Positions 1 to 64,000 of a DNA stretch of 64,000 nt are shown here, piece by piece (the first letter of the stretch is position 1; every line of letters starts with the position of its first letter). The position numbers were made by a program, and so were the translations under genes. The notes under the pieces are model-generated. The model had not been told where the DNA came from, ran no database searches, and saw only the letters and a list, made by a program, of their open reading frames with translations. The stretch is from Microcoleus sp. FACHB-672 (GTDB lineage: Bacteria; Cyanobacteriota; Cyanobacteriia; Cyanobacteriales; Oscillatoriaceae): contig NZ_JACJOU010000031.1 of assembly GCF_014695725.1 (NCBI RefSeq), positions 124,001-188,000 of the forward strand, written 5' to 3'.

Positions 1-927
1 TAAATTATAGGAATTTATTTACACTTTTTTAAAATTTTGCTCTAATAAACTAAATTAACTATGACTATGAGTATGAATCCCGTTTATTTAAAATAAAATT
101 CTGATGGTTCTTTGAAAAACTCATTTACTTTATGCGCGGCATTTTATAGAAATTTTATAAAAGGGTGTTAAAGAGCCTGGGATGCACCCAAGAATTTTTG
201 CACAGGTTCATTCCTGTCTATTGAGCATAAATTTTTAGTTTTGCAGCAATATAGCATAAACATTGTTTGTCTTTCTTTTGAACGAGCGAGAGCTTGTAGA
301 AGTTCTGTTGAGGAACCATTAGCAACCAATTAACAGTAAATTGGTATAAAATTGATAAAATCGCTTTTTCGCATAAACCGGCATATGTTAATTAAAAAAG
401 TGTTAGTTATTACATTCCCTTATTTCAAGGCTCAGCCTTAACCTCTGCAACCGAAGCTGTCGGCCAAGCAAAACCGGCATGAAATTAAAGCTAAGGCTTG
501 CTTATGGTTGAAAAATTAAAAATGAAGCGAAATAATTAACAAAAGGGAAAGAGCAAGAAAAAAGCAAATATTTGCATAGCTATAAATTTGTGAGAAAACC
601 CAAGAATGACGTATGGCAGTTTTCAATTCCTTGGAATCCATAGTTGACAGCTTAACTTAAATATTGTTGTCATGATTGAACTTCTTATAGCAAAAGTTAC
701 AAATACTTCTAAACCACCTGTGTGCATCTGTGGTTTATATAAAAAAAACTTGATTTCGCCAAATTCATTATTAATCCGTTACTATAAAATAAATATCACT
801 AAGTTTGTATTCAGAGCAATGCAAATTCTATAAAATTTTCCTTTCTATAAAGATTTATAAAAACAAAAAAATAATATTTTAAAGAAAATCTTAATCTTCG
901 TAATCTTTCACTCAGGGAGACGATCAG
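1..927. other. Non-coding upstream region
   Basis: This AT-rich stretch precedes the first sensory operon. I find no convincing reading frame, RNA gene or long repeat in it. It presumably holds the promoter of the kinase gene at 928. A GGGAGA ribosome-binding sequence lies just before that start, around 915-920. No GTAN8TAC motif was seen here. Confidence 0.5.
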
Positions 928-3900
928 ATGCAGCAAAAAATGAGAAAAAATAGGGAGAAAAAAACAAAATTATTCCAAGAAAAAGCCTTAACCCAAGCGC
1001 TTCTAAATTTTACTACCGGCTCAGCCATCGTAGTTGATCCTACTGGCACGATCAGAGCATTGAACAAAACAGCAGCTCAAAGAATCGGAAAAATCCCCGA
1101 TGAACTCATTGGGTTATCCCTTTACGATCTGTTACCAAGTGATATTGCCGGCACAAGAAAAACAAAATTTGACGAAGCCATTTGCACCCTTTTACCGCTA
1201 CACTTTGAAGACAAAAGCAATAATCTTTATTTTGAAAATCATATTAATCCAGTCTGGGATGGCTTACAGCTAAACGCTTTAATCGTTTATGAGCGCGATA
1301 TTACAGCCCTTAAGCAAGCAGAATCCGTAAAAGCCGGCAGTGAAAACGCAACCGGACAATATTACCGCGCCATTCTTGACGCCCAAAGCGCAACAATCTG
1401 CCGGTTTTTGATAACCGGCACCCTCACCTTCGTTAACCACGCCTGTTGCGAGTATTTTGGCAAAACATCAGAACAATTGCTAGGCGAGAACTTTTTCTCT
1501 CTTTTTCCAGAAAAAGAACGAGTGGAGATCCAACAAAACCTCGCATCCTTAACTGAAGAAAAACCCCACGAAACACTAAAGTTTTTTGCAAGCGAATCGA
1601 ACGGAAATACTCGCTGTCAAGGGTGGGCAATTCGCGGTATTTTTAACCCGGAAGGGGTGCCGGTTGAATTCCAGGCAGTCGGAGAAGATAGGACGGCACA
1701 AGTGGAAGCCGAAACAACGCTGCGAGAGAAGCAACGTCTTCTCGAACGCATTACCGAAGCCACACCCAGTATTATCTATCTTTACGATCTTATCGAGGAG
1801 CGAAACGTCTATTGCAACCGCGCGATGTTTGCAAAGTTGGGCTACACACCGGCACAGATTCAAGCAATGGGCGCGGCGTTTCTCCCCAACGTCATGCACC
1901 CTGAAGATTGGGCAAAAGTACAGATTAACTACGAGAAATTTGCCGAAGCCAAAGAGGGGGAAATTGTAGAAGGCGAGTACCGGATGCGACACGCCAATGG
2001 CGAATGGCGCTGGTTTTATAGCCGCGATACCGTTTTTGCCCGCACAGCCGATGGCTGCCCGCATCTGCTGTTGGGGATCTCTGAAGACATTACCGAACGT
2101 AAACAAACTGAGCTTGATCTGCGTTCGTCTCGGCAGATGTTGCACTTGGTCATTGATAATATTCCGCAAGCAATCTTCTGGAAAGATAGAAATTCTGTTT
2201 ACTTGGGCAGCAACCGTCTGTTTGCCAAAGATGCTGGGCTGGATTCTGTAGAAAACATTGTCGGTAAAACAGATTACGACTTCGCTTGGAAAAAAGAAGA
2301 AGCCGACTTTTTCCGCGAGTGGGACTGGCAAGTGATGGAGACAGACACCCCGCAGTATCACATGATTGAAACCCAACTTCAAGCCGATGGCAAACAAGCT
2401 TGGCTAGACACCAATAAAGTGCCCCTCCATGACGCCTCAGGAAAGGTAATTGGCATTTTAGGCACTTATGAGGATATAACTGAGCGCAAACAGATGGAGG
2501 AAGCGCTGCAAGCGAGTGAGGAGCGATTTCGTCTGTTGGTGGAGGGGGTGAAAGATTATGCAATTTATCTGCTCGACGCCCAAGGATATGTGAGCAGTTG
2601 GAATACCGGCGCAGAGCGTATCAAAGGATATTATGCCCACGAGATTGTCGGCAAGCATTTTTCTTGCTTTTACGAACCCAAAGAGCGGCAGTTAGGCAAA
2701 CCGAATCAGCAGCTAGAAACTTGCGCCGCCACAGGTCGGTTTGAAAGCGAAGGCTGGAGAATTTGCAAAAATGGTTCGCGATTTTGGGCGAGTGCGACGC
2801 TCAGTGCCTTGCGAGATGAAGTAGGGCAACTACGGGGTTTTGCAAAAGTCGTGCGCGACATCACCGAACGGAAGCAAGCAGAAGAAGCATTGCAAAAAAC
2901 CAATGAAATTTTAGGCATCAAAGTTGAAGTGCAGACCACAGAATTGCGTGTGGTGATCGAACAATTGCATCAAGAAATTGGACAGCGTACCCAGGCAGAG
3001 GCACAAGCGCAAAAAAGCCAGCAAAAGTATCGCTCAGTTGTTGATAGCCTCAAAGAAGTTATTTTCCAAACAGACACAGCGGGAGCGTGGACATTTCTTA
3101 ATCCGGCTTGGTATGAAATCACCGGCTTTAGTGTTGAGGAAAGCTTAGGAAAGTTTTTTCTTGATTTCGTCCATCCCGACGATCAGCAGTGCCAGATCGA
3201 GCTGTTTCAACTGCTAATTAACGGCCAAAAAGATTACTGCCGGCAAGAAATTCGCTACCTTACCAAGCCTAATAACAACTCGCACAGCGGCTCTATCCGA
3301 GGTGGGATCAGTGAAGCGGCTGGCGGCTACCGCTGGCTGGAAGTGTTCGCCCGTCTAAACACCGACGATCCAGACAAATTCACCGGCATCACCGGCACCC
3401 TCAACGATATTACAGAACGCAAGCAAACCGAGGCGGCGCTACGGGAAAGTGAGGAACGGTTCAGACGAGCCTTTGAAGATGTGGCCACCGGCATGGCTCT
3501 CGTGGGACTCGATGGGAGTTACTTGCAGGTAAACCGTGCGTTGTCTGAGATGCTGGGTTATTCAGAATTAGAATTAACGGCAACAACTTCCCAAGCGCTA
3601 ACTCATCCCGCAGACGTACCTCTGTGCTTGGAGATTCACCGCAACTTTGAAACCGGCCAAATCTACTGCCAGCAAGTGGAAAAGCGCTACATCCATAAGA
3701 ATGGCCACACAGTTTGGGCGCAGCTGACAAAGTCCCTGATGTATGGTGCTGAAGGTCAGCCGCTTTATTATGTCTCACAGATCCAAGACATCACCGAGCG
3801 CAAGCAGGTAGAGGCGGCGCTGCGCGAATCAGAAGTGTTTTTCCGCCAGTTAGCAGAAAATGTTGACGAAGTCTTTTGGATCGTCACTCCAGACTTCAGC

Positions 3901-5019
3901 CAGATGCTGTACGTCAGTCCGATGTATGAACAAATTTGGGGTCGGTCTTGTGAGCAGGTTTACGCCTCACCCCTCTCCTGGCTAGATGCCGTACATTTAG
4001 AAGATCGGGAGCAGTTAATGCCAGCGCTTGCCGGTTCTATGGCTAAACTTCAGTCCTCTCAATCGAGCGAGATCGTCTTAAATCAGGAGTATCGCATCAT
4101 CCGACCTGACGGATCTATCCGCTGGATTTGGGATCGCAGTTTTCCTGTTCGCAATGCAGCCGGTGAGGTTTACCGGCTCTGCCGTGTCGCTAAGGATATC
4201 ACGGGTCGCAAACAGGCAGAAGAAGAACTTCATAAGGCGCTAGCGAAAGAGAAAGAACTTAGCGAATTGCGCTCTCGATTTGTGACAATGGTTTCTCATG
4301 AATTTCGCACACCCCTGTCCACTATCTTGTCTTCTGCAGACTTACTGGAATATTATTGCCAAGAATGGCCCCTTGAGAAAACCGAGAAAAAACTCGAACA
4401 TCTCGTGCGGATTCAAACGGCTGCGGTTAATATGACTCAGTTATTAAATGATGTGCTAGTGATTGGCAGGAACGATGCCGGTAAATTGCCTTTCCACCCC
4501 ACATGGGTCGATCTTCCTACCTTCTGCTGCGATTTAATTGAAGAATTCCAAATCAGTGCCGACAAGCTCCATATCATTGAATTTGTTCAAGTTAGACCAA
4601 AGCTTTCACACAATATAGAATCTGTCTACCGCAAATTTACTGAAGTTTTGGCTGATGAAAAGCTGCTGCGGCAAATCCTCAGCAATCTGCTGTCAAACGC
4701 GCTGAAATACTCCCCCAAAAAAGGACAAATCACATTTAAACTCGCTTGTCAGCAAGCACAAGCAATCTTCCAAATCCAAGATAACGGGATTGGGATTCCG
4801 CCAGAAGACCAACAGCGACTCTTTGAGGCGTTCCATCGCGCTAAGAATGTTGGAGATATCCCAGGAAGCGGCCTAGGGTTAGCTATTGTAAAAAGAGCAG
4901 TAGATATGCACAGCGGCTATATTACAGTTAAAAGTGAAGTTGGTATGGGAACTACCTTTACAGTCGCACTGCCATTAACCAACCGGAGCAACTTTGATGA
5001 AGAAGATTCTAGTGATTGA
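928..5019 (+). CDS. Multi-PAS sensor histidine kinase (8 PAS, HisKA, HATPase)
   Basis: This 1,363-residue kinase is predicted to be soluble, as no membrane segment is visible. About eight PAS-type units occupy roughly residues 20-1105. Most end in the linker DITERKQ, which marks PAC ends. A HisKA dimerisation domain follows at about 1120-1190, with phospho-acceptor box SHEFRTPLS. The ATPase domain at about 1230-1355 has an N box (NLLSNALKYS), G1 (DNGIGIPP) and G2 (GSGLGLAIV), so it should be active. The fourth PAS (around 403-530, [20 protein letters not shown]) closely resembles one in the giant kinase at 53713-59388. The catalytic half resembles the receiver-kinase at 52593-53696. A GGGAGA sequence before ATG 928 supports the start. 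The gene overlaps the next one, so co-translation is likely. The ligand is unknown. Confidence 0.93.
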   Translation: MQQKMRKNREKKTKLFQEKALTQALLNFTTGSAIVVDPTGTIRALNKTAAQRIGKIPDELIGLSLYDLLPSDIAGTRKTKFDEAICTLLPLHFEDKSNNLYFENHINPVWDGLQLNALIVYERDITALKQAESVKAGSENATGQYYRAILDAQSATICRFLITGTLTFVNHACCEYFGKTSEQLLGENFFSLFPEKERVEIQQNLASLTEEKPHETLKFFASESNGNTRCQGWAIRGIFNPEGVPVEFQAVGEDRTAQVEAETTLREKQRLLERITEATPSIIYLYDLIEERNVYCNRAMFAKLGYTPAQIQAMGAAFLPNVMHPEDWAKVQINYEKFAEAKEGEIVEGEYRMRHANGEWRWFYSRDTVFARTADGCPHLLLGISEDITERKQTELDLRSSRQMLHLVIDNIPQAIFWKDRNSVYLGSNRLFAKDAGLDSVENIVGKTDYDFAWKKEEADFFREWDWQVMETDTPQYHMIETQLQADGKQAWLDTNKVPLHDASGKVIGILGTYEDITERKQMEEALQASEERFRLLVEGVKDYAIYLLDAQGYVSSWNTGAERIKGYYAHEIVGKHFSCFYEPKERQLGKPNQQLETCAATGRFESEGWRICKNGSRFWASATLSALRDEVGQLRGFAKVVRDITERKQAEEALQKTNEILGIKVEVQTTELRVVIEQLHQEIGQRTQAEAQAQKSQQKYRSVVDSLKEVIFQTDTAGAWTFLNPAWYEITGFSVEESLGKFFLDFVHPDDQQCQIELFQLLINGQKDYCRQEIRYLTKPNNNSHSGSIRGGISEAAGGYRWLEVFARLNTDDPDKFTGITGTLNDITERKQTEAALRESEERFRRAFEDVATGMALVGLDGSYLQVNRALSEMLGYSELELTATTSQALTHPADVPLCLEIHRNFETGQIYCQQVEKRYIHKNGHTVWAQLTKSLMYGAEGQPLYYVSQIQDITERKQVEAALRESEVFFRQLAENVDEVFWIVTPDFSQMLYVSPMYEQIWGRSCEQVYASPLSWLDAVHLEDREQLMPALAGSMAKLQSSQSSEIVLNQEYRIIRPDGSIRWIWDRSFPVRNAAGEVYRLCRVAKDITGRKQAEEELHKALAKEKELSELRSRFVTMVSHEFRTPLSTILSSADLLEYYCQEWPLEKTEKKLEHLVRIQTAAVNMTQLLNDVLVIGRNDAGKLPFHPTWVDLPTFCCDLIEEFQISADKLHIIEFVQVRPKLSHNIESVYRKFTEVLADEKLLRQILSNLLSNALKYSPKKGQITFKLACQQAQAIFQIQDNGIGIPPEDQQRLFEAFHRAKNVGDIPGSGLGLAIVKRAVDMHSGYITVKSEVGMGTTFTVALPLTNRSNFDEEDSSD

Positions 5020-5704
5020 GGACGAGCAGCCTGTTTTAACCAATATCCTAGAGATTCTCACGTCCGGAGGATTCAACTCTATCGGTGCGGATAATGGTGA
5101 GTTTGGCGTGCAGTTGGCCAGGGAAAATACCCCGGATTTGATTCTGTGCGACATCATGATGCCAGTCTTGGACGGTTATGGGGTGCTGACTCAACTGAGA
5201 TCCGAGCCGGCTACCGCAGCGATTCCTTTTATTTTTCTCACCGCCAAGGCGGATAAAACAGAACTGCGCCAGGGGATGAACTTAGGCGCAGATGACTATC
5301 TCACAAAACCTTTCCGACGCAAAGAGTTGCTCGAAGCCATTTCTACGCGGCTTGCCAAACACGCAGCGTTGATGCAGCAATATACGGCTGAACGCCAGCG
5401 TGCTGAAGCACTCAACCAAAAAATGCTGGAACTTCAGCACATGAGCGACACCCAAGAGGAACTCTTGAAGAAGCTGATTTCTGAGCTGTCCGATCCCCTC
5501 TCCAACATCAACATGGCAATTCGACTGCTGAAAAATCCCCCACCGGGAGGCCACAAAGAGCGCTATTTAGAGATTTTGCAAGAAGAATTTGAGCGCGAAA
5601 TCGCTTTACTCAATCAGGTTTCTGAGTTACAAAGTCTGCTGACGCCAGATAATATCCGCCTTCTGCGTCAATTCAACCTGCTCAATCAAAAAAGCAGGAA
5701 CTAA
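4997..5704 (+). CDS. Response regulator with a degenerate DHp-like C-terminus
   Basis: This 235-residue protein has an N-terminal receiver domain (residues 1-120) with the acidic pocket IEDE, phospho-acceptor Asp52 (LILCDIMMP), the conserved Thr/Ser (LTAK) and the Lys of YLTKPF. A coiled coil (about 125-150) leads to a segment resembling a histidine-kinase DHp helix, ISELSDPLSN. Ser162 stands where the phospho-His of an (S)HELRTPL box would be, and no ATPase domain follows. ATG 4997 lies inside the end of the upstream kinase (23-bp overlap); a TTG immediately before it is a less likely start. A paralogue with the same layout is at 51847-52569. It is probably the partner of the upstream kinase. 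The role of the His-less DHp, perhaps hetero-association with a kinase, is inference. Confidence 0.9.
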   Translation: MKKILVIEDEQPVLTNILEILTSGGFNSIGADNGEFGVQLARENTPDLILCDIMMPVLDGYGVLTQLRSEPATAAIPFIFLTAKADKTELRQGMNLGADDYLTKPFRRKELLEAISTRLAKHAALMQQYTAERQRAEALNQKMLELQHMSDTQEELLKKLISELSDPLSNINMAIRLLKNPPPGGHKERYLEILQEEFEREIALLNQVSELQSLLTPDNIRLLRQFNLLNQKSRN

Positions 5705-6186
5705 AATATGAGCTTGGTTGACGTGCAAAAGTCTAAGTACGTATGGGATTTTTACTTAAGGGGCGGGGATACCTGTTTTCCCAGAGTTGGCTTAAGCTAT
5801 ATCCAGAAGGTTTGTTTTGGCAGTTTTTCGATCAAGTTTGGATGTTGTCGATTCGAGGCAATTTCGATAGCTGAAAGCTACGCACCCCAACAAATTCAGC
5901 ATCTTGGGCAGTGGATCACGCTTTGTCGATCAAACTTACCCGCTCCTCTGCTCAATAACGAATAAACTTTTTGTAAAAAAAATTAAAGGATATTTAAAAC
6001 ATGAAAAATACAATTTCTGCATAAAATCTGTTAGAAAATGAATTTTGGTTGTTAGACAACCGAGCCTTAATTGCTGAAGGCATTTGGTGAAAAGATTAAC
6101 ACTTGTTAGGTTGCATCTATCAATATGGCGGATAAGTCTTTATGCTGTTTTCAAATCTCCCGCAGTCTTTGCACGCTAAAGGTCTG
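5705..6186. other. Intergenic region between two receiver genes
   Basis: No supported gene. An open frame of 85 codons at 5708-5965 has unusual Cys/Phe-rich composition, no recognisable family and no good ribosome-binding site, so I do not call it. The region probably carries the promoter or processing site for the following GGDEF-EAL gene. Confidence 0.4.
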
Positions 6187-7944
6187 ATGCGAAAAATTCT
6201 GGTTATTGAAGACGAGGCTCTCGTCCGCGCTAACATTCTGGAAATCCTTGAGGCCGGCGGAGAGTTTGATGCCATCGGTGCAGAGAACGGTAAGATCGGC
6301 GTGCGATTAGCCAAAGAACACCTCCCCGATTTAATTCTGTGCGACATCATGATGCCAGAACTCGACGGATATGGTGTTCTCAATGAACTCAAAACAGACG
6401 CCGCTACAGCAGCAATTCCCTTCATTTTTCTCACGGCAAGGGCGGATAAAACGGATCTGCGTCAAGGGATGAATTTAGGGGCAGACGATTATCTTACCAA
6501 GCCCTTTCGGCGCACTGAACTGTTAGGAGTGGTGGCAACCCGTCTGGAAAAGCAACTTGCTGTGCAGCACCAATATAAGACGCAGCAGATGCAATTAATG
6601 GCGTCAGTTCAGCAGTTAGAAGAAAGACTGAATTATCTGATTCATTATGACAGCCTAACGAATCTTCCCAATCAGCAATTATTGCAACAGCGGCTGCAAC
6701 AATTGCTGCTTCAAGCCTATCACCATCAACAGCAGGTGCCGATTTTATCTTTGGATTTAGATCGGTTCAACCGCATTAATGAAACCTTAGGGCACGCAGT
6801 CGGCGATCAACTTTTGAAAGCAGTCGCTAACCGGCTGATTCAATGCGTTGGAGGAGAGGCTAGCACGATCGCGCGTTTGAACGGCGATCAATTTGTGATT
6901 GTCTTGGCTCCCGGCAAGGACAATTGGGCGGCGGCAGAGAGTGCCCAGTTGATTCTTAATGCGCTTTCTCAATGTTTCGTGTTGAACGGTCATGAGATAT
7001 TTATTACAGCTTGCATTGGCATCTCCGTTTATCCAGACAATGGGCCTGATCTGAGTATGCTGCTGCAACACGCGGATGCTGCGCTGTCTCATGCACAGGA
7101 ACAAGGGGGAAATCACTTTCAGTTTTACACGCCCCAAATTAATGACTATTTCTCGAAAACGCTAGCTCTAGAAGCGAGTTTGCATTATGCGTTGGAACGC
7201 TCAGAATTTCAGGTTTACTACCAACCTCAAGTAGATTTTAAGACAGGACTGATCTCTGGTGCGGAAGCACTTTTACGTTGGGATCATCCGGAGTGGGGGT
7301 TTGTGTCGCCGGCAGAATTTATTCCCCTAGCAGAACAATCCGGCTTGATTCTGCAAATTGACCAGTGGGTTTTAGAGAGTGTTTGTACTCAGCTTGCCGA
7401 ATGGAAATCTCGTGGTTTACCGCCTTTACGCATTGCGGTGAATCTGTCAGGCCGGCAGTTTCATCATTCCAATCTGTGTGAAAATGTTGTTCGGATTTTA
7501 ACTAAAACCGGCATTAATCCTAGCTATTTGGATTTAGAATTAACCGAACGGATCATTGTGCAAAGAGTCGAAGAAAATATTACCACTTTAAAGCAACTTA
7601 AAGCTTTGGGAATTCAAATTTCTATCGATGATTTCGGCACTGGCTACTCTTCTTTAAATTACTTGAAGCAATTTCCTTTTGATACTTTAAAAATTGATCG
7701 TTGTTTTGTCTCCAATATTGCCAGTGATTCTAAAAACGCAGCGATTACCAAGGCCATGATTCAAATGGCTCACAGCTTGAATCTGAAAGTAATTGCTGAA
7801 GGCGTAGAAACTGAAGCTGAACTCGCGTTCTTAAAACAAAGTGAGTGTGATGAAATGCAGGGTTATTTATTTAGCCGGCCACTGCCAAAATCAGAATTTG
7901 AAAACCTTTTAGTATCAGGAAAATGTTTGAAAGCTTACAATTAA
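6187..7944 (+). CDS. Receiver-GGDEF-EAL protein, likely c-di-GMP phosphodiesterase
   Basis: A receiver domain occupies residues 1-120 (LVIEDE, LILCDIMMP, YLTKPF). A GGDEF-type domain (about 150-310) follows, then an EAL domain (about 325-575). The GGDEF signature is degenerate: it reads NGDQF around residues 231-235, so the catalytic Glu is Gln and cyclase activity is unlikely. The EAL domain keeps its key motifs: EALLRW, NLSGRQF, ELTE, DDFGTGYSSL and AEGVETEAEL. The expected activity is hydrolysis of cyclic di-GMP, controlled by receiver phosphorylation. I chose ATG 6187, which begins MRKILVIEDE like its paralogues; an upstream in-frame ATG at 6142 would add 15 unrelated residues. A paralogue with the same architecture lies at 50000-51772. 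Confidence 0.93.
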   Translation: MRKILVIEDEALVRANILEILEAGGEFDAIGAENGKIGVRLAKEHLPDLILCDIMMPELDGYGVLNELKTDAATAAIPFIFLTARADKTDLRQGMNLGADDYLTKPFRRTELLGVVATRLEKQLAVQHQYKTQQMQLMASVQQLEERLNYLIHYDSLTNLPNQQLLQQRLQQLLLQAYHHQQQVPILSLDLDRFNRINETLGHAVGDQLLKAVANRLIQCVGGEASTIARLNGDQFVIVLAPGKDNWAAAESAQLILNALSQCFVLNGHEIFITACIGISVYPDNGPDLSMLLQHADAALSHAQEQGGNHFQFYTPQINDYFSKTLALEASLHYALERSEFQVYYQPQVDFKTGLISGAEALLRWDHPEWGFVSPAEFIPLAEQSGLILQIDQWVLESVCTQLAEWKSRGLPPLRIAVNLSGRQFHHSNLCENVVRILTKTGINPSYLDLELTERIIVQRVEENITTLKQLKALGIQISIDDFGTGYSSLNYLKQFPFDTLKIDRCFVSNIASDSKNAAITKAMIQMAHSLNLKVIAEGVETEAELAFLKQSECDEMQGYLFSRPLPKSEFENLLVSGKCLKAYN

Positions 7945-8060
7945 AAAATAATAAAATGAAACCTAAAAAAGTTTGCGATCAAGGCGAAAATTACTTAGCA
8001 TGAGTTAATTTTTTTAAGATAAATATAGCATTTCTTACTTATATAAGGAGCAACAGATAA

Positions 8061-8093
8061 CCCCTTTTGGAGGGGGTTTGGGGGGAACCTCCC
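8061..8093. terminator. G/C-rich inverted-repeat element between convergent genes
   Basis: A run of C4, seven bases, then G5 can pair, and GGAGG near 8069 can also pair with CCTCC near 8088. It lies between the convergent GGDEF-EAL and HEAT-repeat genes, so it may end transcription, but there is no clear T tract. Similar G-rich intergenic elements are common in cyanobacteria, so it may simply be a dispersed repeat. Confidence 0.3.
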
Positions 8094-8205
8094 AATGCCT
8101 TTCTGACTTTTATATTTCTTGACAAATTGCCTAGATTATCAAAGCAGTTGAAGAAATAGGAAAATAAGCCGGCTCCAGGCTGCCGGCTCACGTCACACCC
8201 ACGCC

Positions 8206-9531
8206 TTATTCCACCACCGGCCACTCATTCAGCGCCAGAACAACGCCCGCTTTAAGCGCCGGCGTCAGTTGCTCATTAGTCGCCAACAGCTCTAATTGCT
8301 GACGGGCATTTTGAGGAGCCAGCTGCTTCAGCGCCGCAAGGGCATGAAGCCGCACCCCCACATCTAAGTCTGCCAGCAGATAAATCAGCGAATCTAAAGC
8401 CTGCCGGTGTCCCAACTGCCCCAACCCCAAGGCAATCGCTTTTCTGATGCTGGGATGCTGAATTAGGGGATGGGAAGAGTGCAGCAGATTCATCAGAATT
8501 TCAGCAGCGCGGACAGTCAGCGCCGGCAGTTCCATGCGTCCCAAAAGGGCCACGATTTCTTGACCCACTGCACACTGCGTTTGACCGACAAGCGCCTGTT
8601 GCAAATACTCCAGCGCCTCGGTGGTTCCCATCCACCCTAAAGCCCGGATCGCCTCGATTTGCAAAGGGACAGGGGTTGCGGACGAGCGCAGCACCTCAAA
8701 CAACGCCGCAGATGCCGGTGCAGTTCTGAGCCGGCCTAGTGAAATCGCCGCCTGCTGGCAAACCTCAAAATTGAAATCCCACAACCGCGCTGTCAGCAGC
8801 TTGACCAAATCCAGTTCGTTTTGCAAATCGGGACGCAAACCCAAACCCATGACAGCTTCTCGTCTCACGGGTGCAGCTAAATCGTTCAAAGCATCCACCA
8901 GCACCGGCACAATGCGCGGATCGCGGAACGCAATCAGTGCTTCAATGGCAGCAGCCCTCACCAGCGCTTGCCCGTCCTTGACAACACTCAGCAGTGGCGC
9001 AATCGTTTGAGCGTTACGAATTTGGGCGAGTGCTTTCACCGCAAACAGCCTGGACTCTTCCTCTGCTAAAAGGCTGATTAAAGCATCGATTGCCGACGCC
9101 CCTAAGTTAGCCAAAGCCCCAGATGCCATTGCGTTTAACTCCTCACTTTCAGAGGTTTTCAGCAATGCTACGAGGGCGTGAATCACTGCCGGCTGATTAA
9201 ATTCTCCCAGAATCCGACCCGCGAACCAGCGCAGTTCCAAATCGGCATCTTCATCTTCTAGAATTTCAATCAGCGGCTCAATCACTTCAGTGCCTAAACT
9301 TGGGAAAATTTTCGCAACATCCCAGCGCTCTTGAAAATCCCCCGCTTCCAAAATCTCTAACGCCCAAAGCAGCAGAATATTGAAATTTTCTTGTTCCGCC
9401 GGCTCGCATTTCTCAAGGCCACTTTTCTGATTTTCCCCCATGAGCAGCTGCTGCAAATGCTGGGTCAGTAATGACCAGTTTGCTTGCTGCTCCGCTAAAC
9501 GCGCTTGCTCTAAAATCAAAACATTTGACAT
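8206..9531 (-). CDS. HEAT-repeat (PBS-lyase-type) protein
   Basis: This 441-residue protein is built almost wholly of helical HEAT-like repeats from about residue 70 onward. Recurring units include IEPLIEILEDEDADLELRW, VIHALVALLKTSESEEL, AIDALISLLAEEE and VPVLVDALNDLAAPVRREA. Such proteins are scaffolds or chaperone-like factors; in cyanobacteria the family includes phycobilin lyase subunits and NblB-type proteins. There is no signal peptide. It is transcribed away from cobA, with the Rieske gene upstream on the same strand. Because of its place beside nitrogen genes it could be a helper of nitrite reductase (NirB-like), but I cannot confirm that from sequence. Confidence is high for the fold and low for the role. 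Confidence 0.85.
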   Translation of the reverse strand: MSNVLILEQARLAEQQANWSLLTQHLQQLLMGENQKSGLEKCEPAEQENFNILLLWALEILEAGDFQERWDVAKIFPSLGTEVIEPLIEILEDEDADLELRWFAGRILGEFNQPAVIHALVALLKTSESEELNAMASGALANLGASAIDALISLLAEEESRLFAVKALAQIRNAQTIAPLLSVVKDGQALVRAAAIEALIAFRDPRIVPVLVDALNDLAAPVRREAVMGLGLRPDLQNELDLVKLLTARLWDFNFEVCQQAAISLGRLRTAPASAALFEVLRSSATPVPLQIEAIRALGWMGTTEALEYLQQALVGQTQCAVGQEIVALLGRMELPALTVRAAEILMNLLHSSHPLIQHPSIRKAIALGLGQLGHRQALDSLIYLLADLDVGVRLHALAALKQLAPQNARQQLELLATNEQLTPALKAGVVLALNEWPVVE

Positions 9532-9852
9532 CGTTAAAGTTCAACGTTCCCAGGTGTTTTACAAAAATGCTTGCCAGAAATTAGCCTGCTGAGTTTCTGG
9601 AGTGGGATGTCCGCAAAATTTTGCCGGCCTTTAAATTAACCACGTTACTCTAAAATTATCCGGTTGAGCCGATGTTGATGTCAAACACTCATGATTTTTA
9701 TGCAAAATACTCATATTTCCAGCAGCGTTATCAGGCAGACCAATTTTATTTATATTTTAAATAAGTTTAATTTCAGCGCATTTAAACATCAAGTTTAGCT
9801 ATTTTTTATCAACAACAGCATCCCCGCAGGGATCGATGGGATGCTGCTCTCG
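9532..9852. other. Intergenic region upstream of the HEAT-repeat gene
   Basis: AT-rich, with no gene. It should contain the promoter of the minus-strand HEAT gene and, at its right end, the hairpin described at 9816-9846. Confidence 0.45.
9816..9846 (-). terminator. Hairpin after the Rieske gene
   Basis: A perfect 9-bp inverted repeat (CAGCATCCC and GGGATGCTG) with a 13-nt loop sits six bases beyond the stop codon of the minus-strand Rieske gene. Read on the minus strand, the DNA after the stem is TTGTTGAT then A-rich, so the U tract is weak. It is a plausible terminator or 3'-end stabiliser. Confidence 0.5.
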
Positions 9853-10323
9853 TTAACTCACCTTGACTAGAACAGAATCGCCCTCTATTTTAGCTTCATA
9901 GGTTTTCAGCGGTTGTTTTGCCGGCCCTTTGAGGACTTTGCCATCAGGCGCGAAGTCGGAGTCATGACAGGGACATTTCAACACTTTTTCACCGGCTTGC
10001 CACACCAAACTACAGCTTTTGTGACTGCAGGTGGGATTGACTGCTAATAAGCTGCTGGCATCCGCTGGGTTACGGATCACCAAAACTGGGCCAACGGGGA
10101 GTTGTTTGTTGAGGATTTGGCCGGCTTTATCTAATTCGGCTACGCTGCCGACGGCTTGAAATCCCGTACTGCCTGCCGCAGATTGCGGTGTGGTTGTGGA
10201 ATTGTTGGCTGATGGTGAGGATGGGTTGGTGGCTGCATTTGGAGAACACGCGGCAATTGCCACCGGCAAAGAAGTGGCTAATGCGCCGGCACCAACCCAC
10301 GTTAAAAATTCACGACGATTCAT
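9853..10323 (-). CDS. Rieske 2Fe-2S lipoprotein with Tat-type signal
   Basis: This 156-residue exported Rieske protein starts with MNRREFLTWVG, a twin-arginine pattern (RREFL), followed by a hydrophobic stretch and a lipobox-like AIAAC, so it is probably a membrane-tethered lipoprotein. The 2Fe-2S ligands are visible as CSHKSC and CPCH (Cys-x-His and Cys-x-x-His). The fold end DSVLVKV resembles small Rieske domains rather than the full cytochrome b6f subunit, which would have a longer membrane helix. The frame extends upstream to 10476, but only ATG 10323 gives a proper signal peptide. A Ser/Thr/Pro-rich linker separates the signal from the domain. The redox partner is unknown. It is divergent from cobA with about 700 bp between them. 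Confidence 0.88.
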   Translation of the reverse strand: MNRREFLTWVGAGALATSLPVAIAACSPNAATNPSSPSANNSTTTPQSAAGSTGFQAVGSVAELDKAGQILNKQLPVGPVLVIRNPADASSLLAVNPTCSHKSCSLVWQAGEKVLKCPCHDSDFAPDGKVLKGPAKQPLKTYEAKIEGDSVLVKVS

Positions 10324-10965
10324 AGCAGTTTCGGTGTTAATGGTTATGTATTTGGCGACTGAGGCTGGCAGAGTGTCGGTTCCCCGTTCCATTGAATGAT
10401 GCCCCAAGCCTAGTATCTGCTTACACTCACGCGTAAAAAACCGCAAATTTACGCGAGTAGGGCTGGTAACGCTCAAATCTCTATGGTCAAAAGAAAATTT
10501 TATATAATTTTTAGGATACTATTAAATAAATTTAAGTGAGCGTCCAACGGGTTCAAATTGAGCCGAGTTGCTGGTTTCCACCGCAGTCAGACGGCTCAAA
10601 ACTTGCCAAGGTGGGGTAATGAAACCGTTGAGGGGATATCCGAATTGGTTTGGTTGTGTCCTTTATTTCTTTGCCGGCATTGTTTACCCGCAATGCTGAC
10701 TTTGTGGGATCTTTAGAGAGAAACGTACTTTTTGATACATTTTTAAATAAAAAAATCTGAAAGCATTTAAGTGCTGAACTTCTATTATTTTGAGTAAGTT
10801 TTAATTCAGTAAAATCACGTAGAGAATGGCGAAGCTTGGCAGGAGGGTGCATAATTTAAATAGGAACGTTGGTTTGATTTGTTTGATTAATGACGGTTAA
10901 AAAGTAAACTTATATGCTGACAGCAGATTGAAGCAATTCAACCATTCCAAGCACAGCAATAGTTT
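10324..10965. other. Divergent intergenic region, Rieske / cobA
   Basis: No credible gene. A 99-codon minus-strand frame at 10553-10852 shows no family resemblance and is rejected. The region ends in the NtcA-type promoter of cobA. Confidence 0.45.
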
Positions 10966-11006
10966 GTAATTAAAGATACGATTTAAGCCGGTTGAAATTC
11001 TAAATT
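10966..11006 (+). promoter_or_regulatory. NtcA-activated promoter of cobA
   Basis: GTA-ATTAAAGA-TAC at 10966-10979 is an exact GTAN8TAC site. It is followed after 21 nt by TAAATT (11001-11006), matching a TAN3T -10 box. This is the class II NtcA promoter layout known from nitrogen-regulated cyanobacterial genes. The predicted start of transcription lies near 11013, about 20 nt before ATG 11034. GTAN8TAC alone occurs by chance every few kb; the -10 spacing and the gene's role raise confidence. Confidence 0.7.
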
Positions 11007-11033
11007 GTAAAGTATAGATAAATCAGAACGCCT

Positions 11034-11876
11034 ATGCCGCTAAACGCTCAAACTCTGTCTTCATTCGATGCCAACGCTATGACTGCTGAAACTTCTATAA
11101 CCGATAACGAGAAGAAGCGTCTGGGGAAAGTTTATCTCGTAGGTGCCGGCCCAGGAGATCCGGGGCTACTGACAATCAAGGGTAAGACACTGTTAGAGTG
11201 CGCGGATGTGGTGATTTACGATGCCTTGGTTAGCCCGCAGATTTTGGCTTTGATTAGCCCATACGCGGAAAAAATTAATGCCGGCAAGCGCAGCGGGCGT
11301 CACTCTTTGTTACAAGAAGAAACGACACAACTGTTAATTGAACAAGCGCAGAGTCATGCGGTTGTCGTGCGGCTGAAGGGAGGCGATCCGTTTGTCTTCG
11401 GGCGCGGCGGCGAGGAAATGGAAGATTTGGTGGCTGCCGGTGTGCCGGTGGAAGTAGTGCCTGGGGTGACTTCTGGGATTGCCGCGCCGGCTTATGCGGG
11501 AATTCCATTAACGCACCGATCTTACAGTTCTTCGGTGACATTTGTAACCGGCCACGAATCGGCTGGCAAATATCGGCCTGATGTGAATTGGCACGCAATT
11601 GCTCATGGTTCAGAAACGATTGTAATTTATATGGGTGTTCGCAATTTGCCTTATATTATCGGTGAGTTGCGCGATGCCGGTTTGAATGTAGAGACGCCGG
11701 TGGCATTAATTCGCTGGGGAACTCGACCGGATCAAGAAGAACTGATTGGCACCTTAGCAACGATTGTGGAACAAGTCGAGGCGACGGGTTTTGAAGCGCC
11801 GGCAATTGCTGTGATTGGAAATGTGGTTAATCTCCATCAAGTTTTAGCGAGTTGCAGGCCGGCTGTGTTTGCCTAA
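11034..11876 (+). CDS. cobA: Uroporphyrinogen-III C-methyltransferase
   Basis: This enzyme (up to 280 residues) uses S-adenosylmethionine to methylate uroporphyrinogen III twice, giving precorrin-2, the branch point to sirohaem and cobalamin. The SUMT signature is clear: [18 protein letters not shown] near residue 33, then [34 protein letters not shown], the PLTHR segment and VIYMGV. There is no fused CysG oxidase/ferrochelatase part, so other enzymes must finish sirohaem. The first 30 residues are not conserved; ATG 11079 is a possible internal start, but ATG 11034 suits the predicted promoter. Sirohaem is the prosthetic group of nitrite reductase, and an NtcA-type promoter precedes the gene, so it probably feeds the nirA products downstream. 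A strong terminator follows. Confidence 0.95.
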
Positions 11877-11896
11877 AATAATCTCTTGGTTGCTTT

Positions 11897-11931
11897 GAGG
11901 GGCTGGCACGAATGCCGGCCTCCTTTTTTTT
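11897..11931 (+). terminator. Intrinsic terminator of cobA
   Basis: An imperfect G/C-rich stem (GAGGGGCTGGCA pairing with TGCCGGCCTC around a short CGAA loop) runs directly into eight T residues, 20 nt after the cobA stop. A second stem (CCGGCCTC with GAGGCCGG, to 11941) overlaps it and could serve transcripts from the opposite strand. Confidence 0.8.
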
Positions 11932-11953
11932 GAGAGGCCGGTAATCATTCTTT

Positions 11954-12214
11954 CTAAATACGAACTTTTAGCAAATCAATCACATCGGTACTCCACTTCA
12001 ATTGAAAGCCGGCGTGATTGTTTTGGCCGATATATGGCAGCAGTACACTTAATCCCTTTCCTAATATTGTAGGTTCCCAGAGGTTGCTAATTTTCCGTTG
12101 CAAATTCATGGCTGCCAGTAGTTTGTTAATTGTAATCGCACTCATTCTCTTGCCGGTCTGCTTCTCTAATTCTTTTGCAATTTCAGTTGGCGTGAGGAAT
12201 TGGGTTTGCGTCAT
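11954..12214 (-). CDS. Small HTH-like protein (phage antirepressor-like)
   Basis: This is an 86-residue protein if started at ATG 12214 (MTQTQFLTPTEIAKELEKQT); an ATG at 12235 would add seven residues. The core LTPTEIAKELEKQTGKRMSA followed by INKLLAAMNLQ resembles the winged-helix/KilAC-type module of phage antirepressors, where a TPTEIG...VNKLL...LGLQ pattern is usual. The tail (LGKGLSVLLPYI, then FQLKWSTDVIDLL) also fits that group. The family assignment is from pattern memory only. It is transcribed divergently from the ATPase pair, with two 20-bp direct repeats between them, so it may be a local regulator of that module. It sits just after the cobA terminator, at the edge of what looks like an accessory segment. 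Confidence 0.65.
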   Translation of the reverse strand: MTQTQFLTPTEIAKELEKQTGKRMSAITINKLLAAMNLQRKISNLWEPTILGKGLSVLLPYIGQNNHAGFQLKWSTDVIDLLKVRI

Positions 12215-12322
12215 CTGCGAAATCGGTAGAAACATAATTCAAATCACTCAAGTAAATTTATAAATTCAATTCAATTTATAAAGCTTTGGATTTTCAAATA
12301 AGGATTTTATAGATTTTGTTTG

Positions 12323-12370
12323 AAACCAATTTAAAGCCAATTACAAAGCAAAACCAATTTGAAGCCAATT
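12323..12370. repeat. Pair of 20-bp direct repeats in divergent promoter region
   Basis: AAACCAATTTAAAGCCAATT at 12323-12342 recurs at 12351-12370 with one change (19 of 20 identical), 28 bp apart start to start. Each unit also holds an inner CCAATT...CCAATT echo. The pair lies in the 217-bp gap between the HTH-like gene (minus) and the first ATPase gene (plus). Placement and spacing suit an operator for a dimeric repressor. That function is inferred. Confidence 0.65.
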
Positions 12371-12431
12371 TGTGATTAAGCTTTAAAATGATTGATATTT
12401 GAGGGTTGTTACCGGAATTCACCAATGCTTT

Positions 12432-13526
12432 ATGGACTTTACATCTGAACCAGATAACAACAAAAGGGAAAATGCTCACTTATATCCTGTGCCCCCAGGC
12501 TTGCATCCAAAGCTCCGTCAGGCGTTTGACGACAGGTACAGGACAGGAAAGCTTCGTTTAATGAAGAAGTTTACAGATGACTGGAGCAGAGAACTCGGTA
12601 TTACTCCGCCGAGAGAGCAAACAATACGAAATTTCTTAGAAAAGGAGCGGAATGTTTGCGAGTTCTGGCTTCTTGATGGGTTTTGCCAACTCCTGCTCGG
12701 ATGTTCAGTTGATGAACTCCCACAAATCCAGCAAGCAAGTATCCCTCCTCAGAAAGACACCAAAATAGAGATAAGTGAGGACATAGGCGATGAGCACACC
12801 TTGAGCATCAGTGCGGTCAATCCCTTCCTTTACGAGAAGCCTGTCACCAACCCAAATGACTTCATTGGCCGAAAGCTGTTGTTAAATCAGCTTTTTGAAG
12901 AACTAGCAAGAGGGGGCAACCGTTCCCTTGTTGGGGAAGGGAAAATCGGTAAGTCTTCCATCTTATGGATGATTTGCAAATTGGGGCCAGAACGTCTTAG
13001 GCGACCCTCTGAAGCATTTATTTACCTAGATATGCGAAATGTTTATGATAAGCGAGATTTTTTTGAAGGGCTTTGTAAGAAATTGCAGATTAAACCTCCC
13101 TGTCGGGGCGGCAAGTTGAAGCAGAAACTAAAAAATCGAAATCAAAACTACATTCTTTGTCTGGATGAAATTGACAATATGGCTCATGAGGAATACTTCA
13201 CAGAAAAGGAACGGGCAGAGTTATGTGGGCTTGCAGAGGAGGAGTGCAATCCTTTAACGTTAGTCACTGCTAGTGAAAGGCCATTAAGATATTTATTTCC
13301 TGATTCACCCAACAGATCATCCCCACTCGCCGGCCTCTGCCGCCAAATAGAGGTGGGGCGATTCTCACCAGAGGAAGCTCGTGAGCTTCTAACGCAGCGG
13401 CTAACGGATACAGGCATAACCTTTAGCGAAAGCCAAATCAGCGAGTTGGTGGCTGAAAGTAATGGCTACCCCGACATATTGCAACAAAAAGCTGCCGATT
13501 TGTACCGTCGTCTCACACAACAATAA
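12432..13526 (+). CDS. P-loop ATPase with N-terminal HTH-like domain
   Basis: This 364-residue predicted cytoplasmic ATPase comes first in a two-gene unit. Residues about 20-105 (PGLHPKLRQAFDDRYRTGKL, later TPPREQTIRNFL) look like the degenerate XRE/HTH-like adaptor found ahead of ATPases in cyanobacterial signalling or conflict proteins. The ATPase domain (about 135-360) begins NPNDFIGRK and has a Walker A (GEGKIGKSS, near 168-176), a Walker B (ILCLDEIDNM, near 240-249) and a sensor-like TLVTASERP. It ends in a helical lid with PDILQQKAADLY. This resembles the AAA-like/ATPase_2 group of STAND-related NTPases. I chose ATG 12432; the frame's first start at 12399 is TTG. The next gene begins 7 bp after the stop, so the two are probably one operon. 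The biological role is not known. Confidence 0.8.
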   Translation: MDFTSEPDNNKRENAHLYPVPPGLHPKLRQAFDDRYRTGKLRLMKKFTDDWSRELGITPPREQTIRNFLEKERNVCEFWLLDGFCQLLLGCSVDELPQIQQASIPPQKDTKIEISEDIGDEHTLSISAVNPFLYEKPVTNPNDFIGRKLLLNQLFEELARGGNRSLVGEGKIGKSSILWMICKLGPERLRRPSEAFIYLDMRNVYDKRDFFEGLCKKLQIKPPCRGGKLKQKLKNRNQNYILCLDEIDNMAHEEYFTEKERAELCGLAEEECNPLTLVTASERPLRYLFPDSPNRSSPLAGLCRQIEVGRFSPEEARELLTQRLTDTGITFSESQISELVAESNGYPDILQQKAADLYRRLTQQ

Positions 13527-13533
13527 ACAATTC

Positions 13534-16329
13534 ATGACAACCTTTTCTACTTATCGGGGTGAACTCCCTGAATCTTTGAGTCCGCTCAATTGGCGTCACT
13601 ACTTTTTGCTAGCTTATTGTGTCTTCTTTCGTCCTACTGCTGTCAAATGCTACTTACACCAAGCTGATCCCTCTGTTTACCGCGATGAACTAGGGTGGAG
13701 CCTCTTGCGCCCTTTACCTCGTATCCGAGCTTACCGCAATCTTTACCTGATGATTCCTGGTTTGATTGTAGGGTTTTCTTTGCTGTTGAATCTGCCAGTT
13801 ATGCTAGCGATTAGTTGGATACAGCATACATCAGTAAAATGGTTAGGATGGGCAGTTGTTCTAGCGTCAAGTCTACTCTTCAGCGTAATAGAGACCCTAG
13901 CATTAGGCGTGGCAGACGGCATAGGATTCGCAGTGACACACAATGTGTTAGCAAGTCTATTTTTCGGTGTAGCACACGGCATGGTACGCAGTCTGGTGTT
14001 CTCTTTAATGAGTGGCGTGATGCTTACTGTAGCTTTCAGTACGATATTCGGCCTAGGGTTCGGCGCTGTGAACAGTGTGGTTTGCAGTTTCATATTCTGC
14101 TTGTGGTTCGGTACGCAAAGTCATGGTCTAATCTCTGGCTTGGTGCTAGCTATGGTAGGTGTTGGGGGTGCTTTGCATCTTCCCTTTTATGCTTTTCAGC
14201 TTTGTATGGCTGGAAGCGTGTTAAGGAAAAAAGCGCATCCTGTTGAATGGGACGAACTAATTATATTGCCATTGCTTGGAACAGAAAGGATGCTTATCCA
14301 GTGCTTGCAGCAAGCTGAATTAGACGGACTAAGACTGATTGATCAAGTAGCTCAAAATCCTTTTCAGCGATGGGCAGCACAACGAGCTTTACAAATTTAT
14401 TTACACAATCACCAAGAGCCAATTAAGTTCTTTTACACCTTGCTTTCTTGTAGTGATTTAAATGATTATATAGTTACACCTTTAAATGCCTTAGAGCCAA
14501 TAGAGATAAAAACAAAAAAACAGTTGTTATTGGCTTTAATAGCAGGAAAACAGGGAACTCCTTACCTCCGTTTTCTGTCACGAGGAAAAATTTTAGCGCA
14601 AGTCGAACTTCTAATTTGGTGGATAACTACTCCACTGCGAGATCACCGCCGTACACTTTTAACGCGTTTCGCTGACATTTTATACGGACTGGAAACAACA
14701 AATTATTTTATTCTAGACTTAGAAAAAGAAATAAAAGGAGAAAAAAAAAGAGGAGAAAAACATGGTTTGTATTATTTATTTTTTCAACATTTAACTTCAC
14801 AATCAGTTCAAGACTTAATAATATTTCCAGGCGGCAAAGAAATTATTTATTCATTTCAAGCATTAGCTACCTTTCTATCTTACGAAAATCTATCGGAGCT
14901 ACCCAATGCCTCGAACCTTTTACTAGAGCTGCCCCCCCTTGAATCGGCCATCCGCCCCACAGTGCTGGCTGCATTAAATCGCTTGGGAAAAGTTGGTGTA
15001 GAGGTTGCCACTTACCAAACTGCTAGCAATCGATCTAACAAACTGGCTGCCTTAGCCCGGGCTACAGATGAGCTTGAGGCTATATATAAGTATGTTGTTT
15101 CTCAAGTAGTAACTCTAGAGCAGGCTCCTCTGGTGGTGATCATTCACCAATGGCGCAGGTTGGTGAGCGAAGTTGGCGGTAAGCTGGGGCGTGCGGTGGT
15201 GTCTGGCCCAGTGCAAAACCCGTATGTCGCTGGAAACCCAGTCACTGGCAACCTGTTTGTAGGACGTGAGGATATCCTTTGGCGCTTAAAGCAATCGTGG
15301 ACAAAACCAGGACAATGCGACTCAGTGGTGTTATATGGACACCGACGCATGGGCAAAACTTCTGTTCTGCGAAACATAGGTGCATATCTAGAAGCAAACA
15401 CGGTGCTGGTGATTATTGATATGCGGAGTGAGGTTGTAAATACCACTTCTGAGTTACTTTATGACTTAGCAATAGAACTGTTTGGCAGCCTCTCCCCAGC
15501 ACAGCAAGAAAAATTGGGAGAACCAGATGAGCAACTCTTCTCTACCAATAACCCTTTTAGAGCCTTCAAGCAATTTCTTAAAAACCTCAACTTTGTCAGA
15601 GGTGAACAGCGATTTATTCTAGCTATAGATGAATTTGAAATTATTGAGGAGATGATTGAGGACAATCAGCTAGAACCACGCTTGCTAAATTTTTGGCGTA
15701 GTATGATTCAAAAATATGACTGGTTTATTATGGCTTTTATCGGGCTACATACCTTAGACGAAATGCGCCGAGACTACTGGAATCCTTTTTTTGGAAATCT
15801 CAAATCGGTTCCGGTCAGCTTTCTCTCTGATGGTGCTGCACAACAATTAATTAAACAGCCATCACCCGATTTTGATATTGAATATGAGTTAGAAGCGGTA
15901 AAACAAATTATAGAGTTAACTAATCGTCAGCCTTATTTAGTGCAGTTAATAGGCGATATCTTAGTTTCGCACTTTAATCGTCGCACTTTTGAGGAGGGCC
16001 AAGAACAAGAAAGGCGATTCACTGTTCAGAATATTGAGGATGTTATCGACTCCACAGAATTCTACGCTGATGGCGATGCCTATTTTAATGGTGTCTGGGT
16101 GCAAGCAAAAGACAGTCAGCCAGATGGACAGCTTGAGATTTTACGACAATTGTGTGTAAAAGGAATGTCATTGACGGAACTGGTTCAGGAGACTGGCTTG
16201 ACGATCCAACAGGTACAAGCAGCATTAGAAACTTTGCAAAGGCACGATGTCATTAAGTTAGACGCTTCTCACTACGTTTATACCGTTGAGTTGATGCGTC
16301 GCTGGGTAAAACGGCAAGAAGGAGTATAA
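13534..16329 (+). CDS. Membrane-anchored STAND-like ATPase with C-terminal winged helix
   Basis: This is a 931-residue protein. A cytoplasmic N-terminus is followed by a hydrophobic region at about 70-230 of short Gly-rich segments (LGVADGIGF, FFGVAHGMV, LMSGVMLTV, FGLGFGAV), probably five or six membrane spans built on a degenerate repeat. A long helical linker (about 245-565) leads to an ATPase domain with the entry motif NLFVGREDILWRL, Walker A YGHRRMGKTS (near 603) and Walker B FILAIDEFEI (near 694). A C-terminal winged helix (about 865-925, MSLTELVQETGL) follows. The architecture suggests a membrane-tethered switch or sensor NTPase paired with the upstream soluble ATPase. ATG 13534 follows that stop by 7 bp; the frame is open back to 13462 but that would overlap the upstream gene. 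No effector domain is recognisable. Confidence 0.82.
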   Translation: MTTFSTYRGELPESLSPLNWRHYFLLAYCVFFRPTAVKCYLHQADPSVYRDELGWSLLRPLPRIRAYRNLYLMIPGLIVGFSLLLNLPVMLAISWIQHTSVKWLGWAVVLASSLLFSVIETLALGVADGIGFAVTHNVLASLFFGVAHGMVRSLVFSLMSGVMLTVAFSTIFGLGFGAVNSVVCSFIFCLWFGTQSHGLISGLVLAMVGVGGALHLPFYAFQLCMAGSVLRKKAHPVEWDELIILPLLGTERMLIQCLQQAELDGLRLIDQVAQNPFQRWAAQRALQIYLHNHQEPIKFFYTLLSCSDLNDYIVTPLNALEPIEIKTKKQLLLALIAGKQGTPYLRFLSRGKILAQVELLIWWITTPLRDHRRTLLTRFADILYGLETTNYFILDLEKEIKGEKKRGEKHGLYYLFFQHLTSQSVQDLIIFPGGKEIIYSFQALATFLSYENLSELPNASNLLLELPPLESAIRPTVLAALNRLGKVGVEVATYQTASNRSNKLAALARATDELEAIYKYVVSQVVTLEQAPLVVIIHQWRRLVSEVGGKLGRAVVSGPVQNPYVAGNPVTGNLFVGREDILWRLKQSWTKPGQCDSVVLYGHRRMGKTSVLRNIGAYLEANTVLVIIDMRSEVVNTTSELLYDLAIELFGSLSPAQQEKLGEPDEQLFSTNNPFRAFKQFLKNLNFVRGEQRFILAIDEFEIIEEMIEDNQLEPRLLNFWRSMIQKYDWFIMAFIGLHTLDEMRRDYWNPFFGNLKSVPVSFLSDGAAQQLIKQPSPDFDIEYELEAVKQIIELTNRQPYLVQLIGDILVSHFNRRTFEEGQEQERRFTVQNIEDVIDSTEFYADGDAYFNGVWVQAKDSQPDGQLEILRQLCVKGMSLTELVQETGLTIQQVQAALETLQRHDVIKLDASHYVYTVELMRRWVKRQEGV

Positions 16330-16385
16330 AGTAGTCACTCTAGGATTGCTGTTTATTATAAAAAGTTGCATCTGCCAATAATACC

Positions 16386-16416
16386 AGAAAAACCGGCTCA
16401 GTAATTTCACCGACAC
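16386..16416 (+). repeat. Left copy of 31-bp direct repeat flanking the HPP segment
   Basis: The sequence ending CTCAGTAATTTCACCGACAC is repeated at 18281-18312 with one substitution and one extra A. AAAGTTGC also occurs a little upstream of both copies. The copies bracket about 1.9 kb holding the HPP gene and decayed DNA, suggesting an inserted or rearranged block. Confidence 0.7.
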
Positions 16417-16525
16417 TCCTCCATCCCTTCAGTAAATCAGTAAACTACCGATACCGGCAAGCGCTTGCAGATGTGTCTTCAGCCGTGATCAAACTCATCC
16501 TTTGACAACAGCAAGATCAAAATTC

Positions 16526-17194
16526 TTACAGCCAGTGCTTAGGATAAGTCCTCTCTTCTGCAAGATTATTGAAAAGCACAGCACAGAGTACCAAAATAAT
16601 AGAACCTTGTAGTGCCGGTGTTACCAGAAATTCCCAAGGAGCATTTGTCATCATTACGACTAATGCAATTGCTCCTGCAGGCGGGTGTAGCGTCCCAGTC
16701 ATCTGCATCACCGCAATAGTTGTTGATACTGCCATTCCCATTGTCCAAGGTGACGAACCGAAAAGATGTAGAATCGTTAAACTGATGAAGGCGGCTAGGA
16801 GATTACCACCAATTACATTACGGGGTTGAGCCAAAGGACTGTCTGGTACACCAAAGATCAATACACTGGTCGCACCAAATGGAGCCATAAGCAGCGGAGT
16901 ATTGGTTTTCATAGACAGGTAAGCCGTTGCTGCTATTGCTAGGAAACTGCCAAACCAACTCCAAAAAACGTGTCTGTGGTGAGGTTTATTTATAGGGCAC
17001 GTTAGAGGACATGAATTCCACGTTCCACTTATCTTGAACCTGTAATTATCCCATTTCAGTTGCAAGTTTTTATAACTCCACCTCCCACTTATTTTGAACC
17101 AGTAATTTTTCCATCTGAGTAGAAATTTTTTATAACTTAATAGCCTTAGATAATAAGTGTAATTATTTTGCTTTTTGAGCGAATGTCCTTTCAT
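16526..17194 (-). CDS. HPP-family membrane protein, possible nitrite carrier
   Basis: This 222-residue integral membrane protein has an HPP domain at about residues 75-215. The hallmark LHPPAGA is present, as are LLMAPFGATSVLIFGVP and AQPRNVIGGNL. Four or five hydrophobic spans are visible. HPP proteins have been reported as nitrite transporters in plant plastids and cyanobacteria; that function is inferred here from family and from the nirA operon next door. The first 65 residues are unusual: basic, aromatic, with two copies of a 20-residue unit (RWKNYWFKISGRW and KWDNYRFKISGTW) encoded by a 60-bp tandem DNA repeat. This may be a late addition to the N-terminus. ATG 17194 is the only start before the repeats. 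The gene points away from nirA. Confidence 0.85.
   Translation of the reverse strand: MKGHSLKKQNNYTYYLRLLSYKKFLLRWKNYWFKISGRWSYKNLQLKWDNYRFKISGTWNSCPLTCPINKPHHRHVFWSWFGSFLAIAATAYLSMKTNTPLLMAPFGATSVLIFGVPDSPLAQPRNVIGGNLLAAFISLTILHLFGSSPWTMGMAVSTTIAVMQMTGTLHPPAGAIALVVMMTNAPWEFLVTPALQGSIILVLCAVLFNNLAEERTYPKHWL
17025..17144 (-). repeat. 60-bp imperfect tandem repeat inside the HPP gene
   Basis: Two 60-bp units (about 17025-17084 and 17085-17144) share CCACTTAT-TTGAACC, GTAATT and TTTTTATAACT. Since 60 is a multiple of three, the unit encodes a 20-residue peptide duplicated in frame at the HPP N-terminus. Confidence 0.7.
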
Positions 17195-18500
17195 AAATTC
17201 CCCAATAGTAAATAAGCATTAATCTTAAAAAAATATTCTTCTAAGTCTCTTTAAAACATAAGAATAAATAAAGCCAATCTATTTCTGGTTTGTTAGCAAA
17301 ATAAGTGAATTAAATTTGTTGTTCATAGACTAAAAAGAGTAATGCAAGCTCCACGAGATTTATGTCTGATAGACAAAACATCTACTGCATTTCTCAACAT
17401 TTTAATAACAAGATTTACAGAGACACATAGACACATTGATGCCTAGCTAACCAACTTGATAAAGTCAATGTCATGATTTCTTGACATTGTATCATTAAAA
17501 TATTTTTAAATTATTTAAATAAAGCGTAATTTTTGTATAAAAACTTAGCACTATTATAAAATTTGCTTATCAATTTTTTCTATTAGTCCCAGAAGTTGGA
17601 GTGGTTATAAGACATGACCACAGCAAATGAAGTGGGACAGAAGAAATTTATAGAGTGTATATGTGAGCCGGGGTATCTTCTGAATATGCTCCCCAGCGAG
17701 CCATAATGCTAGCTAGTTAGCGCTTTGTTGTGATAAACCAGTTTTTTGTAGCCGGTTTCATCGACCGAGACAGTGTGGCTCACGGGCACAATCTGCTCAA
17801 GCTCATTCGTGATAATTCTAGAGAGCGAATCGGTTATCAAGCTTCAGGGGAGAGAGCAGTTCTCATTCATCAACAGAGATGCTGCAAGCCGAGTCCAAAA
17901 TAGTGTTTAAGATTACAGCCCTTGCTTAGTTCTGAAAGTGTTGTTGTTTTCGTTTTGCGCCTTCCAACTAGCGCGACCCCTAAGAGAATGTCGTGCCGGT
18001 CTTGCATCGCTAATTGGGTAATTAGTGGCGAGGGCATTTTGTAGACCACCTTGCCATCGGGTTGGGTAATAGTTAGCCCACACCCGTTCACCAGTAGGGA
18101 ATAGTCATATCTGTGAGGTGCATCCCCTGGAAATAGGGCTAGATATAGGTTTCCTGAACTTTACCCGTCCACTAACCTTGGCTGTTTTAACCGCGTTAGC
18201 TCCCTAGGATCATCTAGACGCTCAGACAAGACCAACATTTCCAGGGCTTGAGCAGCTCTCCTTCAAAAAGAAAGTTGCTAAGAAAAAACCGGCTCAGTAA
18301 TTTCACTGACACAACGCCTTAGCACTGACAGCCTTCCGTACAATCACCCACACGAATTCATCTCAGCAGTCGTTGAAATTGATCCAGAATGCTCACTGTG
18401 AGCGGTTTGCTTAAATTTCACCCATTAAGATTTGTGTTTAGCGGCTTCAATCAAACACTTGATGTAAACAAACGCTTGATGTAAAAAACGCATCAGTGAA
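17195..18500. other. Gene-poor decayed region upstream of nirA
   Basis: No intact gene. On the minus strand two coding-like scraps remain. One is a 73-codon frame at 17870-18091 (including LTITQPDGKVVYKMPSPLIT). The other is a broken stretch at about 17700-17830 that reads VSVDETGYKKLVYHNKAL before a stop. I cannot assign either to a family; they look like remnants of a lost gene or insertion. The 31-bp repeat copy at 18281 lies within. Between 18455 and 18490 CTTGATGTAAA occurs twice in tandem just upstream of the nirA promoter. Confidence 0.45.
18281..18312 (+). repeat. Right copy of 31-bp direct repeat flanking the HPP segment
   Basis: Partner of the copy at 16386-16416, in the same orientation, with one substitution and one extra A. 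See that entry. Confidence 0.7.
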
Positions 18501-18515
18501 ATGCATCGACTTCAT
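18501..18515 (+). promoter_or_regulatory. Candidate LysR/NtcB site upstream of nirA1
   Basis: ATG-N9-CAT forms a short dyad containing a T-N11-A core, the general LysR-type pattern, 15 bp upstream of the NtcA site. NtcB binding next to NtcA at nirA promoters is known in cyanobacteria. The motif is weak and could be chance. Confidence 0.3.
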
Positions 18516-18530
18516 ATCTCGAAATATTTT

Positions 18531-18572
18531 GTAACTCAGTATACTAATTTTCCGGTTTCCAGCCTTTAACTT
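18531..18572 (+). promoter_or_regulatory. NtcA-activated promoter of the nirA1-nrt operon
   Basis: GTA-ACTCAGTA-TAC at 18531-18544 is an exact NtcA site. It is followed after 22 nt by TAACTT (18567-18572), a TAN3T -10 box. The predicted start near 18579 leaves a leader of about 275 nt before ATG 18856, long enough for post-transcriptional control, though I recognise no known riboswitch in it. Confidence 0.8.
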
Positions 18573-18855
18573 ATCTACAACGCACTTTTGACAACCGCCT
18601 GACGGCTGATCATTCGCAATAAAGGAGCCTGAGCGTTATTCACCCAAAGCCATACCCCTCAAGGAATATAACCTTGCAACCAATTAGCAAAAATCTGAAT
18701 GATAAACAAATGCTGCGATCTGTAACGAAATATACAAATAAAGTTTTCCTATCCCAGATATAAGCCAAAGAAAAAAGCTTTTAAACACCAGATCAACAGC
18801 GACTTCTCTGAAAAATTACTTCCCTGTAAACACAAAATCGAGAGCGAAAGAACCC

Positions 18856-20736
18856 ATGACAGTAGCAGAGACACCAACAGCAAGCCTCAACAAATTTGAA
18901 AAATTTAAAGCCGAAAAAGATGGGCTAGCAGTCAAAGCTGAACTCGATCATTTTGCCGAGATTGGCTGGGAAGCAATGGATGCAACCGACCGAGAACACC
19001 GGCTCAAATGGTTAGGGATCTTCTTCCGCCCCGTCACTCCCGGCAAATTCATGATGCGGATGCGGATTCCCAGTGGCATCCTCAATGCTGTTCAAATGCG
19101 CGTCCTGGCGGAGACCATCCAGCGCTATGGCGGGGAAGGCTACGCAGACATCACAACCCGACAAAACCTGCAACTGCGTGGCATCAGAATTGAAGATGTC
19201 CCCGATATATTCAATAAACTCAGATCAGCCGGCCTCACCAGCATCCAATCCGGCATGGACAACGTTCGCAACATCACCGGCTCACCCGTTGCCGATCTCG
19301 ACGCACACGAATTAATCGACACCCGCGATCTTGTCCAAAAAGTTCAAGACATGATCACCAACTGCGGCGAAGGCAACCCAGAATTCAGCAACCTCCCGCG
19401 CAAATTCAACATCGCCATCGAAGGCGGACGCGATAACTCCGTCCACGCTGAAATCAACGATGTTGCCTTTGTCCCCGCCTATAAAAATGGTCAACTCGGC
19501 TTTAACATCGTCGTCGGTGGCTTCTTCTCCGCCAAGCGCTGCGAAGCTGCAATTCCCCTCAACGCCTGGGTTCCCGCCAACGACGACGTGGTTGATTTGT
19601 GCCGCGCCATCTTAATTGTCTTTCGGGATCAAGGGCCGCGATCCAACCGGCAGAAATCACGCCTGATGTGGCTGATCGATGAAATGGGCCTCGAAAACTT
19701 CCGTGCAGCCGTGGAAAAGCAATTCGGGCGAGAACTGCCAACGGCTGCCCTCAAAGATGAAATGGACTGGGAAAAACGCGATCATCTCGGCATTTTTCCT
19801 CAAAAGCAACCAGGCTTAAACTTTGCTGGTATGCACGTTCCTGTCGGGCGTTTGTTTGCCGCAGAAATGTTTGACATTGCCCGCATTGCCGAAGTCTACG
19901 GTAATGGCGAAATTCGCCTCACCGTCGAACAAAATATCCTCATTCCCAATATTCCCGACTCTCGCTTAGAAGCTTTTTTAAGCGAACCCATCCTGCAAAA
20001 ATTCTCCATCAATCCCGCACCTCTGACACGGGCGCTGATTTCATGCACCGGCGCACAATTCTGCAACTTTGCGCTGATTGAAACCAAAAACCGCGCGATG
20101 GCAATGATTGCGGAACTGGAACAAGAAGTGTCCTTGAGCCGGCCTGTGCGGATTCACTGGACCGGCTGCCCCAACTCTTGCGGCCAACCGCAAGTTGCAG
20201 ATATCGGACTCATGGGCACCAAAGCTCGCAAAAACGGCAAAGCCGTCGAAGGTGTCGATATCTACATGGGCGGCAAAGTGGGCAAAGACGCCCATCTCGG
20301 CACCTGCGTTACCAAAGGTGTTCCCTGCGAAGACCTCAAGCCGATGTTGCGGCATCTACTCATCGAAAACTTCGGCGGACAGCTTAAAGGAGAAATCCTC
20401 GAAGCACCGGCAACACTGGCACAACCAAGCGACACTGCCCAAACAAACGGCGCAAAAGCCCCTAACGCCCAGCCGGCAGTCCTCGTCTTAGCGAAATCTG
20501 GCAAAGAACTCGCCTGTGACAGTTCCGAATTGATTTTAGATGTCGCAGAACGCGAAGGCATCGAACTTCCCAGCAGTTGCCGGTCGGGAAGTTGCGGCAC
20601 CTGCAAGCAAACACTTTTAGAAGGAGAAGTGAAATATGACGCAAATCCCGAAGCCCTTGAAGACAGTGAGCGCAGTCAAGGCGTGATTTTAGCCTGTAGC
20701 GCTCACCCAGTTGGACGAGTCGTCATTGATGCTTAA
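18856..20736 (+). CDS. nirA: Ferredoxin-nitrite reductase with C-terminal ferredoxin domain
   Basis: This 626-residue cytoplasmic enzyme reduces nitrite to ammonium with six electrons from ferredoxin. The nitrite/sulfite reductase repeats are clear (NRQNLQLRG-type segment TTRQNLQLRGI and [14 protein letters not shown]). The 4Fe-4S/sirohaem cysteines are Cys397, Cys403 (CTGAQFC), Cys438 and Cys442 (GCPNSC). Residues about 540-626 add a plant-type 2Fe-2S ferredoxin with Cys575, Cys580, Cys583 and Cys614. Such an extension is known from Plectonema boryanum NirA and may supply electrons intramolecularly. The Ala/Gln/Pro-rich stretch at about 515-540 is the linker. It heads nirA-nrtABCD behind an NtcA-type promoter. 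The paralogue at 31570-33216 lacks the ferredoxin domain. Confidence 0.97.
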   Translation: MTVAETPTASLNKFEKFKAEKDGLAVKAELDHFAEIGWEAMDATDREHRLKWLGIFFRPVTPGKFMMRMRIPSGILNAVQMRVLAETIQRYGGEGYADITTRQNLQLRGIRIEDVPDIFNKLRSAGLTSIQSGMDNVRNITGSPVADLDAHELIDTRDLVQKVQDMITNCGEGNPEFSNLPRKFNIAIEGGRDNSVHAEINDVAFVPAYKNGQLGFNIVVGGFFSAKRCEAAIPLNAWVPANDDVVDLCRAILIVFRDQGPRSNRQKSRLMWLIDEMGLENFRAAVEKQFGRELPTAALKDEMDWEKRDHLGIFPQKQPGLNFAGMHVPVGRLFAAEMFDIARIAEVYGNGEIRLTVEQNILIPNIPDSRLEAFLSEPILQKFSINPAPLTRALISCTGAQFCNFALIETKNRAMAMIAELEQEVSLSRPVRIHWTGCPNSCGQPQVADIGLMGTKARKNGKAVEGVDIYMGGKVGKDAHLGTCVTKGVPCEDLKPMLRHLLIENFGGQLKGEILEAPATLAQPSDTAQTNGAKAPNAQPAVLVLAKSGKELACDSSELILDVAEREGIELPSSCRSGSCGTCKQTLLEGEVKYDANPEALEDSERSQGVILACSAHPVGRVVIDA

Positions 20737-20904
20737 CTGCCGGCTCGCTTGACAAAACCCCTCCGCCATGGACGACAGGTAGCTTTGTTATTAAGTGATT
20801 CTGTGCCGGCTATGGTGTTGAGCCTGATAAAGGCTGTGCGAAAACAAACGGTGCTTGCTGAAAGACCACAACCAAAGAATTAACTAAAGACCCGGTAAAT
20901 CAAG

Positions 20905-22239
20905 ATGTCGAAACTTTCCAGACGTAAATTCATATTCACCGCCGGCGCAGCAACAGCCGGCACCCTGCTCGTTCATGGATGCAGCACCGGCCCTACAAAC
21001 ACCAGCAAAACAAACGCCGCTTCTACCCCCACACCGGCAGCCAACGTTAACCCGGCTGACGCCCCGGAAGTTACCACCGCAAAACTCGGTTTCATCGCCC
21101 TTACGGATGCCGCACCCATAATCGTTGCCCAAGAAAAAGGCTTATTTGCCAAATACGGCATGACGGGCGTGGAAGTTGTCAAACAAGCATCTTGGCCCGT
21201 CACCCGCGACAACTTAGAACTCGGTTCAGGCGGCGGCGGCATTGATGGGGCGCACATCCTCAGCCCCATGCCTTACCTCATGAGCTTAGGGCAAACCAAA
21301 AATAAACAGCCGCTGCCCATGTATCTGCTGGCACGGTTAAATACTAACGGTCAAGCCATTTCAATTGCCAATAGTTACAAAGATTTCAAAGTTGGCTTAG
21401 AAAGTAAAGGATTAAAAGATGCCCTTGCCCAAGCCAAATCTAGTGGAAAAGGTGATCTGAAAGCAGCCATTACCTATCCTGGTGGCACCCACGATCTTTG
21501 GATGCGCTATTGGTTATCTGCCGGCGAAGTTATTCCAGATCAAGATATTTCCGTCGTCCCCATCCCACCGCCTCAAATGGTGGCAAACATGAAAACCGGC
21601 AACATGGAAGCCTTCTGTGTGGGAGAACCGTGGAACGCGCAACTCGTGAACCAAGGAGCCGGTTATACCGCCTTAATCACCGGCGAACTTTGGAAAGATC
21701 ACCCAGAAAAAGCCTTTGCCATGCGCGCAGATTGGGTGGATAAAAATCCCAAAGCCGCCAAAGCATTATTGATGGGAATTCTGGAAGCCCAGCAATGGTG
21801 TGAAAAGGCAGAAAACAAAGAAGAAATGTGCCAGATTGTCTCCCAAGCCAAATGGTTCAAAGTGCCGGCTAAAGATATCATCGAACGTTCCAAAGGCAAT
21901 GTGGATTACGGCGACGGTCGCCCAGCCGTTCAAGCTAGCCCATTATTAATGAAATATTGGGCAGATAACGCTTCCTATCCCTACAAGAGTCATGACCTTT
22001 GGTTCCTCACAGAAAACATTCGCTGGGGTTACATTCCTGCCGACACAAAAACCAAAGAACTTGTTGACAAAGTCAACCGTGAAGACTTGTGGAAAGAAGC
22101 CGCCAAAGCCCTTAGTGTGGCCCAAGCAGAAATTCCTAGCAGCACATCTCGTGGCGTTGAAACCTTCTTTGACGGTGTCAAATTCGATCCCGAAAAACCC
22201 GAAGAATACTTAAGCAGCCTCAAAATCAAAAAAGTCTAG
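20905..22239 (+). CDS. nrtA: Nitrate/nitrite ABC transporter substrate-binding lipoprotein
   Basis: This 444-residue protein captures nitrate or nitrite outside the inner membrane for NrtBCD. The N-terminus MSKLSRRKFIFTAGAAT has a twin-Arg pattern, a hydrophobic stretch and a lipobox-type Cys (VHGC), followed by the Thr/Pro/Ala linker usual for NrtA. The periplasmic-binding domain (about 55-440) has family motifs: LGFIALTDAAPIIVA, DGAHILSPMPY, GTHDLWMRYWL, NMEAFCVGEPWN. Length is typical for NrtA. It follows nirA by 168 bp and precedes nrtB. A compact inverted repeat just after its stop may stabilise its message relative to the genes downstream. Confidence 0.96.
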   Translation: MSKLSRRKFIFTAGAATAGTLLVHGCSTGPTNTSKTNAASTPTPAANVNPADAPEVTTAKLGFIALTDAAPIIVAQEKGLFAKYGMTGVEVVKQASWPVTRDNLELGSGGGGIDGAHILSPMPYLMSLGQTKNKQPLPMYLLARLNTNGQAISIANSYKDFKVGLESKGLKDALAQAKSSGKGDLKAAITYPGGTHDLWMRYWLSAGEVIPDQDISVVPIPPPQMVANMKTGNMEAFCVGEPWNAQLVNQGAGYTALITGELWKDHPEKAFAMRADWVDKNPKAAKALLMGILEAQQWCEKAENKEEMCQIVSQAKWFKVPAKDIIERSKGNVDYGDGRPAVQASPLLMKYWADNASYPYKSHDLWFLTENIRWGYIPADTKTKELVDKVNREDLWKEAAKALSVAQAEIPSSTSRGVETFFDGVKFDPEKPEEYLSSLKIKKV

Positions 22240-22250
22240 TCAAAGCCGGA

Positions 22251-22271
22251 GAAAAGGGAACTTCCCTTTTC
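22251..22271 (+). terminator. Inverted repeat between nrtA and nrtB
   Basis: GAAAAGGGAA and TTCCCTTTTC form a perfect inverted repeat around a single C (about 8 paired bases with a small loop), 12 nt after the nrtA stop and followed by CTCAAATC. With no T tract, attenuation or 3'-end protection of nrtA mRNA is more likely than full termination. Confidence 0.5.
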
Positions 22272-22317
22272 CTCAAATCTTAGCTCCCCATTCACCCAGC
22301 ACAATCTAAAAAACGAA

Positions 22318-23166
22318 ATGACCGCCAATATTAGCAGAAATGGACGCTTCCCCACTTCACAGAATCCCATTACTAAATATCTGGGAAAAAACTCTAAGAA
22401 AGTTCTTCGACCACTGGTTGCCCTCATCGTTATTCTGGTAATTTGGCAAATCGTTTGCCCTCCCGGCTCAAAAGGATTGCCAGGGCCGATGCAAGTGATT
22501 GCGGAAACTTGGAACCCGTATATTATCAACCCTTTATTTGACAACGGCGGCACCGACAAAGGCTTAGCTTTGCAAATCTTCGCTTCATTGCAGCGAGTTG
22601 CGATTGGCTTCTCCCTATCTGCCATCGTGGGAATTGCTTTAGGAATTTTAATCGGCGTTAATAAACTTCTCTACGAAGCCCTAGACCCGATTTTTCAAGT
22701 TCTGCGAACCATTCCGCCTTTAGCTTGGCTACCCATTTCTCTTGCCGCTTTTCAACAAAGCAATCCCTCCGCTATTTTCGTTATATTTATCACTGCAGTT
22801 TGGCCGATTATTATCAACACAACTGTCGGCGTTCAACAATTACCCCAAGACTATCGAAATGTTTCCAGAGTCTTGCAATTATCCGGCCCGGAATACTTCT
22901 TTAATATTCTATTCCCCGCCACAGTTCCCTACATCTTCACCGGCTTAAGAATCGGCATCGGCTTATCATGGCTGGCAATTATTGCAGCAGAAATGCTAGT
23001 CGGCGGTGTGGGTATCGGCTTCTTTATCTGGGACGCCTATAACAACACCTTACTCAGCCAAATTATCGTTGCCCTGGTTTACGTCGGAGTCGTCGGACTT
23101 CTCCTTGATCGGCTCATTGTCTACATCGCCTCAATCGTCGTGCCGGCAGAACAAAAACAAGGTTAA
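22318..23166 (+). CDS. nrtB: Nitrate ABC transporter permease
   Basis: This 282-residue inner-membrane permease of the NrtB/SsuC type has about six spans (first at about 38-52, IVILVIWQIV). The cytoplasmic coupling loop is GLRIGIGLSWLAIIAAEM near residues 208-225, with the preceding DYRNVSRVLQLSGPEYFF matching the EAA region. PPLAWLPISLAAFQQ is typical of the nitrate/taurine subfamily. It forms the channel with the ATPases NrtC and NrtD. ATG 22318 is chosen by position; the upstream DNA has no strong ribosome-binding site. Confidence 0.95.
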   Translation: MTANISRNGRFPTSQNPITKYLGKNSKKVLRPLVALIVILVIWQIVCPPGSKGLPGPMQVIAETWNPYIINPLFDNGGTDKGLALQIFASLQRVAIGFSLSAIVGIALGILIGVNKLLYEALDPIFQVLRTIPPLAWLPISLAAFQQSNPSAIFVIFITAVWPIIINTTVGVQQLPQDYRNVSRVLQLSGPEYFFNILFPATVPYIFTGLRIGIGLSWLAIIAAEMLVGGVGIGFFIWDAYNNTLLSQIIVALVYVGVVGLLLDRLIVYIASIVVPAEQKQG

Positions 23167-23249
23167 TTGAATTGGGGATTGGGAATGGGTCAAGGCTTCG
23201 CCAACCTAAAGGTATGGGCATTTATCCTTCTCTAGTCCCTCTCCCCTAG

Positions 23250-23309
23250 CCCATAATCCCTAGCCTCTCGCCCATAATCCCTAGCTTCTCGCCCCTAGCC
23301 CCTAATCCC
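23250..23309 (+). repeat. Short tandem repeats between nrtB and nrtC
   Basis: A 21-bp unit beginning CCCATAATCCCTAGC occurs twice in tandem (23250-23270 and 23271-23291), followed by a diverged third unit (CCCCTAGCCCCTAATCCCT). This is a pyrimidine-rich cyanobacterial intergenic repeat within an operon. Confidence 0.7.
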
Positions 23310-23340
23310 TCTTCACCCTTCCCAAATTTCCAAAAATATT

Positions 23341-25353
23341 ATGTCTGTATTTGTAGAAGTCGATCACATTGATAAAGCCTTTCCGCTGCCCGATGGAAAC
23401 AGCTATGTTGCCCTAAAAAATATTGAACTGAAAATAAAAAAGGGAGAATTTGTTTCCTTAATTGGCCACTCCGGCTGCGGAAAATCTACCTTGCTCAATA
23501 TCGTTGCCGGCTTAGATCGGGCAAGCAAAGGCGGCGTCATCTTAGAAGGCCGAGAAGTCAAAGGGCCAGGGCCTGACCGCATGGTTGTCTTTCAGAATTA
23601 CTCGCTGCTGCCTTGGCTGAGTGTGCGTGAAAACATCGCCCTAGCAGTCAATCGGGTATTCAAGAACAGCCCCAAAGGAGAACGACGGGGCATTATCGAA
23701 AAGCATATCGACCTCGTAGGACTGCGACACGCTGCCGATAAGCGACCCGGTGAACTATCGGGCGGGATGAAACAGCGCGTCGCCATCGCCCGCGCCTTGG
23801 CGATTCGTCCTAAGTTGCTGTTACTTGATGAACCCTTTGGTGCCTTGGACGCCTTGACGCGGGGGGGACTACAAGAACGGTTGATGGAAATTTGTGAGGA
23901 AAGCAAAGTCACCTGCATCATGGTCACACATGATGTGGATGAAGCGTTGCTGCTGTCTGACCGGATTGTGATGCTCACTAACGGCCCTGAATCTCACATT
24001 GGCCAGATTTTAGACGTTCCCATTCCTCGCCCCCGCCACCGCATGGAGGTTGTGAACCATCCGAATTACTACGCCATGCGGAATGAAATTATCTACTTCC
24101 TAAACCAGCAGAAACGCGACAAGCGCCGCAAAGCCAAACAACCGGCATCTGTGGCCATTGCCCGTCATGGCTTAGAAAAGGTTAATTTAGACATCGGTTT
24201 TATTCCCCTCACAGATTGTGCCCCCTTGGTGGTGGCCAAAGAAAAAGGCTTCTTTAAAAAGCATGGTTTAGAAGAAGTTAATCTCAGCCGCGAACCGAGT
24301 TGGAAAGCCATTAGCGAAGGGGTGGCGACGGGACGCTTAGATGCCGCCCAGATGGCCGCTGCGATGCCCTTATCGATGACGTTGGGGTTGGGCTTGGCAA
24401 GGTCGGTGCCGATGGTTACTGCCCTTGTTCTCTCGCGCAACGGCAACGCAATTACCCTCAGCAAACAGTTATCTCAACAAGGTATTCGCACCCTCGCTGA
24501 TCTCAAAGCGCTTGTTAACCAATCAGTTGACAAAGTTCATACATTAGGCGTGGTGAATCCCGCCTCAATGCACAACCTGATGTTGCGCTACTGGCTGGCT
24601 GCCGGCGGCATTGATCCCGACCGAGACGTGAATATCACCGTTATTCCATCGGCACAAATGGTTGCTAACCTGAAAGCCGGCAACATTGACGGTTACTGTG
24701 TCGGTGAACCCTGGAACTCTCGCGCTGTCTATGAAGATTTGGGCTTTGTTATCGCCACGGATCTTGATATTTGGCCGGGACATCCAGAGAAAGTGTTGGG
24801 TATGCGCGAGGAGTGGGTCAATCAACACCCTCAAACTCATATCGCCCTCGTCAAAGCCTTGCTAGAAGCTTGCGAGTATTGCGAGGACCGGCGCAACCGG
24901 GAAGAAATTTTAGGGTGGCTATGTCAGCCCCAATATGTTGGTTCCGCACCCGAATACACCCGCCCCGGCTTCATCGATCCCTACAACTTAGGTGCCGGCC
25001 AAAAACCCCAATCCTACCCCCGCTTCAACCAATTCCATGTTGAACAAACCAACTGCCCCGGACGAGTCGAAGGGTTGTGGATTCTAACCCAGCTTGCGCG
25101 TTGGGGCATAACTCCGTTCCCCAAAAACTGGATCGAAATCTTAGAACGAGTGCGCCGGGTCGATCTATACGGTGAAGCCGCCCGTCAGTTGGGATGGCCC
25201 GATGCCGAACCGGATCGGCACTGCTTCCAACTGTTTGACAGTATGGTTTTCAACCCCGACGATCCCATCGGCTATCTCAACAAGTTGACGATCCGCCGCG
25301 AAATTCGCATCGAAGAAGTCATCATTGATACCCCAACAACCGAAGCCGCCTAA
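23341..25353 (+). CDS. nrtC: Nitrate ABC transporter ATPase fused to an NrtA-like domain
   Basis: This 670-residue protein has two domains. The ABC ATPase (about 1-255) has Walker A GHSGCGKST, signature LSGGMKQR, Walker B LLLLDEPFG and the switch His in MVTHDVDEA. The C-terminal domain (about 280-655) is homologous to NrtA (DIGFIPLTDCAPLVVAKEKG, NIDGYCVGEPWN) but has no signal peptide, so it stays in the cytoplasm. In known NrtC proteins this domain regulates uptake, mediating ammonium inhibition. Length agrees with the family. It pairs with NrtD on the NrtB dimer. A repeat-filled gap separates it from nrtB, and ATG 23341 lacks a clear ribosome-binding site. Confidence 0.96.
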   Translation: MSVFVEVDHIDKAFPLPDGNSYVALKNIELKIKKGEFVSLIGHSGCGKSTLLNIVAGLDRASKGGVILEGREVKGPGPDRMVVFQNYSLLPWLSVRENIALAVNRVFKNSPKGERRGIIEKHIDLVGLRHAADKRPGELSGGMKQRVAIARALAIRPKLLLLDEPFGALDALTRGGLQERLMEICEESKVTCIMVTHDVDEALLLSDRIVMLTNGPESHIGQILDVPIPRPRHRMEVVNHPNYYAMRNEIIYFLNQQKRDKRRKAKQPASVAIARHGLEKVNLDIGFIPLTDCAPLVVAKEKGFFKKHGLEEVNLSREPSWKAISEGVATGRLDAAQMAAAMPLSMTLGLGLARSVPMVTALVLSRNGNAITLSKQLSQQGIRTLADLKALVNQSVDKVHTLGVVNPASMHNLMLRYWLAAGGIDPDRDVNITVIPSAQMVANLKAGNIDGYCVGEPWNSRAVYEDLGFVIATDLDIWPGHPEKVLGMREEWVNQHPQTHIALVKALLEACEYCEDRRNREEILGWLCQPQYVGSAPEYTRPGFIDPYNLGAGQKPQSYPRFNQFHVEQTNCPGRVEGLWILTQLARWGITPFPKNWIEILERVRRVDLYGEAARQLGWPDAEPDRHCFQLFDSMVFNPDDPIGYLNKLTIRREIRIEEVIIDTPTTEAA

Positions 25354-25388
25354 GTCAGTGCTGAGTGCTGATCGCTGAGTGCTGAGTT
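25354..25388 (+). repeat. Heptamer-type short tandem repeats between nrtC and nrtD
   Basis: AGTGCTG and GAGTGCT units recur (GTCAGTGCTGAGTGCTGA, then CGCTGAGTGCTGAGTT). This matches the short tandemly repeated heptamers known from filamentous cyanobacteria. A CCAATCCCCAATCCCC-type run follows before nrtD. Confidence 0.75.
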
Positions 25389-25440
25389 AAAACATCTGCC
25401 AATCTCCAATCCCCAATCCCCCATTCCCAATTCCCTGATT

Positions 25441-26841
25441 ATGCAATCCCTATCTAGCTCCTCTTTAACTCAAACCTCACAACTGTCACCTGAAAGCTCT
25501 AACCGTGAGCCATTTTTGGTTATTGAGAACGTCTCTAAAATTTACCCAACGCCTAAAGGGCCGTATTCAGTTGTGGAGAATGTCAACCTCACCGTTCATG
25601 AGGGTGAGTTTGTCTGCCTGATCGGTCACTCTGGCTGTGGTAAATCAACGCTGCTAAATATGGTTGCCGGCTTCCTCAAGCCAAGTGAGGGAGAGGTGAA
25701 ACTGCGGGGATCGCTGATCACCAAACCCGGCCCGGATCGGATGATGGTGTTTCAAAATTACTCGCTGCTGCCTTGGAAGACTGCGTTTGAGAATGTCGCC
25801 TTAGGCGTGAAATCGGCGTATCCTGACAAAAGCAAAGCTGAAAGAGCGGCTATTGTTGAGGAACACTTGGCGCTGGTTGGATTGACAGAATCGGCGAACA
25901 AGCGGCCCAGTCAACTGTCGGGGGGGATGAAGCAGCGGGTGGCGATCGCACGGGCGCTGGCCATTCGGCCCCAAGTTTTGATTCTGGATGAACCCTTTGG
26001 GGCGCTAGATGCGATCACCAAGGAAGAGTTGCAAGAAGAACTGCTGCAAATTTGGCGCGAGTTTGGGGTAACGATCTTGATGATCACCCACGATATTGAT
26101 GAGGCGCTGTTTTTGGCAGACCGGCTCGTAATGATGACCAATGGCCCAGCGGCGAATATTGGCGAGGTGTTAGAAATTCCCTTTGCTCGTCCAAGAAACC
26201 GGGCCAGCATCATGGAAGACCCGCGCTACTACGATTTGCGTAACCACGCTTTAGATTTCCTCTTCAACAAGTTTGCCCACACCGAGGAAGAACCGGCAGC
26301 ACAATCGCAGCCAGTTACCTCGAAACCAGCTTCAAAAGCTCTAGCACTTAAAGCTTCAGCCGCCTTGGGACTGACAACGGTTGCGGCTGTGGCTGGGTTA
26401 AGTTTAATGCGCTCGCTTTCCACCTCAAAAAGTGCTAATCAGATGCCGCCGGCGCAACCCGTTGCAACGTCTCCAACTCCAGTTGCTACTCCCACACAGT
26501 CGGTTGTGAGCGCAACACCAGAAGTGAAGAATCTAGCCATTACTGACGCGGCTGAACTGGCAAATTTGAAGCAAAAGCTGTACGACCAAATTGACCAAAA
26601 TTGGCAACAGATTCCAACCTTTCAAGAAAATTTAGTTTACTCGGTCAAGGTTAAAAAAGATGGGGAGATTGTCAGCTACGAATCTGTCAATCAAGCTGCC
26701 AAGGACTATCTTCAAGAAACTCCTTTTCCAACTTTAGTTAAGTCTACAGAAAATAAAGCCGGTGGCACTCCCCAAGAACCGTTTGCTCAGTACAAAGTTG
26801 TGCTGAACCCGGCGGGAATGCTAGAAGTGAATTCTCAATAA
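25441..26841 (+). CDS. nrtD: Nitrate ABC transporter ATPase with C-terminal membrane extension
   Basis: The first 275 residues are a normal NrtD ATPase: Walker A GHSGCGKST, LSGGMKQR, Walker B LILDEPFGALD, ITHDIDEA. NrtD usually ends near there (about 275-280). Here about 190 residues follow: a hydrophobic segment at about 303-324 (LGLTTVAAVAGLSLM), a Pro/Thr/Ala-rich linker (about 330-360) and a conserved-looking domain (about 365-466, YDQIDQNWQQIPTF, then YSVKVKKDGEIVSYE). That last part resembles TonB-C-like domains of cyanobacterial envelope proteins. The frame is continuous, with no stop or frameshift. If the segment spans the membrane, the ATPase would be tethered and carry a domain outside. 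The effect on transport is unknown. Confidence 0.92.
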   Translation: MQSLSSSSLTQTSQLSPESSNREPFLVIENVSKIYPTPKGPYSVVENVNLTVHEGEFVCLIGHSGCGKSTLLNMVAGFLKPSEGEVKLRGSLITKPGPDRMMVFQNYSLLPWKTAFENVALGVKSAYPDKSKAERAAIVEEHLALVGLTESANKRPSQLSGGMKQRVAIARALAIRPQVLILDEPFGALDAITKEELQEELLQIWREFGVTILMITHDIDEALFLADRLVMMTNGPAANIGEVLEIPFARPRNRASIMEDPRYYDLRNHALDFLFNKFAHTEEEPAAQSQPVTSKPASKALALKASAALGLTTVAAVAGLSLMRSLSTSKSANQMPPAQPVATSPTPVATPTQSVVSATPEVKNLAITDAAELANLKQKLYDQIDQNWQQIPTFQENLVYSVKVKKDGEIVSYESVNQAAKDYLQETPFPTLVKSTENKAGGTPQEPFAQYKVVLNPAGMLEVNSQ

Positions 26842-26949
26842 ACACTAAACTGATAGTTTTCGTAAGGAATTAAATTAGTCGGCTGAACAAGACTTTTAAA
26901 GAGGCGCTGATGAATTAACATCAAAATGTAAATTACTTGAATCGCAAAA

Positions 26950-26999
26950 CCAATTAATTATGATTTTATAAATTAATAAATAAAGTCATAATTAATTGG
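26950..26999 (+). repeat. Long AT-rich hairpin between nrtD and nrtP
   Basis: A perfect 14-bp inverted repeat (CCAATTAATTATGA at 26950-26963 and its complement at 26986-26999) extends inward to 19 matches in 20. It leaves a loop of about 10 nt. It lies between the end of nrtD and nrtP, about 58 bp before the nrtP start. There is no T tract. It could act as an mRNA processing or 3'-protection element, a protein-binding dyad or a small mobile relic. Confidence 0.65.
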
Positions 27000-27056
27000 A
27001 TAAAAATTTCAAAAAGCCAAAACAATGAACATCGTTAAAGATAAGAAGGGAGTGTA

Positions 27057-28580
27057 ATGTTAAAAGGATTATGGTCTTTTCAGGGACGCTATCGCATCTT
27101 GCACCTGACGTGGTTTGCATTCTTCCTCACATTTGTTTGTTGGTTTAACTTCGCTCCTTTTGCCACCGTTATTGGCAAAGAACTAAGTTTAAGCCCAGAG
27201 CAAATCAAGACAATCGCAATTTGCAATCTCGCCCTAACAATACCGGCACGGATCATCATTGGGATGCTCCTAGATCGCTTTGGGCCAAAGGTCACATTCT
27301 CCACCCTACTAATTTTTGCGCTTGTTCCCTGTTTAGCCACTGCACTGTCTCAAGATTTTAACCAGTTGGTGTTAAGCCGGCTACTAATGGGCATTGTGGG
27401 CGCGGGATTTGTGGTGGGCATCCGCATGGTGTCTGAATGGTTCCCCCCCAAAGAAATTGGCATTGCTGAGGGCATCTATGGCGGCTGGGGCAACTTTGGC
27501 GCATTTGGGGCCGAGTTTGCCCTCCCTTCAGTTGCATTAGCGGCGGGCTTTCTCGGCGCGGGATCGTCAAACTGGCGCTTGGCAATTGCCCTCACCGGCA
27601 TCATTTCCGCCATCTACGGCGTAATTTATTACAAAACTGTCCAAGACACACCAGCCGGTGTAACTTACAGAAAACCCAAGCGTAACGGTGGGTTGGAAGT
27701 AACCAGCGCCAAAAGTTTCTACGCCATGATCGCCATGAACTTTGGGTTAATTTTCGCCCTCGGTTTACTGGCATGGCGTTTGGCGCAACCAGCTATCGCC
27801 TTCCTCAGCACAAGCCAAATGTACGTGATCTGGTTTTTGCTGGCGGGTTTGTATGCGTTCCAAACCTACAAATCCTGGCAGGTAAACCGCGAAACGGTTG
27901 CCGGCCAAAAAATCTATCCTCCAGCCGAACGCTATGAATTTCGTCAAGTTGCCCTGTTAGAGTTTTGCTATATCACAAGCTTTGGTTCTGAACTCGCTGC
28001 GGTTTCCATGCTGCCGGCTTTCTTCGAGAACACATTTGCCCTAGAACACGTTGTCGCCGGCATGATTGCAGCCAGCTACCCATTTCTAAACCTAGTGTCT
28101 CGTCCCAGTGGCGGCTTGATCTCCGATAAATTTGGCAGCCGCAAATGGACGATGACCGCCGTCACCGCCGGCATTGGGTTAAGCTATCTGCTGGCACGCG
28201 GTATCAACCAAAGCTGGCCGATCCCCCTGGCGATTGCGGTAACAATGTTATCTGCCTACTTCGCCCAAGCCGGCTGCGGTGCCACCTACGGCATTGTGCC
28301 CTTGATTAAAAAAGAAGCCACCGGCCAAATTTCTGGAAATGTTGGCGCATACGGAAACTTCGGTGGTGTGGTTTATCTGACGATTTTCAGCTTGACAGAC
28401 GCCCCGACTCTGTTCACGACAATGGGTGTGTCTGCCCTGATCTGCGCCAGCCTGTGCGGCTTCTTCTTGAAAGAACCGAAAGGCTCGTTTGCAGCACACT
28501 ATGAGGAAGGACAAGCCTCCCAACAGTCGGTAGAGGCAGCCGATTCAATGCCCTTTGTCATAGACAACCGCAACGAATAG
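27057..28580 (+). CDS. nrtP: MFS nitrate/nitrite permease
   Basis: This 507-residue transporter of the NarK/NRT2 type has about 12 membrane spans. Family signatures are present: GMLLDRFGPKVTF in the loop after span 2, the first nitrate signature in GGWGNFGAFGAE, and the second in GNVGAYGNFGG. It moves nitrate (and usually nitrite) into the cell. GGGAG 8 nt before ATG 27057 supports the start. Freshwater cyanobacteria usually rely on NrtABCD, while NrtP is typical of marine and some filamentous strains; having both side by side is less common. The hairpin at 26950-26999 separates it from nrtD, so it may be the operon's next gene or have its own promoter. Confidence 0.96.
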   Translation: MLKGLWSFQGRYRILHLTWFAFFLTFVCWFNFAPFATVIGKELSLSPEQIKTIAICNLALTIPARIIIGMLLDRFGPKVTFSTLLIFALVPCLATALSQDFNQLVLSRLLMGIVGAGFVVGIRMVSEWFPPKEIGIAEGIYGGWGNFGAFGAEFALPSVALAAGFLGAGSSNWRLAIALTGIISAIYGVIYYKTVQDTPAGVTYRKPKRNGGLEVTSAKSFYAMIAMNFGLIFALGLLAWRLAQPAIAFLSTSQMYVIWFLLAGLYAFQTYKSWQVNRETVAGQKIYPPAERYEFRQVALLEFCYITSFGSELAAVSMLPAFFENTFALEHVVAGMIAASYPFLNLVSRPSGGLISDKFGSRKWTMTAVTAGIGLSYLLARGINQSWPIPLAIAVTMLSAYFAQAGCGATYGIVPLIKKEATGQISGNVGAYGNFGGVVYLTIFSLTDAPTLFTTMGVSALICASLCGFFLKEPKGSFAAHYEEGQASQQSVEAADSMPFVIDNRNE

Positions 28581-28828
28581 TTAAAGGAAAAGCAATCGCA
28601 TTTGCTGAACAATAAATCGAAAGATACACAGATTCATGTCGGCAAATGCGATCCCTGATACAGAAGTGAGACAGGTCAAGCGTGAAAGATAAACTATAAA
28701 TTGCAAACAAGTGCCAGGTGTCAAGAGAAACCTCTTCCTGAAACCTGAACGCTATTTTTCTTTACCCCAAACCTTTTGTTTCACTTCGCACCAAGCATCG
28801 ATTGTTTATTAACTCAGTCGAAAGAATT

Positions 28829-31072
28829 ATGACTGAATCAACTAAAACCCTCTGTCCTTATTGTGGTGTTGGCTGTGGCTTAGAAGTTTCGCCACCAGCA
28901 GTGGCCGGTAAGCCGACGCATCGAGACAGTAAAGGCAATCCCACATGGAAAGTCCAGGGGGATCGATCTCACCCCTCCAGTCAGGGAATGGTCTGTGTTA
29001 AGGGTGCGACAATTGCCGAATCTTTAGGAAAAGACCGGCTGAAGTATCCCATGATGCGCGACTCCCTTGATAAACCCTTTGAGCGCGTCAGTTGGGATGA
29101 AGCCCTCAACGCTATCGTCAACCGCATCGAAACCGTTCGCCTCAATCAAGGTTCAGATGCCATCTGTATGTACGGTTCCGGCCAGTTTCAAACCGAGGAC
29201 TACTACATTGCCCAAAAACTGATGAAAGGGTGTTTGGGCACGAATAATTTTGATGCCAACTCCCGCCTGTGTATGTCCAGTGCGGTTTCAGGCTATATCC
29301 AAAGCTTTGGCTCCGATGGCCCACCCTGCTGCTACGAAGATTTGGAACTGACAGACTGCGCCTTTCTAATTGGCACCAACACCGCAGAGTGCCACCCCAT
29401 TCTCTTCAACCGGCTGCGGAAACACCACAAAAAGAACCCCAACGTCAAACTGATTGTGGTTGATCCCCGCCGCACCACCACCGCAGAAGCCGCAGATTTA
29501 CACCTCGCTATTCAACCGGGAACGGATATCGATTTAATGAATGGCATGGCCCATTTATTAATGCGCTGGGGTTATCTCGATAGCGCCTTTATTGACGAAT
29601 GCACGGCAAACTTCCCCGACTATGCAGAGGTGATCGCCCAATATTCCCCGGAATTGGTCGCCAGACGCTGTGGCATCCGCATTGATGAGCTGGAAACCGC
29701 AGCAAAATACTGGGGCGAATCCCAGCGCGTTTTGTCTTTATGGTCGATGGGGATAAACCAGTCCTCGGAAGGAACCGCTAAGGTGCGAACCATCATCAAT
29801 TTGCACCTGATGACCGCTCAAATTGGCAAACCGGGAGCTGGGCCATTTTCCCTCACCGGCCAGCCAAATGCAATGGGCGGACGGGAAGCCGGCGGACTTT
29901 GCCACATCTTACCGGGTTATCGTTTAGTAAAAAATCCCCAGCATCGAGCTGAGCTTGAACAATTGTGGGGATTGCCTGCCGGCCAAATTGCGTCGGAACG
30001 AGGTCTGACTGCTTGGGAAATGATCACCGGCTTGGAAACGGGTGAGGTCGGCTTCTTGTGGGTTGCCGCGACTAACCCAGCCGTGAGTATGCCCGATTTG
30101 GATCGTACCAAGGCGGCGCTGCTTCGCTCTCCCTTCACGGTTTATCAGGATGCTTACTATCCCACGGAAACAGCAGAATATGCTCACGTCTTGCTGCCGG
30201 CAGCCCAGTGGAGCGAGAAAACCGGCACCATGACCAACTCTGAGCGAGTTGTCACCCTGTGTCCCGCATTTCGTGAACCGCCCGGTTCGGCTCGACCTGA
30301 CTGGGAAATTTTTGCAGAAGTCGGTCGCCGGTTGGGCTTCACGGAACACTTTAGTTTTGCAAATTCCGCTGAAGTTCATGCTGAGTTCGTTAAGGTAACA
30401 AAAAGCCGCCCTTGCGATATGTCAGGACTGAATTACAGCCGGCTACAGGCAGAAGGCCCAATTCAGTGGCCATGCCCGGAAGCAGAGGGGCAGAATCATG
30501 GTTTACCCGCTTTGCACCGTTCCCAGAAAACTTCAGCGAAACGTCTTTATACGGATTGCCGGTTTAATACGCCTGATGGACGGGCGCGATTTGGGGCTTT
30601 TCATTCTAAAGGACTGGCTGAACCCCCCGATCCCGACTATCCATTTGTGCTGACAACAGGCCGGCTTTATGGGCACTGGCACACCCTGACGCGTACCGGG
30701 CGGATTGAAAAGACGGCAGGAATGCACCCCAACCCGTTTATCGAAATTCATCCGCGTGATGCCCAAAAACTCGGCATTCAAGAGAACGTTTGTGTGGAAG
30801 TGCGATCCCGCCGTGGCTTTGCTCGCTTCCCGGCAAAAATTACCAAAGCCATTGCCCCTGGCACCCTATTTGTGCCGATGCACTGGGGTTTTTTATGGGC
30901 AGATAATGCAGAGGCAAACGTCCTGACTCATCCCGAATCTTGTCCCGACTCTCTGCAACCGGAATTAAAAGCCTGTGCGGTGCGAGTGGTGCCGGTTTCT
31001 GCTGAGCCTGTTTACTCTGAGCCGGCACACCAATCTGTTTTACCCAGTCGCTCTGCATCTCTTTCTGTGTGA
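28829..31072 (+). CDS. narB: Ferredoxin-dependent assimilatory nitrate reductase, copy 1
   Basis: This 747-residue cytoplasmic molybdoenzyme reduces nitrate to nitrite with electrons from ferredoxin. The N-terminal 4Fe-4S site is CPYCGVGC (Cys9, Cys12, Cys16) plus the Cys of MVCVKG. The bis-MGD domain follows with [37 protein letters not shown] and the C-terminal dinucleotide-binding part [15 protein letters not shown] chose ATG 28829; the open frame begins with a TTG at 28802. It lies 248 bp after nrtP. A second, clearly related narB is at 33209-35446; the two share long identical stretches. Confidence 0.97.
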
Positions 31073-31110
31073 AAGTAGGTTGGGTAGAGCGATAGGGAAT
31101 TCTCTGTTCC

Positions 31111-31153
31111 ACTTCGCCCAATATAAACAAAAATTCCAGACGTTGGGCGAAGT
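31111..31153 (+). terminator. Inverted repeat after narB1
   Basis: ACTTCGCCCA (31111-31120) and TGGGCGAAGT (31144-31153) are perfect complements, 39 nt after the narB1 stop. No T tract follows, so it is a possible end or stabiliser of the first operon's transcript. Confidence 0.4.
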
Positions 31154-31266
31154 AATCGGTTGGGTAGAGTGATAGGGGCACCCAACATTTACAAGTATTA
31201 TTTTTTTATATAAAAAATCAACTGAATACTTCTTCAGATAGATTTGCCGGTTTAAACACCTCGTTT

Positions 31267-31308
31267 GTAACAGACAATACGAAGTTCATTTATCTACCTG
31301 AGTAATCT
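31267..31308 (+). promoter_or_regulatory. NtcA-activated promoter of nirA2-narB2
   Basis: GTA-ACAGACAA-TAC (31267-31280), 22 nt, then TAATCT (31303-31308) repeat exactly the layout of the nirA1 promoter. The predicted start near 31315 gives a leader of about 255 nt that contains two GTTGGGT hairpin repeats. Confidence 0.8.
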
Positions 31309-31569
31309 AACAAAAAAGCATAGGCGTAGGTTGGGTAGAGCGATAGCAACACCCAACACCTACACGCATTTAAGATGTTGGGTTAAAAACTCAAGCTCCA
31401 AGCCAGTTCAGTTGGGTAGAGCAATAGCAACATCCAACATTTACAAGAATTTAAGACGTTGGGTTGATGAACCCAACCGACATCATGTAGCAATCATTTT
31501 TCCAATTGGTATCAGGCACAGTCAATACCAAGGTGATTGCCCATGCAACTAAGCAAGGAGGGTAAATCC

Positions 31570-33216
31570 ATGCCAGAAGTCGAGAATTCTCCAGCAGTTA
31601 TCAATAAATTTGAAAACATGACCAGCGCCACCGCGCCGGCTAAAAACGTTAACAAATTTGAAAGGTTTAAAGCTGAAAAAGATGGTTTAGCACTCAAAGA
31701 TGAGCTAGATTACTTTGCAAAAATTGGCTGGGAAGCCATCGATGAAATTGACCGGGACGCCCGATTAAAATGGTTAGGTTTGTTTTATCGCACCGTCACT
31801 CCCGGCAAATTCATGATGCGGATGCGAACCGCCAATGGCATATTACCCAGCAGTCACATGAGAGTCTACGCTGAGGTGGTGCAACGCTATGGCGATGAAG
31901 GCAACGCGGACATCACCACGCGACAAAATATGCAACTTCGGGGAATTCGGATTGAAGATGTACCCGATATTTTTCGCCGGTTTCACCAGTACGGAATGAC
32001 AAGTGTTCAAACCGGCATGGATAATGTACGGAATGTAACAGGTTCCCCTCTTGCTGGACTTGAAGCCGATGAATTAATTGATACACGAGGCTTGTGCCGT
32101 GCGGTTCAAGATATGATCACCGGCATGGGAAAAGGCAATCCGCAATTTACAAATTTACCTCGGAAATTTAACATTGCAATTGCCGGCTGTCGGGACAATT
32201 CTGTTCATGCGGAAACCAATGATCTTGCCTTTATTCCAGCTTATAAAAATGAGCAAATCGGCTTTAATATTATCGTGGGTGGAATGTTTTCTCCGAAGCG
32301 ATATATTGAAGCAATTCCCCTCAATGCTTGGGTGACTCCTGAAGAGGTTGTCGCCGTCTGTGAAGCCGTTTTGCTTGTATTTCGTAATCACGGATTAAGG
32401 GCAAATCGGCAAAAAGCGCGGGTGATGTATCTTATTGATGAATGGGGAGTTGAGAAGTTTCGCGATGAAGTCGAAAAACAACTCGGTCATTCCCTAGAAC
32501 CGGCAGCCGAAAAAGATGAAGTAAATTGGGATAAGCGCGATCATATCGGCGTTTTCAAACAGAAACAACCCGGACTAAATTATGTAGGGTTGCACGTTCC
32601 CATCGGGCGCTTATATGCCGGCGAAATGTTTGAAATTGCCCGAATTGCTGATGTTTATGGCAGCGGAGAAATTCGCCTGACGGTTGAGCAAAATTTACTG
32701 ATTCCCAATATTCCAGATTCACGCATGGAAGCGTTCTTAAAAGAACCTATCCTGCAAGAGCGTTTTACCATTAATCCGGATAACGTTTCGCGCTGGTTAG
32801 TGTCTTGCACCGGCAGTCAATTTTGCGGGTTTGCCCTAATAGAAACGAAAAACCGCGCCTTAGCCATGATCAAAGCATTAGAAGCAGAATTAACCCTGCC
32901 CGAACCCGTGCGAATTCATTGGACAGGTTGCCCAAATTCTTGTGGACAACCGCAAGTTGCTGACATTGGTTTGATGGGGACAAAAGGACGCAAAAACGGT
33001 AAAGTTGTGGAAGCGGCAGACATTTGGATGGGTGGAAAAGTTGGGAAAGACGCCCGTTTAGGTGAACGAATCATGCAAGGAATTCCTTGCGAAGATTTGA
33101 TGCCGGTGTTGCGAAATTTGCTCGTAGAAAACTTTGGCGCACAACCCAGGCAATCAGAATATTACAAACCGCCGATTGCAATGGCAGAAATAGAAGGGGA
33201 AAACAGTGATGAGTGA
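31570..33216 (+). CDS. nirA: Ferredoxin-nitrite reductase, copy 2 (no ferredoxin domain)
   Basis: This is a 548-residue second nitrite reductase. The family core is complete: [25 protein letters not shown], and cluster/sirohaem ligands in CTGSQFC and GCPNSC. It ends soon after the core ([12 protein letters not shown]), so it needs soluble ferredoxin, unlike copy 1. Both begin with the NKFE(K/R)FKAEKDGLA block. A perfect AAGGAGGG ribosome-binding site 8 nt before ATG 31570 fixes the start; an in-frame ATG at 31537 lies before it. The last 8 bases overlap narB2, so the two are translationally coupled. Its own NtcA-type promoter precedes it. Confidence 0.96.
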
Positions 33217-35446
33217 ATCAATTAAAACCCTCTGCCCCTACTGCGGTGTTGGTTGCGGTTTAGAAGTTACGCCGCCGGCACAAGCGAACAAACCCACAAA
33301 TCGGGATGCTCAAGGTAATCCGCTTTGGAAAGTACAGGGAGATCGCAGCCATCCTTCCAGTCAAGGCATGGTTTGCGTTAAAGGTGCCACCATTGCCGAG
33401 TCTTTAGGAAAAGACCGGCTGCTTCACCCAATGGTGCGAGACTCCCTTGATCAGCCTTTCCAACGTGTAAGTTGGGATGAAGCTTTTGATCGGATTGTCA
33501 ATCGCATCCAAAAGATTCGCAGCAAGCGAGGCGCAGATGCCATCTGTTTTTATGGTTCTGGGCAACTGCAAACGGAGGATTATTACACCGCGCAAAAACT
33601 TTTAAAAGGCTGTTTGGGCACCAATAACTTTGATGCCAACTCCCGCCTGTGTATGTCGAGTGCGGTAGCGGCTTACATCCAAAGTTTTGGCTACGATGGC
33701 CCTCCCTGCTGCTACGACGATTTAGAACTGACAGACTGCGCTTTTTTAATCGGCACCAATACCGCCGAGTGTCATCCCATTATCTTCAACCGGCTACGAA
33801 AACATCACAAAAAAAATAAGAATGTCAAATTAATTGTCGTCGATCCTCGCCGCACTACGACAGCAGAAGCCGCAGATTTACATTTAGCCATTCACCCAGG
33901 TACTGATATCGATTTAATGAATGGCATCGCCCATTTATTAATGCGTTGGGGTTACATCGACACCGCATTTATTGACGAATGCACCAGCGGTTTTCCCGAC
34001 TATGCAGAAGTCATTCGCCACTATCCCCCGGAACTGGTTGCCAGAAAATGCGGCATCCGCATGGATGATCTAGAAACCGCAGCCCGTTACTGGGGCGAAT
34101 CTGGGCGCGTTTTGTCTTTATGGTCGATGGGGGTAAATCAATCGAGTGAGGGAACGGCTAAAGCCCGCACGATTATTAATTTGCACCTAATGACGGCTCA
34201 AATTGGCAAGCCTGGGGCTGGGCCATTTTCCCTCACCGGCCAGCCAAATGCAATGGGCGGACGGGAAGCCGGCGGGCTTTCTCTCCTGCTTCCGGGCTAC
34301 CGTTTTGTCACCAATCCCCAACACCGGCAGGAAGTTGAGCAGTTTTGGAATTTACCACCGGGGCAAATTGCGCCCAAACCGGGCCGTTCTGCGTGGGATA
34401 TCATCACCGGCTTAGAAGATAGGGAAGTGGAATTTCTCTGGGTTGTCGCCACCAATCCGCTTGTCAGTATGCCCGATTTAGAGCGCACGAAAGCAGCGAT
34501 GAGCCGGTCACCGTTCACCGTCTATTCTGAGGCTTACTACCCCACGGAAACCGCTGCTTATGCCCACGTTTTGCTGCCGGCAGCCCAGTGGAGCGAAAAA
34601 AGCGGCACCATGACCAATTCTGAACGCGTAGTAACGCTGTGTCCAGCATTTCGCACGCCGCCAGGAGAAGCAAAGGCAGACTGGGAAGTGTTTGCAGAAG
34701 TGGGCCGCCGGTTGGGCTTTCCTCAGCAGTTTGCCTTCAAAAATGCCGCAGAAGTTTATGCAGAATACGCGCAGTTAACCCGCAATCGCCCTTGTGATCA
34801 AACCGGCATCAGTCATGAACGACTAAAAACAGAAGGCCCAATGCAATGGCCATGTCGGGAAGCAGGAGGGATGGGGTTGCCGGCTTTGCATCGTTCCCCT
34901 GTGGCTTCATCGAAAAGGCTTTACACCGATTTACGCTTTCACACCCCTGATGGACGGGCACGATTTGGGGCTTATCATTCTAAAGGACTCGCTGAACCGC
35001 CCGATCCCGACTACCCGTTTGTCTTGACAAATGGCCGGCTTTACGGACACTGGCACACCCTGACGCGCACAGGGCGAATTGAAAAGACGGCAGCAATGCA
35101 CCCCAACCCGTTTATCGAAATTCATCCCCGTGATGCTCAAAAACTTGGCATTCAAGAGAATGATTGGGTTGAGGTGCAATCCCGCCGCGGAAAAGCTCGT
35201 TTCCCAGCAAAAATCACAAAAGCAATTACCGCCGGCACTTTATTTGTACCGATGCACTGGGGTTTTTTATGGGCAGACGATGCTGAAGCAAACGCCCTCA
35301 CCCATCCCGCCTTATGCCCAGAGTCGAAACAACCGGAACTAAAAGCGTGTGCCGTGCAGTTAGTGCCGGTTGGCACACAGGTGAAGGCTGCCGGTGTTGG
35401 GGTTGAAGTGCAACCGGGTGTACTTTCTCCAGTTGCCTCTTTATGA
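33209..35446 (+). CDS. narB: Ferredoxin-dependent assimilatory nitrate reductase, copy 2
   Basis: This 745-residue paralogue of the narB at 28829 has the same ligands (CPYCGVGC and the Cys of MVCVKG) and molybdopterin motifs ([38 protein letters not shown]). Differences are concentrated in surface regions and at the C-terminus ([13 protein letters not shown]). ATG 33209 overlaps the nirA2 stop; a GTG at 33206 in frame is less likely. GAAGGGGA upstream is a usable ribosome-binding site. A 59-bp tract (34217-34275) is identical to 29837-29895 in copy 1, suggesting recent duplication, gene conversion or strong constraint. The gene order nirA-narB without transporters differs from the first operon. 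Confidence 0.96.
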
Positions 35447-35529
35447 AATGAATCGTAAAAAGGCGAATCGAATCTTGCTTTAATATCATATCCGTGACCT
35501 AATCCTGAATAAAACCCGACTGCTTCCTA

Positions 35530-35550
35530 GGGTGTGTGACTGACACACCC
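35530..35550 (+). terminator. Hairpin after narB2
   Basis: GGGTGTGT, a 5-nt loop and ACACACCC form a perfect 8-bp stem about 84 nt after the narB2 stop and 94 nt before the next gene. No T run follows directly, so it is a candidate terminator or attenuator. Confidence 0.5.
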
Positions 35551-35643
35551 GAATCCTGCTTATTTGTGTTTCTATCGGTCAAAAAAAAGAAAGAATGAAG
35601 GATAATAAATAATGAAAATCGGGAATTAGTTATTCGCAATTCA

Positions 35644-36096
35644 ATGACTGAGTTTTTTCAATTTGAAGAAGATTTTGTTGAGTCCCTGCGCTGCATTCCC
35701 ATGCAGGTACGTCTTAAGTTAGATACCTGTGGAGTCAAGCTAAAACTTCCCCACTGGCACAAGTTTAACCAGGAAGAACGTCAAGCGTTGGTAGATCGTC
35801 CTTGCACAACACCGGCAGACATTCAAACTTACCGAGATTGGCTGCACGATTTGGTTGTGCAAAGCACCGGCACACCAGCATCTGATTTGCCGGTTGAGGA
35901 AAATCCGGCTTGGATGGATGAAAAAACAGTGCCGGCAAGTGTGCAGGAAAAGGCAGAAGAATGTGGCGTGAATTTACTGCCGGCGCAATGGGCGTCCCTG
36001 ACTCCGTTGCGGCGATTTGCTTTAATCAAACTCAGCCGTTCAGGACATGAAAATAATAACTTCTTGCCGGCACTTAAGGAATTCAACCTAGTCTAA
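35644..36096 (+). CDS. narM: Nitrate reductase-associated protein (NarM-type)
   Basis: This 150-residue small cytoplasmic protein of the cyanobacterial nitrate-reductase-associated family (Nitr_red_assoc) begins FFQFEEDFVESLRCIPM and continues VRLKLDTCGVKLKLPHW, both typical. There is no signal peptide or membrane span. The family is found near narB and molybdopterin genes. NarM of Synechococcus elongatus is needed for active nitrate reductase, and I believe it belongs here, but the symbol is less certain than the family. Its position right after narB2 supports a role in maturing NarB. ATG 35644 has only a weak ribosome-binding site (GGGAATT). Confidence 0.85.
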   Translation: MTEFFQFEEDFVESLRCIPMQVRLKLDTCGVKLKLPHWHKFNQEERQALVDRPCTTPADIQTYRDWLHDLVVQSTGTPASDLPVEENPAWMDEKTVPASVQEKAEECGVNLLPAQWASLTPLRRFALIKLSRSGHENNNFLPALKEFNLV

Positions 36097-36317
36097 AATA
36101 CTCCCGCAAAAAGGTAATTTTCTGATCCGTGAGGGGTTTGAGTTTTAAAACAGGAACTGAGGATTTTCTAATTCGTCCTGAAGCTGTGTATGCCGGCACT
36201 GTAAGGTAACGCATTCCTCTGCCGGTGTTCTCACTACACCGCCATCAAAACCCCCATCCGATTTAAGGTTTGGTGGTTTTCTACTGTAGCCGAATTTTCC
36301 TCTAGCTGGACTCAACT

Positions 36318-36896
36318 ATGACTCTAAAGATGAAATTCAAGCTTCTGCTGGCAATTGCCGTCACAAATTTAGTTGTTTTAAACGCTTTTCCCGTGCCGGC
36401 TCAACTGGGAATCAGGACAAGTTTGGCTCAGAATAGTGCTGAGGTAAAAAACTGGCAACCTTATCAAATTCCCAATGAATTTTCAATTCGCTACCCATCA
36501 AACTGGTTTTTAGAAAGAAGTCCCCAACCTGCCGGCGCGACGCCTAGAGAATTGATCATTATCACCAACCTAAAACCAACCCTTGGCGGTGGCAGGGTTT
36601 CGCCCAATTTAATTAAGACGGATATCGCCATTGAACCTGATAATTTAGAAACAGTTGTCAATCAAATGCTCGAATCTGTTGAACCTGGAACTCGGTTAAC
36701 TCGCAGAGGAAAAACGAAAGTGGGTGGGCGAGAAGCCTTAAGACTTTGGTTTGCCGGCGCAAACACCAACACAATTATTACTTTAATTCGTTACAACACG
36801 AATGAAACACTTTCTATGAAAAGTTATTATCAAAAAAATCACTCAGCCCTTCCAATCATTCAAACAATTCATGGTTCTGTTCGAGCGATAGAGTGA
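36318..36896 (+). CDS. PsbP-like exported protein
   Basis: This 192-residue protein has an N-terminal signal peptide (LLLAIAVTNLVVLNAF, cleavage near PVPA-QLG). The mature domain reads WQPYQIPNEFSIRYPSNWFL and later VGGREALRLWF and IRYNTNETLSMKSYY. The opening FSIRYPSNW and the overall beta-rich layout match the PsbP/Mog1-type fold that is common in cyanobacterial lumenal or periplasmic proteins. It has no lipobox. I cannot tell its partner. Being downstream of narM may be coincidence; no operon signal links them (221-bp gap). Confidence 0.65.
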   Translation: MTLKMKFKLLLAIAVTNLVVLNAFPVPAQLGIRTSLAQNSAEVKNWQPYQIPNEFSIRYPSNWFLERSPQPAGATPRELIIITNLKPTLGGGRVSPNLIKTDIAIEPDNLETVVNQMLESVEPGTRLTRRGKTKVGGREALRLWFAGANTNTIITLIRYNTNETLSMKSYYQKNHSALPIIQTIHGSVRAIE

Positions 36897-37103
36897 ACCA
36901 AACTTTGTACAAACTGATATTGCTGCCCTATTCTCAACAAGTCCAAAATTTTGTAGGTTGGATAGAATAATCATCAGATCATTAGGGGAAAGACCAGAAA
37001 ACCTGATCTTTCTCCTGGTCTATACGCGTTGATTCTCATTCTCATAGAGATTGTTCATTCCTCAATTTTTGTTCACAAGGCTTTCCTTAGTGCCAATAAT
37101 TAT
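36897..37103. other. Intergenic region with a fragment of the GTTGG repeat
   Basis: It contains GTAGGTTGGATAGA near 36952, a decayed copy of the repeat family seen at 31076-31476. Nothing else is recognised before the transposase scrap. Confidence 0.45.
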
Positions 37104-37262
37104 AATAACATCGAGAACGATATTATCACTCTTCCTGAACTCATCAAGTTTTAGACCTGGCCGGCTGTATTGTCACGAGCAATGCTATGGGCTACTAAAA
37201 AGATATTGTCAAGTTAATTAAGAAACAAGAAGCTGACTATATTATTACTTTAAAAGGCAGCC
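37104..37262 (+). pseudogene. ISAs1-family transposase remnant
   Basis: The frames read NDIITLPELIKF, then after a shift DLAGCIVTSNAMGY, a stop, and KDIVKLIKKQEADYIITLKG. This matches the ISAs1 DDE region (IPELLKLLDLEGCIVTIDAMG...KEIA...ADYVLALKGNQ). One frameshift and one internal stop show it is dead. Only about 50 codons of a protein of roughly 370 remain. It abuts the Uma2 scrap. Confidence 0.75.
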
Positions 37263-37493
37263 AAAAATCGAGGAATCAGGGAGTATTGGATTCTAAATAT
37301 CAATGCCCCTCAATTGTATGTGGTTCAGGAGCTAGGGGCAGAGGGTTATGCTAGCCAGGTTGTATTGGCAGAGTCCGATTTAATCGCACCTTTGGCATTT
37401 CCAAATTGTCAGGTGTCTATGGAGGATTTGCTCAGGAGGAGTGCAGATCCGAGTTTTGAGTTAGGAAACTTTAAAAATTTCTGGACAGACTGA
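37263..37493 (+). pseudogene. C-terminal remnant of a Uma2-family endonuclease
   Basis: The frame reads KNRGIREYWILNI, then LYVVQELGAEGYASQVV and LIAPLAFPNCQVSMEDLL, ending at TGA 37491-37493. This fits the second half of Uma2 (DUF820) proteins, where GIPEYWIVD and a final FPDL...LE-type segment are usual. The N-terminal half is missing and is replaced by transposase DNA in another frame. Confidence 0.7.
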
Positions 37494-38077
37494 AACGGAC
37501 TAGCAGTGCTGTATCAGCCATGACCTACAGACAGGACTTTTCAACGCAAGCGTTGTTTTTTGGAGGCTTGCTACACAAACGCCAAACTCTAACTTAACTA
37601 CTTGTAGTGAAGTATACCTTGATTATTATTATAAGTCCCTCTAAAGAATTCTTTGTAGATTCTCCGGAAGACAGAGCCTAGCAGCAACCAAGGAAAATAA
37701 CATGAACGTGTAAAGAGTTATAGGGAAATCTCAAAGCAAAATTTAAAAGCAGTCTATTTGCGGCTTATACGGCAGACATTCGACTTACGCACTTGCCAAA
37801 GCTGAACAAAGCGGCAGGATGCGGCATACTCTTGTGCCTTACTTCAAGTTAATGACCAATAGCTCTTTGATTCTAATTAGGTTTACCTGATTTTTTCTTT
37901 CTCTAATTTACCTGTCAGGCCCCAATTACTTTGTGGTAATACGCTTCTTTGTAGATGCTACAGAAGAGGCTCGAAATTTTCGCACTTTCAGAGATTTGTG
38001 CTGCTTTTAGGTCATTGGCTGTATCCACAATGACCTAGTTTGATTTTACCTTATTATCCACTTATCTAAGAAATCTA
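37494..38077. other. Gene-free region before the polyol locus
   Basis: No supported reading frame. ACGCAAGCGTT near 37540 is a small dyad. CTTTGTAGAT occurs twice (near 37650 and 37948) in otherwise unlike surroundings. It probably carries the promoter for the dehydrogenase at 38078. Confidence 0.4.
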
Positions 38078-39580
38078 ATGGTTAACTTACTCAGACCGGC
38101 CAGTGTTTCAAGTTCTCGCCTCGGTACTGTAACGGGTTTGTGGAAGGAACAGTCTCCTTACGACAGGACGGCGCTTAATACTGGTATCGTCCATTTCGGG
38201 CCAGGTCGTTTTTTTAGGGGTCACCTCGCCTACATAATACATAACTATCTTGTACAGAAGGGTTCTCAAGAGCAGAAATGGGGGATTTGTGGGGTTAGCC
38301 TTAAGAGCCAACGCACCCTTAAGAGGTTGAAACCGCAGACATTCCTTTACACTTTGACCAAACACTCTAGTTCCGCTAAAAAGCGTGAGGAAGCAGAAGT
38401 TATCGGTTCTATCAAAGAAATCGTTAATGGTAGAGAGAAGTGCGACTATGTGCTTGAAAAGATGACATCTTCCTCTGTGCACCTTGTAACTCTGACAATT
38501 ACTCAAGGAGGCTACCATCTAGACAAGAGTTTTAATCTCGACACAGCGAATGAAGACATCGCGCACGATCTGCAAAATCCTTCCACTCCTATCACTGCAA
38601 TTGGCTTTATCGTAGAGGCGCTACGCCGACGACGCGACCGCTCAATGAACCCTTTCACCACCCTTTCTTGCGACAACCTCCCAAGAAACGGCGAGATCCT
38701 GCGAAAAGCAGTGCTAGCTTACGCTGAGGTGATCGATCCTCAGCTTACAGAATACATCAGGGATAATGCGACCTTCCCTAATACGGTTGTAGACAGGATT
38801 GTGCCTCAAGAGCAAGAATCCGACTATAACTACCCTAGGCGACTTTTGCAAGTTCGCGCTCGCGCACCTATTGTGACGGAGCCATTTTGGCAGTTTGTCG
38901 TGGAAGACAATTTCACAGGTGAGCGACCCAAGTGGGAAGATGTGGGAGTCATTATGACGAAAGACATCACTCCCTTTCTGTATATGAAGTCGAGATTCTT
39001 GAATGCGGTACACTCCTTCATAGCCTGTTTAGCGGTAAGAGCAGGTATAGAGTATATGCATGAGGCGATCAGGCAACCGGAAATCCACTTGTTTACTCGG
39101 CTTCTCATGGACGATATCGCAGCAGCAACACCCGTGCCTCGCGAGATGTGTGAACAATATATGGAGCAGGTGTTACTAAGGCTGAGTAACGAGGATCTTC
39201 CCGATCCTACTGAGAGAATCGCTTCAGAAACAGCAAGGAAAGTAGGCAAGTATATATTTCCGATACTTGAGGATGCTTATAGCCGAAAGGTAAACATGAA
39301 GCGGATTATACTTCCCGTTGCGGCGTGGCTTCTTGCAGTCAGAGAGGGGGCAAGCGAGTCTGGTCAGTCCTATCATGCCAAGGATACCGAAAGCGCAATT
39401 ACAGCGATTCAAGAAGGCGCGGTGATTAGCGGGATTCTGGGATTGGAGAATTGCGAACAGACAGAGGTCGTTGATAATGAATGCCACCAAGCTTTGCAAG
39501 ATCTTCAGACCCACGGACTATTGACTACGCTTAAGAATTACAGTGACGGAGGCTTTTTAAATGAAACTGCTTCAGCCTGA
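38078..39580 (+). CDS. Mannitol dehydrogenase-family polyol oxidoreductase, copy 1
   Basis: This 500-residue cytoplasmic enzyme of the polyol-specific long-chain dehydrogenase family (MtlD/UxuB type) oxidises a sugar alcohol to a ketose with NAD(P). The N-terminal nucleotide-binding domain starts GIVHFGPGRFFRGH, with TLTITQGGYHLD further on. The catalytic K-x4-N-x2-H motif is present as KSRFLNAVH (Lys, Asn, His) near residue 305. The substrate (mannitol, arabinitol or sorbitol) cannot be told from sequence. It overlaps the HAD gene by 20 bp, so they are co-translated. A second family member at 40510-42024 is only moderately similar, so this is not a recent tandem copy. Confidence 0.9.
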   Translation: MVNLLRPASVSSSRLGTVTGLWKEQSPYDRTALNTGIVHFGPGRFFRGHLAYIIHNYLVQKGSQEQKWGICGVSLKSQRTLKRLKPQTFLYTLTKHSSSAKKREEAEVIGSIKEIVNGREKCDYVLEKMTSSSVHLVTLTITQGGYHLDKSFNLDTANEDIAHDLQNPSTPITAIGFIVEALRRRRDRSMNPFTTLSCDNLPRNGEILRKAVLAYAEVIDPQLTEYIRDNATFPNTVVDRIVPQEQESDYNYPRRLLQVRARAPIVTEPFWQFVVEDNFTGERPKWEDVGVIMTKDITPFLYMKSRFLNAVHSFIACLAVRAGIEYMHEAIRQPEIHLFTRLLMDDIAAATPVPREMCEQYMEQVLLRLSNEDLPDPTERIASETARKVGKYIFPILEDAYSRKVNMKRIILPVAAWLLAVREGASESGQSYHAKDTESAITAIQEGAVISGILGLENCEQTEVVDNECHQALQDLQTHGLLTTLKNYSDGGFLNETASA

Positions 39581-40304
39581 TAAGGTGGTACTTTTCGATC
39601 ATGATGGAACTGTCGTTGATAGTGAAACCATAGCCCTTAAGAGCGCGTGGAAGCTGACAAATGAAGTGGCTCGTGAGTTCCCTGGCGCTCAACACTATGA
39701 GCTTGAGGAGTTTGTTAAAAGCTTCGCCGGCAAACCTTACAGGGAAATACTCAAGAAGATCTACCCAGACTCATCGACCACTCTTAATGAGCGCGATATT
39801 GACAGGCTAGTAGCTCAAGAAGAAAAGAGAGCGATTGAACGGCTTAGTGTAGAGGCAAAAGCGACTGAAGGAACGCCTGAAGTGCTCTCTTCCCTGCGCG
39901 ACGACGGATTTGAATATGCGCTAGTCAGTAACAGCAGCTTACAGCGACTGAGTGCTTGCCTTGGTGCAGCTGCCTTGACCGACTATTTCCCTAGTGATCG
40001 GATATTTAGCGCTCACGACTCTCTCCCCGTTCCGTGTCCCAAGCCGCTTCCTGACATCTACCTATATGCCGTGAAGTGCCTGGACGCTGAAGTTTCGGAT
40101 TGCGTGGCAATTGAAGATTCTATCAGTGGGGTAGGGTCTGCCGTTGCCGCTGGAATTGGGCAGATTATCGGTTATGTAGGGGGAACTCATATCAGCGAGG
40201 AAGAACGAAGCAGCCGTGCCGATGCTCTTCAGTCGGCTGGTGCCCACCAAGTTATCGAGCGGATGCACGACCTTATCGGCTTATTATCAGCAACGCTAGT
40301 GTAA
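39561..40304 (+). CDS. HAD-superfamily phosphatase (beta-PGM-like)
   Basis: This 247-residue HAD hydrolase has the nucleophile motif DHDGT (LFDHDGTVVDSE, residues 13-17), motif II in ALVSNSS, motif III Lys in CPKPLPDIYLYA and motif IV in VAIEDSISGV. A helical cap between motifs I and II marks the beta-phosphoglucomutase/sugar-phosphatase subgroup. With a polyol dehydrogenase overlapping upstream, it may dephosphorylate a polyol or sugar phosphate. A perfect 26-bp palindrome follows the stop. Confidence 0.9.
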   Translation: MKLLQPDKVVLFDHDGTVVDSETIALKSAWKLTNEVAREFPGAQHYELEEFVKSFAGKPYREILKKIYPDSSTTLNERDIDRLVAQEEKRAIERLSVEAKATEGTPEVLSSLRDDGFEYALVSNSSLQRLSACLGAAALTDYFPSDRIFSAHDSLPVPCPKPLPDIYLYAVKCLDAEVSDCVAIEDSISGVGSAVAAGIGQIIGYVGGTHISEEERSSRADALQSAGAHQVIERMHDLIGLLSATLV

Positions 40305-40311
40305 GGACATG

Positions 40312-40337
40312 GGGCATCAAGTGATCACTTGATGCCC
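40312..40337. terminator. Perfect 26-bp palindrome
   Basis: GGGCATCAAGTGA is followed immediately by its exact complement, 7 bp past the HAD stop. As RNA it would form a strong hairpin. There is no T tract, so it could instead be an operator. It also lies just beyond the end of the SorC-type relic on the other strand. Confidence 0.6.
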
Positions 40338-40357
40338 TTAGCAGGATGTGTGAAAAG

Positions 40358-40486
40358 TCAGATTTTGTTAACAATAGCCTGGGGGACAACTTCATCGGAG
40401 ATCAGTCTTGCGCTCAACCTGCCATGCAGAGCCGGCAAAATTGACTCCACCTTTTTCACACTTCCTGCAATACCGATAATAAGGCG
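40358..40486 (-). pseudogene. C-terminal relic of a SorC/DeoR-type sugar-binding regulator
   Basis: The minus strand reads LIIGIAGSVKKVESILPALH, then GRLSARLISDEVV and IVNKI before a stop at 40358. This matches the end of SorC-family effector-binding domains (VIGVAGG..K..AI.AALRGGLI..LITDE). A stop codon lies just upstream at about 40484-40486 and the DNA-binding part is gone. Such regulators control polyol operons, so this is probably the former regulator of this locus. Confidence 0.6.
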
Positions 40487-40509
40487 TCATCACAAGGTCA
40501 TAAATTAAG

Positions 40510-42024
40510 ATGAACAGCAATACCAGCACAGGCTCAACAATCAAGCTGAATCAAGCATCCCTGTCTCGTTTACCTGGAAACGCTCGCGTACCCCAGTACG
40601 ATCGCCGGCAAATTACTAATGGAATTGTGCATATTGGGGTTGGTGGATTTCATAAATCGCATCAAGCGCTCTATCTGGATGATTATTTCCATCAGAATCC
40701 GGGTAGTGATTGGGGAATCTGTGGTGTTGGATTGCTGGACTATGACTATGACAGGCGTATGCGGGATGCGCTGCTGTCCCAAGATTGTTTGTATACCTTA
40801 GTTGAGCGCTCGCACTCAGGAGATCGCGCTCGAATCATCGGCTCAATCACTCGCTACCTGTTTGCACCAAACGATCGTCAAGCAGTTATTGAAGCATTAG
40901 CAGATCCCAAATGCCGAATTGTGACTCTAACGATCACTGAAAGCGGCTACTACTACATTGAAGGAAGTGGCGAATTTGATGTGAACCACCCAACGATTCA
41001 GCACGATTTGCAACATCCTGACCAACCCATCGGGACATACGGTTTTTTAACAGCCGCACTCGAAAAGCGACGTAAACAGGGGTTAGCACCCTTTACCGTA
41101 CTGTCCTGCGACAATATCCAGGGCAATGGCAACACGGTGCGGAAAATGCTAACGACATTTGCCGAAATGCGCGATCCAGAGTTAGGACGTTGGATTGCTG
41201 AACACGTTGCGTTTCCCAACTGCATGGTTGATCGCATTACTCCGATGACAACCCCAGCAGATATCAAAATGGTAGCGGAACAGTTTGGTATTGATGATGC
41301 ATTTCCAGGCGTCGCAGAGCCTTTCATTCAGTGGGTAATCGAAGATACTTTTTGCGCCGGCAGACCCGATTGGGAATCCGTTGGCGTACAGATGACTAGC
41401 GATGTTCATCCCTACGAGATGATGAAAATTCGGCTGCTCAACGCCAGCCATATGTTGATTGGCTATCTCGGCTCTCTGGCCGGTTATACCTACGTTTATG
41501 AAGTCATGGCAGACCCGTTATTCCGGCAAGCAGTCGCTAGCCTGATGGACGAGGTGACACCAACGCTCCAAGCTGTTCCTGGGATTGATTTAGACGAGTA
41601 TAAAAAGACTCTTATTGAACGGTTTTCCAATCCTAAAATTCGCGATCAGCTGCCGCGCCTGTGCCTGAATGGATCAGCCAAAATTCCTAAGTTTGTTTTA
41701 GGGTCGCTCCGCGATAAATTACAACTTGGAGGTGCGATTGATTACCTAAGTTTGACAATTGCTGCTTGGTGTCACTATCTCAATGGTTATGACGACCAGA
41801 ACCGTCCTATCCCCATTGATGACCCCTTAGCTGATATCCTCACTCAACAAGCCGGCTCAGGTAAAACAGATCCCAAACCCTTGCTCAGCATCTTTGAGAT
41901 TTTTGGAGATTTAGTACAGTCGCCACGTTTTGTCGAGACTGTTGCAGACAAGTTGCGTAGTTTACAGGAGTTTGGTGCTAAAAGAACGCTAGTCTCACAT
42001 CTTGCACCAATACATAAAGACTAG
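40510..42024 (+). CDS. Mannitol dehydrogenase-family polyol oxidoreductase, copy 2
   Basis: This 504-residue enzyme belongs to the same family as the gene at 38078. It has GIVHIGVGGFHKSHQALYLD at the nucleotide-binding start, TLTITESGYYYIEG, and the catalytic KIRLLNASH (K-x4-N-x2-H) near residue 306. GIVHIGVGGFHKSHQA-type N-termini are typical of mannitol/arabinitol 2-dehydrogenases. Its last 17 coding bases before HKD-stop recur at 43288-43304, just upstream of the xylulokinase fragment, implying that this gene once lay next to xylB. Dehydrogenase plus xylulokinase is the known arabinitol/mannitol pairing. Confidence 0.92.
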   Translation: MNSNTSTGSTIKLNQASLSRLPGNARVPQYDRRQITNGIVHIGVGGFHKSHQALYLDDYFHQNPGSDWGICGVGLLDYDYDRRMRDALLSQDCLYTLVERSHSGDRARIIGSITRYLFAPNDRQAVIEALADPKCRIVTLTITESGYYYIEGSGEFDVNHPTIQHDLQHPDQPIGTYGFLTAALEKRRKQGLAPFTVLSCDNIQGNGNTVRKMLTTFAEMRDPELGRWIAEHVAFPNCMVDRITPMTTPADIKMVAEQFGIDDAFPGVAEPFIQWVIEDTFCAGRPDWESVGVQMTSDVHPYEMMKIRLLNASHMLIGYLGSLAGYTYVYEVMADPLFRQAVASLMDEVTPTLQAVPGIDLDEYKKTLIERFSNPKIRDQLPRLCLNGSAKIPKFVLGSLRDKLQLGGAIDYLSLTIAAWCHYLNGYDDQNRPIPIDDPLADILTQQAGSGKTDPKPLLSIFEIFGDLVQSPRFVETVADKLRSLQEFGAKRTLVSHLAPIHKD

Positions 42025-42171
42025 TACCACTTGTTACTAAAGATGGAAGAATGTTCACCAGATTTAAGCTACAATCTAAAAGTTAATCTTTATCTGATGT
42101 TCGATAAAAAACTTATCAAAAGCTAATTCGACTTGGCGTAAACTTAGTTCAACAAGAGGGAATCGATCGAT

Positions 42172-42633
42172 ATGGATGCTATTGAATTATTGGAAAAAGA
42201 CCATGCTACAATTCGCACTCTCTTCTCAGGCATTGAGAAGACTCAAGACTCTCAAGAATTAGAAGAGAATTTTACAAAGCTTGCCAAACTGCTAACACTT
42301 CATGCTCGGTCTGAAGAGTTAGTCCTCTACCCACAAGCAAGTACTTGTACGGGGACTGAAGACCTAATCGAGCATGGATGGAAAGATCACCATAAAGGAG
42401 ATGAAATGATTTTAGAAATCAAGTCTCTCGCTGCGGATCAATCGGAATTCAAGCAGAAAATTGGTGAGTTGCAAAAGTTTATGGAAAATCATCTGATCGA
42501 AGAAGAAAACGAACTTTTCCCAAAAGTCCGGGAGTGTCTAAGTCCCGAACAAAGGCAGGAGTTAGCTTCTGAGTTAACTGAGACTAAAAGCGAACTTGTC
42601 GATAAAGTTGTGGATGAGCTGGAACATAGTTAG
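42172..42633 (+). CDS. Hemerythrin HHE-domain protein
   Basis: This 153-residue four-helix protein has di-iron ligands in place: His11 (KDHATI), His46/Glu50 (LHARSEE), His69 with HH at 73-74 (HGWKDHHKGDE) and His108/Glu112 (ENHLIEEENE). Such proteins bind oxygen or nitric oxide or manage iron under oxidative or nitrosative stress. AGAGGGAA precedes ATG 42172. It is convergent with a rubredoxin gene, with a shared hairpin between. A GTAN8TAC sequence upstream (42024-42037) has a poor -10 spacing. Confidence 0.9.
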   Translation: MDAIELLEKDHATIRTLFSGIEKTQDSQELEENFTKLAKLLTLHARSEELVLYPQASTCTGTEDLIEHGWKDHHKGDEMILEIKSLAADQSEFKQKIGELQKFMENHLIEEENELFPKVRECLSPEQRQELASELTETKSELVDKVVDELEHS

Positions 42634-42662
42634 CCAAACAGCTTTGGAAATCAGCAAGTTAG

Positions 42663-42683
42663 AGCTCTGTACCCTTCAGAGCT
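42663..42683. terminator. Bidirectional hairpin between hemerythrin and rubredoxin
   Basis: AGCTCTG, a 7-nt loop and CAGAGCT form a perfect stem 30 nt after the hemerythrin stop, with a T5 run nearby (AGAGAGCTTTTT). It lies between convergent genes and could serve both. Confidence 0.6.
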
Positions 42684-42714
42684 AGAGAGCTTTTTGCGAA
42701 ACTTATCACCTTCA

Positions 42715-42873
42715 CTAACTAGGTTCAAAGTTGTCTTCTGTGACTCCGCACTGCGGACAGATCCAGTCATCAGGTAGATCTTCAAATGCAGTACCAGGTT
42801 CTAGTCCAGCATCTGGATCGCCTTTGGCTGGATCGTAGATATATCCGCAAACCTTACATGTATACTGCTGCAT
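42715..42873 (-). CDS. Rubredoxin
   Basis: This 52-residue electron-transfer protein binds a single iron through Cys6, Cys9, Cys39 and Cys42 ([12 protein letters not shown] and [13 protein letters not shown]). The aromatic core residues (Tyr4, Tyr11, Tyr13, Trp37) and the [11 protein letters not shown] loop are standard. It is a soluble rubredoxin without the C-terminal membrane anchor of cyanobacterial RubA. AGGAG lies 8 nt before the ATG on the minus strand. Convergent with hemerythrin, it may take part in oxygen, peroxide or NO detoxification. Confidence 0.95.
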
Positions 42874-43374
42874 AATTCTCGCTGCTCCTAATTAAAACTT
42901 CAACTTTTAGCACTTCTAATATCATCCGGCTCACCCAAGCGACTTAGATCCGCATATTCGATTGTTGATCGCAATTTAGCGGTGTGTCGTTTTATCTATT
43001 CCAAAGCTCTTGAGTTCGACCTCATTCTGCTCGGCTGCTGACGCCTTCCACTCTAGTAAGCTAACAAAATGCTAGGGCTATTCCCTCTGTCACAAGGCAG
43101 AGGTTCTACAGTAATATTCTGCCAATTGCTATGTTTTAATAAACAAGCTGTCTAAAATACGCTAGTAATATTCTGCCAATTGCTATGTTTTAATAAACAA
43201 GCTGTCTAAAATACGCTAGCTAATTTTCTCGATCGGTTATAATTAGAGTGGAGCTTTTCACGTTAATCTATCGACAACAATTAATAATCTCACATCTTGC
43301 ACCAGTTTAAATATACTATCACTTAGTCTAGATCCAGGGTACCCACAAGGGGAAACCCTACACGATTAAAGTAT
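42874..43374. other. Intergenic junction region with tandem duplication
   Basis: No gene. It holds a perfect 54-bp tandem duplication (43110-43217) and, at 43288-43304, a 17-bp copy of the 3' end of the second polyol dehydrogenase. It leads into the xylulokinase fragment. Confidence 0.6.
43110..43217. repeat. Perfect 54-bp tandem duplication
   Basis: The unit from AGTAATATTCTGCC to AAAATACGCT occurs twice without change (43110-43163 and 43164-43217). No coding frame runs through it, and the identity suggests a recent slippage or repair event. Confidence 0.85.
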
Positions 43375-43634
43375 GTGAGGACTAGCCTGATGCTGCTTGG
43401 CATTGATTTAGGAACAGGCTCTGCTAAGGCATTGCTCCTAGCGACAGAGGGAACGGCAATAGGTGAGGCGTCAAGCTCCTATCCTGTTCATGCACCTCAC
43501 CCCGGATGGGCTGAGTCGGAGCCAAGGGATTGGTGGTTAGCTGTTGGCGAGGCGGTTAGGAAGGCGGTGGGAAATTACACTGATCAAGTACAGGCGATCG
43601 CACTTTCAGGGCAAATGCATGGTGTTGTCCTAGC
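43375..43634 (+). pseudogene. Truncated 5' fragment of xylulokinase
   Basis: About 87 codons match the start of the intact xylB at 45135-46577 (MLLGIDLGTGSAKALLLAT, HAPHPGWAESEP, IALSGQMHGVVLA) with roughly 10 substitutions. Homology ends abruptly at 43634 (opposite 45379), where the permease gene begins on the other strand. It keeps the phosphate-1 motif of FGGY kinases but nothing further, so it is inactive. The equivalent ATG is at 43390. Confidence 0.9.
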
Positions 43635-44940
43635 GCTTGCTCACGGCATTGCGGAGCAAAATCAGAAGCATTCCTATACCTGTAAACCCTAACGCCAAAA
43701 TGTGACTTTCCCGAGAGGCGAAAGCAACGAGAACTAGGTTGGAGATTAGCGCTAAAGCCGGAATCAGATAAGGAACCTGAAAGCCATCGGCTCGGGGTTC
43801 TCGGCGTTTAATGACTAGCAGTGAGATGTTGACCAGACAGAACATTGCAAGAATCAAGGTTGCGGTTGTTCCAGCTAGGAATTGAAGCGTACCTGAAAGC
43901 GCGAGAAAGATAGCTAGCGGCAGAATGATAAGCAGCGTTCGATAGGGAGTTGCTCGCCGTGGATGTAATTTTCCTAACCAAGCTGGAAGCAGCCCTTCTC
44001 TGGACATGCCGAAGAGCAATCGCGATGCTGTGACAAAATTCAGCAAAGCAGTATTTAGAACGGCGAACAGGGCGATGAGTGAAAAGACAACGGCTGGAAA
44101 ATTTGGCTGCGATCGTCGAACCACATCGAGAAGAGGAGCGCTTGAGGCGGAAAGCTCAGCCGGACTTAGTACGTTAGTGGCAAGCCAGGAGACGAGAACA
44201 TAAACGACACCCGCAATTCCAAGGGCAAACAAGATGGCTTTCGGAACGTTGCGCTCAGGATTTTTCACTTCCTCCGCAACATTCACAATATCCTCAAAGC
44301 CAATGAAGGCGTAAAAGGCGAGTGCCGCTCCCTGCATGATCGCCGTCCAACCAATGGCTGGCATGTTGGGTCCGGGACTTGCAGGAGGATTACCCGTGCC
44401 TGCTCCACCCCCGATTATAAAAAGAGTCGAGACTAGGATAACGATGACAAGACCCGAAACTTCTAGAGCCGTGCAAAAAATATTCAGGGCTGAGGACTCC
44501 TGCATTCCCCTAAAATTGACAAATGCAAGAGCTGAAAAGAGAGCGAGGATAATCAACCAAGCTGGAATGCCTGGAGCAAAAGCGTTTAGATAGCCGGCAA
44601 ACGCTTTTGAAAGAGTCGCCATCGAAACAAGGCAGGTACAAAACATCAACCAGCCTACAAGAATTGAGAGCCAATCCGTGCGAAACGCTCTGTGGATGAA
44701 AGTGGCGACTCCTCCGCTTTGGGGAACTCGACTGCCGAGTTCGGCATAACTTAAAGCTGTGAGTGCCGCAACAGTCATTGCTGTCAGGAAAGAAACCCAA
44801 ACCAAAGAGCCGGAAAGTCCCGCAATTTTTCCGATCACTGCATAAATTCCGGCACCGAGAATATCACCAACCCCGTAAATCACCAGGGTAGGCAATCCAA
44901 ACACTCGCTTCAGTGAATCCGCTTCCGCATTCGGTTCCAT
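43630..44940 (-). CDS. APC-family amino acid/amine permease
   Basis: This 436-residue permease has about 12 membrane spans. The APC signature is visible near the N-terminus: VIYGVGDILGAGIYAVIGKI and then YAELGSRVPQSGG. GFEDIVNVAEEVKNPERN-type sequence (FEDIVNVAEEVKNP) follows span 6. It probably moves an amino acid or amine; the substrate is unknown. The stop codon TAG comes from the xylulokinase fragment's DNA (CTAGC read backwards), so the original C-terminus may have been cut at this junction. It lies between the two copies of the xylB 5' end and is divergent from intact xylB. Confidence 0.9.
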   Translation of the reverse strand: MEPNAEADSLKRVFGLPTLVIYGVGDILGAGIYAVIGKIAGLSGSLVWVSFLTAMTVAALTALSYAELGSRVPQSGGVATFIHRAFRTDWLSILVGWLMFCTCLVSMATLSKAFAGYLNAFAPGIPAWLIILALFSALAFVNFRGMQESSALNIFCTALEVSGLVIVILVSTLFIIGGGAGTGNPPASPGPNMPAIGWTAIMQGAALAFYAFIGFEDIVNVAEEVKNPERNVPKAILFALGIAGVVYVLVSWLATNVLSPAELSASSAPLLDVVRRSQPNFPAVVFSLIALFAVLNTALLNFVTASRLLFGMSREGLLPAWLGKLHPRRATPYRTLLIILPLAIFLALSGTLQFLAGTTATLILAMFCLVNISLLVIKRREPRADGFQVPYLIPALALISNLVLVAFASRESHILALGFTGIGMLLILLRNAVSKR

Positions 44941-45134
44941 AGCATTTCTCTTGTCCTTTTATTCTCCCAATCGTGTCATCTTTCTGCTCGTCAGTATAGA
45001 GGGTGGAAGCGCGATCGCACTTGCGCGGCACGAATTATGTAGAAGTCTCACGCTCTCCGCGTCCGGAGCGTCCCCGTATCAATCATCTGTAGCAAACTTA
45101 AGGAGAAAGGATAAAGTATTTGAGGAATAACCTA

Positions 45135-46577
45135 ATGCTGCTTGGAATAGATTTAGGAACAGGCTCTGCTAAGGCATTGCTCCTAGCGACAGACGGAACC
45201 ACTATAGGTGAAGCATCAAACTCCTATCCTGTTCATGCACCCCACCCTGGATGGGCTGAGTCTGAGCCAGGGGATTGGTGGTTAGCGGTTGGCGAGGCTG
45301 TGAGTAAGGCAGTGGGAAATCACGCTGACCAAGTACAGGCGATCGCACTTTCAGGACAGATGCATGGTGTTGTCCTAGCTTCGGAGTCCGGTCAGCCTCT
45401 GCGCCCTGCTATCCTCTGGGCAGATACTCGCTCTAGTGCCACGCTTCGCGCTTATCATTCGCTCGATGCAGCTATTCTAGAGCGATTGGGCAACCCGATT
45501 ACGGCTGGAATGGCCGGCCCCACTTTGTTGTGGCTGCGAGAACACGAGGCTACTGTCTACACCGAAGCGCGTTGGGCACTCCAGCCAAAAGATTGGCTGC
45601 GGTTACGGATGACTGGAGAAGTTGCAACTGAACCATCTGATGCTAGTGGTACTTTGCTTTACGATGTTGTGTCGGACGACTGGGCAGGGGAAGCCATCTC
45701 AGCCCTGAATCTACGTTGTGATTGGTTACCAAAAATTATCCCCTCTAGTGCGATCGCCGGCTACCTGACGGCTGATGCTTCAGAGCATCTTGGCTTAAGA
45801 GTTGGCTTACCTGTTATCGCCGGTGCTGCGGATACGGCAGCGGCGGCACTTGGTAACGGACTACTAGAGCCTGGTTCGGTTCAACTAACCATTGGCACCG
45901 GCGCTCAAATCATTACTCCTCGATCGCAACCCATTATCGATCCTCAGGGTCGTACACATCTCTATCGAACCGCCCTACCTAACCAGTGGTACACCCTTGC
46001 AGCCATGCAAAATGCGGGGTTAGCGCTTGAGTGGGTGCGAGGTATCCTCGGCTTGAGCTGGGAGCAAGTTTATGCTAAAGCCTTTACTGTTCCCCCAGGA
46101 TGTGAAGGGTTGACATTTTTGCCATACCTCACAGGTGAGCGAACTCCACACCTTGACCCATATATACGCGGGGCATGGGTAGGGCTTGGACTTCATCACA
46201 CACAGGCGCACCTGATGCGGGCAGCTTTAGAGGGAGTTGCTTTTGCCTTGCGACAAGGTTTTGAGGCACTTGAGGCAACAGGTTTTAAAGCGACAGAACT
46301 GCGTTTAGCCGGCGGTGGAACGGCAGAAATGCCTTGGAAACAATTACTGACTGATGTATTGAGAATACCCCTCTATGCAACTACCGTCGCTGCTGCTTCC
46401 GCGCGGGGTGCAGCTCTCCTGGCAGGTATCGGAATTGGTGTATACGCAGATGCTAATGACACGAGCAAACTGGCAGCCACACCAACGCTTGCTGCAACTC
46501 CCCAATCAGTTGATTCAGTCTTAGAAGAGGCTTGGATGCGATATCAAGGACTTTATCCACGGCTTAAAAAAATCTGA
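45135..46577 (+). CDS. xylB: Xylulokinase
   Basis: This FGGY-family kinase of 480 residues phosphorylates D-xylulose to xylulose 5-phosphate. The first ATPase lobe begins MLLGIDLGTGSAKALLLAT. Substrate and metal motifs include SGQMHGVV, ILWADTRS, GAADTAAAALGNG and the C-terminal FGGY region with LRLAGGGTAEMPWKQLLTD. GAGGA 8 nt upstream favours ATG 45135; a TTG at 45120 in the same frame is also open. Next to polyol dehydrogenases, it would complete a pentitol (for example arabinitol) pathway into the pentose phosphate cycle. Its 5' 260 bp are duplicated at 43375-43634. Confidence 0.95.
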   Translation: MLLGIDLGTGSAKALLLATDGTTIGEASNSYPVHAPHPGWAESEPGDWWLAVGEAVSKAVGNHADQVQAIALSGQMHGVVLASESGQPLRPAILWADTRSSATLRAYHSLDAAILERLGNPITAGMAGPTLLWLREHEATVYTEARWALQPKDWLRLRMTGEVATEPSDASGTLLYDVVSDDWAGEAISALNLRCDWLPKIIPSSAIAGYLTADASEHLGLRVGLPVIAGAADTAAAALGNGLLEPGSVQLTIGTGAQIITPRSQPIIDPQGRTHLYRTALPNQWYTLAAMQNAGLALEWVRGILGLSWEQVYAKAFTVPPGCEGLTFLPYLTGERTPHLDPYIRGAWVGLGLHHTQAHLMRAALEGVAFALRQGFEALEATGFKATELRLAGGGTAEMPWKQLLTDVLRIPLYATTVAAASARGAALLAGIGIGVYADANDTSKLAATPTLAATPQSVDSVLEEAWMRYQGLYPRLKKI

Positions 46578-46748
46578 TAAAAGTTATGCCTCACGGGAGA
46601 AGAACTAGAAGGTATCTATAAATTAATTAGAGCAATTCTCGAAACTATGAGGTACATTAGCAACAATGAGCAAACCTGTTACCAATATTTTTTTGATTCA
46701 CATTAAGTATTGCGTTAACGATGCCATCGATTAAATCTTTTTTCCTGG

Positions 46749-47513
46749 TTAAACAGCAGATTGTCCACCATCTATGACAATTTCAGATCCTGTAACAAAC
46801 TTGGATTCATCTGAAGCGAGATAAAGAATTGCATAAGCAACATCATCAGGTTGACCCCAAACTTTGAGGGGAATGTCTTTTACAACCTGATTCATCCGTT
46901 CCTCCCGTTCTTCGCCACTAAGAAATGGCTCCCACAAAGGTGTTAAAATTGCTCCAGGCAGAATAGAATTGCAGCGAATTTTATAGCCTTGCTGGGCACA
47001 ATACAGGGCGATAGATTTAGAGAACTGCTGAACACCGGCTTTACTCGCCCCATAAGCCGTGGCAAAGGGAGTCCCGATGATGCCGGCATAGGAGGAGACA
47101 TTCACAATTGAACCGCCTCCATTTTCTTTCATCACAGGAATCGCGTATTTACATCCCAGAAACACGCCTTCCATATTCACACTCATTACCTGACGCCAAG
47201 TCTCCAAAGTTGTGGTTTCTGGATTTTGTGGAGCTGTCATGCCGGTGACTCCCGCACAATTCACCAAAATATCCAACTTTCCAAACTCAGTGATCGTTTG
47301 AGAAATCACCGATTCCCAAAGGTTTTCATCCGTTACATTATGCCAGAGAAAAATTGTGCCGGCATTTTCCTCAAGCGCTTTACCCTCGCTCTCATTCATA
47401 TCTGTTATGACAACTTGAGCGCCTTCACGTACAAGCATTTGAACAGTCGCTTTACCAATTCCTGAAGCGCCTCCCGTTACGAGAGCAACTTTTCCTTTAA
47501 CCCGTCCCGTCAT
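46749..47513 (-). CDS. Short-chain dehydrogenase/reductase
   Basis: This 254-residue classical SDR has the nucleotide-binding motif TGGASGIG, then NCAG, the catalytic Ser in VNVSSYAG and the Tyr/Lys of YGASKAG, and the usual end FVTGSEIVIDGG. TDMNE after strand 2 (Asp at the adenosine-ribose position) suggests NAD rather than NADP. AGAAGGA precedes ATG 47513 on the minus strand. It follows the sugar ABC permease in the same direction, so it may oxidise a polyol or sugar taken up by that system. The exact substrate is unknown. Confidence 0.93.
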   Translation of the reverse strand: MTGRVKGKVALVTGGASGIGKATVQMLVREGAQVVITDMNESEGKALEENAGTIFLWHNVTDENLWESVISQTITEFGKLDILVNCAGVTGMTAPQNPETTTLETWRQVMSVNMEGVFLGCKYAIPVMKENGGGSIVNVSSYAGIIGTPFATAYGASKAGVQQFSKSIALYCAQQGYKIRCNSILPGAILTPLWEPFLSGEEREERMNQVVKDIPLKVWGQPDDVAYAILYLASDESKFVTGSEIVIDGGQSAV

Positions 47514-47637
47514 CAATTTATCCTTCTCTACTTTCTATTTTCTTTCAAAATAGAGACGTTAGCGCAGCGTGTCCCTATAGAGAATATGTGCAAAACCGGA
47601 ATATTTCCCTGAAAAATTACCAAATAGCACTAAGCAA

Positions 47638-48546
47638 CTAACCGACTCTTCCGCGTATATCTGCTAGCTTTAAATTAATAACAGATAATCCCAAGATCAA
47701 TAAAAACAGCACTAAACCAATTGTACAAGCGTAGCTCATTTCTAATTCACGAAAAGCCTTTTCATAAAGATAATAGACAATAGTTTTAGAACTGCTTCGC
47801 GGCCCTCCTTGAGTCATAATATAGACTTCTTCAAACACTTTGGTTGCAGAAATTGCTGAAATTACCGCTACCAATAATAAATAAGGTTTCATTAAAGGAA
47901 CGGTGATATCCCAGTGCTTGCGAATGCCATCTGAACCATCAATCGCACCGGCTTCATACAGCTCAGCAGGAATCGCTTGCAAGCCGGCTAAATAAATGAC
48001 CATGTAATATCCCAAACCCTTCCAAATCGTAACCGCCATGACGCTAAAAAGGGCGAATTTGGGGCTAGTCAGCCAGGGAATTCCCTCACCGGCACGCACC
48101 AAACCAAGTATTTGCAGCAGTTGATTCAGCAAGCCGGTTTCTGCATAAAGCCACTTCCAAGCAATGCCGGCAACCACCATTGAAATCACCACTGGCGTAT
48201 AATAAGCCGCCCGAAACCAAGCGATTCCGCGCAGTTTTTGATTAACCAAAATCGCAAGCCCTAGAGGTGCCGCAACCAAAATCGGCACGACACAAATCAG
48301 ATAAAGTAGAGTATTCCAAAGCGTTTGTAAAAAAATCGGATCAGTGAATAATTTCTGGAAATTAGCTAACCCCACCCACTGCGGTGCTTCAGTTAAATCA
48401 TATTCAAAGCGGGTGAAACTCAAGTAAAAAGCTTGAAATGCCGGCCAAAAAACAGTCAGCCCCAGCAACAACAGGGCGGGCAGCAAAAATAGATAAGGCG
48501 TGAGGCGCTGCCAGTTAATACTAGAGTTTAAGGATTTTAGATTCAT
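47638..48546 (-). CDS. Sugar ABC transporter permease (MalF/UgpA type)
   Basis: This 302-residue inner-membrane permease has six spans. The EAA motif is EAGAIDGSDGIRKHWDITVP, near residues 200-219. The N-terminal LTPYLFLLPALLLL and the GLANFQKLFTD segment are typical of CUT1 sugar permeases. The second permease, binding protein and ATPase are not in this window, so it either works with genes elsewhere, as often in cyanobacteria, or is left from a broken operon. The SDR lies downstream on the same strand, 124 bp away. Confidence 0.92.
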   Translation of the reverse strand: MNLKSLNSSINWQRLTPYLFLLPALLLLGLTVFWPAFQAFYLSFTRFEYDLTEAPQWVGLANFQKLFTDPIFLQTLWNTLLYLICVVPILVAAPLGLAILVNQKLRGIAWFRAAYYTPVVISMVVAGIAWKWLYAETGLLNQLLQILGLVRAGEGIPWLTSPKFALFSVMAVTIWKGLGYYMVIYLAGLQAIPAELYEAGAIDGSDGIRKHWDITVPLMKPYLLLVAVISAISATKVFEEVYIMTQGGPRSSSKTIVYYLYEKAFRELEMSYACTIGLVLFLLILGLSVINLKLADIRGRVG

Positions 48547-48728
48547 TTTTTATTGGGGGACTGGAGGCGACAGGCTAGAAACTTCCAATCCCTAATTTTA
48601 CGTTGGCGGAGCATATATGGGCATTTCCTGTGATCTTAAATTATGATTTAGACTGCGATTTTACAGGAAATTAACACCCTAAAAAAAGAAAAACACAAGA
48701 AAATAAGAGAAGTTAAAATCGGCAGCCT

Positions 48729-49817
48729 TCAACAGGGAAGCATCACAAAAACTGTGGTTTCTTGGTTAGGGACACTCTCAATATTTAATTGACCTCCGTG
48801 TAATTCTGCTAAGCGTTTAGAGAGGCTTAGCCCTAACCCCGTGCCTTGCTGTTCATATATCTTACGCTCAAATTGCATATAAGCTCCCACCTCAGCAATT
48901 TGTTCCGCTGTCATGCCTCGTCCCTGATTCGTAACAGACAGAATAAACTGGTTATTTTCTATACGGCTAGTAAGGTTAACCGGCGTGCCACTATCAGAAA
49001 ATTTAAAAGCGTTGTCCACCAGTTCTTCAACGAGCTTCATGAGCCGCTCAGATGAAATATTCGCTCTGACTTCTTGAAGCTCTAAGTGCAGATCCTCTGC
49101 GCGACAGACTTGTTTTGCGTGTGATACAGCAGCATTTTTAATGATGCTTTTGCCAAAGCTTGTCTCCTTGCTTCGCAGTTCTTTCACCCGCTCTGGATCA
49201 GTGGCCATTAGCTCTAGTTCGGCATAAAGCAAAAAATTTTGAGTGAGCCGGTATAACCGTTTTCCAGACAGATGGATATGCTCTAACATTTCCCGAACTT
49301 CTGCTGGTTCAAAAGAATTGAAATCCTCAAGAAGAAGTTCTGAAAAAGCGAGAATTCCATTGAGAGGAGTCCGCAGTTCGTGTGGCAACGACAGGATAAT
49401 ACTACTGCGTAATTTTTCGAGCTTTTGGGCTTGTTGGCGCTCAATCGCTGCTTGCTTTTCGAGCCGAGTGCTGATCGTTCTCAGCAGTTCTTTAATGGTA
49501 CAAGGCTTGGGTATATAATCGTCTGCGCCTAGTTCCATTCCCTTTCGAGTCTGTGCTTTGTCAGCAAAAGCAGTCAGGAAAATGAAGGGAATTGTTGCTG
49601 TCAGCGGATCTTTACGCAATGCTTCTAGTACGGCATAACCATCGATTTCTGGCATCATTACGTCGCACAAAATTAAATCCGGCAAATGTTCAGCAGCCAG
49701 TTGAAGGCCAATTTTGCCGTTTTCCGCTCCGATTGCTTTGAAATTTTCCGCCTCAAGCAATTCTCTAATGTTCTCGCGGATTTCACTCTCGTCTTCTATG
49801 ATTAAAATCTTAGTCAT
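48729..49817 (-). CDS. Hybrid receiver-histidine kinase
   Basis: This 362-residue protein starts with a receiver (residues 1-120; IIEDESE, LILCDVMMP, YIPKPC), then a HisKA with phospho-His in PHELRTPLNG (near 150), then an ATPase domain with N box EELVDNAFKFS and G2 GTGLGLSLS. The G1 box reads NQGRGM, with Asn where Asp usually begins DxGxG, so nucleotide handling may be altered. Receiver-first kinases can be driven by an upstream kinase. It is last in the minus-strand sensory operon, 182 bp after the GGDEF-EAL gene. Confidence 0.92.
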   Translation of the reverse strand: MTKILIIEDESEIRENIRELLEAENFKAIGAENGKIGLQLAAEHLPDLILCDVMMPEIDGYAVLEALRKDPLTATIPFIFLTAFADKAQTRKGMELGADDYIPKPCTIKELLRTISTRLEKQAAIERQQAQKLEKLRSSIILSLPHELRTPLNGILAFSELLLEDFNSFEPAEVREMLEHIHLSGKRLYRLTQNFLLYAELELMATDPERVKELRSKETSFGKSIIKNAAVSHAKQVCRAEDLHLELQEVRANISSERLMKLVEELVDNAFKFSDSGTPVNLTSRIENNQFILSVTNQGRGMTAEQIAEVGAYMQFERKIYEQQGTGLGLSLSKRLAELHGGQLNIESVPNQETTVFVMLPC

Positions 49818-49999
49818 TTGTCAGCTATCATTTGTCAGTTGGCAGGGTCGTAACCAAAGGGCAATCAATCTCTGAATCTGTCTTTTAAGTTATCCTATGA
49901 TCAGTTTTTCCGATATCATGAGCCGGCGCTGATTGCAAGTTGTCAGTTTGAAAAGTTTTACCATTAATCATCCCCTCATTCCTCATTACACACCATCCT

Positions 50000-51772
50000 T
50001 CAGATAGAATTTTGTGGAAGTTGCAATCGATTACCGCCGGCTAGTAATTTTTCAAACTCGGAACTTGGCACAGGCCGGCTAAAATAGTAACCTTGAATTT
50101 CATCACATTGATGCTGGTATAAGAAAGCCAGTTCGGCTTCCGTTTCTACCCCTTCTGCAATTACCTTTAAGTTTAGCTGATGAGCTAGTTGAATTAAAGC
50201 GGTCGTAATCGCTGTATTTTTAGCATCTTTGTGAAGATTACTGACAAAGCAACGGTCAATTTTCAAAATATCAAATGGAAATTGCCGCAAATAGCTTAAT
50301 GACGAGTAACCTGTGCCAAAATCATCGATCGCTATCTGCACTCCAATCGCTTTTAAAGCATCTAGCTGCCGGATTGCTACCTCTGGATTTTGCACAAGGG
50401 TGCCTTCAGTCAGCTCTAAATCTAAATACTCAGGATTGAAATTTGTTTGAGCTAATATCTCCACAACGCGTTGGCGCAAATTGAGTTGAGTGAATTGCCG
50501 GCCAGATAAATTCACCGCCACGCGTAAAGATTCATACCCATTAGCCTGCCACGCTTGGGTTTGCCGGCAAGCGGTACTTAAAACCCATTCCCCAATCGGT
50601 TCAATCAAGCCGGTTTCTTCAGCCAGCGGAATAAATTTTGCCGGCGAAATAGAGCCGCGAACTGGATGATGCCAACGCAAAAGTGCTTCGCAACCAACAA
50701 TTTTGCCGGTTTGCAGGCTCACTTGGGGCTGGTAGTGTAATGCAAGTTCTTCGCCTTCTAAGGCATAGCGTAGCTCGGTTTCTAAAGCTAGCTGATCAGA
50801 ATCTCCAACAGGGAAAGCCGGCGTGTAAAATTCACAACCATTTCCCCCCTGCTGCTTCACCTGATCCATCGCCTTTTTGGCATATTGTAGTAATTTATCT
50901 AGTTCGCTGCCATGACGAGGATAAAAAGCGACACCAATGCTAGGAGTAACAAAAACTTCTCTACCGTTTATAAAAAAAGGCCGGCATAAATTGTGTTGCA
51001 GAATTTGAACGGATTCGGCAGCCGCTTTTTTGTGTTCAACAGGTGCTAGAATAATGGCAAATTGATCGGCATTTAAGCGAGCAACTATGCTGCCCTCACT
51101 AACTCGATTTGTGAGCCGATCAGCCACAGCTTTCAGTAATAAATCACCAAACTCATATCCTAGGGTCTCATTAATTCGGCTAAAGCGGTCTAACCCTACA
51201 CACAAAATTGGTAGAGTTAAAGATTCCAAGTTTTTTGTTGGGGATTTATCAGGATCTTTTGCTGCAAGTGCAGCAATATTTTGATTGAATCGATCTTGTA
51301 AAGACAGCCGATTTGGTATCTTGGTTAAGCTGTCGAAATAAAGCAAATTATTCAGCCGAGTTGATGCTTGGTTTAGTTGTGTATCGTATTGCTTTTGCAA
51401 AGCAGCGGATTTTTTCAGCCGCGTTGCAATCGCCCTCAGCAGTTCATCTGGTGTACACGGCTTCGTAAGATAATCATCCGCACCTAGATCCATGCCGGCA
51501 CGCACATCAAGCCGGTCGGTTCTGGCCGTCAGAAATATAAAAGGAATGGTTGCCGTACTCGGATCATTTCTTAACGCATTCAAGACGCTGTGGCCATCCA
51601 TTTCCGGCATCATTACATCGCAGATAATTAAATCTGGCAATTCTTCGGTTGCCCTCTGAAAACCGATTAGCCCATTTTCCGCCCCGATGGCTTCAAACGC
51701 CTCTAACTCCAGCAGTTCTAAAATGTTTTCCCGGATTAATTCTTCATCTTCTATGACTAGAATTTTTGGCAT
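50000..51772 (-). CDS. Receiver-GGDEF-EAL protein, likely c-di-GMP phosphodiesterase
   Basis: This 590-residue paralogue of the protein at 6187-7944 has the same domain order: receiver (1-120), GGDEF-type (about 150-310) and EAL (about 325-575). The GGDEF signature is NADQF, so cyclase activity is improbable. The EAL motifs are intact (EALLRW, NLSGRQF, ELTEG, DDFGTGYSSL, AEGVETEAEL). It probably lowers cyclic di-GMP when its receiver is phosphorylated, perhaps by the kinases encoded with it. Confidence 0.93.
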   Translation of the reverse strand: MPKILVIEDEELIRENILELLELEAFEAIGAENGLIGFQRATEELPDLIICDVMMPEMDGHSVLNALRNDPSTATIPFIFLTARTDRLDVRAGMDLGADDYLTKPCTPDELLRAIATRLKKSAALQKQYDTQLNQASTRLNNLLYFDSLTKIPNRLSLQDRFNQNIAALAAKDPDKSPTKNLESLTLPILCVGLDRFSRINETLGYEFGDLLLKAVADRLTNRVSEGSIVARLNADQFAIILAPVEHKKAAAESVQILQHNLCRPFFINGREVFVTPSIGVAFYPRHGSELDKLLQYAKKAMDQVKQQGGNGCEFYTPAFPVGDSDQLALETELRYALEGEELALHYQPQVSLQTGKIVGCEALLRWHHPVRGSISPAKFIPLAEETGLIEPIGEWVLSTACRQTQAWQANGYESLRVAVNLSGRQFTQLNLRQRVVEILAQTNFNPEYLDLELTEGTLVQNPEVAIRQLDALKAIGVQIAIDDFGTGYSSLSYLRQFPFDILKIDRCFVSNLHKDAKNTAITTALIQLAHQLNLKVIAEGVETEAELAFLYQHQCDEIQGYYFSRPVPSSEFEKLLAGGNRLQLPQNSI

Positions 51773-51846
51773 ACTTTCAGCAAGTTATGAACAGCTTTAC
51801 AATTTGTTCTCTCAGCTTTAATTTTCCTTACTTTCCTCTAGAAACG

Positions 51847-52569
51847 CTACTCACTGGAATTAGAATTAGAATTAAAGGCTCTTATAAAATTCATTCTGCT
51901 AAGAAGCTTAGCATTTTCAGGGGTAAGCAAATCTTGCAAGCTAGCAAGCTGATTAATGATTGCGATTTCGCGGGCGCACTCTTCTTGTAAAATTTTGATA
52001 TAGCGGCTGCGAGCTTCTTCAGTCGGAGCAACTTTTAGCATTTGAATTGCCATCGTGATATTCGACAGCGGATCGCGCAACTCCTGAGAAAGGCTTTGTA
52101 GCAAATCTTCTGCGGTGGTGTTCATCCGCTGAAGCTCTCGCACTCTTTGCTGTAACCCTTTGGCTCGCTCGCGCTCAGCTGCGTATTGTTCCTTATAGAT
52201 AGCCTGTTTTTCTAGCCGAATGGAAATTGCTTTGAGCAATTCATTTGTAGTACATGGTTTCGTTAAATAATCGTCTGCCCCTAACTCCATACCTTTTCGC
52301 GTAGAACTTCTGTCATCTTTAGCAGTAAGAAAAATTAAGGGAATTGTCGCCGTCACCGGCTCGCTTCTTAAGGCTGTCAGCACAGCATAACCATCAAGGT
52401 TTGGCATCATAATGTCGCAAATAATTAAATCGGGCAAATATTCTCGCGCTAACTGAATGCCTAGCAAGCCATTACTTGCCTCAAGCGCCTCAAAATTTTC
52501 TGCATCTAATAATTCTAAAATGTTAGCGCGTACTGCTTCATCGTCTTCAATAACTAATATTTTTTTCAT
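51847..52569 (-). CDS. Response regulator with a degenerate DHp-like C-terminus
   Basis: This 240-residue paralogue of the gene at 4997-5704 has a receiver (1-120) with Asp52 (LIICDIMMP) and Lys in YLTKPC, a coiled coil (about 125-155), then SQELRDPLSNITMAI. Gln162 replaces the phospho-His of SHELRTPLSN-type DHp helices, and no ATPase domain follows. Conservation of this His-less module in both loci implies selection. It lies 23 bp from the upstream hybrid kinase. Confidence 0.9.
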   Translation of the reverse strand: MKKILVIEDDEAVRANILELLDAENFEALEASNGLLGIQLAREYLPDLIICDIMMPNLDGYAVLTALRSEPVTATIPLIFLTAKDDRSSTRKGMELGADDYLTKPCTTNELLKAISIRLEKQAIYKEQYAAERERAKGLQQRVRELQRMNTTAEDLLQSLSQELRDPLSNITMAIQMLKVAPTEEARSRYIKILQEECAREIAIINQLASLQDLLTPENAKLLSRMNFIRAFNSNSNSSE

Positions 52570-52592
52570 TTTCAGGGTGAGAAAGATCCAGA

Positions 52593-53696
52593 CTAAACAT
52601 GGTTTCTCATTGGCAGCGTCACCGTAAATGCAGTGCCGGCACCCACTTCACTTTGACACGATATCTGCCCACCGTGCAAGTCCACAGCTCTTTTAACAAT
52701 GGCCAATCCCAGGCCGGTTCCAGAAATAGTCCCAACGTTTGTTCCTCGGTGGAAAGTCTCAAACAGACGTTTTTGATCTTCTGCGGTAATGCCGATCCCT
52801 TTGTCTTCAATGCGAAAAACTGCCTGATCCTGCTCACAGGTGAGTTCAAACTTAATCGAGCTTTTTGGGGGAGAATACTTAATCGCATTAGAAAGCAAAT
52901 TACTGAGAATATGCCGCAACAGTTTTTCATCCATTTTGGCTTCAGTACAGTCCCCCAGGCAAATCCACTCAATGGGGTGCTGATAATCCGTGTTGAGTTG
53001 CATTTCTTCCATGATTTCTCCGCAAAATTTTTTCAACTCTACACCCGTTGGGTTAAATTCTAGTTTGCCCGCATCCGTTTGGCCAATCACCAAAATGTAA
53101 TCTAACATTTCAGTCATCTGTTTGATAGCGGTTTGAATTCGATGTAAATGAGTGACTTTTTTCTCCTCTGTCCATCGATCTCCGTAATTTTCTAGTAAAG
53201 TCGCAGAAAAAAGGATCGTAGACATGGGAGTGCGGAACTCATGGGAAACCATCGAAACAAAGCGAGACTTCAGCTCATTCAGTTCTTTTTCTTTTTCCAA
53301 GGCTTTACGAACTTCTGCTTCCGCCTTGGCTCTTGCCAAAGCAATTTCTAAAGTGGTGTGTAAATCTCTTTCTTCAAAAGGCTTGACGATATAGCCAAAA
53401 GGTTTAGTTTTTTTTGCTTTTTCTAAAGTTGCTTCATCCGTATGAGAAGTTAAAAATACCACAGGAACCTGATAGAGCGTGCGAATCACTTCAGCCGCTT
53501 CCACGCCATCCATTTTTCCTTGCAGCATAATATCCATCAAGACTAAATCTGGATGAATTTCTGCAACTTTCTCTATCGCTTTTTCTCCCGAAGAAACAAT
53601 AGCCTCCACCGCATATCCCAAATTCTTTAAACTATTTTTTAGATCGAGAGCAATAATTCTCTCGTCTTCGACGATAATAATACTTGCCTTAGCCAT
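52593..53696 (-). CDS. Hybrid receiver-histidine kinase
   Basis: This 367-residue protein has a receiver of the LytT/PatA-like type (IIVEDERIIALDLKNSL, Asp in LVLMDIML, Lys in YIVKPF), a short coiled coil, HisKA with SHEFRTPMS (near 155), and an ATPase domain with NLLSNAIKYSP, DKGIGI and GTGLGLAIV. The kinase half closely resembles that of the first kinase at 928-5019 (shared DAGKL-FNPT/FHPT and HRGTNVG/HRAKNVG regions), so the two loci share ancestry. It follows the giant kinase by 16 bp and may receive phosphate from it. Confidence 0.93.
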   Translation of the reverse strand: MAKASIIIVEDERIIALDLKNSLKNLGYAVEAIVSSGEKAIEKVAEIHPDLVLMDIMLQGKMDGVEAAEVIRTLYQVPVVFLTSHTDEATLEKAKKTKPFGYIVKPFEERDLHTTLEIALARAKAEAEVRKALEKEKELNELKSRFVSMVSHEFRTPMSTILFSATLLENYGDRWTEEKKVTHLHRIQTAIKQMTEMLDYILVIGQTDAGKLEFNPTGVELKKFCGEIMEEMQLNTDYQHPIEWICLGDCTEAKMDEKLLRHILSNLLSNAIKYSPPKSSIKFELTCEQDQAVFRIEDKGIGITAEDQKRLFETFHRGTNVGTISGTGLGLAIVKRAVDLHGGQISCQSEVGAGTAFTVTLPMRNHV

Positions 53697-53712
53697 TCTT
53701 CGTTCCTATTTT

Positions 53713-56700
53713 TTAATTTATTCCAAATTTAATTATAAACTTAGTCCCATGAGCGGTATTTAAATCAATGCTTCCCCCAAGTTGCTCAGCCAAATTAAAA
53801 ACCAACTGCAACCCTAATGAATCGGTTTGCTCTAAATCAAAATCTGAAGGCAAACCTACTCCATTATCGCTGATCAGTAAACTATATTCATTTTCTCTTT
53901 CTAAAGAAAATTCTACACAAATTTCCCCACACAAATCGGGGGTAAATGCGTATTTAATCGAATTAGAAACCAATTCATTAATGATCAACCCACAAGGAAT
54001 TGCTGTATCAACATCAAGGGAAATATTATCAACCCTTAATTTCAACTCAATCGCCTGGGAAGAAACTCCATAGGAACTAAATAAATTTCCTAAGAGGTTG
54101 CGGATGTAGTCGGATAAATCAATTTTAGCTAAATCTGAGGAGCGATACAATTTTTCATGAATCAGCGCCATTGAACGAACCCGGTTGTAGCTGTCCTTAA
54201 ACAGCGCCTGTGCCTCAATATCCTTAAGGTATGACGATTGCAACTTAAGCAAACTGGAAATAATCTGCAAATTGTTTTTAACGCGGTGGTGAATTTCTTT
54301 AAGCAGCACCTCTTTCTCTTTCAGGGAAGCTTTTAGCTGCTCCTGTGCCTGTTGGCGTTCGGTAATATCAATTGCCACTGAAACAGCAGCAGCGCCTTCC
54401 TGGTATTTCTGAGCAGCGATCAGGTAACTGCGCCGGCAACCATTCACTTGTGCCTCAATCACTTGGTTGGCGGCTAGCTTAGAACCGGCAAAAAACTGAC
54501 GCATAAATTCACCAAACTCCGAGCCACCCTCAAAAAAGCCGAGTTCTTGACCGGCAAACGCTTCTGGAGACAAATTAACAGAAGCAGCCAGATGCCGGTT
54601 CACGCCGAGATATTGCAAATCTGAACTGATCCAAGAAACAAAACCTGGCACAGCATCTAAAACCGCACGCAATTGAGCCTTAGCAGCCTGTAGCGCTTCC
54701 TCTGCTTGCTTGCGTTCAGTGATGTCTGTTCCAATCCCAATAAAGTGAGTGAGAGTACCGTGATCATCATAAATGGGGGCAAGACTTAACTCATTCCAAA
54801 ATAAAGATCCATCTTTGCGGTAGTTGCGTAAAACGACGCTGCACTCTTGCCCTTGTTTAAGCGCACGCCGCAGTGCTATTAAACCGACTTGATTCGTCTC
54901 CCTGCCTTGCAGAAACCGGCAGTTTAGTCCAAGGACTTCTGCGGCGCTGTAACCCGTCATGCGCTCGAAAGCAGGATTAACATAAATCAGCGGCATATCC
55001 GGTAATCTGGCATCGGAAATCGCAATTCCATTGCTGCTGGCTGCAATTGCCCGTTCCTGTATTTTTAATATCTCCTCGACCTGCTTGCGCGCACTGATGT
55101 CGCGACAGACACAAATTAACCCACCATCTGCAATCACAGTCAGCGACACGTCTGCTAAAAATGTCGTGCCATCCCGTTTCTTGCCCGTTGCTTCTCCTTG
55201 CCAATTTCCCTTTTGCCAAAGTCCGGGTAAAATATCGGACTCAAAACGCTTAATTTCATCTGGATAATACATTTCTTGCCATCCTTTGCCGGCAAGTTGA
55301 CTCACGCTGTCATATCCAAATATTTTGACGTGAGCCTCATTCATGTAGATATATTGACCTTCACTATTAAGAATAGCTATACCATCCATTGCCGCTTCCA
55401 CGGCAGCTAACTGTCGCTGTAACGTCTCCTCAGCCTGCTTGCGCTCGGTAATGTCCATCACCACCCCGCTCATTCCCACAGGCCGGCCTGTGGGGTGGCG
55501 CAGAGCCTGGCCCTTAGCGGCAACCCAGTGGATGCTACCATCTGGCCAAAGAATGCGATGTTCGACATCACAGGATTTTCCTTCCTCCAAACTGCGAGAG
55601 ATCGCCTGATTCAGATACTCGCGATCCTCTGGATGGATAGGATTGAAATAAGCCTCCCAAGTTCCAGGGAATGAGCCACTGGCAAACCCAAAAATTGATT
55701 CGGTTTTCTGGGACCAAGTTATCTTGGCCGTTTCAATATCCCAATCCCAAGTCCCCATCTGGGCGGTCTTGAGAGCCAGCCGCAGCCGCAACTCACTTTC
55801 ACGCAGCGCCTCTTCTGCTTGCTTGCGCTCGGTGACATCGCGAGAAACAGTTACAAGTGCCTCCACCTCCTCGGTGTCTGGGTGGCGGACACTCCTGCCG
55901 GTGGATTCAAACCAGATGTAACGGTTGTCTTTGCAGCGAATGCGATAAGTGACGGTATAGGTGTCCGGCTGCTCTAGCAAGTTGGATTGGCACGTTTCGA
56001 TCACCGGCACATCTTCTGGATGGAAAAACTCATAAGCGGAGTGGCCCACCAGTTCCTCCGGCTCGTATCCCAGTAGTGTGCGGCACGCCGGCGAGGTGTA
56101 GAGATAAACGCCCTCTGGGGTATGCCGGCTAATCATATCAGTCGCATGATCTGCCATCAACCGATAGCGTTCCTCGCTTTCTCGCAGAGCCGCCTCTGCT
56201 TGTTTGCGGTCGGTAACATCACGATCCATACCGCGATAACCCCGGAACACCCCATCTGCATCAAAAACCGGCGCTCCACTGGTTTCAAGAATAACCTGCC
56301 GGCCATCTTTGTGAATGTTTGTGTTTTCCACACAGACTAAGGGCTGTTGAGTTGCAACCAGCGGCCCAATAATGGTTGAAACGCGAAACGCTTCTGGTGG
56401 AGGCATTAAGTCAAAAGGTGTTTTACCCAAAACTTCCTCAGGTTCGTAGCCCAACAAATCGCGCACTTTAGGACTGGCGTATGTGTAGACAGCATTTTCA
56501 TCAATTTCCCACACCCAGTCGCTAGTCGTTTCAATCAAATTGCGAAAGCGATCTTCTGAGTCTCGCAGTGCTTCTTCCACCTGCAATTTATCGGCAATTT
56601 CCCTTCGTAATTGTTCGTTCGTCTCGCTCAACTCTGCTGTGCGCTCTTGCACTCGCATTTCTAACTCTTGATTGACTTTTTGCAGCGCTTCTTCTGCTTG

Positions 56701-59388
56701 TTTAATAACCGTAACGTCCTCATAAGTGCCGAGAATTCCCACAACATTGCCGGCACTGTCATGCAGGGGAATTTTATTCGTATCTGCCCAAGATTCTTTG
56801 CCATCCGCTTGACGCTGGGTTTCGATGATATGAAATTCGGGCGTATCGGTTCCCATCACGCGAGCATCGCACTCGCGGAACCAGTCGGATTCCTCTTTTT
56901 TCCAGGCTAAATCGTAATCTGTTTTGCCGACAATCTCTTCAGGCGTATCAACACCGGCAACTCGTGCAAAGTTACGGTTGCAACCCAAATAAACAGAATT
57001 TCTATCTTTCCAGAAAATCAACTGCGGAATATTATCCATCACCAATTGCAGCATCTGCTTTGACTCTTGCATTGCTTTCTCAGTTAGCTTGCGCTCGGTG
57101 ATATCGTTGCAAACAGCGAGGATATAGCGTGATTGACCATCTGAAGATATCAGCGGCTTTTTAATAGTCTGGAACCAGCGAATTTCTCCATTCGGGCTAC
57201 TGACGGTTTCTTCTGGAATAATCTTGGGCTGCAACGCGCTCATTACTTGTTGATCGGCAGCCAAAAACTCCTCGACTTCTGCGGCATTCGGATTAAAATC
57301 TGCATCTTTTTTGCCGAGTAAATTGTCAACCGTTGTTCCATAAATATCGGCAAGGGCTTGGTTAACTAAAGTAAACTTTCCTTCCCAATCTTTGACAAAA
57401 ATTAAATTAGGGTTGGTATCAATGACATGACGCAGAAACTCTTGTTGTTCTTTTAAAGCCAGTTCTGCCCGCTTGCGTTTGGTAATATTCAGGACGGTGC
57501 CTTCGCAGTAAAGCAGTGCGCCCTCGGCATTCCTTACAGCATGGGCATTCTCGGAAATCCAAATGATGCTGCCGTCAGCGCGATAAACTTGAGACTCAAA
57601 CTCGGATACGCTTCCGTACTCTTGTATCAGTGCCATGAACTCGTCGCGTCGCGCTGGATTGACGTAGAGTTGCCGTCCAATGTCTGTGAGGTTGGCAATG
57701 AGTTCTGCCGGCGAGTTGTAGCCATAAATGCCGGCGAGGCTAGGATTGGCGCTGATGTAGCTTCCATCTGGTGTGGTTTGAAAGATGCCCTCAATCGCAT
57801 TCTCGAAGATGCTGCGATATTTGGCTTCGCTTTGTTGCAAGGACCTTTCCACCCGTTGTCTCTCCCGCTGTTCCGCTTGCACCTGTTCACTGAGTTGGAC
57901 TTGCTCAATGGCGAGGGTGCAGCGATCTCCAATTAACTTGACAAACTTCACTTCATCTGAATCCCAGATTCGTTCACGATCGCACTGATGCAAGGCGATC
58001 TCACCTACATAAGATTGCTGCCCGATCAGTGGCACAATCAAAATCGCGCGAATGCCGCACTCGTCAGCAGATTGCTGAAGTGCCGGTGCTAGCGAGTCAT
58101 CAATGCGCGGCAAAATGAGGGGTTCGCCTTGAGCTAAGGTGTGGTGATAATTCCCAGAAAAATTACAATGGCTGCCGGCAAGACTTTCCGGTTGGGTTGC
58201 CTCTTCTGACATCTCGCAAGTCGCCATTTGAGTGCGGGAATCTGGCCAAAAAATCAGGCAACGGCTAGCTTCAAGCGCTTTTCGCAGCTGGTTGGCAGTT
58301 GTTTGCAAAATTTCATCCAAGGGAACTTGCTTACGGACAGCTTTGCTAATAGACTCAAGTATCCGGATCTGCTGGGCTTGTCGCTTCAGTTTTTGAGATT
58401 CTTGCTGAATTTGCCGGAAGTTTGCTTCAGCTAGCGCTGTGCGCTTTTGCATTTGTTTTATAAATTCGTTGTTGCGACGCAGTAAAAGTTCAATTCTTTT
58501 AGGTTGAAGTTGATCACCGGCAGGCTGAGGGGTTTTTACATTTTTGTACGTTTGCGCCGGCTCAAAAACTTGTAGCAAGTCGATCGCTGTAACAGTCCCC
58601 AGCAAAATTTCCTGAGTATTTTCTCGCGCCGTGACAAAAACCGGCTGCCGGTGCTGTAATTGCTGATACGCTGCCAGCAGAGAATCTTGTGGGGTTAGGG
58701 TATTTGCCGGCATTCTCATCAGTCCACAAGCCGGTGTTGTGGCAAGATCGAGCAATTGCGCCCCAGCTTGCACGATGTCCCACTCTGTAACAATTCCCAG
58801 TAGGATGGGTGGCTGGATATCTGCCGACTCAGTTTCTGATGAGATCGCAACCCAACTGACTTGATGTTCTATCATCAGTTGGGCAATCTTCTGCACCGGC
58901 GCATTCATTGGCGCGGTTATGATCTGCCTTGACATCACCGCTTCAACCGGCACCCCATTGAGGAGCTCAACTGCCGGCAGAACTTGCAGAATGGTTTCCC
59001 CAGTGATCGCGCCGATGAATGCACCAGAATTGTCCAAAACCGGCAGGTGATCAACCCGATGCCGGTGTAATAAGGATACGGCAGTGGAAAGATCTTGATT
59101 GTCAGTCAGCGTCAGGGTAACTGCCGGTTGAGTGATCGCTTCGCCAAGTTTTAGCTGTGCTAAATTTATCCCCCTGGTAATTAACCTCAGTGCATCTCGC
59201 TGGGTGAAAATGCCAAGCGGAAGCGCTTGAGGGTTGAACTGTGCCGGCAAAACTTGTTCGGGTTGCTGAGATTGACTCATCAGTACCAAGACATCTAGCA
59301 CCGACGTGTCAGCGGCAACGCGCAAAGGATGCCGATTAATTGCCGGTTCTATGGTGGGCCAATTGAAAGACAGCTTGTTCAGTTGCAT
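53713..59388 (-). CDS. Giant CBS-GAF-PAS/LOV sensor histidine kinase
   Basis: This protein has 1,891 residues if started at ATG 59388 (a GTG at 59391 is the alternative). Domain order: four CBS motifs in two pairs (about 10-290), a coiled coil, a GAF domain (about 350-510), then nine PAS-type units (about 525-1710), and a HisKA_2-type DHp with phospho-His in [11 protein letters not shown] plus an ATPase domain ([26 protein letters not shown]). The eighth PAS (about 1460-1578) is a LOV domain: GLNCRFLQG with the flavin-adduct Cys1490, and [13 protein letters not shown]. The glutamine normally found in FIGVQ is glycine (FIGIG, Gly1553). CBS domains usually bind adenosine nucleotides, GAF and LOV bind small molecules or flavin, so it may combine energy status and blue light. 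It is first in an operon with three receivers and another kinase. Confidence 0.92.
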
Positions 59389-60075
59389 CACTCGTTTTTT
59401 GTCCTGTTTTTAAGAGAACTCATTTATCTATTTGTTGTCATCGGTATTAATAAGTAACTTTGAGATCGGGGCTTTTTGTAATGTACGCAACAAAACCCAC
59501 AATTAGCTGTTATGCAAATAATTTTATTGATTGAAAAGAGGGGCAAAAGGGGTGAGGGATAGAAAGACTGAGGAATGCTGAGATATTGCTCTAAATTGGC
59601 TGCACGTTAGCTTATGGGGCAATTATTTGCCGACAAGCTTTTCAGCCGACACGATGCCGGCTAGAAATATTACACCCTCTCTAGGATTTTTATATTTCCA
59701 GAGAATTTGCTTGAAAAATTAGTGAAAATAGGCAAATTTGAAGTTTCTTGGCACAGATTTTTCTAAAAATCACAGAAATCTGTTGCCATCATTACTCAAA
59801 AAAATTATTGATATGTTCTACCATATCTCAGTTTTTCGGAAATGGTTGTGCCGGCAGGAAACAATGAGTTAAGTTGATGTAAAGAAAAGCGGTATTTTGT
59901 ATATTCAAATTCACAATATTTATTTAATAAAAACTTAGAGAGCAGCAGGATAGCGGATGAGGGATAGCGGATGAAGTGAGAATTCCTGCTTTTGCTGTAT
60001 CAAACTCTACCGAACGAAACGGGTAAACCGGCTAAGGTTTGTAAAGAACTAAATTGTGATCTAGGCTACACCACC
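59389..60075. other. Intergenic region upstream of ntcB
   Basis: AT-rich, with no gene. It contains the promoters of the minus-strand giant kinase and of ntcB. A dyad CAGATTT...AAATCTG (59755-59783) is the clearest structure and could be a LysR or other operator. I found no GTAN8TAC site. Confidence 0.45.
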
Positions 60076-61050
60076 ATGCGGTTAGAGCAGTTGCAAGCCT
60101 TCTTAGCAGTCGCTGAAACCGGCAGCTTTCAGCAAGCAGCCCGAAAGTGCGGCGTCACGCAATCAACCATCAGCCGGCAAGTACAGGCGCTAGAAGCCGA
60201 CTTGGGTTTGCCGTTGTTTCACCGAACAGCGCAGGCTAAGCTGACTCTAGGAGGCGAACGCTTTTTCCCTCACGCCCGCAAAATTTGTCAGGAGTGGGAC
60301 AATGCCACGCAAGAATTAGCGGATTTGCTGGCAGGGAAACAGCCAGAACTTTGCGTTGCCGCGATTCACTCGGTGTGCGCCTACACCTTGCCGCCGGTGT
60401 TGCAAAAATTTGGTCAAAATTATCCAGAGGTGCAGTTGCGGGTAACTTCCCTCGGCAGTGATCGCGCCTTGAAAGTTCTGAAAGATGGACTGGTGGATAT
60501 TGCGATCGTCATGAATAACCGCTTTTTAACGGCGAGTCCCGATCTAGTGGTGGATGTGCTCTACAACGAACCGCTAGAGATATTAATGGCAGGCGATCAT
60601 CCCCTGACTCAGTATGAAGCGGTTCCCTGGAAAGAATTAGGGCGTTATCCGCAAGTGCTGTTTAAAGACGGTTACGGAATGCAGCGCCTCGTACAAGAAC
60701 AATTTGAACGGCGGGGAATGAAGTTGCAGACGGCGTTGGAGTTGAACACGCTGGATGCTTTCCGAGGTGTGGTGCGTCAGGGAGAAATGATTGCGTTGTT
60801 ACCGAAGTCTGCCCTAATTGAGGCGCTAAGCGATCCCAGCCTTGCAATTCGCTCAATTGAAACCGACAAAGATAAGCTTGGTGAGCCGGCTTTAACCCGT
60901 CAAGTGGTGCTGGTAACGTCTCGTGATCGACTACAAATTCCGCCCATTCGGCGCTTCTATGAACTGGTGCATGAATTAGTGCCGGCGAATTTTAACCAAT
61001 TACCGGGAAAAAAGCAGTCAACCCCGACACAACCCGTTCAAGTCGCATAA
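60076..61050 (+). CDS. ntcB: LysR-family activator of nitrate assimilation (NtcB)
   Basis: This 324-residue regulator starts at ATG 60076 (MRLEQLQAFLAVAETGSFQQ). The winged HTH is at about 1-60 (QSTISRQVQALEADLGLPLF), with the effector-binding domain at about 90-295. MRLEQLQAFL...GSFQQAA, LFHR..QAKLT and ARKICQEWD agree with cyanobacterial NtcB as I remember it. NtcB is a nitrite-responsive activator of nirA operons. The following gene resembles cnaT, which is linked to ntcB in Anabaena 7120, supporting the call. The open frame extends upstream to 59992 without conservation. It is about 24 kb from the nar/nir genes it should control. Confidence 0.85.
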   Translation: MRLEQLQAFLAVAETGSFQQAARKCGVTQSTISRQVQALEADLGLPLFHRTAQAKLTLGGERFFPHARKICQEWDNATQELADLLAGKQPELCVAAIHSVCAYTLPPVLQKFGQNYPEVQLRVTSLGSDRALKVLKDGLVDIAIVMNNRFLTASPDLVVDVLYNEPLEILMAGDHPLTQYEAVPWKELGRYPQVLFKDGYGMQRLVQEQFERRGMKLQTALELNTLDAFRGVVRQGEMIALLPKSALIEALSDPSLAIRSIETDKDKLGEPALTRQVVLVTSRDRLQIPPIRRFYELVHELVPANFNQLPGKKQSTPTQPVQVA

Positions 61051-61149
61051 TGCTTTAATCGAGCATAGGCGATTTGGTGTTTTTTACCATTTTGCAAAAG
61101 AGCTGCAAAAATCCAAAATGGTATTTAGATGTTGGGGGGAGTCACAGGC

Positions 61150-62214
61150 ATGAGCAACGCATTTCGGGAATTACTGCGGAAAGTGGGCAGTGGCAACCAC
61201 ACCGGCAAAAATTTAAGCCGTGAAGAGGCAGCCGCCGCAACGAGGATGATGTTGCTAGAAGAAGCAACACCGGCTCAGATCGGGGCATTTTTAATCGCCC
61301 ACCGGATCAAGCGCCCCACCGGCGAGGAATTGGCGGGGATGCTGGATGCTTATAGTGAACTGGGACAAACATTGCAACCTGCCGGTTTTAGCCGCCCTGT
61401 AACGGTTTTAGGCAGTCCTTATGATGGGCACGATCGCTACGCGCCGGTAACTCCGATAACCGCTTTAATCTTAGCAGCGGCTGGGGTGCCGGTGGTGTTG
61501 CATGGCGGTGATCGGATGCCGACGAAAGAAGGCGTTCCGCTGATTGAAATTTGGCAAGGTTTGGGCGTTAACTGGGATCGTCTGGATATCGGGCAAACTC
61601 AGCACGTCTTTGAAAAAACGCTATTAGGATTTGTTTATCTACCGAACCATTTTCCCCACGCTTATCAAATGGTTCCTTACCGTTCCCAAATTGGCAAACG
61701 TCCCCCTTTCTCAACACTAGAGTTGATTTGGTGCCCTTATGCCGGCGACGCTCATATTATTGCAGGATTTGTCCATCCGCCCACAGAAGGAATGTTCCAA
61801 GATGCATTAGCATTGCGAGGCATCCAGCGGTTTACAACCGTGAAGGGATTAGAAGGCAGTTGTAACTTATCCCGCGATCGCACGGCGATTATTGGCATTC
61901 AAGAACCCGATGTCCCTTTTGAGCGCATCCTTCTGCCTCCCCGTGATTATGGTTTTGATGGCAGTGATCTGCCTTTTGAGTCTAACGCTCAGCTTGTGGA
62001 ACAGATGCAGGCAGTTTTGCAAGGTAAACCTTCTGAATTGATGCAGTCTGCAATTTGGAATGGTGGGTTTTATCTGTGGCGTTGTGGTGTGTGTGCAGAT
62101 ATGCCGGCGGGAATTGCTCAAGCTGAAGCCATGCTGACAAAAGGTGCTGTTGCTGAGAAATTAGCGGAAATTAGTAAAGCGGTTTCTTCTGTGCAATTGA
62201 CTCCCCAAGTTTGA
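61150..62214 (+). CDS. cnaT: Anthranilate phosphoribosyltransferase-like protein (CnaT)
   Basis: This 354-residue glycosyltransferase-family-3 protein has an N-terminal helical domain (LSREEAAAATRMMLLEEATP, then AQIGAFLIAHRIK) and a catalytic-like domain (about 85-340) resembling TrpD. In Anabaena 7120, CnaT (All0601) is such a protein, lies beside ntcB and is required for expression of the nir operon without being a tryptophan enzyme. The phosphoribosyl-pyrophosphate loop of TrpD (GTGGD) is not evident: the region reads GSPYDGHDR, supporting a non-TrpD role. I chose ATG 61150 because GGGGGGA lies 9 nt before it; ATG 61129 would add seven residues. Confidence 0.85.
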   Translation: MSNAFRELLRKVGSGNHTGKNLSREEAAAATRMMLLEEATPAQIGAFLIAHRIKRPTGEELAGMLDAYSELGQTLQPAGFSRPVTVLGSPYDGHDRYAPVTPITALILAAAGVPVVLHGGDRMPTKEGVPLIEIWQGLGVNWDRLDIGQTQHVFEKTLLGFVYLPNHFPHAYQMVPYRSQIGKRPPFSTLELIWCPYAGDAHIIAGFVHPPTEGMFQDALALRGIQRFTTVKGLEGSCNLSRDRTAIIGIQEPDVPFERILLPPRDYGFDGSDLPFESNAQLVEQMQAVLQGKPSELMQSAIWNGGFYLWRCGVCADMPAGIAQAEAMLTKGAVAEKLAEISKAVSSVQLTPQV

Positions 62215-62486
62215 TCGGATGTTTATGATCAGCCGGCAGGGTTAATATGTTGTAGGGGCGTAGAGCATTCGGGCAGCCACTCTTCGATGTTATTGCTACA
62301 ATTCTCTTTCCCAAGACTACGCCCTTAATAGAGCAATTATCAATATAGTAGCTCTCACTAGGGTAGAGATGTTAGGTCAAATTCGCTTTTTTCTCTTTTT
62401 AAGCTGATAGTAATCGCCTACAAGATAAAAGGTTTGTGATGAAAGTTTAGGTGCAGCGATAAAGATCCAATGCGAGGGTTGACTGT

Positions 62487-62711
62487 ATGAAGACCCAACT
62501 CAATCTGGCTGAGTTGACTAATTTTGCTGACTGGTGCCGCGCCAAAGATAGCTTACCATCAGAAGCGAAGCGTACCGTCGAAGCATTGCTAGAACTGGTT
62601 GAATGGAACTATGTCTGGAGTTGAATGCCGGCTCAAATTATGACAGCGCTAAAGAGTGAGAGTAAAGAACGTATCTTTTTAGCCTGCAAAGAGTTAGGTC
62701 TTAGCGACTAA
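62487..62711 (+). pseudogene. Broken N-terminal part of a leucine-rich-repeat gene
   Basis: ATG 62487 opens a 45-codon frame (KTQLNLAELTNFADWCRAK, then VEALLELVEWNY) ended by TGA at 62622-62624. A second frame starts at once (ATG 62625) and reads ALKSESKERIFLACKELGLS before TAA at 62709-62711. The phrase ESKERIFLACKELGL returns as ESSERIFLAYTKLSL in the following frame. I take these as pieces of one former N-terminus of the LRR protein, split by stops. Confidence 0.5.
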
Positions 62712-62726
62712 TACGACGAGTTTCCT

Positions 62727-63389
62727 TTGGAGGATGTAAAGAGTTTGTTACCTGACGATCTCAGGACAAATCTAGAGAGTGAGAGTTCAGAACGCATCTT
62801 TTTAGCCTATACAAAATTAAGCCTTCAGAGCTTCTTTTGCGGGTCTTCCTACTCCTACGGCTATTCCTACCAGCTTACGGATCTACGTCCGTTGGCATCG
62901 TTCACCCAGCGAACCAGCCTGGATCTTAATGGTTGGAAAAGTGAGAACAACAGCTACAGCTACGGCAAACTGTCCGACATTAACATTCTTGCGAACTTCA
63001 CGAACCTTACTGAACTCAATCTCGGCAAAAATAGCATTACAGGTCTGAGTCCTCTGGCTGCTTTGACCAAGTTAAGAGTGTTAGATCTCTCAGATAATCC
63101 CATCACCGATCTGTCTCCCCTCAGTGCCTTGAAGAAACTGACGGATTTGAAGCTTGATGGATGCCAACTGACAGAGGAGATGGATTTTAGTCCGTTGCTG
63201 GCGTTGACTCAACTACAATCTTTGGATCTGTCCAGAAATTTGATTGGTGATCGCTCCTTAGAAACGATCACACGACTGACAACGCTGAAAAATTTAAATG
63301 TTAGCTACAACCGAATTACAGATATCAGACGGCTGGAAACCTTACCGAACTTGTTACAGTTACGTTCTGTACGTGCATGGGATTGGTAA
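62727..63389 (+). CDS. Leucine-rich-repeat protein (internalin-like), probably truncated
   Basis: This frame of 220 residues has about five short LRR units, such as LTELNLGKNSITGLSPLAAL, LRVLDLSDNPITDLSPLSAL, LQSLDLSRNLIGD and LKNLNVSYNRITD. These are SDS22/internalin-type repeats used for protein binding. The frame begins with TTG, has no good start or signal, and ends abruptly after LLQLRSVRAWDW. Upstream pieces of what seems the same gene are split by stop codons. I think it is a decaying gene, though expression of this part cannot be excluded. Confidence 0.6.
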   Translation: MEDVKSLLPDDLRTNLESESSERIFLAYTKLSLQSFFCGSSYSYGYSYQLTDLRPLASFTQRTSLDLNGWKSENNSYSYGKLSDINILANFTNLTELNLGKNSITGLSPLAALTKLRVLDLSDNPITDLSPLSALKKLTDLKLDGCQLTEEMDFSPLLALTQLQSLDLSRNLIGDRSLETITRLTTLKNLNVSYNRITDIRRLETLPNLLQLRSVRAWDW

Positions 63390-63665
63390 AATTGCGTCGA
63401 GATGCCGAGCGGTACAAGAACCCTTACACAACACCTTGAAAGAGCTGAAAACAAAGCAGTTTTGTCTAAGAAATGGCGATTGCTCGACTTATAGAACTGC
63501 AATCTCAGAGCAAACAACTATCTAACTACCGCCATAGCATACAGCGATTTTATTTTTCAGCAAAAGCTTTTTGAAATCACTATTTCGGGTTTACCAGTAT
63601 CAGAATTACATTTTTATACTACAATAAACTACATGATATAACACGAAATGGAGTAAAAATAAGCG

Positions 63666-63962
63666 ATGCAACCCCTACGTCAAGGCGATGTAATTTTGAT
63701 ACCCGCATCTGAAACGGTTAATGAAGCCAAGCTCGCACATTTAACGCTGGCAGAAGGCGAGGTGACAGGGCATCGCCATCGCATCACTCAGGGCCAAGCA
63801 GAACTGTATGAGCGAAATGGAACCCTGTATCTGAAGGTGCGATCTCGCACAGCACTGTTGACCCACGAAGAACATCAGCCGATCGCGATTCCTAAAGGTG
63901 ACTGGATGGTACGAATTCAGCGCGAATATGAACCGGAAGGATGGCGATATGTTGCCGACTGA
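63666..63962 (+). CDS. Small conserved-looking protein of unknown function
   Basis: This 98-residue, mostly beta-strand protein begins LRQGDVILIPASE, has EVTGHRHRITQGQAELYE, and ends DWMVRIQREYEPEGWRYVAD. The pattern resembles small cyanobacterial proteins I remember from LRR-linked cassettes, but I cannot name a family. The HRHRI and THEEH histidines could be functional. It has no signal peptide. Its stop overlaps the start of the next frame by 14 bp, indicating an operon that runs past the window edge. Confidence 0.7.
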   Translation: MQPLRQGDVILIPASETVNEAKLAHLTLAEGEVTGHRHRITQGQAELYERNGTLYLKVRSRTALLTHEEHQPIAIPKGDWMVRIQREYEPEGWRYVAD

Positions 63963-64000
63963 TCTATCGCCCAAAGCTCAACAGATAATCAATCGATTAT
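63949..64000 (+). CDS. Start of a further gene, cut by the window edge
   Basis: ATG 63949, overlapping the previous stop, opens a frame reading MLPTDLSPKAQQIINRL to the end of the window. The overlap is typical of translationally coupled genes. Too little is present to identify it. Confidence 0.45.
   Translation, partial: MLPTDLSPKAQQIINRL

Follow-up and report, generated by a model that had tools for sequence, protein, structure and literature searches.

A LOV domain with glycine at the relay-glutamine position in a cyanobacterial sensor histidine kinase, and its glutamine-less relatives

Background

Can a LOV domain that retains the cysteine forming the flavin adduct, and has lost the glutamine that normally relays adduct formation to the rest of the protein, still work as a light sensor? 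The question is raised by one domain of a large sensor kinase encoded in a 64,000-nucleotide stretch of the genome of Microcoleus sp. FACHB-672 (hereafter the window), for which the original prediction proposed either a natural variant with altered photochemistry or a decayed sensor. According to the available text of PMC9098866, in which the LOV-deltaQ class was described in 2022 (Dietler et al.), such receptors count about 350 natural members, one of them tested and light-responsive, and several LOV receptors can do without Gln. In YF1 each of the 19 possible replacements of the relay Gln was made, and the response was lost with Pro, His, Trp, Tyr and Arg alone (PMC9098866), so that Gly would, by exclusion from these listed non-responders, preserve it. 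With a natural Met variant, 145 Miller units were measured in the dark and 30 in blue light, loss of Gln moved the absorption by ~8 nm to the blue, and Q123L slowed recovery tenfold (PMC9098866), the authors proposing water as a stand-in for the Gln side chain. The earlier remark that some LOV proteins without this Gln signal is borne out by the ~350 natural members and by the light response that most YF1 replacements keep. Such a water relay is in line with the fluorescent LOV variants Q148K and Q489K, whose pocket becomes open to solvent and whose spectrum is blue-shifted (available text of PMC8131319). Natural loss of Gln was not seen in the accessible parts of PMC12202551, on archaeal LOV proteins, or of the review PMC4844311.

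Results

The sensor kinase and its gene neighbourhood

Pfam matches and reading by eye give the kinase a CBS pair, a GAF domain, many PAS-like segments, the LOV domain, a further PAS, HisKA_2 and HATPase_c. Residues are numbered here from the GTG codon, which yields Cys1491 and Gly1554; counted from the ATG at codon 2, they become Cys1490 and Gly1553. The main features are the following:

53713-59391, minus strand: sensor kinase ORF of 1892 aa, frame open throughout
57907-58320, minus strand: GAF domain, from the family scan
54322-54669, minus strand: PAS-like segment between LOV and the kinase part, boundaries set by eye
54070-54297, minus strand: HisKA_2, with a 10-residue motif holding the His of the phosphoacceptor box, from the family scan
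53725-53988, minus strand: HATPase_c, with 26 residues of motif sequence, from the family scan
52593-53696, minus strand: receiver and kinase protein, next gene downstream of the sensor kinase, an adjacency kept in the sister species

By its Pfam scores (104.5 bits for HisKA_2 against a cut-off of 22.3, and 38 bits for HATPase_c against 26.4), the protein is a HisKA_2 histidine kinase, and the HWE_HK profile stayed under its cut-off (21.9 bits against 22.8). No Cys-His chromophore motif was seen by eye in the GAF domain. The LOV domain had been counted as the eighth PAS of the protein, which agrees with reading by eye, seven PAS-like segments preceding it and one following it, whereas family scans leave the number unsettled, with eight stretches matched by TIGR00229 and seven by PAS_9. 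The genome as a whole is very rich in such domains: the PAS/LOV segment has at least 137 matches in it with E values of up to 1e-3 (150 of the 280 candidates scored).

Downstream of the kinase, positions 48729-53696 of the window hold four receiver-domain genes in a row, found in the same order in the sister species; one of them carries GGDEF and EAL, as read by eye. About 1,033 bp (window 58625-59657), which in the window cover the beginning of the kinase with its CBS portion, are absent from the sister species' kinase (L104 4079-4083), where the flanks meet within a few bases, which may reflect a deletion there or an insertion in the window.

A LOV domain with the adduct cysteine and without the relay glutamine

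The features of the LOV domain, all on the minus strand, were located as follows:

54682-55065, minus strand: LOV domain, residues 1443-1570, from the PAS_9 match, solved-structure matches and the predicted model
54904-54930, minus strand: flavin-adduct motif GLNCRFLQG, from direct translation
54919-54921, minus strand: Cys1491 (TGC), the adduct-forming position, from direct translation
54787-54825, minus strand: 13-residue motif with two flavin-binding Asn, from direct translation
54709-54729, minus strand: TDITERK, DIT-type junction into the next coiled coil, from the sequence, its role taken from the available text of PMC9098866
54730-54744, minus strand: FIGIG motif, from direct translation
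54730-54732, minus strand: Gly1554 (GGA), the relay-Gln position, from translation and alignment

Direct translation confirmed the adduct motif, the 13-residue Asn motif and FIGIG as first read. The nine LOV signature residues (G, N, C, R, F, L, Q, N, N) are all present, and the relay Gln of strand I-beta is absent, Gly1554 occupying the position of Q513 in AsLOV2 and Q123 in YtvA. A sequence search of the PDB with the LOV segment returned LOV proteins as best matches (7r5n, E 1.7e-38; 8a3u; 9vf7), in which the alignments pair the glycine of the window with Gln. The predicted model of the domain (pLDDT 94.7, pTM 0.85) resembles 9vf7 most closely among solved LOV domains (Z 21.8, rmsd 1.2 over 128 residues), and the 50 structure matches listed are LOV proteins with Z 18.4-21.8, suggesting a PAS fold of the solved-LOV type. 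NCBIfam LOV models were matched with scores short of the thresholds set for whole proteins (YtvA_fam, 147.8 bits against 250, with the segment only), as is expected of a LOV domain in a different architecture.

The published LOV-deltaQ filter retains domains with at least eight of the nine signature residues and no Gln (PMC9098866, as given in its available text). The window domain passes it with nine of nine and Gly, and since Gly1554 stands in place of the relay Gln, the domain is assigned by its sequence to LOV-deltaQ instead of canonical LOV. With Cys1491 in place, it falls outside the Cys-less LOV-like proteins.

Rarity of glycine at the relay position

Aligned to 25 relatives, the domain is the only one with Gly in the relay column, which holds Gln in 23 of them, Glu in L104 and Leu in L119. 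The original prediction of a LOV domain with its adduct Cys and no relay Gln holds, the glycine lying at the Gln position of FIGVQ in an alignment free of internal gaps; an alignment slip behind the missing Gln was ruled out, gaps occurring at the ends only.

A wider sample of LOV-like domains was drawn from the own genome, 3 genomes of the genus, 8 of the family, 148 + 388 of the order, 386 of the phylum and 80 named loci, these sets overlapping. After 24 identical stretches were collapsed and matches of at least 150 bits kept, 171 domains remained; they were selected for resemblance to the window domain, and their frequencies do not stand for LOV domains in general. The relay position of this sample is Gln in 159 domains, Leu in four, His in four, and Ile, Ser, Glu and Gly in one each, the sole Gly being that of the window, and the adduct position is Cys in 152. 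Both Cys and Gln are found in 143 of the 171, Cys without Gln in nine, Gln without Cys in 16 and neither in three, the two losses showing no significant association (Fisher p 0.13). Five of the 12 Gln-less domains of the sample fall in the genus of the window and in genus g4 of the same family.

Among these 171, the four domains with His (L178, L200, L247 and L019) have their Cys intact; His at this position abolished the photocycle in YF1 (PMC9098866, available text).

Replacement of the relay residue in close relatives

The syntenic ortholog in the sister species G001, a kinase 89% identical over 1621 aa with the same neighbour genes in the same order, carries Glu (codon GAA) at the relay position. 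Genus g4 provides three LOV domains 73-76% identical to that of the window, with Leu and Cys in G005, Leu and Asp for Cys in G007, and Ile and Ser for Cys in G006; the adduct Cys is absent from relatives L120 and L121, the latter being a Leu and Asp domain. The kinases of G005 and G006 align by BLAST over most of the window kinase at ~34% and have similar receiver genes beside them. In two other members of the family, G003 and G004, both Gln and Cys are present. The third genome of the genus, sister species G002, yielded no such LOV domain, its best match being a 72% paralog with Gln and Cys, and the downstream receiver protein found no match there at a cut-off of E 1e-120.

The relay codon is CAA in all eight Gln-bearing relatives whose codons were read, and GGA, GAA, CTA, TTA and ATA in the five Gln-less domains, a series that fits CAA>GAA>GGA and CAA>CTA>TTA/ATA. 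Two changes separate CAA from GGA, passing either through GAA, the codon of the sister species, or through an Arg codon; CTA can be reached from CAA by a single change, as can TTA and ATA from CTA.

A tree of LOV and kinase parts (22 rows, with the Cys and Gln columns taken out, and, like the 16-row tree, without L121, Leu and Asp, whose contig ends before the kinase) gathered the kinases of the window, G001, G005 and G006 with eight Gln-bearing ones in one supported group of 12. The best trees place the window/G001 pair and the genus g4 pair apart, and at least two changes at the relay position and three at the Cys position are needed on the 22-row tree. Forcing the four Gln-less kinases together was not rejected (AU p 0.068 with 22 rows and 0.155 with 16 rows), and a LOV-only tree (93 rows, 124 columns) was poorly resolved on a single versus a double loss of Gln. 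Within genus g4, the simplest order would be that Gln was lost first and Cys later, because all three domains are without Gln while one keeps Cys. Gln-first is no general rule, since 16 domains have Gln without Cys, the reverse order being common elsewhere. The authors of PMC9098866 report having no evidence as to which of Gln and Cys was acquired first (available text).

Constraint on the Gln-less domains

Conservation of 95% or more across the 143 intact domains was found at 26 positions, Cys and Gln included, and the other 24 were scored for deviations. None was found in the domains of the window, G001, G005 and G006, and one in that of G007 (T37A). As controls, 94 of the 143 intact domains also have none, and of 23 other altered domains four have none and 19 have one to five, L211 and L226 deviating at four and five of the 24 with both Asn lost. 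This count speaks against decay but does not single out the group of the window as special. At 25 pocket positions mapped by AsLOV2 numbering, the five Gln-less domains carry residues common in the intact set, save at the Cys and Gln positions and at G455 (Lys in G005), and the two Asn, the motif Arg and the motif Gln are kept in all five. One further residue of the window domain is unseen in the 143 intact domains, an Ile at segment position 63, in a variable stretch.

Between the window and G001, both of which have the Cys and both Asn, dN/dS is 0.30 for LOV (bootstrap 0.11-0.66) and 0.19 for the whole shared part (0.15-0.22), LOV ranking highest by point estimate among the regions compared, although the intervals overlap. 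Between G005 and G006, it is 0.14 for LOV (0.06-0.27) and 0.26 for the whole (0.22-0.32). In both pairs the LOV domain is therefore kept by selection, the relay residue being free, and in genus g4 the Cys too. General decay of the LOV domain was rejected on the 24-position count and dN/dS, which narrows the alternative first posed between altered photochemistry and a decayed sensor: its second half is unsupported in the window (no deviation at 24 positions; dN/dS 0.30, 0.11-0.66).

Discussion

Probable signalling without glutamine and its alternatives

The reading that we favour, and hold to be probable with some reserve, is that the window domain is a true LOV-deltaQ, capable of flavin binding and adduct formation, which in the absence of Gln still signals, probably weakly. 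It draws on sequence and predicted fold, on a pocket whose residues are intact and on purifying selection, from which we infer flavin binding, adduct formation, a water relay and control of the kinase in this protein. Blue light would drive formation of the Cys1491-flavin adduct and protonation of flavin N5; glycine at the relay position would offer no side chain able to turn, and a water in the vacated space would pass the change of hydrogen bonding to strands I-beta and A-beta, from where TDITERK and the coiled coil would carry the signal into the following PAS and on to the HisKA_2 kinase. As Gly leaves most room for water, this route is taken as the likeliest for the window domain. The absorption would be expected a few nm to the blue, with a changed (usually slower) dark recovery and a weaker light effect on the kinase. 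Against this reading stands the dN/dS of LOV between the window and G001, whose point estimate exceeds those of the other regions, albeit with overlapping intervals. The three genus g4 kinases without Gln, two of them also without Cys, weigh against it too, and light sensing may be fading in the group.

That last observation opens a possible though doubtful alternative, in which the group is shifting from blue-light sensing to light-independent flavin sensing of redox or oxygen, Gln being lost first, Cys later and the pocket kept. The Leu and Cys, Leu and Asp, and Ile and Ser states of three kinases in one genus fit it, as do the other conserved positions kept in these domains (0, 1 and 0 of 24 deviating) and the low LOV dN/dS of 0.14 (0.06-0.27) in a pair that itself differs at the Cys; natural Cys-less LOV-like proteins, moreover, respond to chemical or photoreduction (PMC4682037, available text). 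However, Cys is retained in the window and in the sister species, the sample holds more domains that lack Cys alone (16 of 171) than domains that lack Gln alone (nine of 171), and the two losses lack significant association. If the group of the window is on such a path, it would be at an early point, with Cys still present. A fuller version, which we rate as rather unlikely, would see here a natural series in which a blue-light LOV is being converted into a light-independent flavin sensor within one cyanobacterial kinase group, the relay Gln going first along the two codon paths and Cys later while selection keeps the flavin pocket, the reverse of the published derivation of LOV from redox flavoproteins. 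Continued light sensing would not follow from the sequence in any case, and a change of use may have occurred, because relatives in the same kinase group have lost Cys too. It is unlikely that the domain is a structural leftover that holds the dimer and passes on the signals of neighbouring PAS segments without sensing of its own, its Gly being drift. Five codons in five relatives are what an unconstrained site would give, and the many PAS segments of the protein could do the sensing, yet the residues that serve only a flavin pocket (two Asn, Arg and motif Gln) are kept in all five domains, whereas other altered LOV domains of the sample, such as L211 and L226, lose such residues. A sequencing or assembly error, suggested by the occurrence of Gly in a single genome, is very improbable, as CAA would have to change at two bases, the sister species already carries GAA at a distance of a single change, the reading frame is uninterrupted and the flanking sequence agrees.

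Relation to known systems and significance

Like the LOV-deltaQ receptors of PMC9098866, the window domain combines the adduct Cys and the signature residues with a missing relay Gln; unlike them, it has Gly, the main text of that paper naming Leu, Ile, Ser, Thr, His and Cys, plus Met in the tested protein. A word search of this main text found neither glycine nor Gly, and a whole-word search for the stem only, a weak test, found no mention of cyanobacteria. YF1 and its Q123 variants similarly feed a histidine kinase from LOV through a coiled coil with the relay Gln replaced, but YF1 is engineered and its LOV adjoins the kinase, whereas the window protein has an extra PAS in between and a HisKA_2-type kinase. 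The Cys-less LOV-like proteins of PMC4682037 (available text) share the LOV fold and flavin pocket and miss a photochemical residue, which makes them relevant to L120 and L121, while the window protein retains its Cys. In the CagFbFP Q148 variants (PDB 6ywi, Q148E, and others), the same Gln is replaced in solved structures, Q148E matching the Glu of the sister species; these variants are engineered, with Cys removed too, and no Gly variant was found among the matches listed. In the openly accessible literature, a search for the named variants Q123G, Q148G, Q489G and Q513G with LOV found no published test of a Gly variant.

Gln-less LOV receptors are an already known class, of which the window domain is a member with a residue not found described in the literature searched, including the main text of PMC9098866. 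To this, our analysis adds the lone Gly among 171 domains and the stepwise change of the relay residue in close relatives, two of them without Cys. If the window domain signals, the smallest possible residue would join the natural list and the water-relay model would be tested, because Gly leaves most room; if it does not, it would be a commonplace example of a sensor put to a new use. What deserves the attention of specialists is the natural series of five close domains (Gly, Glu, Leu, Leu and Ile with Cys, Cys, Cys, Asp and Ser), which differ chiefly at two positions and form a ready panel in which the contribution of each residue and a possible order of loss can be asked. The own genome also encodes, on contig C7 (L004 1501-1866; likewise L098 and L103 in the two sister species), a paralogous LOV-like domain that keeps Gln and has Leu for Cys and Leu for the second Asn, the losses being in opposite order.
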